A DNA stretch of 64,000 bases from Sphaerolaimus hirsutus (Eukaryota > Nematoda > Chromadorea > Monhysterida > Sphaerolaimidae). Positions 1-64,000 of this stretch are shown here, one piece after another. The position numbers and the translations under genes were made by a program. Numbering within the stretch: the stretch's first letter is position 1; the number at the start of each line of letters is the position of its first letter. The notes below the pieces were generated by a model. That model saw only the letters and a program-made list of their open reading frames with translations. It made no database searches and had not been told where the DNA came from. The stretch is taken from positions 16,742,701 to 16,806,700 of the forward strand of contig OZ038450.1 in the NCBI GenBank assembly GCA_964036195.1, written 5' to 3'.

Positions 1-60
1 AAACCGAGAACCGAAACCGAAAAAAATACCCGAACCGGAACCGAGAACCGGCACTAATAC
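1..60. repeat. ACCGGAACC-array fragment
   Basis: Degenerate direct repeat of the units CCGGAACC and GAGAACCG, truncated by the window edge. The same motif forms longer arrays at 3935-4255 and 4525-4709. No gene is visible here. Confidence 0.8.
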
Positions 61-467
61 CCGGAACCGACCGTAATACCCGAAAGAACCAAAATTTGTC
101 TAGCGTATTTCCTTGAAATACCCCCTCGAAATACCCCCTCAAAATGGCCACTATGAATGTATTGCCCCCACTCGCAATACCCCCCCCCCCAATTGAGCCT
201 ACATGACCAAACTGCGGTTTGTGATTCAGGCAATGGAAAACACACGTTTAAAACAATGAATTGTTACGTTTGAATGCCTTCTACATACTCACATACACAC
301 AATGTTTATGCCATCTACATACTCATATACGTCAATAGTCTTATATATATATATATATTTAGTACTGGAATTTCAAAAAATTTCTGATGAAATAATAAGC
401 CCCCCCCCCTCGAAATACTCCCCCTCATTTGACCCCCCCCCCCCGCCTTAAAATTCTCACTCTGCAC
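60..467. mobile_element. Diverged CCGTATTT-family element
   Basis: C-rich arms (TCGAAATACCCCC) at about 100-190 and 400-450 enclose an AT-rich core that resembles the cores of the better preserved copies at 16604 and 54954. Its ends have decayed, so the boundaries are approximate. No protein is encoded. Confidence 0.6.
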
Positions 468-1051
468 TAGGGTTCAAACAGGATCCCGATCCCGATCCCG
501 GATCCCATGAAATTCCGGGATTTACCAGTCCCGATCCCGATCCCGAAACCCCAATCCCGATCCTGAAATCTCAAAAATACCAATCCCGATCCCGAAAATT
601 TTCAAGTCCCGATCCCGAGAAACTCGCAAGTCCGGGATCCCGATCCTGGAAGAATTAGTGGAAATTATAAAAAGTGAAATAATGACGTTTTTGCATGCAC
701 AAAAGTGGATGCAAACCCCCAGCGTCAATTTTATGCCACTTTTCTGGCATCCAACAGTGTTTTGAGACCTTTATGAACAACTGTGAATGCCAGAAACATG
801 GCCAAAATCTCTATCCCTAGAACCCGATCCCGATCCCGGAAAAGTGCCTATCCCAATCCCGATCCCGATCCCGAAATCTCAAAAAACCAATCCCGATCCC
901 GATCCCGTGACCCCAGTCTTGGCAAATCCCGATCCCGATCCTGAAATCTCAAAACAAACAATCCCGATCCCGAAACCCCAATCCCGATCCCGAAATCTCA
1001 AAAAGTGAATCCCGATCCCGATCCCGAAAAGTCAATCCCGTTTGAACCCTA
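468..1051. mobile_element. hAT-like MITE with GATCCC arrays, copy 1
   Basis: It starts TAGGGTTCAAAC and ends GTTTGAACCCTA, a perfect inverted pair. Both arms are arrays of GATCCC/CCCGAT, and the non-repetitive core (about 650-790) is shared with the copies at 13579 and 14628. The flanking octamers CTCTGCAC and TCTGAAAC are only similar, so the target duplication is degraded. The ORFs inside are simple-repeat translations. Confidence 0.85.
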
Positions 1052-1862
1052 TCTGAAACAATGTTGCACGGCACACTCGAATTTTCAGTTGCAGTTCGAA
1101 CACTTTTTCAAGGGCAGAATTCAAAAGGGCGGAATTAAAAACGGGGCGGAATCCAAAAACGTTTGAACTGCCCTCGATTTCAATTCCGCACATGAAACGT
1201 TCGAACACTTTGCACGATGGCGGAATTGCCCCGGATTGTGCATGGGCGGAATTATTCTGAACAGACAATTATTGGGCAGACAGGTAGGAAAGTTCACAAT
1301 GTCTGAACCACCCTTGGAATGCCGCCTTGGCGGAACTCAAAAACGTCCGAACTGCCCTTGACAATTTTGAGTGTCAGTGTGCCATCTAGGCAAGAAAACA
1401 TTCGGACACTTTCTAGAGGGTGGAATTCAGTTTCGGTTTTCACAAATATGCCACATGGTGAACTTCAATATCTTTTTAAACAAGTGGATATTACAAAAAA
1501 ATTCTCTATTCATTTTTGAAGACAAAGCCTAGATCTACCTATAAAATTTTTTTCACAAATATGTTTGGTAAGATAAATAAGATGTGTTTCCCATAACAAC
1601 CTTCTCTAAAGGGCATATCTCTTAAGTCAAGGGTGGAATTGAAAGTGTCCCAATGTTTTTGAAACGTTTTGTTATGATATGCAAATGGACAAAAACTGTG
1701 TGAATTCATCCGGATTCGTGTGAACTTCATCCGAATGTCCCAAAAATGCCACATTTTTCCTTAAAAAAAATGTTCAAACCGCCCTTGGAGTTCTGCCTTG
1801 GCGGAACTCAAAAACGTTTGAACCGCCCTTGAAAATTTTGAGTGTGCGGTGCGCCAATCACC
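1052..1862. mobile_element. GGCGGAATTC-family repeat, copy 1
   Basis: About 800 bp in which GGGCGGAATT, GTTCGAACAC and AAACGTTTGAAC recur in both orientations. It ends with TTGAGTGTGCGGTGCGCC. A second copy lies in the opposite orientation at 18836-19612. No coding potential beyond chance. Confidence 0.8.
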
Positions 1863-1889
1863 CCCTTGGGTATTTCAAGGAAATATGGT

Positions 1890-3218
1890 ACATAACATGA
1901 TCAAAATGCAACGTGCACCATGGCAGATGCTTTTCATTACATAAACATCAACATCAACATAAATATAAACATTCAATTTTGGCACATCTCAGCAATAGCA
2001 TTGTTTCTGGCACCCTTTGGCACAATTTTCACCGGCAAAATTTTGGGCTACTACCCCCTAACCCCCCCCCCCAAATCGCCCAGCTATCTACCTATCTGGA
2101 GTGATTTTTCAGAAACTATACCCCAATTTTTGCTCAAAATCGCTATTTTTCATACCTATATATAGATTTTGACCTCCAAAATCACTAGTTCATGCATCTA
2201 ACTGCCTATTTTCAGCTATTTTAAGTACTATATGCTCTTGTATAGGGTTCAAACGATATGACTTTTCGATATCGATATGCGATATTCGATATTTTTTCAA
2301 AATTTTCGATATCGATATTCGATATTCGATATTTTTTTCTGAAACTCGATATTCGATATCGATACGATATGGAACCTCGATATCGATATTCGATATTCGA
2401 TATTGAAAAATGGTCGATATTCGATATTTCGATATTTTTGATATTCGATATTGCAATTTGCTTTTGGTATAGCAAGGCATATTTCAAGTGGCATATTGTA
2501 TTTTCATGTGGTTGCACACATGTTTAATCATCTATTTACTGAAATGTGAATGGTACAAGTGATTTTAACAAGCTTTACATCACTCAATGGTAGAAAATAG
2601 AAGATAAACATGATGAATCAAAGTGTATCAGACAAATAACAATTGGTAGATATTACAGTTCATCCTTATAACCTAATTGCTTAAGGGCATGTTGCAAAAA
2701 AAAAGTATATCAGCGTTTTCTGGCTTCAAATTTAGCACTCCAACAACAATGACATTATAAATACTATACTTTTACTCATCAAATACAATACTATAAGCAC
2801 ATCAGATCAACCATAAACATCTCAAAATGAAAATGAAAAGTACATTTGGGGACACAATACAGGTTCGATATATCGAAAAAATGGTCGATATTCGATATCG
2901 ATATTCGATATTTTTTCAAAATTTTCGATATCGATATTCGATATTTTTTCAAAATTTTCGATATCGATATTCGATATTAAAAAATGGTCGATATCCGATA
3001 TTCGATATTCGATACAATATATCGTTTGTTACCCTACTCTTGTATACCCATTTTGAGCTAATTTACACCTACTTTTAGCGATTTTTCTCCCTTTTCTTCC
3101 TTCTATGCCCCCAAAAAGCCTATATATCGAACCACCACAACCCCTCCCCCAACCCCCCCCCCCGAAAATTTTTCAGCTATCTATCCCTCCGGAGGAGCGA
3201 TTTGCTATCTATCCAACC
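1890..3218. mobile_element. CAGCTATCTATC-family element interrupted by another element
   Basis: The body of the CAGCTATCTATC family (complete copies at 11891 and 6851) is visible at about 2000-2242. It resumes at 3037-3218 after a CGATATT element inserted at 2243. Both pieces carry the family's poly-C stretch, the phrase CTATCTACC or CTATCCCTC and an AT-rich core. The outer ends are not clean. Confidence 0.75.
2243..3036. mobile_element. hAT-like MITE with CGATATT arrays, copy 1
   Basis: It starts TAGGGTT and ends ACCCTA, and is flanked by a perfect 8-bp duplication CTCTTGTA (2235-2242 and 3037-3044). An 8-bp duplication with YAGGG ends is characteristic of the hAT superfamily. Both arms consist of permutations of TCGATATCGATATTCGATA facing each other across an AT-rich core without coding capacity. 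It is inserted into an older repeat, so it is the younger of the two. Confidence 0.93.
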
Positions 3219-3882
3219 TAGGGTTGGAAAAAAAACGTTTTTTTTTAACTCGATGTTTTTTTTTAAAAAAAAACGTTTTTTTTTAAAAGCTCCCAGATAT
3301 GACCTAGTGTCAACATATATAGGTATATCAGACACTGGCAATACTCTGTGATGTTAAATATGACCATATAATGGCTGTGGAGCCATGGGATAGCATTATA
3401 AGTGGTGATTTGTGTCAAAAATATCCATTTTTCGTCGACATATTGTTCGTATATCGCCTTATAGTCAAATGTTCGTGACTTCAGGTAAAGTTTGGCACGG
3501 AATGGTGATCAAACAAGGTTATAAAAGGAGGTTGTTACTTTGGGAGTGAAGTTACACACTGTGGAGGTACATGGAAGCACATTACCTCAATATTATGTAT
3601 TACAGCAACATATGTCGGCTTATTCACCCATGGTAGCACATAGAAATGGATGTTTTGATACTAAAAATGCAACAAACCAATGAAAACAACCACCAATGTC
3701 AATTTGTGTGTGAAATTGCGCGCTTGCGCGCAAAAATTTTGCAAAATACCTAGTGCTTAGTACTAAAAATTTCGGCCGATGTTTTTTTTTAAAAAAAAAC
3801 ATTTCGGACGTCATGTTTTTTTTATAAAAAAAACGTTTTTAAAAAAAAAAAAACGTTTAAAAAAAAACATCGGCCAACCCTA
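3219..3882. mobile_element. hAT-like MITE with poly-T/poly-A ACG arms
   Basis: It begins TAGGGTTGG and ends CCAACCCTA, with a perfect 8-bp duplication ATCCAACC at 3211-3218 and 3883-3890. The arms are blocks such as ACGTTTTTTTT and AAAAAAACG. The core (about 3300-3760) has stretches similar to the core of the AAAGCGC elements at 9365 and 35101, although the arms differ. Confidence 0.93.
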
Positions 3883-4698
3883 ATCCAACCACTCAGAGGG
3901 TCAAAATTCAAGATAACCCTGCGATACCCAGTTATTTTAATACCCGGAACTAAAATTTTGGATGTTTTGGAACCGAAAGAACCGAACCGGAACCGACCGT
4001 GAGAACCGGAACCGAAAATTTTGTGGAACAGATAACCGATACCTGAACCGAAATCATTTGGAACCGAGAACCGGAACCCAGTTATTTTAATACCCGGAAC
4101 CAAAATTTTGGATGTTTTGGAACCGAAAGAACCGAACCGGAACCGACCGTGAGAACCGGAACCGAAAATTTTGTGGAACCGATAACCGATACCTGAACCG
4201 AAATCATTTGGAACCGAGAACCGGAACCGAAAATTTTGAAGTTCCCAACCCTACTTGGGGGGTTCAATACATAGGCTATTTTGAGGTTTAAAAGCTAAAA
4301 AAGGGGGAAAAATCGCTAAAAATAGGTGAAAACTTTTAGCGATTTTTCTCCCTTTTCTTCCTTCTATGCCCCCAAAAAGCCTATATATCGAACCACCACA
4401 ACCCCTCCCCCAACCCCCCCCCCCCCCCCGAAAATTTTTCAGCTATCTATCCCTCCGGAGGAGCGATTTGCTATCTATTCAACCACTCGGAGGGTCAAAA
4501 TTCAAGATAACCCTGCGATACCCAGTGATTTTAATACCCGGAACCAAAATTTTGGATGTTTTGGAACCGAAAGAACCGAACCGGAACCGACCGTGAGAAC
4601 CGGAACCGAGAACCGGAACCGAAAATTTTGTGGAACCGATAACCGATACCTGAACCGAAATCATTTGGAACCGAGAACCGGAACCGAAAATTTTGAAG
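3883..4698. repeat. CCGGAACC arrays within a CAGCTATCTATC repeat
   Basis: CCGGAACC/GAGAACCG arrays occupy about 3935-4255 and again 4525-4709, each ending CCCAACCCTA and each preceded by the same phrase (GTCAAAATTCAAGATAACCC). This is a local duplication of an element end. Between them lies a CAGCTATCTATC segment with a C homopolymer. No gene. Confidence 0.75.
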
Positions 4699-5695
4699 TT
4701 CCCAACCCTACTTGGGGGGTTCAATACATAGGCTATTTTGAGGTTTAAAAGCTAAAAAAGGGGGAAAAATCGCTAAAAAATAGGTGAAAACATAGAAAAT
4801 AAAATAAAATGCAAAATTAATAAAATAAAAATACAATTTTACTAAAATTAGAATTTTAGTAAAATTTTACAAAAACTCGAGTGTATGTAAAATTCTTAAA
4901 ACGTTTTCTATCCTTTCCATTTCTTTTTAACGTATGTTATGCATTGGCGCATCACAAACCGCACCTTTTGTCATGTACGATCTACTTTGCACTCAATTTG
5001 GGGGCGGGGGTATTTCGGGGGGGGGGTATTCATTCATACTGCCCATTTTGAGGGGGGGGGGTATTTCGAGGAAATACGGTAACTAAAAATGGTACATAAA
5101 TTGGGTTCGATCAGAGTTCAGCAGTCACTGAGTATTTTGTTGCTGACCGCCACAGCACACGCTATGAGGGGTTCAAGTGTGATTTTTGGGGGAGTACACG
5201 ACACCCACCGCTACTGAACTCTATCGGAGCAGGGGGGACACATGAAAGTATGCTGTCTTATATGTGCCTAATTTTTTTGTAATTTCTGCGGTCCACCTCA
5301 AGTTGTTTGTCACGTGACGGAATTTTAGATGATAGGCTCCTCAACCCTAGTAAATACTTGACAAATATTTTGCTTACACTCCGTGGACATCACAATTAGT
5401 ATAAAAACCGACCATAACCCATCTGAATAATGAACCATAAATTTCATAGTTTTTTTCATCATAATATAGTTTTTTTCATCATACCGTATTTCCTCGAAAT
5501 ACCCCCCGGGGGGTGATTGTTTCATAGTGGTCCCGAGAGAGGGAGATCAAAAAAAGTCTGGCGAAATAAAAATCCCCCAGGGGGATTATTCAAGCAAATA
5601 CGGTATTTAGAATTGCATAATTTAAATGTTCACATTGCAAATATTTCCCAATATTCAATATAAAAATATTTGCATACGCCCAACGTTGACCGCAG

Positions 5696-5890
5696 GACGT
5701 TCAGCCGGAAGATTCCAGTGAGTTCGCGGCGAAGCGGGACGGCATCCACTTGGAGATCCTGCAAATCAATGAGGAGCTGAAGAGGTTAGACAGCGAAAGC
5801 GCCAAGAATGACAGAAAAAGGAGGAGATGGCGGACGTCGCTCGAGGCAAAGCGGCAGGAACTAGTGCAGACCGACTTGGCTGCCGCAAAG
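5696..5890 (+). CDS. Coiled-coil protein, exon A (first copy)
   Basis: A 65-codon exon between a cgcag acceptor and a gttggt donor, phase 0 at both ends. The encoded stretch is strongly charged and helical (LEILQINEELKRLDSESAKN, then RKRRRW, then LEAKRQELVQTDL), as expected for a coiled coil. GC content is much higher than in the flanks. An 82-nt intron leads to exon B. The copy at 7970 differs by an Ile/Met change in the eleventh codon pair of the helix (ATC versus ATG). I do not recognise the family. Confidence 0.75.
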
Positions 5891-5972
5891 GTTGGTGCCC
5901 GTTCAATTGCCAAGGCGTGCAGTTGAAGTGCGTCGCCGTGATCGTAACGTTGACAATGGTATCGCTTTTCAG

Positions 5973-6107
5973 CGCTGCGTGGCGAAAGCGCGCGAACTGC
6001 AGCGGCGCACTGAAGAGCTGCACGCGATGGCCGCCGGCGTGGTGCCCCTGCGCGAGGCAGCTGAATCCACTGACAAGGAGCGAGCCATTCTACTCGGCAG
6101 GGCACAG
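5973..6107 (+). CDS. Coiled-coil protein, exon B (first copy)
   Basis: A 45-codon exon, phase 0 at both ends, with acceptor tttcag and donor gtgctt. It encodes a heptad-like helix (ARELQRRTEELHAMAAG, ending ERAILLGRAQ). It is followed 65 bp later by the assembly gap. It is identical in protein to the copy at 8247-8381. Confidence 0.75.
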
Positions 6108-6172
6108 GTGCTTTTTAATGTGTACCGTAAATGCTCCATTATTGCGACCCACCTCCAACAAAGCGACCCCTC

Positions 6173-6372
6173 NNNNNNNNNNNNNNNNNNNNNNNNNNNN
6201 NNNNNNNNNNNNNNNNNNNNNNNNNNNNNNNNNNNNNNNNNNNNNNNNNNNNNNNNNNNNNNNNNNNNNNNNNNNNNNNNNNNNNNNNNNNNNNNNNNNN
6301 NNNNNNNNNNNNNNNNNNNNNNNNNNNNNNNNNNNNNNNNNNNNNNNNNNNNNNNNNNNNNNNNNNNNNNNN
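6173..6372. other. Assembly gap (200 N)
   Basis: Exactly 200 unknown bases, which looks like a placeholder rather than a measured distance. The flanks are the end of the left locus copy and the tail of a poly-T/poly-A hAT-like element. Open frames running through the Ns are meaningless. Confidence 0.99.
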
Positions 6373-6482
6373 TGTCGATGTTTTTTTTTTAAAAAAAAAC
6401 ATTTCGGACGTCATGTTTTTTTTTTAAAAAAAACGTTTTTTTTAAATAAAAAACATTTAAAAAAAAACATCGGCCAACCCTA
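6373..6482. mobile_element. Right end of a poly-T/poly-A hAT-like MITE
   Basis: Blocks of poly-T/poly-A with ACATTTCGGACG and a terminal GGCCAACCCTA match the right arm of the element at 3219-3882. Its left part is lost in the gap. Confidence 0.8.
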
Positions 6483-6850
6483 TTCCCAACCCTACTTGGG
6501 GGGTTCAATACATAGGCTATTTTGAGGTTTAAAAGCTAAAAAAGGGGGAAAAATCGCTAAAAAATAGGTGAAAACATAGAAAATAAAATAAAATGCAAAA
6601 TTAATAAAATAAAAATACAATTTTACTAAAAATAGAATTTTAGTAAAATTTTACAAAAACTCGAGTGTATGTAAAATTCTTAAAACGTTTTCTATCCTTT
6701 CCATTTCTTTTTAACGTATCTTATGCATTGGCGCATCACAAACCGCACCTTTTGTCATGTACGATCTATTTGCACTCAATTTGGGGGCGGGGGTATTTCG
6801 GGGGGGGGGGGGGGGTATTCATTCATACTGCCCATTTTGAGGGGGGGGGG

Positions 6851-7374
6851 CAGGGGTATCTTGAATTTTGACCCTCCGAGTGGTTGGATAGATAGCAAAT
6901 CGCTCCTCCGGAGGGATAGATAGCTGACAAATTTTCTGGGGGGGGGTTGGGGGGGGGGGGGTTGTGGTGGTTCGATATATAGGCTTTTTCGGGGCATAGA
7001 AGAAAGAAAAGGGAGAAAAATCGCTAAAAGTAGGTGTAAAATAGCTCAAAATGGGTATACAAGAGCATATAGTACTTAAAATAGCTGAAAATAGGCAGTT
7101 AGACGCATGAACCAGTGATTTTGGAGGTGAAAATCTATATATAGGTATGAAAAATAGCGATTTTGAGCGAAAATTAGGGTATAGTTTCTGAAAAATCGCT
7201 CCAGATAGGTAGATAGCTGGGCGATTTGGGGGGGGGTTTAGGGGGTAGTAGCCCAAAATTTTGCCTCCGGGATAGATAGATAGCTGAGCGGCCTCCGGGA
7301 TAGATAGATAGCTGGGCGATTTGGGGGGGGGGGTAACCCCCCCCACCCCCCCCCCCCCCCATTCGAGACCCCTG
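6851..7374. mobile_element. hAT-like MITE, CAGCTATCTATC family, filled site
   Basis: Begins CAGGGGTA and ends GACCCCTG, inserted into a G-run that is continuous in the left copy of the locus. Arms carry the phrase GATAGATAGCTG with poly-G/poly-C blocks around an AT-rich core (7010-7200). No ORF of its own. The same family is complete at 11891-12370. Confidence 0.9.
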
Positions 7375-7969
7375 GGGGGGGGGTATTTCGAGGAAATACG
7401 GTAACTAAAAATGGTACATAAATTGGGTTCGATCAGAGTTCAGCAGTCACTGAGTATTTTGTTGCTGACCGCCACAGCACACGCTATGAGGGGTTCAAGT
7501 GTGATTTTTGGGGGAGTACACGACACCCACCGCTACTGAACTCTATCGGAGCAGGGGGGACACATGAAAGTATGCTGTCTTATATGTGCCTAAATTTTTG
7601 TAATTTCTGCGGTCCACCTCAAGTTGTTTGTCACGTGACGGAATTTTAGATGATAGGCTCCTCAACCCTAGTAAATACTTGACAAATATTTTGCTTATAC
7701 TCCGTGGACATCACAATTAGTATAAAAACCGACCATAACCCATCTGAATAATGAACCATAAATTTCCTCGAAATACCCCCTGGGGGGTGATTGTTTCATA
7801 GTGGTCCCGAGAGAGGGAGATCAAAAAAAGTCTGGCGAAATAATAATCCCCCAGGGGGATTATTCAAGCAAATACGGTATTTAGAATTGCATAATTTAAA
7901 TGTTCACATTGCAAATATTTCCTAATATTCAATATAAAAATATTTGCATACGCCCAACGTTGACCGCAG

Positions 7970-8164
7970 GACGTTCAGCCGGAAGATTCCAGTGAGTTCG
8001 CGGCGAAGCGGGACGGCATCCACTTGGAGATGCTGCAAATCAATGAGGAGCTGAAGAGGTTAGACAGCGAAAGCGCCAAGAATGACAGAAAAAGGAGGAG
8101 ATGGCGGACGTCGCTCGAGGCAAAGCGGCAGGAACTAGTGCAGACCGACTTGGCTGCCGCAAAG
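7970..8164 (+). CDS. Coiled-coil protein, exon A' (second copy)
   Basis: Same 65-codon exon as at 5696, with Met in place of one Ile. Acceptor cgcag, donor gttggt, phase 0/0. Because the next exons (B', C) follow without a gap, this is the copy I would use in a gene model. The predicted product is an Ala/Glu/Lys/Arg-rich helix with no recognisable enzyme motif. Confidence 0.75.
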
Positions 8165-8246
8165 GTTGGTGCCCGTTCAATTGCCAAGGCGTGCAGTTGA
8201 AGTGCGTCGCCGTGATCGTAACGTTGACAATGGTATCGCTTTTCAG

Positions 8247-8381
8247 CGCTGCGTGGCGAAAGCGCGCGAACTGCAGCGGCGCACTGAAGAGCTGCACGCG
8301 ATGGCCGCCGGCGTGGTGCCCCTGCGCGAGGCAGCTGAATCCACTGACAAGGAGCGAGCCATTCTACTCGGCAGGGCACAG
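8247..8381 (+). CDS. Coiled-coil protein, exon B' (second copy)
   Basis: A 45-codon exon, phase 0/0, acceptor tttcag, donor gtgctt. It encodes a continuous amphipathic helix. The following intron (8382-8571) contains GCGACCC and CATTATTG phrases that resemble the element at 50270-50640. Confidence 0.75.
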
Positions 8382-8571
8382 GTGCTTTTTAATGTGTACC
8401 GTAAATTCTCCATTATTGCGACCCACCTCCAACAAAGCGACCCCTCCAATAGTGTGACCCTTACAAATGTGCCGAAAACAATAATGCGACAGTCACATTA
8501 ATAGAGAATTTCCGATCGTGGAGGCTTTCAATGGCGCCATCACGTGTTCAATGCAAACTTGTGTTTCGCAG

Positions 8572-8664
8572 GGCGTGCTGGCGGAGCTGTCGGCGGTAGC
8601 GGACCGCGCCAAGGTGTCCGAGCTGCGCGCCTCTTCGGCCCCTCCTTCGGCGCGCGTCACCCAT
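8572..8664 (+). CDS. Coiled-coil protein, exon C
   Basis: A 31-codon GC-rich exon, acceptor tcgcag, donor gtacgt, phase 0/0. It encodes GVLAELSAVADRAKVSELRA and then a Ser/Ala/Pro tail, which looks like the end of a helix passing into a linker. It lies 468 bp before the first PTEN-like exon, also phase 0. Splicing from here into 9133 would be in frame, and so would splicing to the coiled-coil exon at 28421. Confidence 0.65.
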
Positions 8665-8814
8665 GTACGTTCCAATACGTATCACAGTTTACGTTGCGCT
8701 GTAGTGCACACTTGGTCAAAGTGCTGAACTTTTTTCAAAGTAAACGTAATGTAGGTATTTATTTTTTACTTACCCCAGAAAATGCGTTGTATTTGTTCAA
8801 GCCATTCGCGGTGC

Positions 8815-8891
8815 TAGGGTTGGCCGATGTTTTTTTTTAAACTTTAAAAAAAACATGACGTCCGAAATGTTTTGTTTTTTTAAAAACCCTG
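8815..8891. mobile_element. 77-bp miniature hAT-like element
   Basis: Starts TAGGGTTGGCCGATG, ends AAAAACCCTG, and is flanked by a perfect 8-bp duplication CGCGGTGC (8807-8814 and 8892-8899). Its few blocks are the terminal parts of the poly-T/poly-A family (compare 3219 and 6373). It is a nearly minimal element of two ends and almost nothing between. Confidence 0.88.
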
Positions 8892-9132
8892 CGCGGTGCT
8901 CTAACATTGTGGTGAAAAAAAATTGGCCATATCTATTTGACACTCGCAGCGCGTGTTCGCACAAATAACCGTTGAAATCATATCCAGTTTATTCCTCTCT
9001 AGGACTGCAAAAAAAAATCTTTTATAAATAGAAGAATTTCTCTACTTGCCCACTTTTTGAAATTGAAAAAAAAAACATTTAAAGAACCAAAACCATCCTT
9101 AAAACCCCACTACCCCCCCCACCCCCACCCAG

Positions 9133-9291
9133 GTGTACAACCTGCGGCGGGACGCGAGCTACGACAAGGACCAGTTCCACGGGCGGGTGGCCCACTACCC
9201 CATGGACGACCACCACCCGCCCACGTTGGCGCTGATGCGGCCGTTCTGCGAGGACGTGCAGGCCTGGCTCACTGCGCATCCCGATAATGTG
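9133..9291 (+). CDS. PTEN: PTEN exon: phosphatase domain, D-loop
   Basis: 53 codons after a long C-rich pyrimidine tract and acceptor cccag. Begins [15 protein letters not shown] and contains [12 protein letters not shown] and [12 protein letters not shown], matching human PTEN residues 67-119. The second Asp of DDH is the counterpart of Asp92. Donor gtccgt is weak, but it is the only one giving the conserved NVVAVHC junction. Phase 0/0. Confidence 0.9.
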
Positions 9292-12200
9292 GTCCGTTTT
9301 TGGGTTGGGTGGGAATGTTTTTGGTGGGGTACTTTTTGCAGATCCTGTAAAATGTCGTGTAAAGTAGGGATGGGCGGCGCTTTTTTCTACCGCTTTTTAA
9401 AAAAAACGCCGCTTTTAAAAAAAGCGCTGACTAAAAAATTGGCACTTATGCACTAGGTTTTTTTGCAATTTTTTTGCATACAAGCGCGTAATTTCACTTG
9501 CAAATTGCCATTGGTGGTTGTTTTCATTGGTTTTGTGGCATTGTTTCTATTCCTGCATGGTATCATGTAAAAATAAGTTGTGATTTGTCAGTGTAGTAAA
9601 AAATATCCAGCCGATGTGCTTCCACACACTTTTCTGGTGTGAAACATCACTGTCATGTATTAGCCTTCTCTTATAGCCGTTTTTAAGCACTATTCCACGC
9701 CTAACTTCACTTGCAGTCAAGAAACATTCAAAAACAGTGATATACATAACGAGTCGAAATAAAATTGGATTTTTTGGCAGAAATCAGCACTTATAATGCT
9801 ATCCCATGATTACACAGCCATTCTATGGCTATATATCATCACAAGCACTGCCACTTGTCTGATATGCCTGTAGATATTGACTCAGAACCATATTTGGGGG
9901 CTGTTTAGGTAACGTCTTGACATTTTTTGAAAAAAAGCCAAAAAACCGCGTTTTTTTTTAAAAATGCGGGGCCGTTGACAACAAGCGTTTTTTTCTATCT
10001 CTAGTGTATAGTTTCTAGAGTCATGAAAACACCCCCCCTGGAAAATGACATATCAAGCATGCTGTTTTCCAGGGTATCTTTCCATTTCTTTAGACTCTAC
10101 GTGACATTTTACATATTGCGGGGCATTTTACAGGGTCTCGGAATGGCACCCGATGTTTGTTGGTGGTTCTTTTTATTGTTGTTCTTTGTTGAGTGCAAAG
10201 TAGGGGTTTTGATAGGTAACGCTAAGTCTCCACACCATTCCGGACAGATAAATGGCTGTAAAAAGTTTCTAAAGCGGCGGGCTCGCGGGGTTTCAATACT
10301 TTTTCAAGATGTAGCAGGCAGAAACAAAAATCGCTAATAATACGTTAAAATAGCCAGAAAAAGGTAAAAGTAATCAAAAATATTCATGTACAACAATACG
10401 TCGCAAAGCGAAAGGGTGAAAAAGTGCAAAAATTTGCGATTTTTAACTGACCATTGGGACTAATTCGCTGAAAATCTCCTCCATAATCACACTCCAGTCC
10501 ACCTACCCAAACTCGTCGCAGGTGGCCGTGCACTGCAAGGAGGGCAAGGGCCGCACCGGGGTGATGATCTGCGCCTACCTGCTCTACTCTGGCCGCTTCC
10601 ACCGCCCCATGGAGGCGCTTCAGTGCTACGGCCGCCAGCGCACCATGGACATGCACGGGGTGACCATCCCCAGCCAGAAGCGCTACGTCGAGTACTTCCA
10701 TTGGCTGCACAAGACGGGCACGAGCACCAGACGCGTGCCCATGCTCATATCGGGCATCTACCTGGAGCCGCTGCCGCACAGCGGGCTCGCGCCCAAGGCT
10801 TGCGGTTGGTTTAGAGATTTGTTGTATTTATTTGCGCAACCAATTCGCGAGCTGTATAAATGTGTCTGCACTTACAAGTTTTCATCGTGACTTCTATGAA
10901 AACAGAATTTTTTTTCAAATGCAAATTTATCATCATGGCGTTTTGATTTAGTTGAATTTAAATTTGAATTTATGAAAGTTTTAATTTGAAAATTTGAAAA
11001 CTAAAATACATATATCATACAAGAGTAGGCTGAATGGCGCTACGCACACTGAAGCCGAAATATTCGGCATACACACGTTTTTGACAAATGCCGAATTAAA
11101 TGCTGAATAGAAAAAAACTTGCTGAACTCAAATCGTCCGTACTCTTGAAAATTAGGCGGTTTGTCAATTCAGCATGTATTTCAGCATTCAAAAGATGCGT
11201 ACACTTTTTCATGCGGAAACATTCAGCAATAGGATAAAATCTCAAATGCTGAAATGCAAAGATAAACGAGGATTGGTTTTTGAGATCTCGGGATCGGATC
11301 GGGATTGACCTTTTGGTATCGGGATCGGGATTGGTTTTTGAGATTTCGGGATCGGGATTGACCTTTCGGGATCGGGATTGGCATTTTTCGGGATCGGTAA
11401 TGGCATTTTTGAAAACATTCTAATATACACGTTTTTTGCCAATGTTTTCACAAAACAGGCTCAAAAACACGTCTGGATGCCAGAAAAGAGGCATAAAGTG
11501 GACATTGGTTAAAATTTATTAATGCAAAAAGGGCATTTAATGAGGTTGACCAAATTTTCTGGGATCGGGATCGGGATTGTATAAATTTTTTCGGGATCGG
11601 GTTTGTGATTTTGAAAGTTTCTGGATCGGGATCGGGATTGGCTTTTGAGATTTCGGGATCGGGATCAGGATTGAGGTTTCAGGATCGGGATCGGGACCAC
11701 CAAATCCCGAAATGTTTAGGATTGGGATCGGGATTCCGTTTCGACCCTAGTGCCAACCCTATCCAATATACATAATCACTATTGTCTATTGACTGAAGTT
11801 GATGCTGTACAGAGAATGTAACTAATTATATCTTGTCATAAAGTTGACATCAAAAATTGTCATCAATTATATCTTGTCACACACACTAGTCAGGGGTAGG
11901 AAAGGGGGGGTTCCCCCCCCCCAAATCGCCCAGCTATCTATCTATTCCAGAGGCCGCTCAGCTATCTATCTATCCCGGAGGCAAAATTTTGGGCTACTAT
12001 CCCCTAAACCCCTCCCCCCAATCGGCCAGCTATCTACCTATCTGGAGCGATTTTTGGGAAACTATACCCTAATTTTCGCTCAAAATCGCTCTTTTCATAC
12101 CTATATATAGATTTTCACCTCCAAAATCACTAGTTCGTGCATCTAACTGCCTATTTTGAGCTATTTTTAGTACTATATGTCCTTATATACCCATTTTTAG

Positions 12201-15200
12201 CCATTTTTCACCTACTTTCAGCAATTTTTCTCCTTTTCCTCCCTTCTATGCCTATATATTGAGCCCCCGCGAACCCCCCCCCCAGAAAAATTTTCAGCTA
12301 TCTATCCCTCTGGAGGAGTGATTTGCTATCTATCCAACACCCAGGAGGGCCGAAAACTAGAATACCCCTGACACTAGTTGACATCAAAAATTGTGTCAAA
12401 TAAATTTTGGATAATTATTGGTTTTACTTGACAGCAGGTTTGGCAAAATCTCAGAAAAAAAAAATCAAATACAATTTTTATACAATTTTACTACAATTTT
12501 AGTAAAAAGAATTTCACAAAAACTAATCCTGGTCACAAAGAAAAAAAAATAAAAATAAAATAATAATAAAATAATAATAAAATGGAAAATTGAAGAATAA
12601 AAAAATAAAAATAAAATGGAAAATTGAAGAAAAAATAAAAATAAAATATAATTTATTTACAATTTTACTGCAGTTTCAGTAAAAATAATTTTACTAAAAC
12701 CAACCCTGCTTGGCAGACGCTACAGTGTATGCACAACTTCATGTGTGCAGTGGCAAAAAGGATGAAAATTGGGGTTAAGGGTGACTTCTAGTGAAAATTA
12801 TGGTCATCGTTTTCAAAAATACTTACTTTTACATTTTCCCATGGAAATAAAAGTAAAAAATTCTACTATACGTTTTCTGCACTCAGGAGTGACTAAAAAT
12901 GAATATTTTACATTAACTTTGAAAACATTGATTACTTTCAACAATCTGGTTTGCAGGCATGCTTAGGGTGACAAATTTCCATTTCCGTTTTCTGCAGGCA
13001 AATTTTTTCCATTTTCCATTCCGTTTTCCGGTAATTGAATTAATTTTTCCGTTTTCCGTTTTGTTTTCCGACTACAAAATTTTTTTCCATTTCCGTTCCT
13101 GTTTTTCTGGCTAATTATCCCTTTTCTGGCTAAATTTTCAGTTTTTCTGCCTTTTTCCGGCTGAATTTTCAGTTTTTCCAGCTGAATTTTCAGTTTTTCC
13201 GCCTTTTTCCTGTTTTCAGGCTCAATTTTCAGTTTTTCAGCCTCATATTCCCCTTTTCTGGCTCAATTGTCTGTTTTCTGTTTCAGCCAAACTGGTAAAC
13301 ATGCATGCAGGTTTTCAATTATGTGACTTTTTCCATTTTCCATCAAAATTTCAGCAATTTTTAGCATTTCCAGGAAATTTCCACATTTTTTTTGTTTTCT
13401 GGCAAAATTTCATTTTTCCATTTCCAGTTTTCCGGCCTTGTTTTCCTTGTTGCTGAAATTTTATTTCCGTTTTCTGGCAAGTGCAAAAAAATTTCCGTTT
13501 CCATTTTCCATAACAAAATTGTTTTGACACCCTAGGCACGCGCTGTTCCAATGTTTATCATTACTATTCGCTCATGTATAGGGTTCAAACGGGATCCCGA
13601 TCCCGGATCCCGTGAAATTCCGGGATTTACCAGTCCCGATCCCGATCCTGAAACCCCAATCCCGATCCCGAAATCTCAAAAATACCAATCCCGATCCCGA
13701 AAGTTTTCAAATCCCGATCCCGATCCCGAGGAACTCCCAAGTCCGGGATCCCGATCCCGGAAAAATTAGTGGAAATTATAAAAAGTGAAATAATGACGTT
13801 TTTGCATGCAAAAAAGTGGATGCAAACCCCCAGCGTCAATTTTATGCCACTTTTCTGGCATCCAACAGTGTTTTGAGACCTTTATGAACAACTGTGAATG
13901 CCAGAAAAATGGCCAAAATTTCTATCCCTAGAACCCAATCCCGATCCCGGAAAAATGCCTATCCCAATCCCGATCCCGTGACCCCAATCCCGGCCAATCC
14001 CGATCCCGAAATCTCAAATTACCAATCCCGATCCCGATCCCGAAATCTCAAAAAGTGAATCCCGATCCCGATCCTGATCCCGAAAAGTCAATCCCGTTTG
14101 AACCCTACTCATGTACACACATTGCCCAAATTCCCAAAATGGTTCGTACGTTTTTTCTGTTTACACACTGTTGAACTGTGCTGAACTACAATATCTCAAG
14201 AATGAGCAGTTTTTAAAAAAAATTTATGGTCTTCATTTTTGAAGATCATGTTCATACATGTTCATAAAAAATGTTTCATGAAGATGTATGAAAAACTAGA
14301 TGAGATCTGGATCATTTCACAGCAGTAGATTTTCTGCCAATTGCTGAACTGGTTTGCTGAAATGAAAGTGTCCGGATACAATTTTTTCACAAGATGCTGA
14401 AATGTTAAATTCAGCATATGACCAAAAATGCTGGAAAATCATCTAAATCCATCCGAATTTGTCCGAATTCGTACGGTTGCTGAATGTCTGGACCCAAAAA
14501 TGCTGGTCTAAAACCGTCCGAACAGCATTTTTTTAGTTCGGATTCGGCAGATGAAAACGTGCGTATGCCGAATATTTCGGCTTCAGTGTGCGTAGCGCCA
14601 TTGTCGCCATTTCAGTTCTCACCCAAGTAGGGTTCAAACGGGATCCCGATCCCGGATCCCGTGAAATTCCGGGATTTAGCAGTCCCGATCTCGATCCCGA
14701 AACCCCAATCCCGATCCCGAAATCCAAAAATACCAATCCCGATCCCGATCCCGAGAACTTTCAAATCCCGATCCCGAGAATCTCCCAAGTCCGGGATCCC
14801 GATCCCGGAAAAAAATAGTGAAAATTTTTAAAAGTGAAAAAATGTCATTTTTGCGTGCAAAAATGTGAACACAAACCCCCAGCGTCCATTTTATGTCACT
14901 TTTCTGGCATCCAACAGTGTTTTGAGACCTTTATGAACAACTGTGAATGCCAGAACAGTGACGAAAATCTCTATCCCTAGACCCCAATCCTGATCCCGAA
15001 AAAATGCCAATCCCGATCCCGATCCCGTGGCCGCAATCCCGGCCAATCCTGATCCCGATCCCGAAATCTCAAAATACCAATCCCGATCCCGATCCCGAAA
15101 CCCCAATCCCCATCCCGATCCCATAATCTCAAAAAGTGAATCCCGATCCCGATCCCGAAAAGTCAATCCCGTTTGAACCCTACACCCAAGTCACGGTGAA

Positions 15201-18200
15201 AACTGGTGTGTGTATGGCCAGTCGATCGCTCCACATATTTGTTTTTACATCAAACACGAGTTTTCATGTTGGGAGCTGCGAGTAATTCTGCATATTTTTT
15301 ATCATCACCTACATTAAAAAATGAATTTATTTGTAGCCGCCTACTTCGCCGTGTACAGCGGGGGCCAGCGGGTATTCAAATCGCCAGTTTTTGACTCGAC
15401 CACACAAACAACTAGAAGGCCGGTCGATGCCACCAGATTGAACACTGCGGTTCGTGGAAATTATTTTTTTACGAAAGTGACGTTCTCTCCACCCAAATTG
15501 ACCATTTTTAGAGCCAAAGCCATAAAGGTATACTTGGCGGCCCATGCGCTCAAAAATACTTGTGTCTTAGTCGATAACCCACTAGTAGGATACTTATACA
15601 TGCACCTTCACTAAAAGGTAAATATTTTAAAAATAAAAAGGCGGAGCCATGTATTTGGAGCCAAATGTCTTTTTTCCTGAAACATTTTTTTTCAACCATT
15701 ATGATAATTGACGGAATAATAATAAGTATATTGGTTGGTAATTAACGGAATAATCCGTTGGTAATTAATGGAATAATAATAATTAGTTATTATATAATTA
15801 ATTAATTAATTTTATAATAATTAAAAATGGAGTGTTTCCTTCAGAAAAATGCGAAGCACGCGGTCAGTAGAGTATACTGGATGGACAGATCGCTATACAA
15901 TAAATTCTACCATATTTTGACGAATAAGCCTTGAAAAACTGTGTACCAAATTCACTTAAAGTCGGAGCAATTTGATCTGACGAGAAAACTTTTTTTACGT
16001 CTGTTCATTTATTCAGATGGAATATGGTAGCTTGAAGGTAGACTTCATCGTAAGCTGTACCTTTAGTAGCCCATACACACAATTGTGCCACCTTAGTCCC
16101 TCGAACCGACGCTGGGGGCGTCGCCGAGCGAGCAGAACCTGCAGTGCGTCGGCCCGCCCTCCTTCATCAGCTACTGGCAGCAGTACGAGGACAGCGTGGC
16201 ATAACGCTCAATGAGAATTCGAAAAGTCAATTCGCCGCCGCGCCCAGTCGAATAAATCGTACGTTTTTGGTTGTTGTTTGGGGGTTTGATGTGAAGTTTT
16301 TATATACCTAGATAGATAGGAAATGTCATATCCGGGGGGGGGGGGGGGGGGTAGATAGCTGACTTTTTAAGGGGGTTGATGTGGGGTTGATTCAATACGG
16401 CTTTTTCTGCGTATAGAAGGTGAAAATGGAAATAAATAGCTACAAATGGGTACAAAATAATTATATAAATGCATATTGGTATGTACATTTAATAAATATT
16501 TAGCTATTTTGTGAAAATAAGTGAAAATGTGCAGAAGAGTACAAAATGTTAGCGATTTTGAGTGAAAACTGGGGTTAAATCGTAGAAATTTTCTCCAGGC
16601 ATATACCGTATTTCCTCGAAATACCCCCCGGGGGTGATTGTTTCATAGTGCTCCCGAGAGGGGGGGGGGTTAAACGAGGGGGGGGTATTATTTCACAAGA
16701 ACTTTTTTGAAATCCTAGTACAAAATCGTTGTTTGTGATGTGCGCTGGGGTAGAAAAATGCATCAATAACTGACATGTAACGACTCCTGTAGACTAATAT
16801 TAGTGCGTAGATGGTATAAACACTGTTCAAACGCGATTCCGACATTGTTTTCACGTGTGTTCTGCACTACGCGAACACAAACTGCAGTATTTGTCATGTA
16901 TTTACGTTCTCTTTACACTCAATTTGGGAGGGGGTATTTCGAGGGGGGGTGATTGTTTCATAGTGGTCTCGAGAGGGGGGGGGGGGTCAAACGAGGGGGG
17001 TGTATTTCGAGGAAATACGGTAGATACGTAGATAAAAACTGCAGCAGGGTCTGCTATACATTTGAAAATCCCTAGCTAAATTGTGAATTGACTGTGAGCT
17101 TTAAAAATTTTAACCCCCTCCATATGTTACCCTTGGGGGTGCAAAAGTAGTGCAAAATTATCCGGCACTGCTTGATAAATAGAGAATGCATCAAAACCGC
17201 CATCAAACCCCCCCCCCCCTCACGCAAAAAAATCGCTATCAACCCCTGTTCGCAGGCGCCACGGCGGCGGCCAAGTTGGTGCTGCCCAGTTTGTCGGCCA
17301 CGAACTGGTTCGGCGACGCGGAAGTCACCAGCGACGAGGACGATTCCATCGCTAGCGACGTGCCAAGATCGCCCAATTCAAATTGCGGACCTTTTAACAA
17401 TTTTCTGGCCATGACTGTGAATTCTGGCGACGCGCATAAGACGCTTATTGAGGGAGATGTGAGGATCGATGTGTTTCATAGAGTGGGCAGGATTAAGAAG
17501 GTGTGCTTTTCTGGTGTCCGTTTGGGCCCCCACACACGTATCAGGGGTACCCGGTAGGCTAGATTTTGACCCTCCTGGGGGGGGGTTGCATAGATAACAA
17601 ATTGCTAGAAGATAGATATAGTTGATAATGGGGCCGGGTCGGTGCACAAATAAACCCGGTGCCCAAGTAGGGCCGGTGCACAACTTGTAGTACCCGGTGC
17701 CCAAGTAAGCCCGGTGCCCAAGTAAAGTGCCCGAACTTGGGCACTGAGCCGGGCATTTACTTGTGCACCGGGCGGCTTTTTACTTGAGCATACATGTGCA
17801 TTGCTTGGGCACCACTTCTGCATTACTTGGGCAGTACTTGTGCACCTTGCGTCAGGCCGGGTTTACTTGAGCATCCAGGATTTGCTCACCCCCCCCCCCC
17901 CCGCAGCATGTTGTATGTAGTGATGGAATGGCGCCATGGCGCGAGCGCCATGTTTTTCGGATTTTTTTAATGGATAGATGCAGTGTATTCGGCCATTGAC
18001 TATCAATGCAATGTAATGCATACCGTTGCTGCTGTATAAACAGTTCTGTAACGATAAAAATCTGAAATAGTGACATTTAATTGTTGGCTCCATTGTTACT
18101 GTTGTTATTGTTAAAATAGCGATTTTGAGCTAAAACTTTGGTAAATCTATCTCAAAGATATCTCCAGGTAAATAGCTGGGCGATTGGGAAGGGGGAAGTC

Positions 18201-21200
18201 AGGGTGGTGGTAGCCAAAAAATAGTCTCTAGAATAGATGATAGATGGGCGGTTTGAGGGGGAGGTAGGTTCCCCCATCTTTCCTACCCCCGTCACCAGTT
18301 AACATGAAAACACGCAGGAAAAACTGCTGCATTTCTCGTTCAACACGTTTTTCCTGTGCGACGCGGCCGGCGCGCCCAAATCGTACGAAGGCGACGACAT
18401 TAGCAGCGGTTTGGTGACTCACTGGCCGCCGCGCGACGGCGACGAGAATGCGGAAAATGTGGACAGAAAGAATGACGAGTCCGCGCCGGAGGATTTGCTG
18501 CCGCCGGCGTCGAAAGATTGCACTATTTGTGCCGTGCAGAGCGATCGTGAGTGTGGCTGTACTTGGTTGACTTGATAGTCTGCACTCGCACTTATTTATG
18601 TCTCACTTTGGAAACGTGCCAATGATAACTGAAGAATGCGATTTTTGTAAAATACCTATGAAAAAATTTCATGGTTGTGAATGCGTTAACGTAAGCAGAA
18701 ATGACGTTTTCAACTTTTTTTTATGAAATCGCATACGTTAGATATCATTGGCATGCTTCCAAGGTCCAAGGTGTATAGTTGTCAACCGGAATTTTCAAAG
18801 CTGATAAATCTGTTAAACGCATTTGAGTTTACCGGAATGACGCACCGCACACTCAAAATTTTCAAGGGCGGTTCGAACGTTTTTGAGTTCCGCCAAGGCA
18901 GAACTCCTAGGGCGGTTCGAACATTTTTATTTAGGAAAAATGTGGCATTTTTGGGACATTCGGATGAAGTTCACACGAATCCGGATGAATTCACGCAGTT
19001 TTTGTCCATTTGAATATCATAACAAAACGTTTCAAAAACATTGGGACACTTTCAATTCAGCCCTTGACTTAAGAGATACGCCCTTTAGAGAAGGTTGTTA
19101 TGGGAAACATCTTATTTATCTTAGCAAACATATTTGTGAAAAAAAAAGTTTATAGGTAGATCTAGGCTTTGTCTTCAAAAATGAATAGAGAATTTTTTTT
19201 GTAATATCCACTTGTTTAAAAGATATTGAAGTTCCTGTGGCATATTTGTGAAAACCGAAACTGAATTCCACCCTCTAGTAAGTGTCCGAATGTTTTCCTG
19301 CCTAGATGGCGCACTGACACTCAAAATTGTCAAGGGCGGTTCGGACGTTTTTGAGTTCCGCCAAGGCGGAATTCCAAGGGTGGTTCAGACATTGTGCACT
19401 TTTCTACCTGTCTGAAATAATTCCGCCCATGCACAATCCGGGGCAATTCCGCCATCGTGCAAAGTGTTCGAACGTTTCATGTGCGGAATTGAAATCGAGG
19501 GCATTTCGAACGTTTTTGGATTCCGCCCCCGTTTTTAATTCCGCCCTTTTGAATACCGCCCTTGAAAAAGTGTTCGAACTGCAACTGAAAATTCAAGTGC
19601 GCCGTGCAACATTGAGATCACTGTTGATGGATATCTAAAAAAAAATCAAATTTATGGTAAATAATAGTCAGATAAAATTGAAAGAACCCGGCTCATATCA
19701 GGTGCCAATCCCAGACCCTGTAAAATGCCAAATGTTATGCAAAATGTCAAAAGTCATGTAAAATCCCCAGCAAAATGGCTTTTGACACTTTGCATTACTG
19801 TTGACAGGGCATTTACCAGGGCCTGGGACTGCCCCCACGTCGTTCTCGCCGAAGCAAACATCACATCTAACCCAACTTTTGCCGCGCAGCCGAACCCGAG
19901 TCGTCCGGCGAGTACTACGTGCCGCGGCGGCGGATCAACTTGGACGGGCGGCCGGAGGCGGCGAGCGGCGGCGGCCCGATCCAGTGCGTCCGCGACGCGC
20001 CGGCGGTCAGCGGCAGCGTGCGCGCCTACATTCTCGACTGCATGGACACGGACGAGTTCGCGCCGCAGACTGCCGCCGCCGCCGCCGCGGCGTCCAATGC
20101 GCCCAGTGTGGGTTTGCTGGGTGATTGTGGGGTTTTAATCTGTGGTATGTAATGATGGCAAGCGAAAATTCGATCTTTTTCGTAGTTTTCGTATTTCATT
20201 ATTATTTCAATTTTTGTTTTTTATTTCACTACTAGCAAAATACTTAAAAATCGACTCTACTTTTTCTGTATTTTTGGCGGGAAATGCAACACAACAAAAA
20301 CAGCAGAAACCCGATTCAAAATATAAATTTCACATCGATTTATTCAATGGCGCACCACACACTGAAATTTTGCGTTCAGCGTTCGAACGTTTTCGCACGC
20401 TGAACTACAAACGCTGAAATCAAAATCTAAAGAACACAGCGTTTTTGAACCGTAAAAATTTCGGCTCGAATGTAAATTACGCGAAGAATTACAAATTCCG
20501 AATTTTTACGCTTCAAAAACCTTGTTTTCTTTAGATTTTGATTTCAGCGTTTATAGTTCAGCGTGCAAAAACGTTCGAACGCTGAACTCAAAATTTCAGT
20601 GTGCGGTGCGCCATTGCGACAGAACAAAATTTTTGCAAATAAGCCGCTTGAAAGGTCGCAAAATCGGTAACAGCTTGAAAGGCCGCAAAACCTGAAGATG
20701 TATTCAAAATTCAGCATAAAAATACGAAAATGCAATTTTTTAGTTGAACAATATCGAAAATTCGCTAGATTCTACTTTCCGTCCGGTTTGGCTCGCTGCC
20801 CGATTGTGCTTGGGAGTTTTTTAGGCGTTGACCCCGCCTTGATGATGAACTCAGGTCGGGGTCGGCGGCGGGATGGATCAAAGGTTTAATGCCATGGGAT
20901 TAAGTTTGCACTCACTTGGGATTAGTTGGGTGTGGTGCCTTAAATAAGACTTGTGTGTGCACTTATGACCGGTAGAATTTTGATGGGCATTGAACAGACA
21001 CAGACACAGACACAGATTGTCATGAACTCTGTGCATGTACGTAAAAAATGATTCTGATCGGCAATGAGCTAAAAGCTGTTTGCATGGAATTATAGGCGAT
21101 AATCTGGGGTGTTTTCCGCAAGTGGAAAAGTTAAATCCTGTGAGAAGTGAGTACTGATAAGTGAAATGGCAAGTAAAGAGTAAAACTCGATGTACAATGA

Positions 21201-24200
21201 GAAGAACAAAGTTTACTTCATTTTTACTTGCCATTTTATTTATTACTTCTCATGTATCTTCTCACTCTACATCTAAACTTGATTAAAAATTTGAAGATGG
21301 ATTTCTAAAATGTATTTTTGTAAAAGTTTTAATTCACTATTGCCAACGATTTATGCCTATGTAAACGTCGAATAGACATAACATGTAAGTACACATGGAA
21401 AGTATTAATCCGGTCGCATTCAACCTTTGATCCATTCCGCACAAAATTGTTGGCATGAAAAGTGTCAATTCAATCAGCGCAATTAATACGCGTGCAGTGT
21501 GGGTTTCATTAGAAAATCAACCACATGCGTATAATTTGGTCAGCAGACGCCCGCTTTATAAAAAACGTCCCGCGTGCAACCCAAGCCAAGCCAAGGCCGG
21601 ACGGAAAATACAGTCAATCGAAAATTCGAGAAGCATTCCAAAAAATCGAAAAGTATTTTTGGGGAAATTTAACCTCATAAACCATTTAAATCGCTTCCCG
21701 CATCCCCGCAGTCGAGTCGCCACCGGCCGCCGGCGGGCAGAACTACAACTCGCAGCGTATCGGCGCGGCCGCGCGGCAGCACTGGCGGCGGCGGCGGCGG
21801 CAACAGCTCGCAGCACTTGGACGCGCAGCCCAAGCGGCCCATGGAGCGGCAGAGGAACTGCGCCAGCGAGACGCACAGCTTCGCCAAGTGTGGCGCCGAG
21901 GCCGCCTCCACCAGTAAAGCGACCATAAGTGGTTGGTTGGCCTGGTGCCAAGGTTTAAACGGGATTGATTTTACTTATAGTCCTGGCGTCGCTTGGGTCA
22001 GTATCGATTGTTTTTCGTATTTTTTCGACACGCCGCGCGCCATTTACATTTGCACGTTTGAGGGGTCAGAGCGGTACGCATCAAAGGTGCCGATTTGCGA
22101 CTAGATCCGACTCCGACTAGTGTGTGGCGTGCGTGACAGAGTGCACTAATGAATTGCCACACACACTAGTTGACATCGACAGCAGATGTCAACTGGTTCC
22201 CACCCCAATTAAAAGCTTGCTCACGAGCCGACGAGCGACGTTCAAGTGAAAGTGTTGTGGTCTGTGCAAAACGCAGAAAAATTATTGCGGTATGTGCAAT
22301 GTATACGGCCGGCATGAAGTAATATGTATACGATGCGTATTGTTATTCGCTAGCAAGCTTTGAATTGGGATGGGAACCAGTTGACATCTGTTGTCGATGT
22401 CAACTAGTGTGCGCGGGGTCAGTATTGGCAAAATCTTGAAAAATTGGAAAATTATTTATAATTTGGTAAAAATTTATAGGGAAACACAATTGAACACATT
22501 TGAATCTGTTTTGAACACATTTGAGTTTACTGGAGCGAGGAGTCTGTCAATTAATGCTGATGGTTTAATTATATTTTCTCAAATCACCCGTTTTTTCAAT
22601 ACAGTACAAATATCGGCGGACATCACACTTAGTATGACAGTGGAAGCGAGTGCGCAATATTCTTTATCGGCGAACATCATAATTCCCCCGACATAATCCC
22701 CCAGATTAGCACGCTGGTTACATCAGAGTGACCGCACAATACGCACGTAATTCGGCACACGTCTAAAAAATATCTAAATACAGTTACGCATACCCAATTT
22801 AGCTGCGCGAGAGAGGGGCCGAGTTATTCCCGTTTCTCGGGCAGTATCTGATGACCGCTGCGCGCGTGCTGCAAACAGACGCACTGCTATCTAGGACTAT
22901 AAGTATACCTAACCGATTTTTCGGGATCGGGATCAGGATCGCGATGGTTTTTTGACATCGCGGGATCGGGGATTGGGGTCACGGGATCGAGATCGGCATT
23001 GTTTTTTAGATTTCGTGATCAGGATTGCGGAAACACGGTATCGGGATGGAACCACAATTTTTTTCCGGGTTGGGAATCGGGATCCCGTTCGAACCCTAGC
23101 CTGGTTCCACTCCCAAACCCTGTAAAATATCAAATTTTCTTTTCTTTTTCACCGGTCGTTTGACATTTGATATTTTGACATTTCGTGTGGACATTCGACA
23201 TTTTACAGTCTCTGGGAGTGCCCCAGAGTTGCGAAAGCGTATTTACGCTTACCCGAAATACCCGGGTAAATGGGTATTTATACTTACGCTTACGCTTACG
23301 CTTTCATAAAATACCCGTACGCTTTATTACGCTTTCCCGGTCGAAATACCCGGGTACTAAAAGCGTAAAAAAGTTTTTCACATGGTCCGGTTTGAAAAAG
23401 TGAACGAAACTGCATACAAAAAGACTGCATGTGTACAGTAATGCATTTGAAATAACGGCACATGTATTTTACAAATTGTGTCGCAATTAACGATGGCAAA
23501 AAAAGATTCAAAAATTCGAAAACATTTTTCATCGAATTTTTTCATAATTTTCGAATTTTTATTTCACCCGTGAAAAAAACACTTGAAAATCGATTTTTTC
23601 AAAAAAGTCGAAAATGCATAAATTCGAAAATAATTTTCGAATTTTTCAGGGAATTCAAGGCCACAAAACGTAATCTTAAGTTAAATGTGATAAATTGATC
23701 CGCAATTGATATTTAGTGCGTCTGAATAAGTGTGAAGTAATGGAAAAAATGTCAAAAACGTTGAAATGGCATTCGTGGTGGACAACGACACATCCATTTC
23801 GGAATGCACCAAGCAACCGGATCTATTGCAAGTACAATGCTCTACTACCACGACTATTGAACTACTGACCCCCCGCCTAGTGATTTAAATGCGCCATAGC
23901 GCTGGAGCTTGGTGCTAGCGCCAAAGCAAAAAGCGCAATAACGCTTTTGGCGCTTGGCACTATTTTTGCCTGGCGCCAGGAACAAAACACTTGGCGCTGG
24001 CGCTTGGCGCTAGTGCCAAAGCAAAAAGTGCCATGGCGCTTCTGGCGCTTGGCGCCAAAGTCCTGGCGCTTTTCACATAACTACTGGCCCCGCCCACTAG
24101 TTTACCATTATGACATGTCAACTATTTTGGTAAACTGTTTTGACAAAACAGTATGAAACACTTAACAGAGTTGTACAGTGTTTCATACTGTTTTGTGAAA

Positions 24201-26056
24201 CATTTTACCAAAGTCTTGAAAAATGCTCTGGAAAATGGCAAACTATGCTAAATTTAGCTAAACTAAGGTAAATTACAGTTAAAATAAGGTTAAAAGGTGA
24301 TCCAAACCTTAAAACTATCCAAATACAGCATTTAAAGGTTCAAATTCAACAGTTTAACAAAAAAAATTGAAAGTTGCCCAAAAAGATTCGAAAATTTAAA
24401 AATTAAATTCGAAATTCGAAAATTATTTTGAAGAAAAATTCGAAAATTCGAAAGTTCATTTCAGAAAAAAACACTTAAAAGTTTAAATACCTTTTTCTGG
24501 GGGGTTTGCCATCATTAGTCGCAATATGAATGTCTCCTTTATACCGTGTCATCGGGCGAAATATTTTAGATGGCTTTAGATGGCAATGGCTTCAGAATAG
24601 AAATTATCTGACCGAAAATGCACAAGTTCGAAAATGAAGATGACATAAGTGTATCTTACGTTTACGCTATACAAAGAAATGAGGTAAATATTTATGAGAA
24701 TTATGCATAAATACATCGCAAAAATCGATAGGACAAAGTCATAGTTCGGAAATGAAGATTAATTAACTGGTGCTGTCGATTAAGTGCCATCAACATCTAA
24801 GGGCAGATTACCAAGTGGACATCTGAAAAATGTCGCTGAAAGCTTGATTTTTAACGAATTCACTGAGCAAAAAATCCCTGAAATTTTTTACGCTTACGCT
24901 TTATTTTACGCTTTCCAAGGTTTTTAAAAAATACCTTACGCTTTTAGTATCCACACTCAAAATTTGGAAAGTGTATTTACGCTTACGCTTACGCTTTCCA
25001 AAAATACCGGTATTTTAACAACTCTGGTCAGTGCCCCCTGATCTCATTGGAAATTTGTCCATTTGTCCGCTTCTGTTCCGATTACAGATTGATTCATTTT
25101 TCCATTTTTGCGCGCAGATGCCGTGTGCCCCCGCTGCAAGGCGCGCGCCGCCCTGGAACTGTCGCACTGGTCGGCCAATTTCGGCGCCGTGCCGCCCGGC
25201 CACCACGTGCTCACGCTGCAGAAAGACCAATTAGATAGAGCTTGTAAGGATGTCAATCATAAGAAATTTCCCGCCCATTTTTGGGTGGGTTGGCTTGTTG
25301 GAATGTTTTTTGTTGTTTTTATCTGGTTTTCGTTTGGTTGTGATGTTCGTACGGGGCGGATACCGGGTTTATCACACACCTTACCATAAACACTGCTTAC
25401 ATCAATCAAGAGTCAATTTTCCACCACTATACTCAGATGAAACGGTAGCTCTTCCATATGAAAAAGTGACCACTGGCCACTCACGGACGCCTTATAAGCC
25501 GACAGGCACACACATATTAAGTTTCACACGCGCGTCTGTTCGCCTTCCATTTAAATGAGACATATGGCTTGGGTTTACTACCGTCACACACCTTAAACAC
25601 ACCTTACCATATCCCCCAGGTGCACCTGGTAGCGCGGTGCATCAGCGAGGGCGACGCCGACTTCATAGAGCAGGCGCGCGCCGCCAGCGAATTCGCCGCC
25701 GCCGCGGCCGCGTTCAGTCAAAACAGCGGCGCGAGGGGCACAAACTTCTACGACTGCGCTGACCCCGCCGCCGCGTCGGCCAGGTGCCAATCCCAGACCC
25801 CGTAAAATGCCCTGTAAAATGTGAAATGTCATGCAAAGTGTTAAAAGTGATGTAACGTTTGCCATTTTAACGGACATTTTACATGACTTTTGACACTTTG
25901 CATGACATTTAACATTTTACGGGGAATTTTACAGGGTCTGGGAGTGCCCCCAGACGCCCGTCGTCGGTCGATTCGAGCTCGTCGGCGAACAAGGACGTCG
26001 GCTCGGGCCCCCCGCCCGCACCAGTGCACTCTGTGGCCCGGCGCCGGCGATGCTAA
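9133..26056 (+). CDS. PTEN: PTEN-family phosphoinositide 3-phosphatase, gene span (partial 5')
   Basis: PTEN dephosphorylates PtdIns(3,4,5)P3 at the 3 position at membranes and opposes PI3K/AKT signalling. Exons assigned: 9133-9291, 10522-10804, 15337-15371 (less sure), 17256-17500, 18318-18546, 19890-20107, 21712-21913, 25118-25284, 25620-25783, 25954-26056. The phosphatase domain shows the D-loop (MDDHHPP), P-loop [10 protein letters not shown] and TI-loop VTIPSQKRY. The C2 domain shows [21 protein letters not shown] and [17 protein letters not shown]. The total is about 600 codons against 403 in human, and most of the excess lies in one C2 loop. The first 66 residues of human PTEN, including the PIP2-binding motif, have no counterpart before 9133. 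The P-loop has Glu where human has Ala126. The C-terminus ends ARRRRC instead of the PDZ-binding TKV. Phases agree at every junction except those of the 15337 exon. Other PTEN-like families (TPTE, tensin, auxilin) fit the C2 and C-terminal match less well. Confidence 0.9.
9337..10155. mobile_element. CCTGTAAAATG fold-back split by a hAT-like insertion
   Basis: The left arm (CAGATCCTGTAAAATG, 9337 on) and right arm (CATTTTACAGGGTCTCGG, about 10117-10145) are inverted partners of the family seen at 19695 and 25784. They are separated by a complete AAAGCGC element at 9365-10003. Confidence 0.8.
9365..10003. mobile_element. hAT-like MITE with AAAGCGC arms, copy 1
   Basis: Begins TAGGGATGGG, ends CTATCTCTA, flanked by GTGTAAAG and GTGTATAG (7 of 8 match). 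Short arms contain poly-T/poly-A with GCGC. The about 450-bp core (TGCATGGTATCATG..., CACTGCCACTTGTCTG) recurs at 35101-35774 and 39183-39551. Confidence 0.88.
10522..10804 (+). CDS. PTEN: PTEN exon: catalytic P-loop and TI-loop
   Basis: 94 codons plus one base (phase 0 in, 1 out), acceptor cgcag, donor gttggt. It encodes [20 protein letters not shown], where Cys and Arg are the catalytic CX5R residues. The position after HCK is Glu, while human PTEN has Ala, TPTE/VSP have Gly and tensin has Gly. The exon continues YGRQRTMD and [14 protein letters not shown] (TI-loop) into the start of the C2 domain ([14 protein letters not shown], matching human ETIPMF). The reading frame is intact. Confidence 0.95.
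11265..11755. mobile_element. Decayed GATCCC-array element
   Basis: GGGATCGGGATTGG arrays on both sides of a short core (11410-11550), ending CGTTTCGACCCTA. The left terminus is lost. Confidence 0.75.
11891..12370. mobile_element. hAT-like MITE, CAGCTATCTATC family, complete
   Basis: Begins CAGGGGTAGG and ends ATACCCCTG, with a perfect 8-bp duplication ACACTAGT at 11883-11890 and 12371-12378. Arms have poly-C and CAGCTATCTATC phrases, and the core is AT-rich and non-coding. This copy defines the ends of the family seen at 1890, 6851, 27900 and 50170. Confidence 0.92.
12371..12963. other. AT-rich intron stretch, no gene
   Basis: Low-complexity AAAATAAAATAAT runs at 12540-12650 and short imperfect repeats of ACAATTTTACT. 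No exon or element end recognised. Confidence 0.6.
12964..13534. mobile_element. hAT-like MITE with TTTTCCG arrays
   Basis: Begins TAGGGTGACAAA and ends TTTTGACACCCTA. The whole interior is a degenerate array of TTTCCGTTTTCTGG, in one orientation on the left and mostly the same strand sense throughout, with a tiny core near 13290. Flanks GGCATGCT and GGCACGCG match at 6 of 8 positions. Confidence 0.82.
13579..14107. mobile_element. hAT-like MITE with GATCCC arrays, copy 2
   Basis: TAGGGTTCAAACGGG...GTTTGAACCCTA with a perfect 8-bp duplication CTCATGTA (13571-13578, 14108-14115). The core (13765-13925) is nearly identical to copy 1. Protein frames such as the RDRDRD series are array translations. 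Confidence 0.94.
14628..15182. mobile_element. hAT-like MITE with GATCCC arrays, copy 3
   Basis: Same ends as copy 2, with a perfect 8-bp duplication CACCCAAG (14620-14627, 15183-15190). It lies only 27 bp outside the end of the 3.6-kb element. Confidence 0.94.
15337..15371 (+). CDS. PTEN: PTEN exon candidate: C2 strand
   Basis: After acceptor ttgtag the frame [15 protein letters not shown] aligns with human PTEN QFVVCQLKVKIYSS. The incoming phase (2 bases completing a codon) fits the donor of the previous exon. The best donor (gtattc) leaves phase 0, which does not fit the next certain exon at 17256 (needs phase 1). Either the donor lies elsewhere or the exon at 16097 intervenes. An open frame continues to a good donor (gtatac) at 15529, but that part is not PTEN-like. 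Confidence 0.5.
15690..16075. mobile_element. AT-rich stretch and decayed palindromic mariner-like MITE
   Basis: 15700-15830 is TAATTA-rich simple sequence. From about 15878 (TATACTGGATGGACAGATCG) to 16070 the inverted phrases AATTCTACCATATT and AATATGGTAGCTTG mark a decayed relative of the palindromic MITEs at 39278 and 48338. Confidence 0.5.
16097..16203 (+). CDS. Possible exon, [12 protein letters not shown]
   Basis: GC-rich stretch after an acceptor ccttag with an open frame [19 protein letters not shown] followed by [12 protein letters not shown] and a stop. Composition is like the neighbouring exons. No donor gives phase 1 for the exon at 17256; gtggca would leave phase 0. It could be a C2-domain exon of the PTEN gene, an alternative terminal exon, or a relic. 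Confidence 0.3.
16250..16603. repeat. Decayed CAGCTATCTATC-family fragment
   Basis: A poly-G run at 16335-16352 followed by GTAGATAGCTGAC and AT-rich core phrases. No gene. Confidence 0.6.
16604..17022. mobile_element. CCGTATTT-family MITE flanked by TA
   Basis: TA-CCGTATTTCCTCGAAATA at the left and GAGGAAATACGG-TA at the right. G-rich arms enclose a core with AATGCATCAATAAC and a terminal TTTACACTCAATTTGGG. TA flanks point to the Tc1/mariner type of insertion. No ORF. Confidence 0.85.
17256..17500 (+). CDS. PTEN: PTEN exon: C2 domain, acidic insert
   Basis: Two bases plus 81 codons, acceptor cgcag (phase 1 in), donor gtgtgc (phase 0 out). Begins [12 protein letters not shown], passes through an acidic stretch [13 protein letters not shown], and ends [18 protein letters not shown], aligned with human CGDIKVEFFHKQNKMLKK. 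The acidic part is an insertion relative to vertebrate PTEN. Confidence 0.88.
17560..17890. repeat. CCCGGTGCCCAAGTA array
   Basis: The 15-bp phrase CCCGGTGCCCAAGTA and variants (CCGGTGCACAA, GTGCCCAAGTAA) recur about eight times at 17635-17740. They then appear in inverted sense (TTACTTGTGCACCGGG) at 17755-17880 around a short centre. This looks like the arms of another short element. Intron sequence. Confidence 0.8.
17905..18310. repeat. GGCGCCATGG and CAGCTATCTATC relics in intron
   Basis: TAGTGATGGAATGGCGCCATGG at 17918 is the terminus of the GGCGCC family. 18120-18290 holds a decayed CAGCTATCTATC fragment just upstream of the next exon. No gene. Confidence 0.6.
18318..18546 (+). CDS. PTEN: PTEN exon: C2 domain NTFF strand plus loop start
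   Basis: 76 codons plus one base, acceptor cgcag (phase 0), donor gtgagt (phase 1 out). [14 protein letters not shown] matches human DKMFHFWVNTFFI. It then runs into a long acidic, unstructured tract ([29 protein letters not shown]) ending [10 protein letters not shown]. In human this place is the short loop before residue 280. Confidence 0.93.
18836..19612. mobile_element. GGCGGAATTC-family repeat, copy 2
   Basis: Reverse-orientation copy of 1052-1862, starting GCGCACCGCACACTCAAAA. Both copies keep the same order of GTTCGAAC and GGCGGAATT units and the same AT-rich core. Confidence 0.82.
19695..19850. mobile_element. CAGGTGCCA fold-back family, intronic copy
   Basis: Starts ATCAGGTGCCAATCCCAGAC and ends GGGCCTGGGACTGCCCCCA, with inverted arms TGTAAAATGCCAAATG and CATTTACCAGGGCC. 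It ends about 40 bp before the exon at 19890. Confidence 0.82.
19890..20107 (+). CDS. PTEN: PTEN exon: expanded C2 loop
   Basis: Two bases plus 72 codons, acceptor cgcag (phase 1), donor gtgggt (phase 0). Encodes [18 protein letters not shown], a Gly/Ala-rich stretch and [18 protein letters not shown] followed by a run of alanines from GCC repeats. Nothing in human PTEN corresponds; it extends the loop begun in the preceding exon. Phases on both sides are exact. Confidence 0.8.
20340..20618. mobile_element. Fold-back element with GCGCACCACACACTG ends
   Basis: Near-perfect inverted halves meet around 20465. The left half reads TGGCGCACCACACACTGAAA and the right ends TTTCAGTGTGCGGTGCGCCA. Motifs GTTCGAACG and GCTGAA resemble those of the elements at 1052 and 11035, suggesting a related superfamily of ends. 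Confidence 0.85.
20820..21711. other. Intron with one fold-back element, no exon seen
   Basis: 21105-21265 is an imperfect palindrome (AAGTGAAATGGCAAGTAAAG against TTTACTTGCCATTTTA). 20996-21012 is a short CAGACA repeat. The remainder is AT-rich intron without recognisable content. Confidence 0.6.
21712..21913 (+). CDS. PTEN: PTEN exon: expanded C2 loop, Gly-rich and basic
   Basis: 67 codons plus one base, acceptor cgcag (phase 0), donor gtaaag (phase 1). Encodes [13 protein letters not shown], a Ser-Thr-Gly6-Asn stretch, then [16 protein letters not shown] and [14 protein letters not shown]. Chosen over two other open frames because only this one joins its neighbours in phase. The whole exon lies within the enlarged loop. 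Confidence 0.75.
22150..22412. mobile_element. Fold-back with CACACTAGTTGACATCGAC ends
   Basis: CACACTAGTTGACATCGAC at 22150 is inverted at 22390-22412. Each arm itself contains an inner inverted repeat (AGTTGACAT, ATGTCAACT). Another half occurs near 60487. Intronic, non-coding. Confidence 0.8.
22905..23222. mobile_element. Decayed GATCCC element followed by CAGGTGCCA-family fold-back
   Basis: 22915-23098 holds GGGATCGGGATC arrays ending CGTTCGAACCCTA. 23099-23222 holds CCAAACCCTGTAAAATATC against GACATTTTACAG and CTGGGAGTGCCCCAG. Confidence 0.75.
23224..25026. mobile_element. CAGAGTTG hAT-like element with TTACGC arrays, 1.8 kb
   Basis: Starts CAGAGTTGCGAAAGCG and ends TTAACAACTCTG. Arms are ACGCTTACGCTT arrays with CCCGGGTA and CCGGTATTTT. 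It contains a GGCGCC segment at about 23885-24075 and imperfect palindromes. Flanks GAGTGCCC and GTCAGTGCCC are similar with an offset. The smaller relative at 47143-47899 has a perfect duplication. No transposase frame. Confidence 0.82.
25118..25284 (+). CDS. PTEN: PTEN exon: last part of C2 domain
   Basis: Two bases plus 55 codons, acceptor cgcag (phase 1), donor gtgggt (phase 0). Encodes [17 protein letters not shown] and then [20 protein letters not shown], closely matching human [20 protein letters not shown], and ends FPAHFW (human FSPNFK). The CPRC pair is an addition not in human PTEN. Confidence 0.93.
25285..25619. other. Intron without identified repeats
   Basis: 335-bp intron of ordinary composition. 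Short phrases ACACACCTTACCATA repeat at 25374 and 25597. No element end recognised. Confidence 0.6.
25620..25783 (+). CDS. PTEN: PTEN exon: end of C2 and tail
   Basis: 54 codons plus two bases, acceptor cccag, phase 0 in, 2 out. [20 protein letters not shown] aligns with human VKLYFTKT at the last C2 strand. The tail then diverges, with an alanine run and [17 protein letters not shown]. The donor is AG|GTGCCA, which is the left terminus of the element forming the next intron. Confidence 0.9.
25784..25953. mobile_element. Intron made entirely of a CAGGTGCCA fold-back element
   Basis: The 170-nt intron starts GTGCCAATCCCAGACC and ends GTCTGGGAGTGCCCCCAG. About 70 bases from each end pair with each other (TGTCATGCAAAGTG against CACTTTGCATGACA). 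The same sequence is dispersed at 9337, 19695, 23099, 35960 and 46597. Phase 2 on both sides is correct only if exactly this piece is removed. It resembles an introner: a transposon carrying its own splice sites. Confidence 0.85.
25954..26056 (+). CDS. PTEN: PTEN last exon with stop
   Basis: One base plus 33 codons and TAA at 26054-26056. Encodes [25 protein letters not shown] and the terminus ARRRRC. The Ser/Asp tract recalls the phosphorylated tail of PTEN. There is no PDZ-binding motif. The basic run followed by a terminal Cys is unusual. Confidence 0.85.
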
Positions 26057-26140
26057 TGTGCGTTTTGAGGGGGTTTTGGTGAGAGAGGATGCGTTTTTAT
26101 CAAGTTTTTAACTGGCTGTTTTTAAATTGAAAGATTTACA

Positions 26141-26146
26141 ATTAAA
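26141..26146 (+). terminator. Possible poly(A) signal ATTAAA
   Basis: ATTAAA 85 bp after the PTEN stop, the nearest variant of the cleavage and polyadenylation hexamer on this strand. A fold-back element begins about 30 bp further on. Confidence 0.45.
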
Positions 26147-26172
26147 CTGAACCGACGTGGTCCTTCTGGTGG

Positions 26173-26900
26173 CCGTCTCGCACCCTGAAAAATGGACTAT
26201 TTTAGTGTTAAAATGCCATTTAAAATGTCACACTGATCATTTATAATAGATTTTACTTTACACTTTACATGGTGCGAGACTGCCCCGCGGGAGTCGTGAC
26301 ATTCATTAACTGATTGATCATGTCTGAAATTTTTCAGTGTTTGTAGCCTGTCTGATAGTTTACGGAGGCCGGGGGGGGGGGCTAAGCCCCCCACCCTAAA
26401 ATTTTACCTATAGAATGGCGGAATGTGGTCATGGCGCTGGCGCCATTAGTAGGCGCCACGCCATGGCGCAATTGGGGTGGGCGCCAGCGCCATGGAATGC
26501 TGTATATGTAGTAAATATACATACAGATGCAGCAAAACGCTCACCATTCAGTGTATTTATAACGATTTTAAGCCACATGGAGCAAATCTGATGATAATAC
26601 CTTGTCTGTGGTGAAAAAGAGGGTGTAGCGGCCGTAATGAAAGCCTGGCTGTAATGTATGCCTACCCGGCCGTAATGAAAGCCTGGCCGTAATGTAGCAT
26701 CCCCTACATTACGGCCAGGCTTTCATTACGGCCGGGTAGGCATACATTACGTCCAGGCTTTCATTACGTCCGGGTTTTCATTACGGCGAGGCCCCCGTCG
26801 GTGAAAAATGCGCGCTTGCGCGCAATTTTTTTTACGCTGCCGTTGAAAAAGTCGCATTTTCCGGTCACTTTCTGGTCTCGCCCCGGGAAGGGGGGGGGGG
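26173..26900. mobile_element. Cluster of fold-back relics
   Basis: 26173-26290: inverted CGTCTCGCACC / GGTGCGAGACTG arms. 26350-26490 and 26800-26900: halves of the CAGGGACGTA family (GGCTAAGCCCCCC, TCGCATTTTCCGGTCAC). 26625-26785: a palindrome of GGCCGTAATGAAAGCCT units, four on each side of about 26703, inserted between the halves. No gene. Confidence 0.75.
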
Positions 26901-26904
26901 CTGC

Positions 26905-27640
26905 AGCCATGCTCTCATGCTCAACTGCTGCTCTCATGCTCAACATTAAGTTCCAAATGTTTACAATAAAGTGTCAAATTTTCAGCCCCTGCTCTCAACG
27001 TATAATGGAAAAATTGGGTGTCTATAAAATTCTACTCGGACCGAACAAAACTGTTTTGAAGAGAAAGATGCACTTGTCAACTTCTTGCACTCGAGAACAT
27101 TTTTGTTCCCGCCCAGGTTGCGCCTGCCTGTTGGGAAATTTTTTGACTTGTCGACTTTTAGAAATCGGTGTCCATGATGGACTTATCACATTTCTTGCGT
27201 TTTTTTCCCATAAAGAAAGGCGGCGGAAGGTGGACTTGCCGACTTTTAGCCCAAAGCTAAGTGGACTTGTCGACTTCTTGCCCAAATTTTTTGCATTTTT
27301 CCCAAAAATGTCAAATTTGGCACTTTGCCATATGGGCATGTGAGGTCAAAAAATTTATGGAAAATTATGAAAAATGTGCGGGAGTAGCCCCAGATTCCGG
27401 GTCTAACTCAAAATTTTCATATTTTGCACTTGTCGACTTTTAGAATTGGACGCCTAAAATCCATTTCCCTCCCTAAACAACTCTGTACTGTCAATAAATG
27501 GGATTTAATGTACACCCCACTTTTCACATGGGGTGTCCATAAAATTTTTAAGGTTGGGTGCAGGGGCTGCAAAATTTGCCACTTTATTATCAACATTTGG
27601 AACTTAGCGGTGAGCATGAGAGAGCAGCATTGGTGCTGCG
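26905..27640. mobile_element. Fold-back with TTGTCGACTTTTAG units
   Basis: Outer arms are inverted: CTCATGCTCAACATTAAGTT at 26926 against AACTTAGCGGTGAGCATGAG at 27601. Inside, ACTTGTCGACTTTTAG or close variants occur about five times (27150-27440), all in the same sense. No convincing protein. Confidence 0.78.
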
Positions 27641-28420
27641 TACACTAGTTTGCACCGTGACTTCGGTGATAACTGAATTTCGAATTCGGATGAATCAACT
27701 CAGTTGAATGATTTAATTGAATTCAAATTGGAATTTAACTTAATGAAAGTTTGATTTTGAAAACTAAAACACAGCATGCAATATTTATGTGTAAATATAC
27801 TGGATGTCGCCAATCGCCATATGTCGCTATTTCTCGATTTTCACTGATGTAACGGTGCAAAATAGTGTCTCTAAGGCACATTGGACACAAAGTAGGGTCC
27901 AAACGTTATTGACTTTTCGGGATCGGCGATTTCTCTCCCCTTTCTTCCTTCTATGCCCCGAAAAAGCCGATATATCGAACCACCACAACACCCCCCAACC
28001 CCCCCCCCCCCCCGAACCCCCCCCCCCAGAAAAATTCTCAGCTATTCATCCCTCCGGAGGAGCGATTTGCTATTTATCGAACCATACAGAGAGTCGAAAT
28101 TTAAGATATCCCTGCGGGCCATGCTTATCCGACATCTAAACCTATTCAACATCTAGACTATACCCGGCAAGCTGAGAATAGGCAATAAAACACATGAATG
28201 ATTTGAAAGGTGAAAATCTATAGTGAAAATTATAGATTTTTGGTGCAAATTAAAGTAAAATTGCTCAAAAGCGCTCCAGATAGCTAGATAGCTGACCCTA
28301 ATAGCTGTTGGTACACCCCCCCCCCCGTTGACAGGATGACACAAAATTAGATGTGCGGTCGGTCTAGATGTGGGATGGGTTTAGATGTCGGATGGCACGG
28401 GCTCACCACTGCCACTTAAG
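27641..28420. repeat. Decayed repeats before the downstream coiled-coil exons
   Basis: 27895-28330 has CAGCTATCTATC-family remnants with C homopolymers (27983-28028) and half a GATCCC end (GTAGGGTCCAAACG). The rest is AT-rich. No gene. Confidence 0.6.
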
Positions 28421-28654
28421 CTTCAAGCTCGTACAATCAACACCCTGCAGTCGCTGCGGAAGCCCCTATCGAAGCTGCCGTCGCCGGGCGTGTTCCACTC
28501 ACTGCACGCGGCGCTGGCCGACGCGCACGGCCTGTGGCCCGACGACGCCGTGCCCGACCACGCCAACAAGCAGTTGGATGAGCGCCGCGCCAGGGTTGCT
28601 GCCTGGGAAACTGGCTTGGATGAGCTGAGGAAAGCATTGGAGCACAGAATTGAG
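28421..28654 (+). CDS. Coiled-coil protein, exon D
   Basis: Phase-0 exon ending at donor gtgcgt. The start is either 28421 (acceptor cttaag) or 28451 (acceptor ctgcag); both keep the frame. Encodes TLQSLRKPLSKLPSPGVFHS, then ALADAHGLWPDDAVP and a helix KQLDERRARVAAWETGLDEL. GC-rich and alanine-rich like exons A-C. Family not recognised. Confidence 0.75.
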
Positions 28655-28684
28655 GTGCGTTCAGTGTTACGTCTGATGGCATGT

Positions 28685-28856
28685 TATACTCGGCGGACAT
28701 CACACTTAGTATGAAAACCTACCATAACTCACCTGAATAATGAACCAAAAATTATACCGTTTTTCATCATAATATTTCGTTTTTACTATGTAATAATTAA
28801 TTACAAAATTTACATCTTATTCATAAAATTATGGTAGGTGGTGTCTGTCGAGTATT
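28685..28856. mobile_element. Palindromic mariner-like MITE, copy 1
   Basis: Starts TATACTCGGCGGACATCACA and ends GTGTCTGTCGAGTA. The halves pair through CCTACCATAACTCA / AATTATGGTAGG. The right end is diverged. Better copies are at 39278 and 48338. Confidence 0.82.
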
Positions 28857-29125
28857 TTTACGTGGAATTAGTATTAGAAAACTCTTGGGATATCTATACT
28901 TTTTAATATAAGAATATATAAACAAATCAAAACTTATACTAAGGGTTTTCCTGAGCGATTTAATCATATTTATTTGATGAAAATAAAATATAAGATTTTT
29001 TGAGATTATATTAATCTTCTTAGATTCTTATCATTTTCTGTGCCTAATTACACTGCGTGGAATAAATTGACGGTTTTCGCTGTCTAGTTAAATTAGTTTA
29101 GTTAGTTAATCTATATAGAAAAATC
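28857..29125. other. AT-rich intron, nothing recognised
   Basis: Strongly AT-rich sequence with no exon or repeat end seen. Confidence 0.6.
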
Positions 29126-29538
29126 TACCGTATTTACTCGAATAATTCCCCCGGGGAATTATTTTTTCGTCAGACATTTTTGAGGGGGGAACTATTCAAG
29201 GGGGGGAATTATTATTTCCTCAAAATTTTCAAGTATGTTTCCGTCACACAACATACACATGTACGTCCAATTTCCATTCGTAGTGCATATTCCTTTGCAT
29301 CCTTACACACCGAATGTGCTGCATTTGTATTCGATGAATCAAACGAGGCAGCTATTTTATTTGGTTTGATTTCATCGATTGTTTTTTTGATAAATGTGCA
29401 TAATTTATTCTCCATCATTGTGGGGGGGGGGGATTATTCAAGTGGGGGAATTATTTTTTCCTCACTTGTCTAGCAGGGGGGAATTATTCGAGAGGGGGAA
29501 TTATTCAAGTGGGGGGAATTATTCGAGTAAATACGGTA
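29126..29538. mobile_element. CCGTATTT-family MITE, AATTATTC variant
   Basis: TA-CCGTATTTACTCGAATAA at the left, ATTCGAGTAAATACGG-TA at the right. Arms repeat GGGGGAATTATTC. The core resembles 59886-60120 (CATCCTTACACACCGAATG). Confidence 0.85.
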
Positions 29539-29652
29539 TGTTATTTTTTTTACATACAGTAACTGAATTTCCAGTATATTTCCAGTTCCATTACATTTAC
29601 TGAATGTACATGAGCAGTATATGGCCGGAGTGCATGCAACTGTGTGGCGCAG

Positions 29653-29805
29653 GATTGGCGCGGCGCGCTGTCGGCCTGCTCGGCTGAGCTGGACAAGCTG
29701 GACGAGCTGGCCGCTGGCCCCGGACACGCAGCCGCAGCCGCAGCCAACGCGGACGGGGCGGCCGCCATTCGCGCGCACATCGACCAGCTCGCGCAGCAGC
29801 TCCAA
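29653..29805 (+). CDS. Coiled-coil protein, exon E
   Basis: 51 codons, acceptor gcgcag, donor gtgagt, phase 0/0. Encodes DWRGALSACSAELDKLDEL, an Ala-rich spacer made of GCAGCC repeats, and AAIRAHIDQLAQQLQ. A helical, acidic product, contiguous in frame with exons D and F. Confidence 0.8.
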
Positions 29806-29875
29806 GTGAGTTTTAGCTCTGGGCACAGCCGCCTTCTCGTGCGAGTGTTATAACTTGATCGAACTGCACTTGTAG

Positions 29876-30013
29876 AAAGTGTCAGCGAGTGCCGAGGCGT
29901 TGCGCGAGCGGGCGCAACTCGATCCCCACGCGCGCGAATTCACCAAGGTTCAGGCGGAATTCGAACGCCACCATGTTGAGGCCAAGCGTCACCTGGCTGA
30001 ATTTGAACACCAG
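29876..30013 (+). CDS. Coiled-coil protein, exon F
   Basis: 46 codons, acceptor ttgtag, donor gtcagt, phase 0/0. Encodes KVSASAEALRERAQLDPHAR and FERHHVEAKRHLAEFEHQ, classic long-helix composition. The intron to exon E is only 70 nt. Confidence 0.82.
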
Positions 30014-30391
30014 GTCAGTTTTTTATTTTGAATTTTGTTGATTCACAATTAATTCACGCTGAATTTCTAAAAATGTTACCATCTTTTCAAGAATAGAGGG
30101 GGATAATAAATCATGCTCAATTGAGGGGAATAATGAATGTAAATACAAAATCATCTGGTGGCTAAAACAATACAAATATTCCTAATTAGCTAAAATATAG
30201 CTTCTGTTGCATTTTATAAGTTTCAGTGTGTTTCACGTGACCAAGGCACCAAGTGTGCCATGTCCGCCATGGCGATTCGCACAATTCTTCATGACGCATT
30301 TGCATTTTTTAGGTCAACAATAGTAGTGATTGAATAGCGCCTTTGGCACTAAACCCACTTTTTCTTCAGTTTACTTCGATCTAAATCGCAG

Positions 30392-30636
30392 GCCGAAGGT
30401 GCTGCCCAGCTGCGCGCAGTGGCGGAGTTGCAGCAGCTCACCAAGCTTCAGAAGGACCTCTACAAGGACCTTCCGTCAGAGATCAACCGCCTGCTGAAAG
30501 TGGCCAAGCACTGCAAAGTGCTGCAAAGCAAGGGCATGCCGGCCGGGCTGGGCGCACCCGCGTCCTACGCCAACATGGTCGCCGCGTGCAACGAGCTGCA
30601 GTCCAAGCGTACCGACCTGGCCAACTACGTCAGCAG
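30392..30636 (+). CDS. Coiled-coil protein, exon G
   Basis: 81 codons plus two bases, acceptor tcgcag, donor gttggt, phase 0 in, 2 out. Encodes QLRAVAELQQLTKLQKDLYK, DLPSEINRLLKVAKHCKVLQ, a glycine/proline turn and MVAACNELQSKRTDLANYVS. A helix-turn-helix coiled-coil end. Family not recognised. Confidence 0.82.
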
Positions 30637-30779
30637 GTTGGTTGGCTAAACACTTAAATCGTAAAAACAGTGTTGAAACATCGTGGACAACGATGAAAAT
30701 GATGCCGAAGGGCACCCAGACCACTTTGTCTCAACTTGCATTATGCCTGGTTCTCCACCTTGTTACATTGCAGTTAGGA

Positions 30780-30901
30780 AATACCGTATCTCCTCGAAAT
30801 ACCGCCCCCCCCCTAGAAATACCCCCCTCAAAACGGGCAGTATGAATTAGTAACCCCCCTCGAAATATTCCCCCAAATTGAGTGTAAAGAGAACGTACAT
30901 G
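30780..30901. repeat. CCGTATTT-family fragment
   Basis: ACCGTATCTCCTCGAAATAC with C-rich arm and ATTGAGTGTAAAGAG, interrupted at 30902 by a CGATATT element. The other half continues at about 31686. Confidence 0.75.
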
Positions 30902-31677
30902 TAGGGTTGGGACGATATGACTTTTCGATATCGATATTTGGTATTTTTTTCTGAAAGTCGATATTCGATATCGATACGATATGGACCCTCGATATTCGAT
31001 ATCGATATTCGATATGAAAATATGCTCGATATTTTGATATTTTCGATATTTCGATATTTTAGTACAGCGGGGCATATTGTATTTCCATTTGGACACAAAC
31101 ATAATTGATAATCTTTTTAAATGAGGCTCACAACAGTTGAAATGAGGTAATGAAAGAAAAACAGGATGAATCAAATTATATAATATGAAAAATTATTAAG
31201 CAAACACTTCAGGTCATACTTGTGACTAGGGGTGGCTGGCTTTTTACATTTTTAAAAGGTTGGTATTTTAAAATAAACAGCCAAATTTTTGAGGCATGCT
31301 GCCATGCAAAGGTTTGGTGAAAGGGTTTCCTTGTGAAGCAGTTTGCTGTGTTAATATCATATATTTTTTAAGGATGTGTATACATTACCCTTGATACCCT
31401 GCTTTTGATAGCTCAATATGAAAATAACATGGCATTTATATATGATATATTACTTTGTGCACTCATAAGCATACGTGTTTGGCTGCAGCATCCACTTTTT
31501 GTTGGCTTCAGCCATTTTTATGGGATCACAAATACCTCAAAAAGAATACCAGAATATCGAAAAATATCAAAAAAATGGTCTATATTCGATATTTTTTTCA
31601 AAAATTTCGATATCGATATTCGATATGAAAAAATGGTCGATATCCGATATTCGATACGATATATCGTCCCAACCCTA
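30902..31677. mobile_element. hAT-like MITE with CGATATT arrays, copy 2
   Basis: TAGGGTTGGGACGATATGAC...CGTCCCAACCCTA with a perfect 8-bp duplication CGTACATG (30894-30901, 31678-31685). Arms are CGATATT permutations and the core is AT-rich (31070-31540). Confidence 0.95.
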
Positions 31678-31685
31678 CGTACATG

Positions 31686-32149
31686 AGAAAAGGTCTGGGC
31701 AATACATAACACACGTTCAAAACAATAACTGAGTTACGTTAGAACATGGTTTATACCATCTACATATGAAAGGTGTACTTCAAATTTTTCAAATTTGAGT
31801 TAGAACTTTTTTGGGGGTCCCCGTAAAAATGCGCTTCAAAAAATATATAATATGTGAGGGAGGGAATTCACTTTTGAGATATAGGGGGTCGAAAAATGCA
31901 TAAAAATCGCAAAATACAGTTTGACATTTTAAAAGTACTGATCGACAAGCTTTTTCAGCTTTTGTATTTTTAAAAGTACCTATTTATTTTTAATTTGTAG
32001 ATCGGTACTTTCAGAAGCACACCCTTCATAATTACTTATCAAAGGCTGTATATCTTATACATGGTGGTTTTTGTTGCATTTTACTACGTCTGCGTTCGTT
32101 ACAAACAACAAATTTGTACTGGAAGTTAAAAAATTTTTGGGGGGTGCAC
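31686..32149. other. AT-rich intergenic or intronic stretch
   Basis: Begins with the remainder of the interrupted CCGTATTT core (ACACGTTCAAAACAATAAC). After about 31760 nothing is recognised apart from poly-A/T runs. Confidence 0.55.
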
Positions 32150-32365
32150 TGATACGCACATCTGCCCGTTACGCACATTTGCCCGTTTTCTTTCACTTGA
32201 CACTTCCAAGTGATTTTCAGATATGAGTGAAGTGAAAAACGCTGCGCTATGACATTAGTGAACTTTTTTCACTTCACTCATATCTGAAAATCACTTGAAA
32301 AAATGTCAAGTGAAAAAAATGAGCAAATGTTTGTGACGGGCAGATGTGCGTATCAGGCCTGCCCC
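32150..32365. mobile_element. Palindromic element with CTGATACGCAC ends
   Basis: ACTGATACGCACATCTGCCCG at the left is inverted at 32338-32358. Inner arms TTTCACTTGACACTTCCAAG / ATATCTGAAAATCACTTG pair. A relative is at 48545-48770. Confidence 0.82.
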
Positions 32366-32611
32366 ATTTTTTGGCGTAATAGTAACCCACCCCCTCGAAT
32401 TACCCCCCCCCCCCTTTGAAATACGCCCCCCCCTCAAAATTCTCACTCCGAAGAAATATACCCCCGGGGGGGGGGGGGTTTCGAGGAAATACGGTATGAA
32501 TTTGCATTGTTGTTCACTGTTGGTTGAATGTTTACAAAATATGGCGAATACAAAATATAGCCAGTGAAACCTAAATTCTCTATGTCACTGTATATGCCTG
32601 TAAGATACAGC
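32366..32611. repeat. CCGTATTT-family fragment
   Basis: C-rich and G-rich arms (CCCCCTCGAATTACC, GTTTCGAGGAAATACGGTA) almost back to back at 32390-32496, meaning most of the core is deleted. Confidence 0.65.
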
Positions 32612-33026
32612 CAGGGACGTATCCAGGATTTTTGAGCGGGGGGGGGGGGCTGCTTGTTTACGGAGGCCGGCGATGGGGGGGCTCAGCCCCCCCTAAAATT
32701 TTAGCTACATAGTCGCGGAATGGCGCCATGGCGCTGGCGCCATTAGTAGACGCAACGCCAGGGCGCCATTGTCGTTGGCGCCATCGCAATGGAACGCTGT
32801 TTATGTATGTAAATATACATACAAAACAGCAAAAAAGCACAACATTGGGTGTATTTATAACGATTTGTGGCCACATGGAGCAAATCGGATGATAATATGT
32901 TATGTCTGGTGAAGAATGCGCGCTTGAGCGCAAAAATTGTTAAAATGACGTTGAAAAAGTCGCATTTTCCGGTCACTTTCTGGTCTCGCCCCGGGAAGCT
33001 GCAGCCCCCCCCTGGATACGGCCCTG
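32612..33026. mobile_element. hAT-like MITE with CAGGGACGTA ends, copy 1
   Basis: CAGGGACGTATCCAGGATTT at the left, CTGGATACGGCCCTG at the right, with a perfect 8-bp duplication GATACAGC (32604-32611, 33027-33034). G-rich then C-rich arms. The interior contains a GGCGCC palindrome and the phrase GCGCGCTTGAGCGCAA. Confidence 0.93.
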
Positions 33027-33430
33027 GATACAGCCATATACAGCTGTTTTGGCGCCAATGCCAACGTCATTGGCGTCGCGCATACGAATGGCGTCATTAC
33101 CCTACTACAGGGGAAAAATTTTAGGGGGGGGGGCGCGGCCCTCCCCCGTTCGCCGGACTGCGTATACCATCCGGGACCCCCCCCCCCCCCGCTCAAAAAT
33201 CCTGGCTACGACTCTGCTTTTAACATACGGTATAACTTTTGACGTAAAAAGCTGACGAAAACAGTGTAATAAGGTATACCTTATATTGGAGGTAATACGG
33301 TAGTGTGTGTGTGTCTGTGTCTGTGTGTATAGTAGTGATTGAAAAGCGCCTGAATAGAGGGCGCCAAGCGCCAATGGCGTCAGTCGCGTTTCAGGTGCCC
33401 ATTGTGGCCAAAACGTTCATGTTGGATTGA
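33027..33430. repeat. Fragments of CAGGGACGTA and GGCGCC families
   Basis: 33050-33215 is a right half (CTCAAAAATCCTGGCTACGA). 33330-33385 has TAGTGATTGAAAAGCGCC and GGCGCCAAGCGCCAATGGCG. A GTGTGT run lies at 33302-33330. Confidence 0.65.
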
Positions 33431-33448
33431 GACGTTTACCATTTGCAG

Positions 33449-33644
33449 GCGGATCAGGGCGATCAGGCGATGCCAAGGCGGACAACCTGCGGGCGCGTCG
33501 GCCACGCCCAGCTACCACGCCGCCACCCAGCACCCGGCCGCCCAGCGCCCCGCCCAGCACACCGCCCAGCACACCGCCCAGACCCCCGCCAGCCAGCCGC
33601 GCAAACGCCAGCACGCGCAAGGCGCCCATCGCCACATCGAGGCG
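33449..33644 (+). CDS. Coiled-coil protein, exon H (Pro/Gln/His-rich)
   Basis: One base plus 65 codons, acceptor ttgcag (phase 2, matching exon G), donor gttcgt (phase 0). Encodes RIRAIRRCQGGQPAGASA and then YHAATQHPAAQRPAQHTAQH and TPASQPRKRQHAQG. The frame was chosen because the phase matches exon G; another frame here is a Pro/Arg run. A disordered tail after a coiled coil occurs in several scaffolding proteins, but none can be assigned. Confidence 0.7.
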
Positions 33645-33649
33645 GTTCG

Positions 33650-34160
33650 TGAGCTCGCTTTATCACCTATTTACCTTCTTCATTGTTGAGGCAAGCATTG
33701 TTTTTACATACCCTACCGCAATGTGACAGTCCCGCCATGTAAATAAAATGGCAAACAAATTTGTCAAATGTTCAGGGATTAAATCATTTTTAATTGACGT
33801 TTTACATGACATTTGACACTTTACTTTACACTTATTTTGCAGCGGTGAGCCTATGTGCTTGAATTATTCCTCCTAGGAATAATTACCCCTGTAAGACGAG
33901 TGAGGAAAAACTACCACCCTTAAATAATTCCCCCTTTAAGGCATTGTAGTATTTGATTGAACGCAGACAGCTCACTGACATCTCGCTGACAACCGCAAAC
34001 CCCAGTGGCCCTGAGCGAGCTGTCAGTGTTTTGTGGGTCCCTGTGAAGTGTACAACTGATCTAGCATTTGGCGACGGTCTTACACAGCTTTTTCCCTACG
34101 CAGGTTTCTTTGACGTCGTGTGGTCGTCATTGGCTCGCGCACGACACATTTTCTAACAAG
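33650..34160. other. No gene recognised
   Basis: Contains a weak fold-back of the TTTACATGACATTTGAC type (33735-33840) and a fragment with GAATTATTCCTCC (33858-33930). The rest is unassigned. Confidence 0.5.
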
Positions 34161-34162
34161 GA

Positions 34163-34362
34163 TTGGCGAGCTGCCAAAACTCATGTGGCTGGAGGTGCAG
34201 ATCAGCACCCGTAGAAAAACCCCAGAGGCTTTCGATGGCCTTCCGAAGAATGACGCCGCACACATTTGTCACAGGTTTGTCCAGCTGCGCTTGCGTGTAT
34301 GGGTTGTCCATTCTGAAAGTGTGTGCCATCACGGCCTGGGCCAGATTTAATTATCCCTACAG
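34163..34362 (-). pseudogene. Coding-like stretch on the minus strand, unrecognised
   Basis: On the minus strand an open frame reads AQAVMAHTFRMDNPYTQAQL, then VTNVCGVILRKAIESLW and ADLHLQPHEFWQLANPC before a stop. It abuts the left arm of the large palindrome at 34345-35826. It may be a degraded transposase piece or chance; a + strand frame is also open. Confidence 0.25.
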
Positions 34363-34803
34363 ATTTTGTAGGGTAGGGCATGCGCCCGATGAATTTTCAA
34401 CGTTCCGCCAGGTGACGCACATGCACTGAGAGTAAGGCAGTTCGTTCAATACATGAAAGTTTGCCTCGACATCGCCGATATTGTAATATGACCTGTTAAC
34501 TTTTAACTCAGATTTTGGGCCGAAAATCACGATTTCGTCATTGCTTGGCTACCGGCCAACTCTTTCTTTTCTCCATTTTGTCGGGCGCTTTGCTCGCATG
34601 ACTCGCGATTTTGTATGGTCCCGTGTGCACTTCTTAGTTTTCACTGCCCTACAGCCAAAACATGAGGGCAGTGCAAATAAAGGAATGCATGCACGACCAT
34701 ACCAAATCGCGAGTAATGCCTCGACAACATCAAAAAAAAGAAAAGTTGGCCGACGGCCAAAAAATGACGACATCGTGATTTCCGGGCCAAAATATAAATA
34801 TAA

Positions 34804-34994
34804 TATACTCCAGCGACATTACATCTTACAATCAAATCTACCATATCCCATCTGAATAAAAGAACAAACATAAAAAAATTCATCATATTTATCAAAGCAA
34901 TTTGATAAATATGATGGAAAAAAATTATGTTTGATCTTTTATTCAGATGGGATACGGTAGATTTGATTGTAAGGTGTTATGTCGCTGGAGTATA
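34804..34994. mobile_element. Palindromic MITE with TACTCCAGCGAC ends
   Basis: TA-TACTCCAGCGACATTACA... ends ...GTCGCTGGAGTA-TA. It is almost perfectly self-complementary around TTTATCAAAGCAATTTGATA. Its inner phrase CATCTGAATAA is shared with the TACTCGGCGGACA MITEs, so the two are related. Confidence 0.92.
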
Positions 34995-35100
34995 CATAAT
35001 ATTGCGACATCAAGGCAAACTATCGTGTATTTCATGAACTGCCTCGCTGTCAGTGCGTTTGCGTCGACCTGGCAGAACGTTGGAAATTTGTTGTGCGTAC

Positions 35101-35774
35101 TAGGGATGGCAAGCACTTTTTTTTAAAACGCCGCTTTTTTCAAAAAAAAGCGCAAGGGTCCCAGCGCTTTTTTTTAAAAAACGCGCTGGCAAAAATGTTA
35201 GTACCCATGAACTAGGTATTTTGCAAAACTTTTTTGCGCGCAAGCGCATAATTTCACATGCAAATTGCCATTGGTGGTTGTTTTCATTGGTTTTGTAGCA
35301 TTTTACTGGCATTGCTTCTATTCCTGCATGGTATCATGTAATAATAAGTTGAGGAGATATGTCAGTGTAGTAAATAATATCCAGCCAATGTGCTTCCACT
35401 TTTCTACAGTGTGAAACATCACTGTCATGTATTAGCCATATTTTATAGCCAAATTTAAGCACTATTCCATGCCTAACTTCACTTGCAGTCAAGAAACATT
35501 CAAAAACGGCGATATACATAATTAGTTGACATAAAATTGGATTTTTTTTGGCAGAAATCAGCACTTATAATGCCATCAGATGATTACATAGCCATTCTAT
35601 GGTTATATATCATCACAAGTACTGCCACTTGTCTGATATACCTGTATATATTGACTCAGGACCATATTTGAGAGCTTTTTAGGTAACGTCTTGACAATTT
35701 TTGAAAAAAAGCAAAAAAGCGCGTTTTTTAAAAAAAAGCGGGACCGTTAAAAAAAACGCTTTTTTCCATCCCTA
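35101..35774. mobile_element. hAT-like MITE with AAAGCGC arms, copy 2
   Basis: TAGGGATGGCAAGCAC...TTTTCCATCCCTA. Same core as 9365-10003, with matching order of CATTGGTGGTTGTTTTCATT, TATCATGTAA and CACTGCCACTTGTCTGATA phrases. Flanks GTGCGTAC and CGCCCTAC are only partly alike. Confidence 0.88.
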
Positions 35775-35959
35775 CGCCCTACGCTACAAAATCTGTAAGG
35801 GGGAATTATATCTGGTTCCTGGTGTCTGCTGACCTGGTGGAATGGCAGAATTTGAAATTCTGGAATTTACCCCAACGCTTTTGCCCCCTCTCCGCTAGGT
35901 AGTACATCACTAGTATTAGTATAGTTAGTATTTTTGCAAACAAATATTTGACTTGAATT

Positions 35960-36195
35960 TACAGAGATCTGGGGACGGACCCGGACACCACAAAGTGTAA
36001 AGTGAAGTGTCAAATGTCATGCAAAGTGTCACGTCATGACAATTGTAAAGAAAAAAAACGATTTGGATACAAAAGCATAAGACCTGGATACAAAAACGTA
36101 AGGTTTGGATACATTATTGACACTTTACTTTACATTTTTCATGACATCTGACACTTTGCATGACATTTTACACTTTACAGTGTCTGGGATTGCCA
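35960..36195. mobile_element. CAGGTGCCA fold-back family, diverged copy
   Basis: Arms AAGTGTAAAGTGAAGTGTC and GACACTTTACTTTACA, with terminal CAGTGTCTGGGATTGCCACC. The centre has a triple repeat of TTTGGATACAAAA. Confidence 0.8.
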
Positions 36196-36407
36196 CCTGA
36201 TGGTAAATTATAGTGAACAATGAATGGTGTAAACTCTCAAGTAAACTGTCACTGCAAGTAAACTCAACCCTCAATCAGCCCTCAATAAAAGGCAAACTAC
36301 GTAATGAAAGGCATTCAACAAAACGCGATATACATAAGGAAACGAGTCAATACAAAACTTTTTTGACAGAAATCACTTGTAATGCTATACCATGCTTCAC
36401 TAGCTGA

Positions 36408-38020
36408 GATTGTGCTCTTTCAGAAAATGTACACGTTTTGGAGTGTTTGCCATAGCCACTTTATGCCTAAGAAACAAAAACATGAATACAAGTCAATTAA
36501 GGCCGATTGAATCGCAATTCACGCCTTAACCGTTCTTGGTGAATGGGGGTAGACACACACCATTGTGTAGCTGAAATTGAGACCTTTCAGAAAATGTACA
36601 CGTTTTGGGGTGTTTGCCATAGCCACTTTATACCTAAGAAACAAAAACATGAATAAAGTTTGATTCTGGCAGATTGAATTGCGATTCACGCCTTAACTGT
36701 TCTTGGGGAATGGAGGTAGACATGCACCGTTGAGAAGCTGAGATTGTGCTCTTTCAGAAAATGTACACATTTTGGGGTGTTTGCCATAGCCACTTTATAC
36801 CTAAGAAACAAAAACGTGGAAAAAAAAGTTGATACTGACCGATTGAATCGCGATTCACGCCTTAACAGTTCTTGGGGAATGGGGTTAGACACACACCATT
36901 GCGTAGCTGAGATTGCTCTTTCAGAAAATGTACATGTTTTGGGGTCTTTGCTGTAGCCACTTTATACCTAAGAAACAAAAACGTGAATAAAGGTCGATTC
37001 TGGCCGATTGAATCGCTATTGACGCCTCCGCCTCCAAAGTGGCTATGGCAAAAACCCCAAAACGTGTACATTTTCTGAAAGAGCATAATCTCAGCTACGC
37101 AACGGTGCGTGTCTACCCCCATTCCCCAATAACAGTTAATGCGTGAATAGCGATTATATCAGCCAGAGTCGACCTTTATTCACGTTTTTGTTTCTTAGGT
37201 ATAAAGTGGCTATGGCAAACACCCCAAAAAGTGCACATTTTCTGGAAGAGCACAATCTCAGCTACGCAACGGTGTGTGTGTACCCCCATTTCCAAGAATG
37301 GTTAAGGCGTGCATCGCCATTCAATTGGTCAGAATCAACATTTTTCACGTTTTTGTTTCTTAGGTATAAAGTGGCTAAGGCAAACACCCCAAAATGGGTA
37401 CATTTTCTGAAAGAGCACAATCTCAGCTACGCAACGGTGCATGTCTACCCCTGTTCCTCAAGAATGGTTAAGGTGTGAATTGCGTTTCTATCAATTCCAT
37501 GTTAAAATGCTCAATTATGCTATTTATGAGAGGAAACTAAAAAAATGAAAAAATGATTTTTTTATCAGTGCTGTATAGGCAACAATTTCAGAAAATGAAA
37601 AAATTTTGGGTGTGTCCAAGTTTTGGCCACTGACTCGTGGACAGACTCATATATAGCCAATGGAATGGCTGTGAAGCATGGTATAGCATTACAAGTGATT
37701 TCTGTCAAAAAAAAGTTTTGTATTGACTTGTTTTGTTACATATTTATATCGCCTTTTGTTGAATGCCTTTCGTTACGTAGTTTGCCTTTTGGTGAGGGTT
37801 GAGTTTACTTGCACTGACAGTTTACTTGAGAGTTTACACCATTCATTAGAATGCCATTCTACCCCAGTTCCCCAAGAACGGTCAAGGCGTGAATCGCGAT
37901 TCAAATCAGACAGAAACAACCTGTGATCACATTTTTGTTTCTTAGGTATAAAGTGGCTATCGCAAACACCCCCAAAACTTTGTAGATTCTGCTAGAGCAC
38001 ACTCTCAGCTTCACAACAAT
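36408..38020. repeat. About 170-bp tandem array with an internal inversion
   Basis: A unit with TTTCAGAAAATGTACACG, TTGCCATAGCCACTTTAT and CACGCCTTAACCGTTCTTGG repeats about four times in one sense from 36408 to about 37025. It continues in the opposite sense to about 37470, with another inverted-sense unit at 37850-38010. Frames inside (for example FLFLRYKVA) repeat with the unit and have no independent support. Confidence 0.9.
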
Positions 38021-38278
38021 ATAAAAAATAGATATGATAGTTTCATAGTTAGGTGTTCAACAGTGAATGATGTCACAAATGATCAATTTTAAAAAATTCA
38101 CTTTCAAGTATATACGATATATAACAATGAAAATTTTACATGTATTTTATGACTCACTGGAGCCATTGGGGTACCTAAGGACCATTTTTGTAATTTTCAA
38201 TTTTTTATCGATGTCCACGTTTTGTTCCCGCAGTGGCCATCGACTCATGGACAGACTCATATATTTATAACCACAGTA
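38021..38278. other. Nothing recognised
   Basis: AT-rich sequence after the tandem array. CATCGACTCATGGACAGACTC at 38238 echoes 37622 and is a further fragment of the same repeat environment. Confidence 0.5.
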
Positions 38279-39182
38279 CAGTTGTTAAAACATATTTATG
38301 TTTACTCGAAAAATACGTGTAAATGCATACTGCGTAAATACGTTTACATTTCCCCCCGAAAAAACCTTCCTTCCTTCTTCATTTACCTACTCGCGTACTT
38401 CTTGAAAGTACGTGAGTACAGAAAACGTACTTTAAGGGGGCAGAAAATGTCATTTCGCCACACGATTTTTCTAAGAAATACTGATCAGGAAAGAAAAACA
38501 CATCATTGATTTAGTTCATAATCAAAATTGAAAAAACACTCATTTTAACTCAATTTTCGCGTGAAAAATACCGTAAATCCTCGAATAAGTCCCCAGGGAG
38601 TTATTTTTTGTCAGAATATTTTGAGGGGGAGTTAATGAGCGGGGGAGTTTTTCGAGGGGGAGTTGTTTTTTCGAATCTTCAGTGCATGTGTATTTACGTA
38701 CGTCACCGCTGTAGGTAAAACATTATTTTGTGTTTACGTTGCATGCGCTGCACTGCATTTACATTCGATGAATCAGACCATGGCTTTTTTGGTCAGTCTG
38801 GCTTCATCGAAATGTTTTTTAATGTAACACATTTTAATGTAATGTAACTTATTTGCATCGATCATAGGGGGAAGTTATTCGGGGGTGGGGGTATTTATTC
38901 CTTACGCTCGCATGAGGGGGAGTTATTTGAGGATTTACGGTACTCACTTTTTCGTTTTCTGTGAGGAAAAAAATACTAGTTTTTACATTTACTCTGGAAA
39001 AAAGAAGTATTTACGCAAGTTTAACACAGTGTACAAGCATAAAGAAATACTTAACGTTTTCTGAACTCAGCTGTGAGTGAAATAAAAATACTTAACGTTT
39101 TCTGAACTCAGCTGTGAGTAAAATAAAAATACTTTACGTTTGCGTTCACTTTGAGAAAAGTACAGTACTGTTAACAACTCTG
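38279..39182. mobile_element. CAGAGTTG-like element, diverged, with nested CCGTAAAT element
   Basis: CAGTTGTTAAAACATATTTA at the left, GTTAACAACTCTG at the right, arms rich in TTTACG and TACTTAACG. Inside, 38569-38942 is a TA-flanked element with ends CCGTAAATCCTCGAATAA and GAGGATTTACGG. Confidence 0.72.
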
Positions 39183-39551
39183 TATATAACATCTCAAGGT
39201 ACTGCCACTTGTCTAATATACCTGTACATGTTGATCCATAACCATATCCGGGAGCTTTTGAAAAACAACGATTTTATTATACTCGGCAGACATCACACTG
39301 AGTATGGAAACCTACCATAATTCAATGAATTAAAATTTTGTGATAAATTTTTTAATTGATTATTACATAGTATAAACGAGATATTATGATGAAAAACACT
39401 GTATAATTTTTGGTTCATTATTCAGATGGGTTATGGTAGGTTTTCACACTAAATGCGCTGTCCGCCGAGTATAAAAAGACGTTTTTTTATTACAAAACGT
39501 TGTTTTAAAAAAACGGGTGCGTTGAAAAAATCAACGTTTTTTCCATCCCTA
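39183..39551. mobile_element. Partial AAAGCGC-type element with a nested palindromic MITE
   Basis: Core phrase ACTGCCACTTGTCTAATA and right end TTTTCCATCCCTA match 9365 and 35101, but the arm motif is AACGTTTTTT. A palindromic MITE (39278-39473) interrupts the arm; without it the arm reads through. Confidence 0.82.
39278..39473. mobile_element. Palindromic mariner-like MITE, copy 2
   Basis: TA-TACTCGGCAGACATCACAC...CTGTCCGCCGAGTA-TA. Halves pair through CCTACCATAA / TTATGGTAGG. The TA duplication is intact. Confidence 0.93.
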
Positions 39552-39739
39552 GTTAGTCGCTGGTAGTAGATCACTTACGCTGAGAGTTTACTTGCGCTGA
39601 GGAACATCTGCCACGATAAATATTTGGAAATTGAGGCAAATGGTGTGGTAAATTCTAGTTCTACAGCCACACAAGGGTTCAATTTTAACTATTGGTCTTA
39701 AAATTCGATGGGATAGACAGCGCAAATTGATTAACGCGC

Positions 39740-40290
39740 CTTTGTTTTCAGACGTGGCGACTGTGCGGCAGTGCTGTGGGCCAGTGCAGTTGGCAGCAGC
39801 TCTGCCCTGTCTGCGACTGAGGCGGTGGCAACAATGCTATATGGGCCCATGTATACGTGGTTTGTGCTTTTCCATTTTGACTGCCGAGTGTAGGGGGGGG
39901 CATTTTGGCTGTAAGTTTGCGGCTGCGTTGTGCAGCGTGCCGCTGTAGTGTTATGCTTAACGTAGCGCTAGTTTGTGCTGCTGTGCTTTTCTGCTGGTAG
40001 ACTTAACTACTGTGGGAGTTTTGTGCCGGCGGCGGGGTGCAGCGTGTCGCAGTCGCCCAGCGCCGCGGTCGGGCCATCACGTCGTCAGCGTGCACCTGCA
40101 CAAAAGAGTTTTTGGCGCGGGCGACGTGACGGCTTTGTTTTGTGACCGCCGCTCTGGACGCGCGCGCGCTGCGACCCGCCGCAGCAGAAGCACCCAGCGC
40201 TGCCGCACGCGACCCCTCAGCACAGCCGGCTGCGGCGCTGCAACAGGCAGTCAGTCGCCACCGCCACTGATAAGCTCTCTGCCGTCGTAA
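39740..40290. other. GC-rich, coding-like patch of uncertain frame
   Basis: Two GC-rich blocks (39752-39835 and 40025-40280) stand out from the AT-rich surroundings as the proven exons do. The first, after acceptor tttcag, can read GDCAAVLWASAVGSSSALSA. The second is open in two frames, one Pro/His-rich (PPQQKHPALPHATPQHS). No homology, and the frame cannot be decided. Confidence 0.3.
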
Positions 40291-40299
40291 TGCATCGAT

Positions 40300-40840
40300 A
40301 GAGCAGCTGACTTGGTTGCAAGTTGGCTGATTTACCCACCTGCCAAGTGTATCCTCGCTGCACTACCACCTTCGTTGTGACAGCGCCTTGTCACTTTCGT
40401 TCCAAGAAATTCTTCATTTAATGCATTCAGCAATTATTATGTCATAATCCGAGTAGATGTTTATATTTCCAGCTTGCGACCCAATATTCAAATGCTTATC
40501 TACAGTTCTGATGCAATTTGTAAACACATATTTTTATTAGTAAAAAAAGGTAGTTCTTCAAAGTCCTCCAATGTTCTACTCCCTGATCATTTTTCATTGA
40601 CTCTGTTCTGGTGATCAGACAAATGTCTGTATGTCTCCATGGTAATTTTGAATGTTATATCAAATGCGAATGGAAGCATCTGCTTTCATGCGGATCACAC
40701 GGATGTTCTGCGCGGTCGATTGCACTGCAGCCAGGCGTGCCTGTGCTTTGCAATGGGCGGCCAGAAACTTTCATTCACATAGTTTATTTTGTACTGGTCC
40801 ATGCCAACATGCATCCAGGTGTGTGTTGCAATGGCCAGTG
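40300..40840. other. No gene recognised
   Basis: Ordinary composition. ATCAAATGCGAATGGAAGC and neighbouring phrases show no repeat partner in the window. Confidence 0.5.
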
Positions 40841-40844
40841 TTGT

Positions 40845-40911
40845 GCTCCATGCGCTCCATGCGCTCCATGTGCTCCATGTGCTCCATGTGCTCCATGTGC
40901 TCCATGTGCCC
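40845..40911. repeat. 9-bp minisatellite CTCCATGTG
   Basis: About seven and a half units of CTCCATGYG; the first two have GCG, the rest GTG. A multiple of three keeps all frames open, which explains the Cys-Ser-Met, His-Val-Leu and Met-Glu-His runs predicted on both strands. Confidence 0.92.
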
Positions 40912-41409
40912 CGCAAACGCACCAGGCACATGCGTTTGTACCGTTGCCCGGGCCCTAGCCACGCGACACATTGATTTTGGACTTACCCGACTTGGACATT
41001 TAGTTACACAGTAGCGTGTACTATAGTTGATTGACACCAGTTAGATGACCGCACAAATGTGTGCTTAGCCAGTAGACAGCTAGCGCCGCACAGGTGCTCA
41101 TTTTGCCAGTTGTTAAGCCAGTAGGCGGTGCAGCACCGCGATGATTTTTTGACGGCGATTCGTCAGTTTTGACGCCGTGTATCAGTGTGGTTAGATTTGT
41201 GGTGCGTTCCAAAGTTGTCGCTAGAATTTACACGGTTGATTTTCATGTCCCGCTCATATCGTGTTTTGTGCACAGTGACGTGCATACATTCTATTGTCGC
41301 CAGAAATTTTTGTACGTTTGTGCGTTGTGTATTGCTTTTTTTCGGTCGATCGCGTTACGATTAGTCAAAGTGACACAGCATACAGCGAATCATGGTGGAT
41401 TCGTTGTGT
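40912..41409. other. No gene recognised
   Basis: Contains CGGTGCAGCACCGCG near 41130, but no exon or known repeat end. Composition is less AT-rich than the repeats. Confidence 0.45.
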
Positions 41410-41885
41410 ACAGTGCATCGAGTTGTACTTGTGCGTACAGCGCATTCTGAAGCTCGTTCTATTAGTCGTCAGATTCGATTATCTTTCGGGTGTTTTTCCA
41501 CCCAAATTTCAACTTGGCGCAATTTTACGGTTGTTTAGATTCCATCCAAGGCGTCAATTTGAAGTAGGTTCGAGAGCGTGAACATTGAAGTAGGTTCTGT
41601 TTGGCGCGATATTTTACAGTTATCAGATTTTTTGCTGGTCGAATTTCAGTTGGGCGTTTGTCTATCTCATTTGGTCGTTTACACTTGTGCCGTATTTTGT
41701 GCGTGTAGCGCATTCTTCAGCCGTAGCTGAGTCGTTCAGAGTCGATTACGTTTCGTTTGTTTTCGCCCAGATTTCAATTTGGCCCAATCTTACAGTTGTT
41801 TAGATTCGAAGGTGTAGAATTCGAAGTAGGTTCGAAAGCGTGGACTAAGTAGGTTCTTTTTGGTGCGACATTTGTCACGGGTGTG
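41410..41885. repeat. Diverged direct duplication, period about 285 bp
   Basis: TACAGCGCATTCTGAAGC ... GTTGTTTAGATTC ... GAAGTAGGTTCGAGAGCGTG at 41430-41600 recurs as GTAGCGCATTCTTCAGCC ... GAAGTAGGTTCGAAAGCGTG at 41704-41850. The unit has no element-type ends. Confidence 0.8.
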
Positions 41886-42987
41886 TCCCGTTGCAAATCC
41901 ATTCAAGATTATCTGTGCTTTTTGAGATTTGCGACATTTTTCGATTACATTGTGCGTTTTTGATATCATTGTTTCGATGTCAAGATGTTTTATTGCAGCA
42001 TAGTATTGAAGTATACTGATCGCAGACTGCAGTAAAACCTACCATATCACACCTAATTGAAGAAACACAATTTTCGATCTCTTATAGAATTACCGATGTC
42101 GTATTCAATATACCTAGCTGAGTTTGGTGCATTCATCCGAGTATGGTATAATTTTCTGTAGAGCTGGCGATCCGTACGTGCTATCCCATTGTTCACGTGG
42201 TCACTCATTTTCATTAGTGTGGCATCTTTTCGTCATATTTATACTCGACTGACCGTAAACTATGCGTCCAAATTTACTATGTCTTGGTCGATAATGCGCG
42301 AGCTTTTACTTGTGCACGCTTTTGATAAGTTTTGATTTTATTAACGATGATGTCATCATGAGTTTTTCCTTTAGACAAATGCAAAGCGTGCGGTCCGCGG
42401 AGTATAACTATCTTAGGCTTTTTGTACTGCTAAGAGTGTTTTTTGGGCAGTTTGAATATCATGTCCTTTTCTGCTTTCATGTGTTCAATTGCATCTCATC
42501 ATGTCATTTGGTACCGATTTGATTGCGAGATTTATTATTTGAATTTATTTTCACTTTGTGGTGGCGGTATGAATCACGATTTACTGTGTATTGTTTTGTG
42601 TTTCTGTGTTCGTAAATTGGCATGCATTCGTGCATTTTTACTTGCCACTTTCCAAACCGTTTTGACATACGTAGGGTTGGGAAGAGGCATGCCGTGGTTG
42701 CGCGTTTTAATTGCCAGAATATCGGTTTTAAATTCGGTGTTTTTATTTGCATTTATTTATCTGTGAAGGCTTGGATGGATACGCTTATGTGGTTTCTTTG
42801 CTGGTATATAACAATGGCAAATTACTCTTCGTTTTGGAATACCTACATGTCCCGCTATCCCGCACATTTTGACGGCTGACGCCCGCCCATCATTTTGTGG
42901 AGTTTTGTACAGAAATAAGTATGTGCAGCAGTGTACCAATTCAAGCCTTTTCTGCAGTGAATTCTGTTGGTTTTTTATTCGGATTAC
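41886..42987. other. Mostly unassigned; one MITE half
   Basis: 42008-42080 (AGTATACTGATCGCAGAC, CCTACCATATCACACC) is half of a palindromic MITE. The rest is T-rich on this strand and may be intron of the minus-strand gene whose exon begins at 42988. Confidence 0.45.
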
Positions 42988-43277
42988 GTTTGAGTAAATT
43001 TTGAAAATTAAATTCTCCACTTGTCTCTCCACAACGCACACAAACATCGGGCGCGTGAACATCTGCAGAAACGTCGTGTAGGCACGCATCTCGAAGCCGT
43101 CCACGGGTTGCTGAATACGGAATCCCTCTGAATGTGGCGGCCCCTCTTCCAAATGATTGACCACTCGGCAGTCGTCACAATTACCATTGCGCTGGAAATA
43201 TTCTGGTGTAGACTTTCTTGCTTTGATTAAGTTGGTATGGCGATTTTTGTCGTCGGTATGATGCACTGGTTCCATTC
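42988..43277 (-). CDS. Exon of an unrecognised minus-strand gene
   Basis: Between minus-strand acceptor acgcag and donor gtaatc, two bases plus 96 codons are open. An ATG at 43275 could also be a start. The protein reads EPVHHTDDKNRHTNLIKARK, NGNCDDCRVVNHLEEGPPHS and EMRAYTTFLQMFTRPMFVCV, then VERQVENLIFKIYSN. The first half is hydrophilic with a CDDC pair; the second has an aliphatic/aromatic helix. Codon use and open length favour a real exon. I cannot name the family. Confidence 0.6.
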
Positions 43278-43315
43278 CTGCGTACTATATAAATAAAAAT
43301 AAATAAATATAGGAA

Positions 43316-43500
43316 CAAAACGCCTGGCGCTGGTGCTTGGCACTAGCGCCAAAGCAAAACGCGCCGTGGCGTTTCTGGCGCTTGGCGCCATATTGTTCTG
43401 GCGCCATTGGCCCTTGCCGCTGTGGTTCGAAAAAGCGCCATGGCGCTAGGCGCCAAAGTCCTGGCGCTTTTTCCCTGAAGGTATTTCGAGGAAATACGGT
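43316..43500. mobile_element. GGCGCC-family segment
   Basis: GCTGGTGCTTGGCACTAGCG and repeated GGCGCCAWWNNTCTGGCGC units with internal inversions, followed by a CCGTATTT right end at 43480. No gene. Confidence 0.75.
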
Positions 43501-43701
43501 ATCTAGCGGATGTGTGGAAAATAGACTTTTTGATTAGGTAAATATGATAAGTTAACAGGTAAAAATTGACATACTGTATTTCCTCAAAATACCCCCCCCC
43601 CCCTCAAAATGACCTCTATGAAATTATAAGCCCCACCTTATAATTTTTTTTCGAGTTTTCAGGATCAGGACCGGGATTGTGGTTTTGGGATCAGGAGTTG
43701 G

Positions 43702-44856
43702 CAGGGCCGTATCCAGGGGGGGGGCGGGGGGGGGGGCTGCAGCCCCCCCTTCCCGGGGCGAGACCAGAAAGTGACTGGAAAATGCGACTTTTTGAACGTC
43801 AGCGTAAAAAAATTTTGCGCGCAAGCGCGCATTCTTCACCAGACATAACATATTATCATCACAGTTGCTCCATGTAGGGTTGGGACGATACGACTTTTCG
43901 ATATCGATATTCGATATTCGATATTTTTTTCTGAAACTCGATATTCGATATCGATACGATATGGACCCTCGATATTCGATATCGATATTCGATATGAAAA
44001 TATGCTCGATATTCAATATCGATATTTCGATATTTTCGATATTTCGATATTTTCGATATTTCGATATTTTACTTTTGTTGCTTGTTATTTTTATCTGAGT
44101 GTCATAATCTATTTCCATTTGGTCACAAACATAGTTAATCATCTCCTTACTAAAAAGTAGATTATACAAGTTTACATAAAATGAACATAAAATCTCCCCA
44201 CCCCCTAAAATCTGACCGATGCAGTCAGGAAAATGGCACATACTCTGACGTGGACATTTATGAGTGCATTTGCACAACATTCGAGGTGTTTGCAAATGCT
44301 GAAATGGACATACCTGTCATGTGATGACAAGGACGTGCTTGGGCACAAAATTTTTGAAAATTACCAACAAAATCTCTTTCTAACAGTGCCATTCCTGGCA
44401 CATTTCAAGTCAGGCCAGGGAAGGGAGGAATATCGAAAAATATCGAAAAAATGGTCGATATTCGATATCGATATTTGATATTTTTTCAAAATTTTCGATA
44501 TCGATATTCGATATTCGATATGAAAAAATCGTCGATATCCGATATTCGATATTCGATACGATATATCGTCCCAACCTTAGCTCCATGTGGCCACAAATCG
44601 TCATAATTACACTCAATGTTGTGCTTTTTGCTATTTTGTATGTATATTTACATACATATAAAGAGCGTTCCATGGTGCTGACGCCAACGCCAATGGCGCC
44701 ATGGCGTGGCGCCTACTAATGGCGCCAGCGCCATGGCGCCATTCCGCCACTAGGGAGCTAAAATTTTAGGGGGGGGGGGGCTGAGCCTCCCCCCCCCCCT
44801 CGCCGGCCTCCGTAAACAAGCAGCCCCCGCGCTCAAAAATCCTAGGTACGTCCCTG
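43702..44856. mobile_element. hAT-like MITE with CAGGGACGTA ends, copy 2, carrying a nested element
   Basis: CAGGGCCGTATCCAGG at the left and CCTAGGTACGTCCCTG at the right, with a perfect 8-bp duplication GGAGTTGG (43694-43701, 44857-44864). The CGATATT element at 43875-44579 sits inside with its own duplication. A GGCGCC palindrome lies at 44672-44752. Confidence 0.94.
43875..44579. mobile_element. hAT-like MITE with CGATATT arrays, copy 3
   Basis: TAGGGTTGGGACGATACGAC...CGTCCCAACCTTA flanked by a perfect GCTCCATG duplication (43867-43874, 44580-44587). Arms are CGATATT permutations in facing orientation. Predicted IEYRYR proteins are array translations. Confidence 0.95.
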
Positions 44857-44974
44857 GGAGTTGGGATTCATTATTAGAAGTTTGAGGATCAGAATTTTGG
44901 ACATTGTTATGATATTACAGGTGTTTAACTGATTTGCCAGAAAAATGGGTCTTTAAATACACCTGGGGCCAGTT

Positions 44975-45378
44975 CCGCAAGTGGAAAAGTTAAGAGTTTA
45001 GACAAATGACAAATGACAAGTTATGAGTAAAGTTAAGAGTTAAGAATTGAGTAAAATGACAAATGATTTTACTCAACTCTTAACTTTTAACTTTACTCTG
45101 AACTTATCATATATCATTTGACTCAACTCTTAACTCTTTACTCTTAACTTTTCCACTTGCGAAACCGGCACCTGGTGCCAGTTCCGCAAAATGAGAAGTG
45201 AGAAGTGAAATGGCAAAGGCGAAGTAAAAGCGCAAAGGCTATATGAAATGGCAAGTGAAATGGCGAAAGCGAAGAGAAATTACTTTTTATTTTTATTTTT
45301 TTTACTTCGTTTTTGCCAATTCACTTGCCGTTTCACTTGGCCTTTGCGCTTTTACTTCGATTTTGCCATTGGCCCCTG
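44975..45378. mobile_element. Two adjacent fold-backs with CAGTTCCGCAA ends
   Basis: 44975-45172: GCCAGTTCCGCAAGTGGAAA inverted at TTTCCACTTGCGAAACCGGC, inside AGAGTTAAGA repeats. 45175-45378: GCCAGTTCCGCAAAATGAGA with AAGTGAAATGGCAA arms pairing TTGCCATTTCACTT-like sequence. The same phrase GTTTTCCGCAAGTGG begins the element at 21105. Confidence 0.85.
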
Positions 45379-45479
45379 GATGACATAAAAGTAGCATCAA
45401 TTTTCACTGGGGGTTTCCATTGACATTTCTTAGTGAAATTGTCATTTTTTTACTTTTTTGTCACTTTCACTCATTTTTC

Positions 45480-45728
45480 CAGGATTGGGGTTGTGGTCAC
45501 AGGATCGGGATTTGAAAATTTTTGGGACTGGGATCAGGATTGGGATTTGAAAATTATTGGGACTGGGATCAGGAGTGGGATTTGAAAATTTTTGGGACGG
45601 GTCAGGATTTGTTTTTTGAGATTTTAGCATCGGCATTGGCATTGAGGTTTCAGATCGGGATTGGGACTGCCAAATCCCAAAATTCTCAGGATTTGGGATC
45701 AGGATCAGGATCTGGTTTGAACCCTAGT
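45480..45728. mobile_element. GATCCC-type element, single-sense remnant
   Basis: GGGACTGGGATCAGGATTGG arrays running to TTTGAACCCTAG at 45716-45728. The left end is absent. Confidence 0.75.
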
Positions 45729-46068
45729 CCAGGGGTTTAGTAGGTTGTTGGGGGGGGGCGGCGCCCCCCCCCCTTCCCGGGTCAGACATAAAATATGCCA
45801 GAAAATGACAACAACCCTTCTATTGGTTGGATGGAAGTCACACTTATATTTTTTCGTCATTTTTCGGACAATCTTTTCATCGTTCATGTTTTTCTGCGAA
45901 CGTTTTTACAGAGTGTCACTGAACAGTTTTACTTGGACTCTTCTATTGAAAAACCGCCTGCGGCCCTTATATTTATTTCACGGGCAAAAACATCGAAAAA
46001 GTGGAGACAACCTTCATTTGGAGAATGGAGACCCGTCGTTCCATGAAAGAAATGTGGTATGTAAATAG
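45729..46068. other. Fragment of CAGGGACGTA family plus unassigned sequence
   Basis: 45730-45790 is G-rich then C-rich with CTTCCCGGGTC, as in the family interior. 45800-46060 is open in two frames on the + strand but shows no recognisable domain. Confidence 0.4.
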
Positions 46069-46327
46069 GGTTCAAACGGGACCACTTTTTCAGACCGGGA
46101 CCGGGACCAGAAATTTTCTAATGTCGGGACCGGGACTGGGTGGTCGGGACCGGGACTGGCTTTTTTCAATTGTCGGGACCGGGACTGGGGGGTCGGGACC
46201 GGGACTGGGGGGTCGGGACCGGGACTGGGACTGACTTTTTCCGAATGTCGGGACCGGGACCGGGACCGCCCCAGTCCCGACTTTTTGCCGAACCATGTAC
46301 CGGGACCGCGGTCCCGTTTGAACCCTA
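46069..46327. mobile_element. hAT-like MITE with GGGACC arrays
   Basis: TAGGGTTCAAACGGGACCAC at the left and GGTCCCGTTTGAACCCTA at the right, the same ends as the GATCCC family but with the array unit GGGACCGGGACTGG. Essentially no core. Flanks TATGTAAA and ATGTAACA are similar with a one-base offset. Confidence 0.85.
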
Positions 46328-46985
46328 ATGTAACACATATATAGTAGACATTGGGGCCAATGCCAATACGAATCTCGCCATGGCGCGGCGTCTACAAATA
46401 GCGCCAGCGCCATGACACCATTTCCTTATTATAGGGAACAAATTTTAGAGGGGAGGGCGTCGCCCCGCCCCGTTCGCCGGGCTCCGTATACAATCCGCCC
46501 CCCTCGCTCAAAAATCCTGGCTACGTCCCTGCCCCCGCAGGAGCAATTTACTATCTATATGAGTCCCTGTGGGGGTCCAACTCTGCAAAACCCCTGCCCT
46601 AGTCCCAGACGCTGTAAAGTGTAAAGTCAATCAAAACAAAAAAAAATTACAGAACCTTGCATGACAATTGACACTTTACTTTACATTTGTCATGACAATT
46701 AACACTTCACTTGACATTTGTCATGACATTTGACACTTTCCTTTACACTTTACAGGGTCTGGTATTGGTACCAGCTCTAGCACTTGAACCACCTGCTGAA
46801 GCCCACCAGATATCTGCAGACAAGCATGGTTGGTCACTGGGCACATTTTCACGTGAGTGGGTGGTAGGGTTGGGAATTTTAAAATTTTTGGTTCCAGTTC
46901 TCTGTTCCACAAGATTTAGGTTTGGATATTGGTTCTTAGTTCCAATTCCTAATTTCAGATCTTTCTGTTCCAAAATGCCCATAAT
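46328..46985. repeat. Remnants: CAGGGACGTA half, CAGGTGCCA fold-back, CCGGAACC-like array
   Basis: 46380-46531: right half with AATCCTGGCTACGTCCCTG. 46597-46770: inverted arms CCCAGACGCTGTAAAGTG / CACTTTACAGGGTCTGG. 46867 onward: TAGGGTTGGGAATTTT and GGTTCCAGTTCT repeats, the left end of the CCGGAACC family. Confidence 0.75.
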
Positions 46986-47142
46986 TTTGGTCCCAGGGTA
47001 TATACCGTATTACCTCGAACTATCCCCCCCTTGAATTGACCCCCCCCCCCTCGAAATACCCCCCTAAAATTGAATGTAACGTGAACGTACATGACAAATA
47101 CCGCAGTTTGTGATCTGTACAATGCATAACACACGTTAAAAC

Positions 47143-47899
47143 CAGAGTTGCGAAAGTGTATTTACACTTACCCGAAATACCCGGGTAAATGGGTATTTAT
47201 ATTTACACTTACACTTTCATAAAATACCCATACACTTTTTTTACACTTTCCTGAGCAAAATACCCGGGTACAGAAAGTGTATTTTTTTCTTTCAGATGTC
47301 AATAGGGTCATGTACAAAACATAACTGCACAGTGCACACATGCAGGTATGCATTGAATGTTGAAAATATGACAAATGTACAAACTAGCCTTTGATCTCCA
47401 ACCTTTGATCAGAACTTATTGTATTCTACAGTTCATCATACTTTTGTAAAAAAGGACAAGATCAATGGAAATTCACCAGCTGGACACAAAGTCAACTGGC
47501 TTTTGCATTGACATTTGCTGCATGTCCATTCTTGCATTTAAACAGTGTGTATCGCATTGCTTAATCAGTAAAATATCAACACTGAAAAAGTGCCATTATT
47601 AGGGAACTTCATACCACTACAGTCTTTGTTACAGTCTGAAATGTTCGTTAAAATGCAGTAAAATGTGAAATAAAGCATGAAAATGACAAATAAAGTGATC
47701 TAAAGGTGAAAACAGTGGTGTTTTTAATGCTCAACAGTGAGAGCTCTTTCTAAACATTTTTTTACACTTACACTTTTTTTTACACTTTCCTAGGTATTTT
47801 AAAATACCTTACACTTTTGGTATCCATACTCAAAATTTGGAAAGTGTATTTACACTTACACTTACACTTTCCAAAAATACCGGTATTTTAACAACTCTG
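47143..47899. mobile_element. CAGAGTTG hAT-like element with TTACACT arrays
   Basis: CAGAGTTGCGAAAGTGTATT...TTTTAACAACTCTG with a perfect 8-bp duplication GTTAAAAC (47135-47142, 47900-47907). Its array unit TTACACT replaces the TTACGCT of the relative at 23224, while CCCGGGTA and CCGGTATTTT are conserved. Confidence 0.94.
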
Positions 47900-48337
47900 G
47901 TTAAAACTGATGATTAAATGACGTTAGGGAAGGGTTTTTGTGTATATAAATACAGTAATATATGCCTATAAACACATAAATCAATTTTTCTACGTCTGCG
48001 TATGGGGAATTTCCGATAATTCCTGGCGAAATAATAGACCCCCCTCGAATAAACCCCCCCTCGAATAAACCCCCCTCGAATTATCCCCCCTCAAAATTTG
48101 CTGGTGCAATAATAACCCCCCCCCCCCCCCGGGAGTATTTTGAACAAATGCGGTAGTTCGGCGCGGACAAAAACGTTCGAACGCGGAACGCAAAATTTCA
48201 GTGTATTTTTACCGTGCGCCGTAGGGTGAGACATTTTACACACACAAGTTGCAACTCATGCAGTGAAGTCAATTGCTATCAAGAATAAAATGAATGTTGG
48301 CCATTTGAATGTTGCTAAACGCTTTACCTATAATTAT
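47900..48337. repeat. CCGTATTT-family core remnant
   Basis: The interrupted core resumes after 47900 (GTTAGGGAAGGGTTTTTGTG; compare 55155-55190 in inverse) and C-rich blocks (CCCCCTCGAATAAAC) at 48040-48130. 48150-48225 has GTTCGAACG and GTGCGCC as at 20340. Confidence 0.65.
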
Positions 48338-48531
48338 TATACTCGGCGGACAGCACACTTTGTATGGAAACCTACTATAATTTAATGAATAAAATTGTGT
48401 GATAAATTGCGTAATTAATTATCCCATCGTAAAAACGAAATATTTTGATGAAATAACTGTATAAGTTTTGGTTCATTATTCAGATGGGTTATGGTAGCTT
48501 TTCATACTAAGTGTGATGTCCGCCGAGTATA
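48338..48531. mobile_element. Palindromic mariner-like MITE, copy 3
   Basis: TA-TACTCGGCGGACAGCACAC...GATGTCCGCCGAGTA-TA. Halves pair along almost the full length. Confidence 0.94.
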
Positions 48532-48544
48532 TTTGAACGGGTCA

Positions 48545-48770
48545 TGCCTATTACGCACAAATGCCTATTGCGCGCATTTTCCCGTGTAAAATGGCTATTT
48601 TTGACCGTTTTTTCACTTGACACTTTTTCAAGTGATTTTGAGATATGAGTGGAGTGCACTAATGTCATTGTGCAACTTTTTTTTCACTTCACTCATATCT
48701 GAAAATCACTTGAAAAAGTGTCAAGTGAAAAAACGGGAAAATGTGCCTAATAGGCCTGCCCCTCTTGTGG
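48545..48770. mobile_element. Palindromic element, relative of 32150
   Basis: TCATGCCTATTACGCACAAA at the left, TGTGCCTAATAGGCCTGCC at the right. Arms TTTCACTTGACACTTTTTCA / TGAAAAAGTGTCAAGTGAAA are an exact 20-base inverted pair. Confidence 0.88.
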
Positions 48771-49105
48771 TAGCTGCGGGCGGAGCTCTGTTTTTGTTCT
48801 GTCGCCGCTCACACTGGGAAATGATATGTTGTTTTGAATGCTCGGGATTCGAACCTAGCGCAGTTCCGGACAACACTCCTCAACGCATTCCGGGGATTCT
48901 TTTTAGGAATTGGCAAAGTTCCAAAAAAAAATCATCTCTCATCTTTCTTTTCTGGAGCGTTCCAGCGGATGAGTAGTTTTCCAATGTGCGCGTAGCATTT
49001 CTAACATACTGCTAAGAGGTGTATCCGCATACTTTTCACACGTACATCTTTCCCAGTTTTACTGCCATTTCCAAATTTACACAAAATTTAATTTTGATTA
49101 CGCAG
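48771..49105. other. Unassigned sequence before a candidate terminal exon
   Basis: Moderate GC content, no repeat ends recognised. Likely intron if the next exon is real. Confidence 0.45.
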
Positions 49106-49273
49106 ACGGTTGATTCCACACAACTTCCAGCATCCCATCCCAAGAGACTGATTAAATTCCGAAAAACGTCTTCTGAAGAAATGTATCCGGTGTCCTGCGA
49201 CCCCGATCTGTACAGCGATGGTGCCACCAAAATCTCGCAGCCGCGTTTGATCGACGAATTTTCCATGGACTAA
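49106..49273 (+). CDS. Candidate terminal exon, unrecognised gene
   Basis: Acceptor acgcag followed by 55 codons in phase 0 and TAA. The product reads TVDSTQLPASHPKRLIKFRK, TSSEEMYPVSCDPDLYSDGA and then SQPRLIDEFSMD. Composition is normal for a soluble protein tail. The incoming phase would fit the donor of exon H at 33644, but 15 kb separates them and nothing else links them. A CCGTATTT-family core fragment starts right after the stop, so no poly(A) signal could be chosen. Confidence 0.45.
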   Translation, partial: TVDSTQLPASHPKRLIKFRKTSSEEMYPVSCDPDLYSDGATKISQPRLIDEFSMD

Positions 49274-49684
49274 TTTGTTGTTTGTAACGTACGCAGACAT
49301 AGGAAAATGCAACAATAAGCACCATGTATAGGAGTGTATAGACTTATTCAAGTGTGTAGATGGTACAAAACCTGTTCTAACGTAACATAGTCATTGTTTT
49401 TTACATATGCTCTGCATTGGCCGGATCACAAACCGCAGCTTTCCGAACCGCTGATTCTTATTTTTTCATACATAATTTATTGTGACATCATTTATTAGTA
49501 CAAGTGTCACTTTCGCCAAACTTATGTAAAAATATCAACAAAAAAAATCAAAAAAAAATCGAAAATTGGTGAAAAACAAGGATATTCAAATCGATTGACG
49601 ATATTGATCGACCTGTGTGCAGGTCGACTATTGAAAAAATGTTTTGTTTTCTATGTTGGGTACTTTTCCGAACTACAATTTCAG
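49274..49684. repeat. CCGTATTT-family core fragment and AT-rich sequence
   Basis: 49272-49440 (TTTGTTGTTTGTAACGTACG, GGCCGGATCACAAACCGCAG) matches 52018-52190 nearly exactly. The rest is AT-rich without features. Confidence 0.7.
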
Positions 49685-49817
49685 TTCGCCACAGATTTTG
49701 ACTTGGCATCGCTCCAACAATGGCCGTCAAAACAATGATCAACCCCCGCTGGCCGCTCGCACCATTACGCCTCGCGCTTGGGGCGCCAAAGAGCTGAAAC
49801 GATACGGCGGCTGGAGG
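49685..49817 (+). CDS. Candidate exon, unrecognised gene
   Basis: Acceptor tttcag and a strong donor gtatgt enclose an open frame reading SPQILTWHRSNNGRQNNDQP followed by ARTITPRAWGAKELKRYGGW. Incoming phase 2, outgoing phase 0. The basic, Trp-containing end resembles no family I can name. If the exon at 49106 ends a gene, this belongs to another transcript. Confidence 0.45.
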
Positions 49818-50640
49818 GTATGTTTAAATTGACAAATGGTTGTTAATATGGTTCAGGTTTGATTTTTTAGTTACCTGGCTGCTAGGATGGTTTGGCAAAT
49901 AAAAAGCTCAATGTACAGCGAGGTGCCGCACGTGAACTTTTTATCTACCTGGCTTGGATTTGCCATCCATATAATGCATTTGTGCGCGGACCCAAAGGCG
50001 GTCCACCTGCCATAAGCTTATTAATTTGGTTTTATCAAGTTCTGTTTGACTTCGCGAGGGCAAACCCAGAGTCAACGGAAGTGATTACTTACCTGTCCTG
50101 TGGTTTAGTGTTTAGCACTACGTATTTTGCCATTTTTTGGGTGCAAGTGCTCAATTTCACATACCATTGGGCAGGGGTCTCGAATGGAGGGGGTAACCCC
50201 CCCCCAGACCGCCCAGCTACCCATTACTCCTGGAGGCCATACTATTGTTTTCAACATATTTTTAGGGGTTGCATATTGGAGATGTCGCATTATTGAAAAA
50301 TGTTGCATCATATTTTTCCTCAAATCATAAACTTCACTGTCCACATAACTCAGATGTGAGCGTGACATTGAATGTGAATAGTAACGGTAGTGACGCAGCA
50401 GACGCGCTTGTGAATTGCCTGCTGCGTTGTCCGAAAGCATGGAACCTTATGTCGTTCTTTATGTTTATTTTTTCTCAGGGGGTCACATTTTTGGGGAGTG
50501 TTGCATTATTGGGTAGTGTCACATTATTGAGGAGTGACACATTATTGGAGATTGTCGCATTATACTCACAACGTACCCAAGGGTGTCGAACTATTGGGGA
50601 TGTCACATTATTGTCCGGTCGCATTATTTGAGAATTTACG
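49818..50640. mobile_element. CAGGGG-type start and CATTATTG-repeat element
   Basis: 50173-50235 is a left end (CAGGGGTCTCGAATGGAGGG) of the CAGCTATCTATC family. From 50270 to 50640 the phrases GTTGCATTATTGG, GTCACATTATTG and GTCGCATTATT recur, ending GAGAATTTACGGTA. These are arms of a further TACGGTA-ended family whose left half is lost. No gene. Confidence 0.6.
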
Positions 50641-51204
50641 GTATTGATCACGGAGGCAAATTTTTTGGCTACTAGCTCCTGAACCTCCGCCCCCCCCCCA
50701 AATCGCCTATCTATCTATCTGTTCTAGCATGAACAAATGGAAGCTCTTACATTAAAAATGCTTAAAAAATAATGAAAACAACAACCAATGGTAAAGTGTG
50801 TGTGAAAGTGTGATGGAATGGCGCCATGGCGCTGGCGCCCTTTAATGGCGCCAAAGGGCTCAAGAGCCATGGCGCCATTGGCGCTTGGCGCCCTTTTCTC
50901 TGGCGCCATATGGCGCCTGGTGCCATTATTTCGCATGGCGCCCTTGGCGCTTGGCGCCATTTTTGCTGGCGCCTATATGGCGCCCGGCGCTATTGTTTTG
51001 GATAAAATTCCATGAATAAATGTGACCAAATAGGAAATTTTTTGGACATTTCATCGTAGCTCGTTACACAAAGACGTCAATGTACCGTATTTCCTTGAAA
51101 TACCACCCTCGAATTAACCCCCGGCCCTCGAAATACCTCCAGATTTTTTCGAGCTGAGTAAACAATAGCCCCCTCCCTTAAATACATCCGCCTGGAAAAA
51201 AGTT
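50641..51204. mobile_element. GGCGCC element and fragments
   Basis: 50815-51000 is a dense run of GGCGCCATGGCGC and GCGCCCTTGGCGC palindromic units beginning TGATGGAATGGCGCC. 51082-51180 is a CCGTATTT-family left end. 50650-50730 is a CAGCTATCTATC fragment. Confidence 0.75.
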
Positions 51205-51870
51205 TAGTCGGCAGACATGATATTATACAGGTTTGGTCCACTTATGTTTCCCTTCGCTGAGCGTCAATGAAATTCAACATCTTACTGAACAGCGAAGTGC
51301 GATACATCTTAAATACGGTAGAAAAACGGTGCACAGTGGGTCGTGAATATGTCAATATCATATCATATCAGACATATCATTCTACAAAATTGGAAAGTTA
51401 TATTTTGTTCTTGTAGAGCGAACGAGAAATGAATTTAGTAAAAAAGAAAATATAAAGATAGTAAGAAGGAAAATAAAAATGTGCTGTTCTTTACGCACTC
51501 GTTTACTCCAATTTTTGTGCCGATAGGTGCTGCAAATTTTTGATTATACTTTTACCTACGTTAAATCTAATTCATATTTAGAAAAGTTACACGCTATCGA
51601 TTCATTTTGACGAAAACTTGTTACGTTAAAAATTTTGAATTCAGAAAACGTTCCCGCTTTGTATTTATTCAGATCCAGACGACGCTTGGATGGCATCATG
51701 CCAAAAAACTCAACTACACTTTGACGGGGGTTTGAATTGTGCGGGCACAATTGAATAGTTTCATTCCGTATATGCGTAAGCACGAGTCACCAAAACAGAG
51801 TTCTACGGGTTGGATACAGCGTGCATGATATGACATGCGACTCATTGTATAGTATCATGTCTGCCGACTA
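51205..51870. mobile_element. 666-bp element with TAGTCGGCAGACATGAT ends
   Basis: TAGTCGGCAGACATGATATT at the left, AGTATCATGTCTGCCGACTA at the right. The ends resemble those of the palindromic MITEs (CGGCGGACAT), but the interior is not self-complementary. It may be closer to the autonomous parent. A minus-strand frame at 51556-51783 inside has no recognisable transposase motif. Confidence 0.82.
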
Positions 51871-52300
51871 TACATCATGTACACAATGTACATGAAATAC
51901 CCCCCGGGGAGTGATTGTTTCAGAGTGAGAATTTTGAGGGGGGTGGCGGGTTAAACGGGGGTATTTCGTGGGGCGGGGGCTTATTATTCCGCCAGAAATT
52001 TTTTGAACTCTCAGTACTAATTTGTTGTTTGTAACGTACGCAGACATAGGAAAATGCAATAATAAGCACCATGTATAGGAGTGTATAGACTTATTAAAGT
52101 GTGTAGATGGTACAAAACCTGTTCTAACGTAACATAATCATTGTTTTTTTACGTATGTTCTGCATTGGCCGGATCACAAACCGCAGCTATAGTAATGTAT
52201 GTTCCCTTTGCACACAATTAGGGGGGGGTATTTATTTCATAGTATAGATTTTGAGGTGGGTATTTCGAGACAGGTGGTATTTCGAGGAAATACGGTAGTT
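51871..52300. mobile_element. CCGTATTT-family element, decayed ends
   Basis: CCCCGGGGAGTGATTGTTTC and G-rich block at 51900-51980, the conserved core 52018-52190, and GAGGAAATACGGTA at 52277-52290. Confidence 0.8.
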
Positions 52301-52990
52301 TCTGTTTCCATCTATGCTGATATAAATGTAGATATGGGTATCCTTTTTTATAACTTTTATTACCAGTTTTGGGTGTGTATGTAAAAGCCCATCTTTACTA
52401 AGATGTCTCAAAAATTTATGGGGAAAACTACCCCTCGAATAAATCCCACCCCCTTGAAATGCTCACTCAAAATTTGCACTCTGAAAAAAAACCTATGGGT
52501 ATTTTGAGGAAATACAGTATTGATTTATGTATTTATTTATTAGGAATTTTTTCTCTTATTATGTTATTCCTAGATAATTCTGCTCAGGCCATGTAAATGT
52601 GCACTGTTAAAATCAATATTACGCCTTAGATTTTGATTATAAATATTACCAGTATTATTTTCTGTTCTCAACTATTGCTTATTGTTTGACTAGGACTCGG
52701 TTCTATATTTTTCTTTTTTGAATTTTATTATTCTACGCCCGTGACTTGTAGAGCCAGCAGTGGTACGTGTGTTAAGTATAGCTGCGATGTAAATTGGCAG
52801 CCATTTTTTAATTGCAAACATGGTGTACCTTATTACAGATGGGGGTGTCGAGTGGGGGTGCTTTTTTCCCCAGCTCGCTCAGACCTGGGGGTATTTCGAA
52901 TGGGGGTTGCTTCAAGGGGTATTTGAAGGAAATACAGTAACATACTGCTCTTCTAAAAATGCTTCTGTTATGATTTAGGTACATGCTGAA
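52301..52990. other. No gene recognised
   Basis: 52430-52520 and 52830-52940 carry weak C-rich and G-rich blocks of the CCGTATTT kind. The remainder is AT-rich. Confidence 0.5.
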
Positions 52991-53410
52991 ATAGTGACGT
53001 TTATCGTTGGTGCCATTTTAGCACCCAGCGCCATTTTGGCACCCGGCGCCATTTTTTCTGGCGCCCGGCGCTATTTTTTCAGATGGCGCCATGGCGCCAT
53101 TTTCTCTGGCGCCCTTTGGCGCCTGGCGGCATTTTTCCTGGGCTTTTCCATCACTAGTGTGAAAGTGCACGCTTGCATGCAAAAAAATTGCTAAATACAT
53201 AATGCATAAGTACTAAAAATTATGGCTGATGTTTTTTTCAAAGGTGTTTTCAATGCCTGTGTTTTTTAAATGAGATTTTTCTGTATAAGGTTGTAAAGGT
53301 TAAAAAACACTGGCCATCCTGAGTGAGTTGACAGAAATCACCACTGTAACCCTATCCCATGGCTCTATATCTGTTGTATGGTTATACATAACATCACAAA
53401 ATACTGCCAC
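52991..53410. mobile_element. GGCGCC element and partial AAAGCGC-type core
   Basis: 52995-53157: GCGCCATTTTGGCACCCGGC units ending TTTCCATCACTAG. 53160-53400: GCATAAGTACTAAAAATTAT, CCTATCCCATGGCTCTATAT and ACATCACAAAATACTGCCAC follow the order of the core at 9540-9880. Confidence 0.7.
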
Positions 53411-53463
53411 AAAATACACCCTCCCCCCAACAATTTCACCTTCGATTTTGTTTTCTCCCAAAA

Positions 53464-53811
53464 ATGTCCATAAACTGTTTTATATTTACTTACATTGCTG
53501 GCGACATGATTCGCTATGCTGTCTATATAAACGCCGGAAATCTTAAAGAAACACGCCGTGCAAAAATGTGCAATACTTTGAAAATTGCGTCATCCTGTAT
53601 AAATATGCAGATGGATCTGGATGGGCGGCACAAGTTCATTTTGCGCTCAGGGATCAGCATGGACAAGCCGACGGCGCACAACGCAAACCTCACGCCAGGA
53701 ACGCAGTTGTGTGGATGCCGCGGCCCCAGTCGAAGCTGCACCGGCTCAACAAATGGCTTTGCAACGTTGTGTGGCACGAAGCCAGCAAATGGCATGCACC
53801 AGTGTGAGTGA
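53464..53811 (+). pseudogene. Coding-like segment open in several frames
   Basis: From 53505 one + frame reads MIRYAVYINAGNLKETRRAK. From about 53600 another + frame reads AQVHFALRDQHGQ and SKLHRLNKWLCNVVWHEASK. Each looks more protein-like in its own half, as if a frameshift lies near 53615. A good donor (gtgagt) follows at 53803. A minus-strand frame is also open. No family recognised. It could be a frameshifted exon or transposase relic. Confidence 0.35.
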
Positions 53812-54398
53812 TGTGCCGAATTTTGTTTGAGCTCTCTGGGGAGCGGATTGGGTACGGAGCCCGGCGAACGGGAGGGGCGCCCCCCCAATTCCTGTAATAG
53901 CATAGTGGGGCCATGGCGCTGGTGGTAGCACATGAAACCGTGTAAACGCTGCAGAACGGGTTTTTGCCGCGTAATCGACTTTTCCAATAAGCTGGATGAG
54001 TTTGCGTCGACAAATTACACACTATCGTATTTCCTCGAAATACCCCCCGGTATATTTTCCCGTATTTTAGACCACTGTGTGTGCCAATATTGGTGAAAAC
54101 AACTGGCAGGTCAGTCTGTTGATAAAAATTGGCTCTGTATCTTTATTGTCATACTTTGGACTTTGAACCCAAGTGCAGTTATTCAACATTCAACAATGGT
54201 GTAGTGAATGAGCGACATAAAATACGATAGTAGTGAGTAGTTCGATGTATAAAATACATAAAAATGTTCTTAAGCGTGGTCATGGCATATATATTGACAT
54301 GACGGCGGCATGGTTGGCCGCCCGATATAATTAGGCGGTTTGCTACAAGCGAAAGAAGTGCCAAGGGGCTTTCATTTCTGCTTTGGCCCAGATGCCAC
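53812..54398. repeat. Fragments and unassigned sequence
   Basis: 53836-53915 is a fragment of the CAGGGACGTA family (CGGAGCCCGGCGAACGGGAG). 54030-54060 is a CCGTATTT-like C-block. The rest is unassigned. Confidence 0.5.
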
Positions 54399-54790
54399 GA
54401 CTAGTGATGTGAAAAGCGCTAGAGTTTTGGCGCCGAGCGCCAAAAGCGCCATGGCGCTTTTCACATTGCGGCGCCAATGGCGCCAAACGATTTTAGCGCC
54501 AAGCGCCAAAATCGCCATGGCGCTTTTCCAGACCGTAGCGCCAAGCGCCAATGGCGCCAGAGGACAATGGCGCCAAGCGCCAATAGCGCCAGCGCCAAAA
54601 ATTTCTGTACATGTACATCAATGTTTAAAGTTACATGGTACGTTGCATATGGATCGAATTGGATGCTCAATACACAAAGCTGTCCCTCTACTTGATGAAT
54701 GAAACTGCGTGAAAATTAGTGCAAAAAAATTACTCGCAGTGAATGCAAGTGCCGTATATCCTCAAATTGGGACAAAATACCTCGAAAATC
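54399..54790. mobile_element. TAGTGATG element with GGCGCC arms, copy A
   Basis: TAGTGATGTGAAAAGCGC, then GCGCCAAGCGCCAAAA units, then a core (ACATCAATGTTTAAAGTTAC, CTCTACTTGATGAATGAA) ending in CCGTATATCCTCAAAT. 63089-63440 repeats the whole order at high identity. Confidence 0.85.
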
Positions 54791-54953
54791 GCTTCGAGTT
54801 AGATAGCTGCCGATTTGGGAGGAATAGATAGAAAGCTGAGCGGCCCGGGGATAGATAGATAGCTTGAGGGTTTGGGGCGGGGGTTACCGTGGGGAAAAAT
54901 AGTTGTGATATGATAGTTAGATTGTTTTTAACGTGTACATTCAGCATGCTATA

Positions 54954-55386
54954 TACCGTATTACCTCGAAATACCCCCAGGGGGTTTATTATTTCGCCAG
55001 CAAAATTTGAGGGGGGGGATAATTCGAGGGGGGGTTTATTCGAGGGGGGGTCTATTATTTCGCCAGAAATTTTCGGAAATTCCCCATACGCAGACGTAGA
55101 AAAATCGAACAATCACATAGATTTATATGTGTTTATAGGCATATATTACTGTATATACACAAAAACCCTTCCCTAACGTCACTTAATCATCAGTGTTAAC
55201 GTGTGTTCTGCATAGTACAGATCACAAACTGCGGTATTTGTCATGTAATTACGTTCACGTTACACTCAATTTTAGGGGGGGGTATTTCGAGGGGGGGGGG
55301 TTATTATTTCCTCAGCCGAAATTTAGGGGGGGGGTATTTCGAGGAGGGGTTAATTCAAGGGGGGGATAATTCGAGGTAATACGGTA
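54954..55386. mobile_element. CCGTATTA-family MITE flanked by TA
   Basis: TA-CCGTATTACCTCGAAATA...CGAGGTAATACGG-TA. The arms have GGGGGGATAATTCGAGG units. The core contains the GTTAACGTGTGTTCTGCAT phrase common to this family. Confidence 0.87.
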
Positions 55387-55835
55387 GGTAGTTTCAGTAG
55401 GTTACTCTTTTAAAGCAAGTAAAGTTGTGCTATTTATATTAAAATTATGAAATTTGGATGTGTGAAGCATAATCGTTAGGTGATAGAAAAATTGGATAGA
55501 ACAAAAATAACAATCATCTCATATTTTTGATGGCATTTTTGATGCCACCTATCGAAATCGTACACAGATGGTATGGCGCTTTTTTGGCGCTTTTTAAAGT
55601 GTGAGCGCCAAGCGCCAATGGCGCCACGGCATTATAGCGCCAAGCGCCAAAAGCGCCATGGCGCTTTTGGAGGTCTCGGCGCCAAGCGCCAATGGCGCCA
55701 CTGCAAAAAGGCGCCAAGCGCCAATGGCGCCACTGCAAAAAGGCGCCAAGCGCCAAAAGCGCCATGGCGCTTTTTGGTTTGGCGCTAGCGTCAAGCGCCA
55801 GCGCCATGGCGCTTTTACATCACTAGCCACGACAC
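55387..55835. mobile_element. AT-rich stretch then GGCGCC element
   Basis: 55387-55570 is AT-rich without features. From 55572 to 55830, GCGCCAAGCGCCAATGGCGC units in facing orientation end TTTTACATCACTAG. No core remains. Confidence 0.8.
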
Positions 55836-56260
55836 CTTGACATCACACACGCAAAATGAGAAAGTTATAAATTATTAGGTACTTGTAATTAGGTATATAC
55901 TCCAGCGACTTTACACCTTGCGGGTGTGGTTCACGCTGGATGCGTGCCAATGACACTTATTTAACACGTGAAATTTACATAGAAAGTTGGCAAAATTACG
56001 TGCTTTGATAACGTTACACTTTAACATATTCACAAGAATAAATTTTCTAATCATTTTACAACAACCGCATGCTTTAATTATCATTGGCACGCTTCCAAAT
56101 TAATACATAAATCAGTGCGAGTGCAGAGTGTCAAGTCCGCCGAGTATACTCGGCGAACTGTATTCTATGCATTTTTCCGAATGAAACACTCGATAAGGAC
56201 GTCATCATTAATAAAATACACATAGTAAAAAACGAAAAAATGATTTCGGGAATGAAATAT
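55836..56260. other. Fragments resembling MITE ends
   Basis: TATACTCCAGCGACTTTACA at 55898 and GTCCGCCGAGTATACTCGGC at 56131 are ends of palindromic MITEs. The sequence between (GTGCCAATGACACTTATTTA) resembles 18600-18770. Probably a composite of decayed copies. Confidence 0.55.
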
Positions 56261-56440
56261 ATATTTGGCAGACATCACACTTAGTATGGGAACCTCTGAA
56301 TAATAAACCAAAAATTATACAGTTTTTCATCATAATAATTCACATTTACTATTGAATGATTATTTACGAAATTTATCACAAGATATTATTCATTAAATTA
56401 TGGTAGGATTCTGCACCTACTTTGCGGTCCGCCGAGTATA
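56261..56440. mobile_element. Palindromic mariner-like MITE, copy 4
   Basis: TATTTGGCAGACATCACACT...GCGGTCCGCCGAGTA-TA, with a deletion in the left arm (CCTCTGAATAATAAACC). Confidence 0.85.
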
Positions 56441-56592
56441 CGTTGTTTGTACTCGGATTCGACATCTACTTTTTTAAATATTTTTAGTTTTTGTGAAAGT
56501 GCATAAAATACGTGTTCTGCTCGCGCGTTATCGGCCAAAACATACCGTATTTGCTTGAATAGTTCCCCCTGAATAAATCCCACCCTTAAAGC

Positions 56593-57120
56593 GGGAATTA
56601 GAGCTCAGCGTCGATTCGACGTGAAATGATGACGTGAAATGTTGTCGTGAAATTAATTAAACGAGTGTGGATCATGCTACGGGTCTACAATTTTCTAAGG
56701 ATAATATATGAATCAATACCTTAATCGTGTCCAATACTGAGTGTTATCAGCCACAACTAGAGCGAATTGAAAAATTCAATTTTTATCATTTCACGTCATC
56801 ATCATTTCACGTCACAGTGTCAGGGAACAACTTGACATTTCACGTCAGACTATTGCAAGCAGCAGTCTGACGTGAAATGTCAAGTTGTTCCCTGACACTG
56901 TGACGTGAAATGATGATGACGTGAAATGATAAAAATTGAATTTTTCAATTCGCTCTAGTTGTGGCTGATAACACTCAGTATTGGACAGATTAAGGTATTG
57001 ATTCATATATTATCCTTAGAAAATTGTAGACCCGTAGCATGATCCACACTCGTGTAATTAATTTCACGACAACATTTCACGTCATCATTTCACGTCAAAT
57101 CGACGCTGAGCTCTAATTCC
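56593..57120. mobile_element. 528-bp near-perfect palindrome with CACGTCA motifs
   Basis: GGAATTAGAGCTCAGCGTCG at the left is the reverse complement of CGACGCTGAGCTCTAATTCC at the right. The halves match over about 255 bp with very few differences around a 14-bp centre (56851-56864). Each half carries four or five copies of TGACGTGAAAT. No TIR-type family partner elsewhere in the window. Confidence 0.95.
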
Positions 57121-57509
57121 GGCCTAAGAGCTTTGATCAATTTGTTGTGCCTAATTTTAGCAAAGCACGTTATTGTGTTAATGATGCAGATTTCGTGAAA
57201 TGGCGTGATCGAAACAGGCTCGAAAATTTTGATGAAGTAATAATCCCCCCTCGCATAGTCCCCCCTCAAAAAAGTCTGAGGAAGTAATAATCACCCAGGG
57301 GGATTTTTCAAGCAAATACGGTAAGTGATTCTGAGCGCATAGTTTCGGTCCGCCGATTATTATAGTTGAATATCGACAGTTTCTCACCAAAGCTTTTATT
57401 GCTCCGGACAATGTTTTAAACAAAAATAGGTAGACTGACAAATTCGGAAAATGTTTACGAAATGCAAAATAGCAGTAAAATTGTATATTAAGCCAGATCA
57501 TCAAGGGAG
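57121..57509. repeat. Fragment of an element with GGGGGATTATTTCAAGC ends
   Basis: 57240-57320 has CCCCCTCGCATAGTCCCC and CAAGCAAATACGGTA. Same kind of right end as at 5590 and 7865. The rest is unassigned. Confidence 0.6.
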
Positions 57510-58818
57510 TACCGTATTTCTTCTAATAGAAGAATGCCGTTTTATTGGAGGTGCCATTCTATTGAGAGAATTCCACTTTTCATCCCATACGGTTGTCAAG
57601 CTCAAGGTTTTCATGCTGGACTATGCCACTTTACTAGCTAAGTGTGACACTTTACTTGCTGCTCTAGTGTGCCACTTTTCATCCAAACTGTGTCACTTTA
57701 CTTGCTGTAAGTATGCCACTTTTCAAGCCAAACGTGAGTATTTTGTGCTACTTTACTAGCTAATTGTGATGTTTTACATGCTAATTTAATGTGCCGTTTC
57801 TCATCTAAAGTACCTATGCTTTTTGCTTGCTGTAGTATTCCACTTTACCAGCCAAAGTTTTGCCATCCAATTTATTTGTATAGGGTCTTTTCACATGCGG
57901 TAAGATGATACACTTAATCCAAAACAGACATTTCTGTACCTGTACTTGTAGAATCTGCTATACCAGCAATTTAATGGGAATTTGATGATAATCTAAAACT
58001 GAAGTGATAGAAAATCAACTATATTTCAATTAATTATTTGGCACATTGAAAATATTCAATTAATTATTTGGCATACTTGGCAAGAAAAATGATACGTAAA
58101 TTTTACATGGGAAAATGGTATTATGCAATTACAAAAACCTGATTCACTGATTCAGACTGAACACTGATTCACAAAGTGAAAAATGCTCATTATGCCAAGT
58201 TTTTAAGACACTCACCTGTTCCATTTTTGTCCATGTTATGCTTTTCATGGTGCCGCTCACTCAACTATGGCACTCGCTTTCTCCACTTGAGTGTTTTACA
58301 TCGTGCCGCGTTATAGTCGGTTGAAATCTTTGATTTCACCTCTGGTGCGCATGGAAATGCCGCATCTGGTACTTTTTTAACGTGTGCATTTGGAGCATGG
58401 TAATATGATGCAAACAATTACTGTGGCTTGTAAACTGTGATACTTTGGCGCGTAAACTGGTATACTTTTGTATGAAAAGTTTCTTATTTTTTTGGTATGT
58501 CTAGGGCTTGAAAACTGTAATACTTTGGGCATGTAAACTGGCATACTCTGGCATGACAAGCGTCACACTAATTCGGCAAGTAAAAACATGTCTAGGGCTT
58601 GACAACCATATGTTTTGGCAAGTAAAATGGAGTATTTTACATTTAAACGTGAGCTTGACAACCGTTTGGGATGAAAAATGGAACACACTCATTCTATTGG
58701 AGGTGCCGTTCTGTTGGAGGTCCCGTTCTATTGTTGGCTGCCGTTTTATTGGAGGTGCCATTCTATTGGAGGCTGCCGTTCTATTGGAGATATGCTGTTC
58801 AATTGGAAGAAATACGGT
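57510..58818. mobile_element. 1.3-kb TA-flanked element, TTCTATTGGAGGTGCC family
   Basis: TA-CCGTATTTCTTCTAATAG...GGAAGAAATACGG-TA. Subterminal units GTTTTATTGGAGGTGCC (left) and CCGTTCTATTGGAGG (right, same motif but in the same sense). Inner arms repeat GTGCCACTTTACTAGC on the left and GTAAACTGGCATACTT on the right, which pair. No transposase frame. Confidence 0.85.
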
Positions 58819-58917
58819 AATCGAATGGCTCTATTTGATTTACACATGTGTAAGGTTACACATTTACACTGTCAAGTTCAAACTTCCCTTGATAATTCCA
58901 TTAAAATATTCACAGGA

Positions 58918-59363
58918 CAAGGACGTAGCCAGGGGGGGGGCGGGGGGGCGGCCGCCCCCCCCCCTTCCCGGGCCGGACCAAAAAATGTGCCAGAAATGGC
59001 ACTTTCAGACGACGATTTTGTCGACAGTTTGAAAAAATTTTGCGCGCAAGCGCGCATTCACCCTTCACAACATATCTTTTTTGCTGACCAGTCTCCGCGG
59101 CCTAAAAACCAGTGAAAATGGACTCAATTTCTGTCCATGTCGCTGTATATGCCTGTAAAATACAGACGTATACTGCTGTTTTAGCTCCAATGCCAACGCC
59201 AGTGGCGCCATGGCGTGGCGCCTACGAATGGCGCCAGCGCCACGGCGCCATTCCCCTACAACAGGGGTAAAATTTTAGGGGGGGGGGGGGCGCCGCCCCC
59301 CCCGTTCGCCGGGCTCCGTATACAATCCGCCCCCCCCGCTCAAATATCCTGGCTACGTCCCTG
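58918..59363. mobile_element. hAT-like MITE with CAGGGACGTA ends, copy 3
   Basis: CAAGGACGTAGCCAGG...CCTGGCTACGTCCCTG with a perfect 8-bp duplication TCACAGGA (58910-58917, 59364-59371). Interior as in 32612: G/C-rich arms, TTTTGCGCGCAAGCGCGC, and a GGCGCC palindrome. Confidence 0.94.
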
Positions 59364-59477
59364 TCACAGGAATATCTAAAACCTTATTGATATGTAATTT
59401 TTGATAACGGAAAGACAAATGTTCCGAATTTGAACTCAAGTTGTCATCAAAATCACTAAACTCACGCAAAATTCCGT

Positions 59478-59690
59478 TTAGAGCCAGCAATTCGCATCTG
59501 GGTGCCTTCGTTTGTAATCAGCTTCAATGTACCAATAATAATGCCAGAGGACGTAGCACAGAAAGTAGTTGGCTGAGGTGCCGAAATAAAACAGAGCCAC
59601 CAGGCAGGTCAGCTCCCAATTGTTGGTCACGTCAATTACAGCCATGAGCATTTTGTCGGCGGTTGCAATCGATAGCACAATTAGACCGGG
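59478..59690 (-). CDS. Candidate 3' exon of a membrane protein (minus strand)
   Basis: On the minus strand an open frame ends at TAA (59480-59478). It reads ADKMLMAVIDVTNNWELTCL, VALFYFGTSANYFLCYVLWH and YYWYIEADYKRRHPDANCWL. The middle 20 residues are a good membrane span, followed by a basic tail. The acceptor is unclear: no AG precedes the frame within 50 bp, so the start is open. It probably belongs with the exon at 60840-61008, although the joining phase is unproven. Confidence 0.5.
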   Translation of the reverse strand, partial: PGLIVLSIATADKMLMAVIDVTNNWELTCLVALFYFGTSANYFLCYVLWHYYWYIEADYKRRHPDANCWL

Positions 59691-60120
59691 TCGAGTTGTT
59701 TCCAGGGGTTATGTTTGCCCGATTGTTTTTAATTTGATCACTGAAATTAAATTTGTCTCTGTGTTCTTTTTGACAGTATATTTTGAAATTCATCAGATAT
59801 AAAAATTTGTTACTTGGTGTCGTCGGCAGCGAAATTTATTTCATATAGATTTTATCGTAAAGCTCCAGTTCCAATGTTTCAATATACCGTATTTACTCGA
59901 AAAATTCCCCCGGGGAATTATTTTTTCATCATACATTTTTGAGGGGGGAACTATTCAAGTCAGGGAATTATTATTTCCTCAAGAATTTTCACGTTTCCGT
60001 CACACAACATAAACATGTACGAATCGTAGTGCAGAGTCCTTTGCATCCTTACACACCGAATGTGCTGCATTTGTATTAGATGAATCAAACGAAACACTGC
60101 TACTTTGTACCTTAACTCAG
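59691..60120. mobile_element. CCGTATTT-family left half
   Basis: TA-CCGTATTTACTCGAAAAA at 59885 with GGGGAATTATTTTTTC arms and the core phrase CATCCTTACACACCGAATG. No right end follows. If the flanking minus-strand exons are one gene, this lies in its intron. Confidence 0.7.
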
Positions 60121-60839
60121 CAGACATGTAACGAGTCAGCTTTCCTTCTTTTATGTATTTACGAGTAAGATATGTCTCAAATTAGAATTTGAACGGACGG
60201 ATTCCGTTCGATTCACAGTTTATTTAAACCGATTTAACTTTCAAATGTGAAAAATAAATGGATTAAGCACGGATATCAATATACAGAGTCGGAAAGCTAG
60301 ATATCTCGCTCAAACAGTGCTGACTAATTCCTCCGGAAAAGTTTGAATGTGATAGATATCCTGTATGTTAACTTGGTACGCGTCAGGTAACGTATTATAC
60401 GCACGAGGTGAAAGACGCAGGATTTACGTTCGTGTCACTCATTATAGCTTTGAAATACAATAAAGATACTAGAAATGATCGCAAGTGTGTCAACTAGTGT
60501 GCGGGCCGCCATTTGCGATATCTTCCGGTCGATTTATCGCATTCAACAGCCATACTTATCAGTGACGCGAAGATAAAACATGCGTTTCTCACTCTCATTT
60601 GTCTGAAACGCAAGGCACTTGGACGTGGGCCAAAATCACATGTGACCCTATCGTTAGTTACCGCACTCGTACAAAAATATCTTAGACCACCGACTTCCAT
60701 AATGTCCGCCGAGTTTTACCTATGTTGGATTTCTGAATATTTCAGATGGATACACCCTTGAAAAACCCCACATTTCTCGCAAACACATTTACATGCATTC
60801 CAAAAACGACTGGCACCGGGCGAACAACTGCAAAGCTAC
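60121..60839. other. No gene recognised; possible intron
   Basis: 60484-60500 carries GTGTCAACTAGTGTGCGG, an end of the fold-back at 22150. The 60494-60761 frames on both strands have no support. Confidence 0.5.
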
Positions 60840-61008
60840 CAAAACAGTAGACATTGTGCATGATGAGCACCGGGTACAGGTACAAGGGGTGCGGCGGGTG
60901 CCGCATCCAGGGCACCGCGAGCAAAGTCACAAGGCACAGCGCCTGCACGGCGCAGCACAGACAGCGCATGTAGCCCCCGTCCAGGTAGTTCGCCATGCAT
61001 TTTGTCAC
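60840..61008 (-). CDS. Exon of a multi-pass membrane protein (minus strand)
   Basis: Minus-strand acceptor cacag after a C9 pyrimidine run, donor gtagct, 56 codons plus one base. Reads VTKCMANYLDGGYMRCLCCA, a hydrophobic VQALCLVTLLAVPWM, then RHPPHPLYLYPVLIMHNVYC. GC-rich and cysteine-rich, two likely membrane spans. I do not recognise the family. Confidence 0.65.
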
Positions 61009-61117
61009 CTGTGGGGGGGGGGGGCGGAGTTCAGAGGCTTCCAAAGGGATCAATCGCTAGTTCAAAGGCTACATTCATACATTGTTTTTGAGGTAACACC
61101 GGCTTTATGTACACTCA

Positions 61118-61280
61118 GTGCCAGTCCCGCACTCTGTAAGGTGTAAAATGTCATACAAATTTGACAACTGACAAAGGCAAGACAAAGTGTCCAAATTTCA
61201 GTAACCAAATTTTTTATTTGAAGTGACATTTTACACGACATTTGAGTTTACACTATACTTAGTGCGAGACTGCCCCGGGT
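61118..61280. mobile_element. Fold-back with GTCCCGCACTCTGTAAG ends
   Basis: AGTGCCAGTCCCGCACTCTG at the left, TAGTGCGAGACTGCCCCGGG at the right, inner arms GTGTAAAATGTCATAC / TGACATTTTACACGAC. Same variant as 26173. Confidence 0.8.
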
Positions 61281-61490
61281 TTTTAAGCAACATGATTTAC
61301 AAAAGCTTTCATGTTGTTTGATGAAGTATTTTTCGTGTTGTATTTTCATCAAAAATTCAGTGTAAATAATCACACTGGCGCCACGGCTAGCATTCCAAAA
61401 AATCACTTATTTTTTGGAAAATATATAAATATATTACTCCAAGTTTGGAAAAAATATAAATATATATAAATCACTCTAGGTCTTCAGAAA
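61281..61490. other. AT-rich stretch
   Basis: Repeats of AAAATATAAATATAT at 61415-61470. Nothing else recognised. Confidence 0.55.
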
Positions 61491-62812
61491 ATAAACACCT
61501 TCCCGGTCAGGTCCGGCACCCTATTTTTGATTTCACTCCGGGTGCCCTAACTCCCGCTGCGGGTGGAGTGGAGTATAAAGCTGAAAATGGGGGGGTATAT
61601 ACTTGCAACCCCCCTCTACACTGCATCAATGGGGTAGGCCACGGCGACCCGCTACAGGGTTGGTCGCCGTATACGCAAAGTTTTTTTTTGGCTTTTTGAG
61701 TTTCCCGCACAGGTCCGGCACCCGCTTTATTTTGCGACACTTCGGATGCCGTACCTCCAGCTGTGGGGGTGATAAAGAGCTGCCATTTGGGGGGAGTATA
61801 GACAACACCCTCCCCTACAAAACCCCCTCAGGGCGGCCTCCGGCGACTCACTAAAATGCGCGATTAATGTGAAATAAAGCGATTAAAGATGCAATTTGAT
61901 ACACGTATCCAAATTGCAAAATGTACCATGCATATCCAAAACTAATTTTTTTTTAAGTTGAAAAATCGCTCGCTTCACAGGGTCTCTTTTCAAGCGATTT
62001 TGTTTCATCAAAAAAATCGACTGTCCCATGACATGACATAAAAAACATGACCACCCAATAGATGGATGACAAATAATTCACTTTTTGGAACTTTTTTATT
62101 AGACACTTGAAGAGCTGGTTTACGATACTTTAAAGGGAAGGGTTTTATGATCAAAGTTATGTAAAGAACCATACCTCTAAAATACCTGCATTGCAAAATT
62201 TACTTGGGGGGAATTTTATGACACCATAATGACATCATTTCAGGAACAAAAATTTACAAAATTTACACTTTGAAATTCCCCCCAAGTAAATTTTGCAATG
62301 CAGGCGTTTTAGAGGTGTGGTTCTTTACATAACTTTAATTATCAACCCCTTCACTTTAAAGTATCGTAAACCAGCTTTTCAAGTGTCTAATAAAAAAGTT
62401 CCAGAAACTGATTTATTTGTCATCCATCTATTGGGTGGTCATGTTTTTTTAGCGAATAAAAGAATATTTTAGAAATTTTTCACATTAATCTCACATTTTT
62501 GAATAGTGTATAGTAGGGGAGTGGTGTTGGTAACACTTCCCCAAAATTTTAGATTTATAGCCCTCCCACAGCTAAAAAATCAGTGGGTGCCGGACCTGTG
62601 AGGGACACCAGAAAAGCCAATAAAATTTTTGTACTTATGGCAACCCACCCTCTAAAGGGGCCGCCGCGACACCCCAAATTCATGCGAAGTAGAGGGGGGT
62701 TCCGTCAATATTTTCCCCAAGTTTCAGCTTATGGCGCACCATAGAACTGGAGATAGGATGTCACAAGTGTCATCAAAAATAGAGTGCCGGACGTGACCGG
62801 GAAGGTGTTTAT
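61491..62812. mobile_element. 1.3-kb fold-back with ACACCTTCCCGGTCA ends
   Basis: ATAAACACCTTCCCGGTCAG at the left, inverted GACCGGGAAGGTGTTTAT at the right. A second inverted layer (GGTCCGGCACCC / GGGTGCCGGACC) and an inner, nearly perfect hairpin 62030-62450 (ACCACCCAATAGATGGATGA against TCATCCATCTATTGGGTGGT). No transposase frame. Sequence between the layers (ACCCCCCTCTACACTG) is also repeated in inverse. Confidence 0.9.
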
Positions 62813-63088
62813 AATTTAATTACTAAAAAAATAACTCTAAGCTCAAAAAAATCGCAAAAAATCACTCATGCTTTTTTTCAATACCAGTTGATATTATGGG
62901 TTTTATTTACTATTTGCAAGCACAGAAAATGTACTCTAATATCCCCCAATCATTAATTATCATTTCACAAGCATTATTCATTCAATACAATAAGTACGCT
63001 GAGCAAGTTTAGTGCAAAATCACCCCCTTAGTTTTTTACTCACCCCCTGAGTATACAAAATGGAAAGTAAAATTTTTTACTTTTACTC
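62813..63088. other. No gene recognised
   Basis: AT-rich, with short phrase CACCCCCTTAGTTTTTTACT repeated as CACCCCCTGAGTA. Confidence 0.55.
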
Positions 63089-63440
63089 ATGGGTAGTGAT
63101 GTAAAAAGCGCCAGAGTTTCGGCGCCAAGCGCCAAAAGCGCCATGGCGCTTTTTGCATTCCGGCGCCAAGCGCCAAAGGATTTTAGCAGACCATAGCGCC
63201 AAGCGCCAATGGCGCCAGAGGACAATGGCGACAAGCGCCAATAGCGCCAGCGCCAAAAATTTCTTGGTCGGTTTTTAATTATCCATGTACATCAATATCT
63301 AAAGTTACATGTTACGTTATATATGGATCGAACTGGATGCTAAATACACAAAGCTGTTGCTCTACTTGATGAATGAAGCTGCATGAAGATTTGTGTAAAA
63401 AATTACTCGCAGTAAATGCAAGTACCGTATATCCTCAAAT
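63089..63440. mobile_element. TAGTGATG element with GGCGCC arms, copy B
   Basis: Same order as 54399-54790: TAGTGATGTAAAAAGCGCC, GCGCCAAGCGCC units, core TCTACTTGATGAATGAAGC, CCGTATATCCTCAAAT. Confidence 0.87.
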
Positions 63441-64000
63441 AAAACCCCAGGGGAGTTTTTAATTCATCCGAAGTTTCGAAGGGTGTATTCAAGGGGGTGT
63501 TATCCTAGGGGGAGTTATTTTTTCTACTTTATTCATTGTATGAATGCATTCCATTAACTCATGTAATCCAGGTATTTGATAGTTCAACAACAACAAAAAC
63601 AAGGTATCCATTCAAAAATTTTGACTTCATTGTCATTCAAATACACATTTTGGATACCGTATTTCCTCGAAATACCCCCCGGGGGGTGATTGTTTCATGG
63701 TGGTCCCGAGAGGGGGGGGGGGTTAAACGAGGGGGGGGGTTATTATTTCACAAGAAAATTTTTGAAAACCAAGTACGAAATTGTCGTCTGAAACGTACGC
63801 AGACGTCGAAAAATGCAACAAAAACCGCCATTTATAAGGTTCTGTAGACTAATATTAGTATGTAAGATGGTATGTACACTGTTCTAACGTGACACCGACA
63901 TTGTTTTAACGTGTGTTCTTCAGTACACTGAACACAAACTACAGTTATTGTCATGTACGTTCACTTTACACTCAATTTGGGGGGGGGGGGTATTTCGAGG
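63441..64000. mobile_element. Two CCGTATTT-type elements, second cut by window end
   Basis: 63423-63530 has the CCGTATATCC variant with GGGGGAGTTATTT units. 63655 onward (TA-CCGTATTTCCTCGAAATA, G-run, core ACGTACGCAGACGTCGAAAA, TTTACACTCAATTTGGG) is a full left and core part, with the right end just reached at 64000. No gene. Confidence 0.8.

Follow-up and report, generated by a model that had tools for sequence, protein, structure and literature searches.

The 170-nt intron between the last two PTEN exons of Sphaerolaimus hirsutus, found in a window of 64,000 nt (the whole stretch of DNA analysed), is very probably an introner, produced when a non-autonomous element of NuwaI type, related to PIF/Harbinger, inserted at a CAG within a PTEN coding exon. 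We have high confidence that the family to which it belongs is an introner family. A short mobile DNA hairpin appears to generate new introns when it inserts into genes, and, judging from the sequences, some of these introns seem to end in TG and not the usual AG. Insertion at CAG would duplicate the 3-bp target to give CAG-[GT...CCCC]-CAG. The left CAG and the first bases of the element, GT, would together form a 5' splice site (CAG|GTGCCA); the 3' splice site would be provided by the right CAG. The spliceosome would then remove the element with one CAG, returning the mRNA to the sequence of the presumed empty ancestral site and restoring the frame.

Positions 25784-25953 form an inverted repeat whose arms, 25783-25855 and 25879-25951, are 88% complementary. 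The first-pass annotation had described this intron as exactly one fold-back copy with no clear target-site duplication. Its inverted repeat is confirmed, but the 170-nt piece is a 167-nt fold-back element plus one copy of a 3-bp duplication; the CAG/CAG flanks exist, as the rest of the family shows, and the penultimate exon carries the left target-site copy as its final three bases. Folded as RNA together with 20 nt of flank at either end, the piece gives -115.5 kcal/mol (z -14.6, 200 shuffles). The element lies in the A to B orientation, with its GT end facing the 5' side of the gene. Its excision joins phase 2 to phase 2, as had been claimed, and is followed by 34 further codons before the stop; left unspliced, the frame meets a stop within eight codons of the junction. 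Use of an internal AG (Table 1) would shift the frame by one.

The identification of the gene as PTEN also holds, since the phosphatase exon matches PDB 5bug (E 2e-24) and the C2 domain matches Pfam PF10409 (E 1e-5, a score slightly under the family cut-off). A homology search with the C-terminal tail encoded 3' of the intron gave no significant match, so the PTEN case depends mainly on the element family.

Table 1. Coordinates of the PTEN intron, its flanking exons and related copies within the window.
Feature	Position	Strand	Basis or remark
Penultimate PTEN exon	25620..25783	+	164 nt, ends ...GGCCAG; acceptor CCCCCAG|GTGCAC and in-frame translation
Left target-site duplication copy, CAG, retained in exon	25781..25783	+	offset set from the family: identical 3-mers in 22/33 elements
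NuwaI-type fold-back element, 167 nt	25784..25950	+	inverted repeat; length and ends from comparison with other genomic copies
Predicted 5' splice site GT, from end A (GTGCCANTCCCAGACCC)	25784..25785	+	family ends
Internal AG (TTTTACAG), 19 nt upstream of intron end	25933..25934	+	sequence
Right target-site duplication copy, CAG, predicted to give 3' splice site AG	25951..25953	+	sequence and family 3-mers
Last PTEN exon, predicted, through stop TAA	25954..26056	+	frame open after splicing; GC-rich; no homology
Remnants of one copy, in PTEN intron before catalytic exon	9336..10149	+	read as split by later insertion, degraded
Second copy, within longer PTEN intron	19702..19835	+	flanking 3-mers CAG/CAC, decayed
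Third copy, within PTEN intron, decayed	23104..23223	+	ends approximate
Copy outside PTEN	35972..36196	+	clear at the right, decayed at the left; ends approximate
Copy outside PTEN, decayed	46597..46771	+	ends approximate

Further copies had been listed at 9337, 19695, 23099, 35960 and 46597. Searching the window for the element core with at most four mismatches gave 22 matches, some of which are other repeats (three shuffled sequences gave three matches each). Core matches lie at 9336/10142, 19709/19828, 23111/23217, 36189 and 46603/46764, with a related pair at 26176/26279. The listed positions are therefore borne out by core matches, with the qualification that 9337/10142 reads as the two ends of one copy and that decay is severe at the left end near 35960.

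Genome-wide, the family carries inverted ends and 3-bp target-site duplications, the signature of a mobile element. Among 33 unique elements, identical 3-mers, mostly CTG or CAG, stand exactly outside the ends in 22 (CTG/CTG or CAG/CAG in 17, other matched 3-mers in five; unmatched in 11), and at offsets of 3 or more from the element ends in only 0-2. GT begins 36 of the 66 ends, including at least one in each element. Strict-ended copies in the genome number 83 CAG/CAG, 49 CTG/CTG, 14 CTG/CAG and 6 CAG/CTG, while the CAG/CAG and CTG/CTG patterns searched in reverse returned none. The excess of CAG/CAG over CTG/CTG (p=0.004) persists once duplicate flanks are dropped (76 vs 47, p=0.011); mixed duplications favour CAG at the right with p=0.12 only. 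The 83 strict CAG/CAG copies, many of them with coding flanks that rejoin, represent similar insertions in unrelated genes, their likeness at the DNA level reaching both predicted splice borders. Like the PTEN copy, they would offer a canonical 3' AG if splicing occurs at the duplication.

Many copies interrupt coding exons whose flanks rejoin in frame. Six CAG/CAG copies rejoin in such a way that a Pfam domain continues across the junction: a DB module (L003), the RdRP PF05183, GATase_7, a Cys-loop LBD and enoyl-CoA hydratase (L036, L062, L066 and L112, respectively), and a SET domain (L172). At L012 a NIPBL match starts two residues past the junction. The first-pass annotation would have abandoned its introner reading had no other genomic intron been made of this family; the 83 copies bearing both of the ends it named, in generalised form, include many exact, frame-restoring inserts in coding exons, and such insertions across the genome support that reading.

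To these we add a strand comparison, in which 89 distinct copies passed through an identical filter on both strands gave 56 sense and 44 antisense frames. The sense frames matched 18 Pfam families (overlapping models), and one-by-one identification placed at least 11 loci below E 1e-4; the antisense frames matched a single weak family, DUF3439, at 0.0013. Pfam matches in sense and hardly in antisense favour removal from RNA. Open frames alone, with at least 25 codons on each side, separate the strands poorly (among 76 CAG copies, 55 in sense and 37 in antisense; among 47 CTG copies, 26 and 24). At L041, where the gene lies on the other strand, both element ends start with GT, which means that the sequence in the direction of the gene is once more CAG|GT...CAG|.

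The strand asymmetry in Pfam matches bears directly on the idea that the elements are excised from DNA in the soma with one target copy precisely restored. PIF/Harbinger elements are capable of such excision, and mPing excision sites are precisely repaired via the target duplication, according to the part of PMC4561436 drawn on here; somatic excision should, however, ignore gene strand. Two antisense copies followed by eye, L020 and L040, moreover seem to lie within ordinary introns, and we regard somatic excision as very unlikely. It could also be supposed that a MITE did no more than settle in a pre-existing intron and that its ends agree with the splice sites by chance. Fold-back elements are abundant in the window (171 inverted-repeat pairs of at least 25 nt), and copies do occur inside longer introns, yet in PTEN, as in many unrelated genes, the element ends coincide with both splice sites and the junction carries the target duplication, which leaves chance agreement extremely improbable.

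The CTG copies require separate treatment. Seven CTG/CTG copies lie within conserved domains that rejoin in frame: a sugar transporter (L004), two trypsins (L005, its right end one base short, and L076), two kinases (L083 and L090), an SLC6 protein (L122) and a papain family member (L130, E 3e-4). Were the coding CTG copies removed exactly, their terminal dinucleotide would be TG and not AG; in the L130 element the final 97 nt contain no AG. A CCG/CCG copy, L006, perhaps also interrupts a gene without a terminal AG. GT-AG splicing at the duplication is therefore not the whole story, and we propose with moderate confidence that CTG copies undergo GT-TG splicing. That CTG (perhaps CCG) copies are spliced in this way given that the next exon starts with G seems to us evenly balanced. 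For PTEN, GT-TG splicing is an addition to the best explanation and no competitor.

An exonic G follows 17/17 CTG copies read as coding and 13/30 others (p=7e-5, coding status being assigned partly by reading); for copies with Pfam or PDB support the counts are 9/9 vs 21/38 (p=0.017). Dividing the copies by open frame only gives no significant difference (17/22 vs 10/18, p=0.19), and G is frequent after CTG anyway (30/47) because the target resembles CCWGG. Thirteen of 15 CTG copies also contain an internal in-frame GT/AG pair, counted by frame without regard to stop codons; in five an internal AG pairs with the element's own GT, and in eight more the pair involves deeper GTs. Human TG acceptors, in the portion of PMC2374985 consulted, are reported solely as alternatives to a nearby AG. 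Against GT-TG splicing it may further be argued that the gene copies holding CTG elements are dead or polymorphic, leaving the CAG copies as the only functional introns. The surplus of CAG/CAG copies and the presence of some insertions in duplicated segments fit such a view; however, coding CTG copies are no younger than coding CAG copies (divergence from the consensus has a median of 0.104, n=15, against 0.088, n=24), yet their flanks retain open frames and domain motifs, and a neutral history is not expected to place G after all nine supported copies or all 17 read as coding. We consider dead or polymorphic genes unlikely. Returning to GT-TG splicing, we tentatively suggest, as a scheme slightly more doubtful than not, that one family makes two kinds of intron according to the base hit: GT-AG introns at CAG and, at those CTG sites alone that precede an exonic G (CTG|G), constitutive GT-TG introns. 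The long hairpin would mask internal AGs and keep the true end beside the 5' splice site, and the CCWGG target preference would equal a splice-site preference.

The origin of introns is an old open question, and intron-making transposons in animals are few. Here the mechanism is readable from sequence: CWG, the target that the transposon prefers, already supplies the closing triplet of a good exon and likewise of a good acceptor, and a minor alteration of the element tip (GG to GT) could therefore convert a MITE into a producer of introns. As replicate introns, the CTG copies form a natural experiment on when the spliceosome accepts a 3' splice site consisting of TG alone, and on whether hairpins and a +1 G compensate. 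If they are spliced as proposed, annotation pipelines requiring GT-AG would overlook real exons in S. hirsutus.

In its CWG duplications and in one of its two ends the family resembles PHIS transposons of the NuwaI group, which the cited part of PMC4482050 reports only from animals, with CWG duplications and terminal inverted repeats (TIRs) usually starting GGG. End B of the family starts GGGG (G third in 24/26 ends starting GG), whereas end A starts GTG (G third in 35/36 ends starting GT), and an intron-making role is not described for NuwaI in that part of the source. A NuwaI transposase would have moved the elements. A PF13359 profile search of the genome gave at least 163 matches from 150 of 306 candidates scored; no transposase with the family's ends was found, and the one locus read (L195) lacks those ends.

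Among animals and land plants, the introner survey of Gozashti et al. 2022 lists, in the sections used here (PMC9860276), two groups only, both in animals. The present family resembles the introners of that survey in being short and non-autonomous, with TIRs and target-site duplications, and in forming exact introns in many genes; those of Chrysochromulina have 4-bp duplications and showed no sign of TIRs. Those sections do not describe a CWG target in which CAG is a ready splice site and CTG is also tolerated. Introner elements of the dinoflagellate Amoebophrya, as presented in the excerpted part of PMC7789003, likewise have inverted repeats, 3-5-nt direct repeats at exon borders, hairpins and many non-canonical borders. 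Their borders are highly varied, whereas in the present family the intron regularly starts with GT and variation is confined to the 3' dinucleotide. TG acceptors in human introns share the GT-TG form, a nearby AG and a favoured purine at +1, but in the portion of PMC2374985 cited above they are always alternatives to an AG within 28 nt, whereas TG would have to be the sole productive site in at least some S. hirsutus copies.

The PTEN gene lies on the + strand, with a catalytic exon that matches solved PTEN structures (5bug, E 2e-24) and another exon that matches the PTEN C2 domain at a score slightly under the Pfam cut-off. When 25784-25953 is removed, the reading frame continues for 34 further codons before a stop; when it is retained, a stop is met within 8 codons. 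The same segment folds as a long hairpin with 73-nt arms that are 88% complementary. The proposal of the first-pass annotation, that this PTEN intron is one copy of a fold-back element, is upheld by the hairpin and by the frame left open after removal. Its further statement that no clear target-site duplication is visible at this copy was wrong: CAG stands on both sides, at an offset set by comparison of 33 elements (below), and this correction supplies the mechanism. Other mobile-looking sequences in the window include a related second fold-back element, a separate block that appears inserted beside the right end of the element copy at 23.1 kb, and dense nested inverted repeats of other families (see table).

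Coordinates in the window and in the genome containing it (G000), and gene-interrupting loci (L numbers) read in that genome
Feature	Position	Strand	Flanking 3-mers (left/right)	Observation
PTEN exon before the intron	25620-25783	+		preceded by CCCCCAG; 3' end ...GGCCAG
Fold-back element	25784-25950	+	CAG/CAG	167 nt
PTEN intron	25784-25953	+		170 nt; element plus one CAG
Second fold-back element	26176-26279			core TCTCGCACCCTG; directly 3' of PTEN stop codon
Mobile-looking block	23226-25030			starts AGTTGCGAAAGCGTATTTACGC; ends in similar inverted sequence
Nested inverted repeats	36400-38020 and 56570-57140			255-nt arms at 89%, 129-nt arms at 98%
L195, PF13359-type copy	G000 C7:3242500-3247700			
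L003			CAG/CAG	DB module (presumably typical of nematodes) spans junction
L036			CAG/CAG	eukaryotic RNA-dependent RNA polymerase domain spans junction
L062			CAG/CAG	glutamine amidotransferase spans junction
L066			CAG/CAG	Cys-loop channel domain spans junction
L112			CAG/CAG	enoyl-CoA hydratase spans junction
L172			CAG/CAG	SET domain spans junction
L004			CTG/CTG	sugar transporter rejoins in frame
L005			CTG/CTG	trypsin rejoins in frame
L076			CTG/CTG	trypsin rejoins in frame
L083, L090			CTG/CTG	kinases rejoin in frame
L122			CTG/CTG	SLC6 transporter rejoins in frame
L130			CTG/CTG	papain-family protease rejoins in frame; weak, E 3e-4

A search of the whole genome (348.5 Mb, 762 contigs) with the PTEN element returned 3064 first-look candidates, the best identity being ~80-88% among the 40 scored. 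Loci were read in batches of 30 and a further 12, and 33 elements were kept after dropping two at sites already in the set, three without a clear end pair and four with duplicated flanks. These elements have two unlike ends: end A, on the 5' splice site side, is GTGCCANTCCCAGACCCTG, and end B, read inward, is mostly GGGGCASTCCCAGACCCTG; three of the 33 have GT at both ends. Identical 3-mers lie immediately outside the ends in 22/33 elements, compared with 14/33 and 12/33 at the neighbouring offsets (which overlap the true one), 2/33 and 6/33 at two bases off, and 0-2/33 at three or more; the element thus makes a 3-bp duplication. The matched 3-mers are CTG/CTG in nine elements, CAG/CAG in eight and others in five, so the duplicated target is mostly CWG.

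Among the PHIS (PIF/Harbinger-related) transposons, the NuwaI group, reported from animals alone, has a CWG target-site duplication and terminal inverted repeats that usually start GGG (PMC4482050). End B of the element fits this start, while end A differs by its GT; its putative assignment to NuwaI is based on target and termini. Searching the genome for PF13359, with 150 of 306 candidates scored, gave at least 163 matches, an abundant PIF/Harbinger-type family, and no transposase with the element's ends (GGGGCAGTCCCAGACCC). This family was rejected as the driver, the single copy read (L195) having other ends. The family appears young, with over 100 similar matches including L195; its domain match is ~190 nt longer than the model, with four in-frame TGA codons in most rows, probably due to an intron. 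A literature search of open-licence papers found no introner traced to NuwaI; among the matches listed were a fungal intron study, PMC4482050 and a Spy-transposon paper (PMC11304231). As an introner, the fold-back element represents a new family with a new target logic, and its host looks like an animal, with genes such as PTEN, NIPBL and SLC6. The DB module at L003 raised the possibility of a nematode host; the SL1 sequence gave 0 hits, which is not decisive either way.

Strict copies, in which both ends match the pattern, number 83 with CAG/CAG and 49 with CTG/CTG; backward-read control patterns gave none. Because CWG is its own reverse complement, the two classes should be equally frequent in the absence of any preference at insertion or in survival; the counts differ (p=0.004; 76 and 47, p=0.011, without duplicated flanks). 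Mixed duplications with left CTG and right CAG outnumber the converse by 14 to 6 (p=0.12), the direction expected if the right-hand AG were favoured, though only suggestive. Three coding-looking copies with mismatched duplications (L016, L019 and L022) have CAG on the right and CTG, TTG and CCG on the left, as expected if selection acts on the right-hand AG. The same insertion recurs in at least two copies with similar flanks (L010, L015, L018, L025; L058/L186; L048/L049), probably through duplication of the gene or segment after insertion, and such cases are useful for dating.

For individual copies, the element and one 3-mer were removed and a Pfam domain was sought across the joined flanks (see table). 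At L139 (left CTG, right CAG) a metallo-beta-lactamase-superfamily match lies over the junction (E 8e-5). Matches begin two residues past it at L012 (NIPBL; 7w1m, E 2e-12) and four residues past it at L023 (a weak C1 domain, E 0.003, under cut-off), and at L006 (calcipressin, CCG/CCG) the Pfam match ends exactly at the junction. No Pfam family was found for L048, L060 and L111 among nine CAG copies of one set, for L118 and L125 among ten CTG copies of another, or for 6/8 CAG and 2/2 CTG copies of a further set.

Two rival accounts were weighed. Chance filling of an old intron was rejected on the exact element ends found in many genes. DNA-level excision was assessed by strand in the first 89 distinct strict copies, requiring an uninterrupted frame of 25 codons or more to either side and Pfam E 0.01. 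A sense frame of this kind is present in 56 copies and an antisense one in 44; since an open frame by itself is a poor guide to strand, the argument rests on homology. Sense frames matched 18 Pfam families (overlapping models), with 11 or more loci reaching E<1e-4, in matches that need not span the junction; antisense frames matched only DUF3439 (0.0013). A blind, weak codon-usage call placed the best strand as sense in 24 and antisense in five of the 89 copies (threshold 0), one of the five, L075, being a Pfam-supported sense gene. By eye, the antisense copies L020 and L040 appear to lie inside conventional introns that have splice sites of their own, and at L041, where the gene is on the opposite strand, the element has GT at both ends. 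DNA-level excision was rejected on this strand bias of Pfam-supported frames; removal looks strand-dependent, like splicing and unlike DNA excision.

The CTG/CTG copies, intended as a control outside exons, include seven that interrupt coding domains (see table). Coding-read CTG copies are no younger than CAG ones (median divergence from consensus 0.104, n=15, vs 0.088, n=24), and their exact removal would require an intron ending in TG. Splicing to an AG within the element is the alternative. The usual internal AG, 19 nt before the element end, is present in 15/17 coding-read CTG copies, and a splice from the element's GT to this AG causes a frameshift. Leaving stops in the retained stretch out of consideration, a different internal AG preserves the frame when paired with the GT that the element itself supplies in 5/15 CTG copies tested, and in 8/15 in-frame GT/AG pairs arise solely via deeper GTs. 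L125 and L130 have no in-frame pair within 45 nt of each end, and L130 lacks an AG in the element's final 97 nt. The next exon base is G in 17/17 coding-read CTG copies vs 13/30 others (p=7e-5), the coding status of 15 of the 17 having been assigned before the G was noticed. It is likewise G in 9/9 Pfam/PDB-supported CTG copies, four with the match beside the junction, vs 21/38 (p=0.017). A reading-free split by open frame showed no significant difference (17/22 vs 10/18, p=0.19), and G is common here overall (CAG 39/76, CTG 30/47). Of the seven CAG copies used for comparison, one has this G; within the seven, the gene at L111 is a putative call and L070 has a weak match. At a TG acceptor, a requirement for this G would fit a 3' splice site that has been weakened, and would be hard to explain if the junction lay elsewhere.

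The analysis shows the element, the duplication it makes, its precise position within exons and its strand dependence; beyond these, we propose a splicing route for CAG and CTG copies alike. The spliceosome would recognise CAG|GTGCCA or CTG|GTGCCA as the 5' splice site, the long stem would hide internal AGs and draw the ends together, and the duplicated target would provide the 3' splice site as CAG| or, less well, CTG|G. If true, the element as a source of GT-TG introns would be more than a new introner family. Human TG acceptors are reported solely beside a competing AG (PMC2374985); relative to the literature compared, this many constitutive TG introns would therefore be a novelty. Within that literature, the nearest case is that of the Amoebophrya introners, hairpin introners with unusual borders (PMC7789003).
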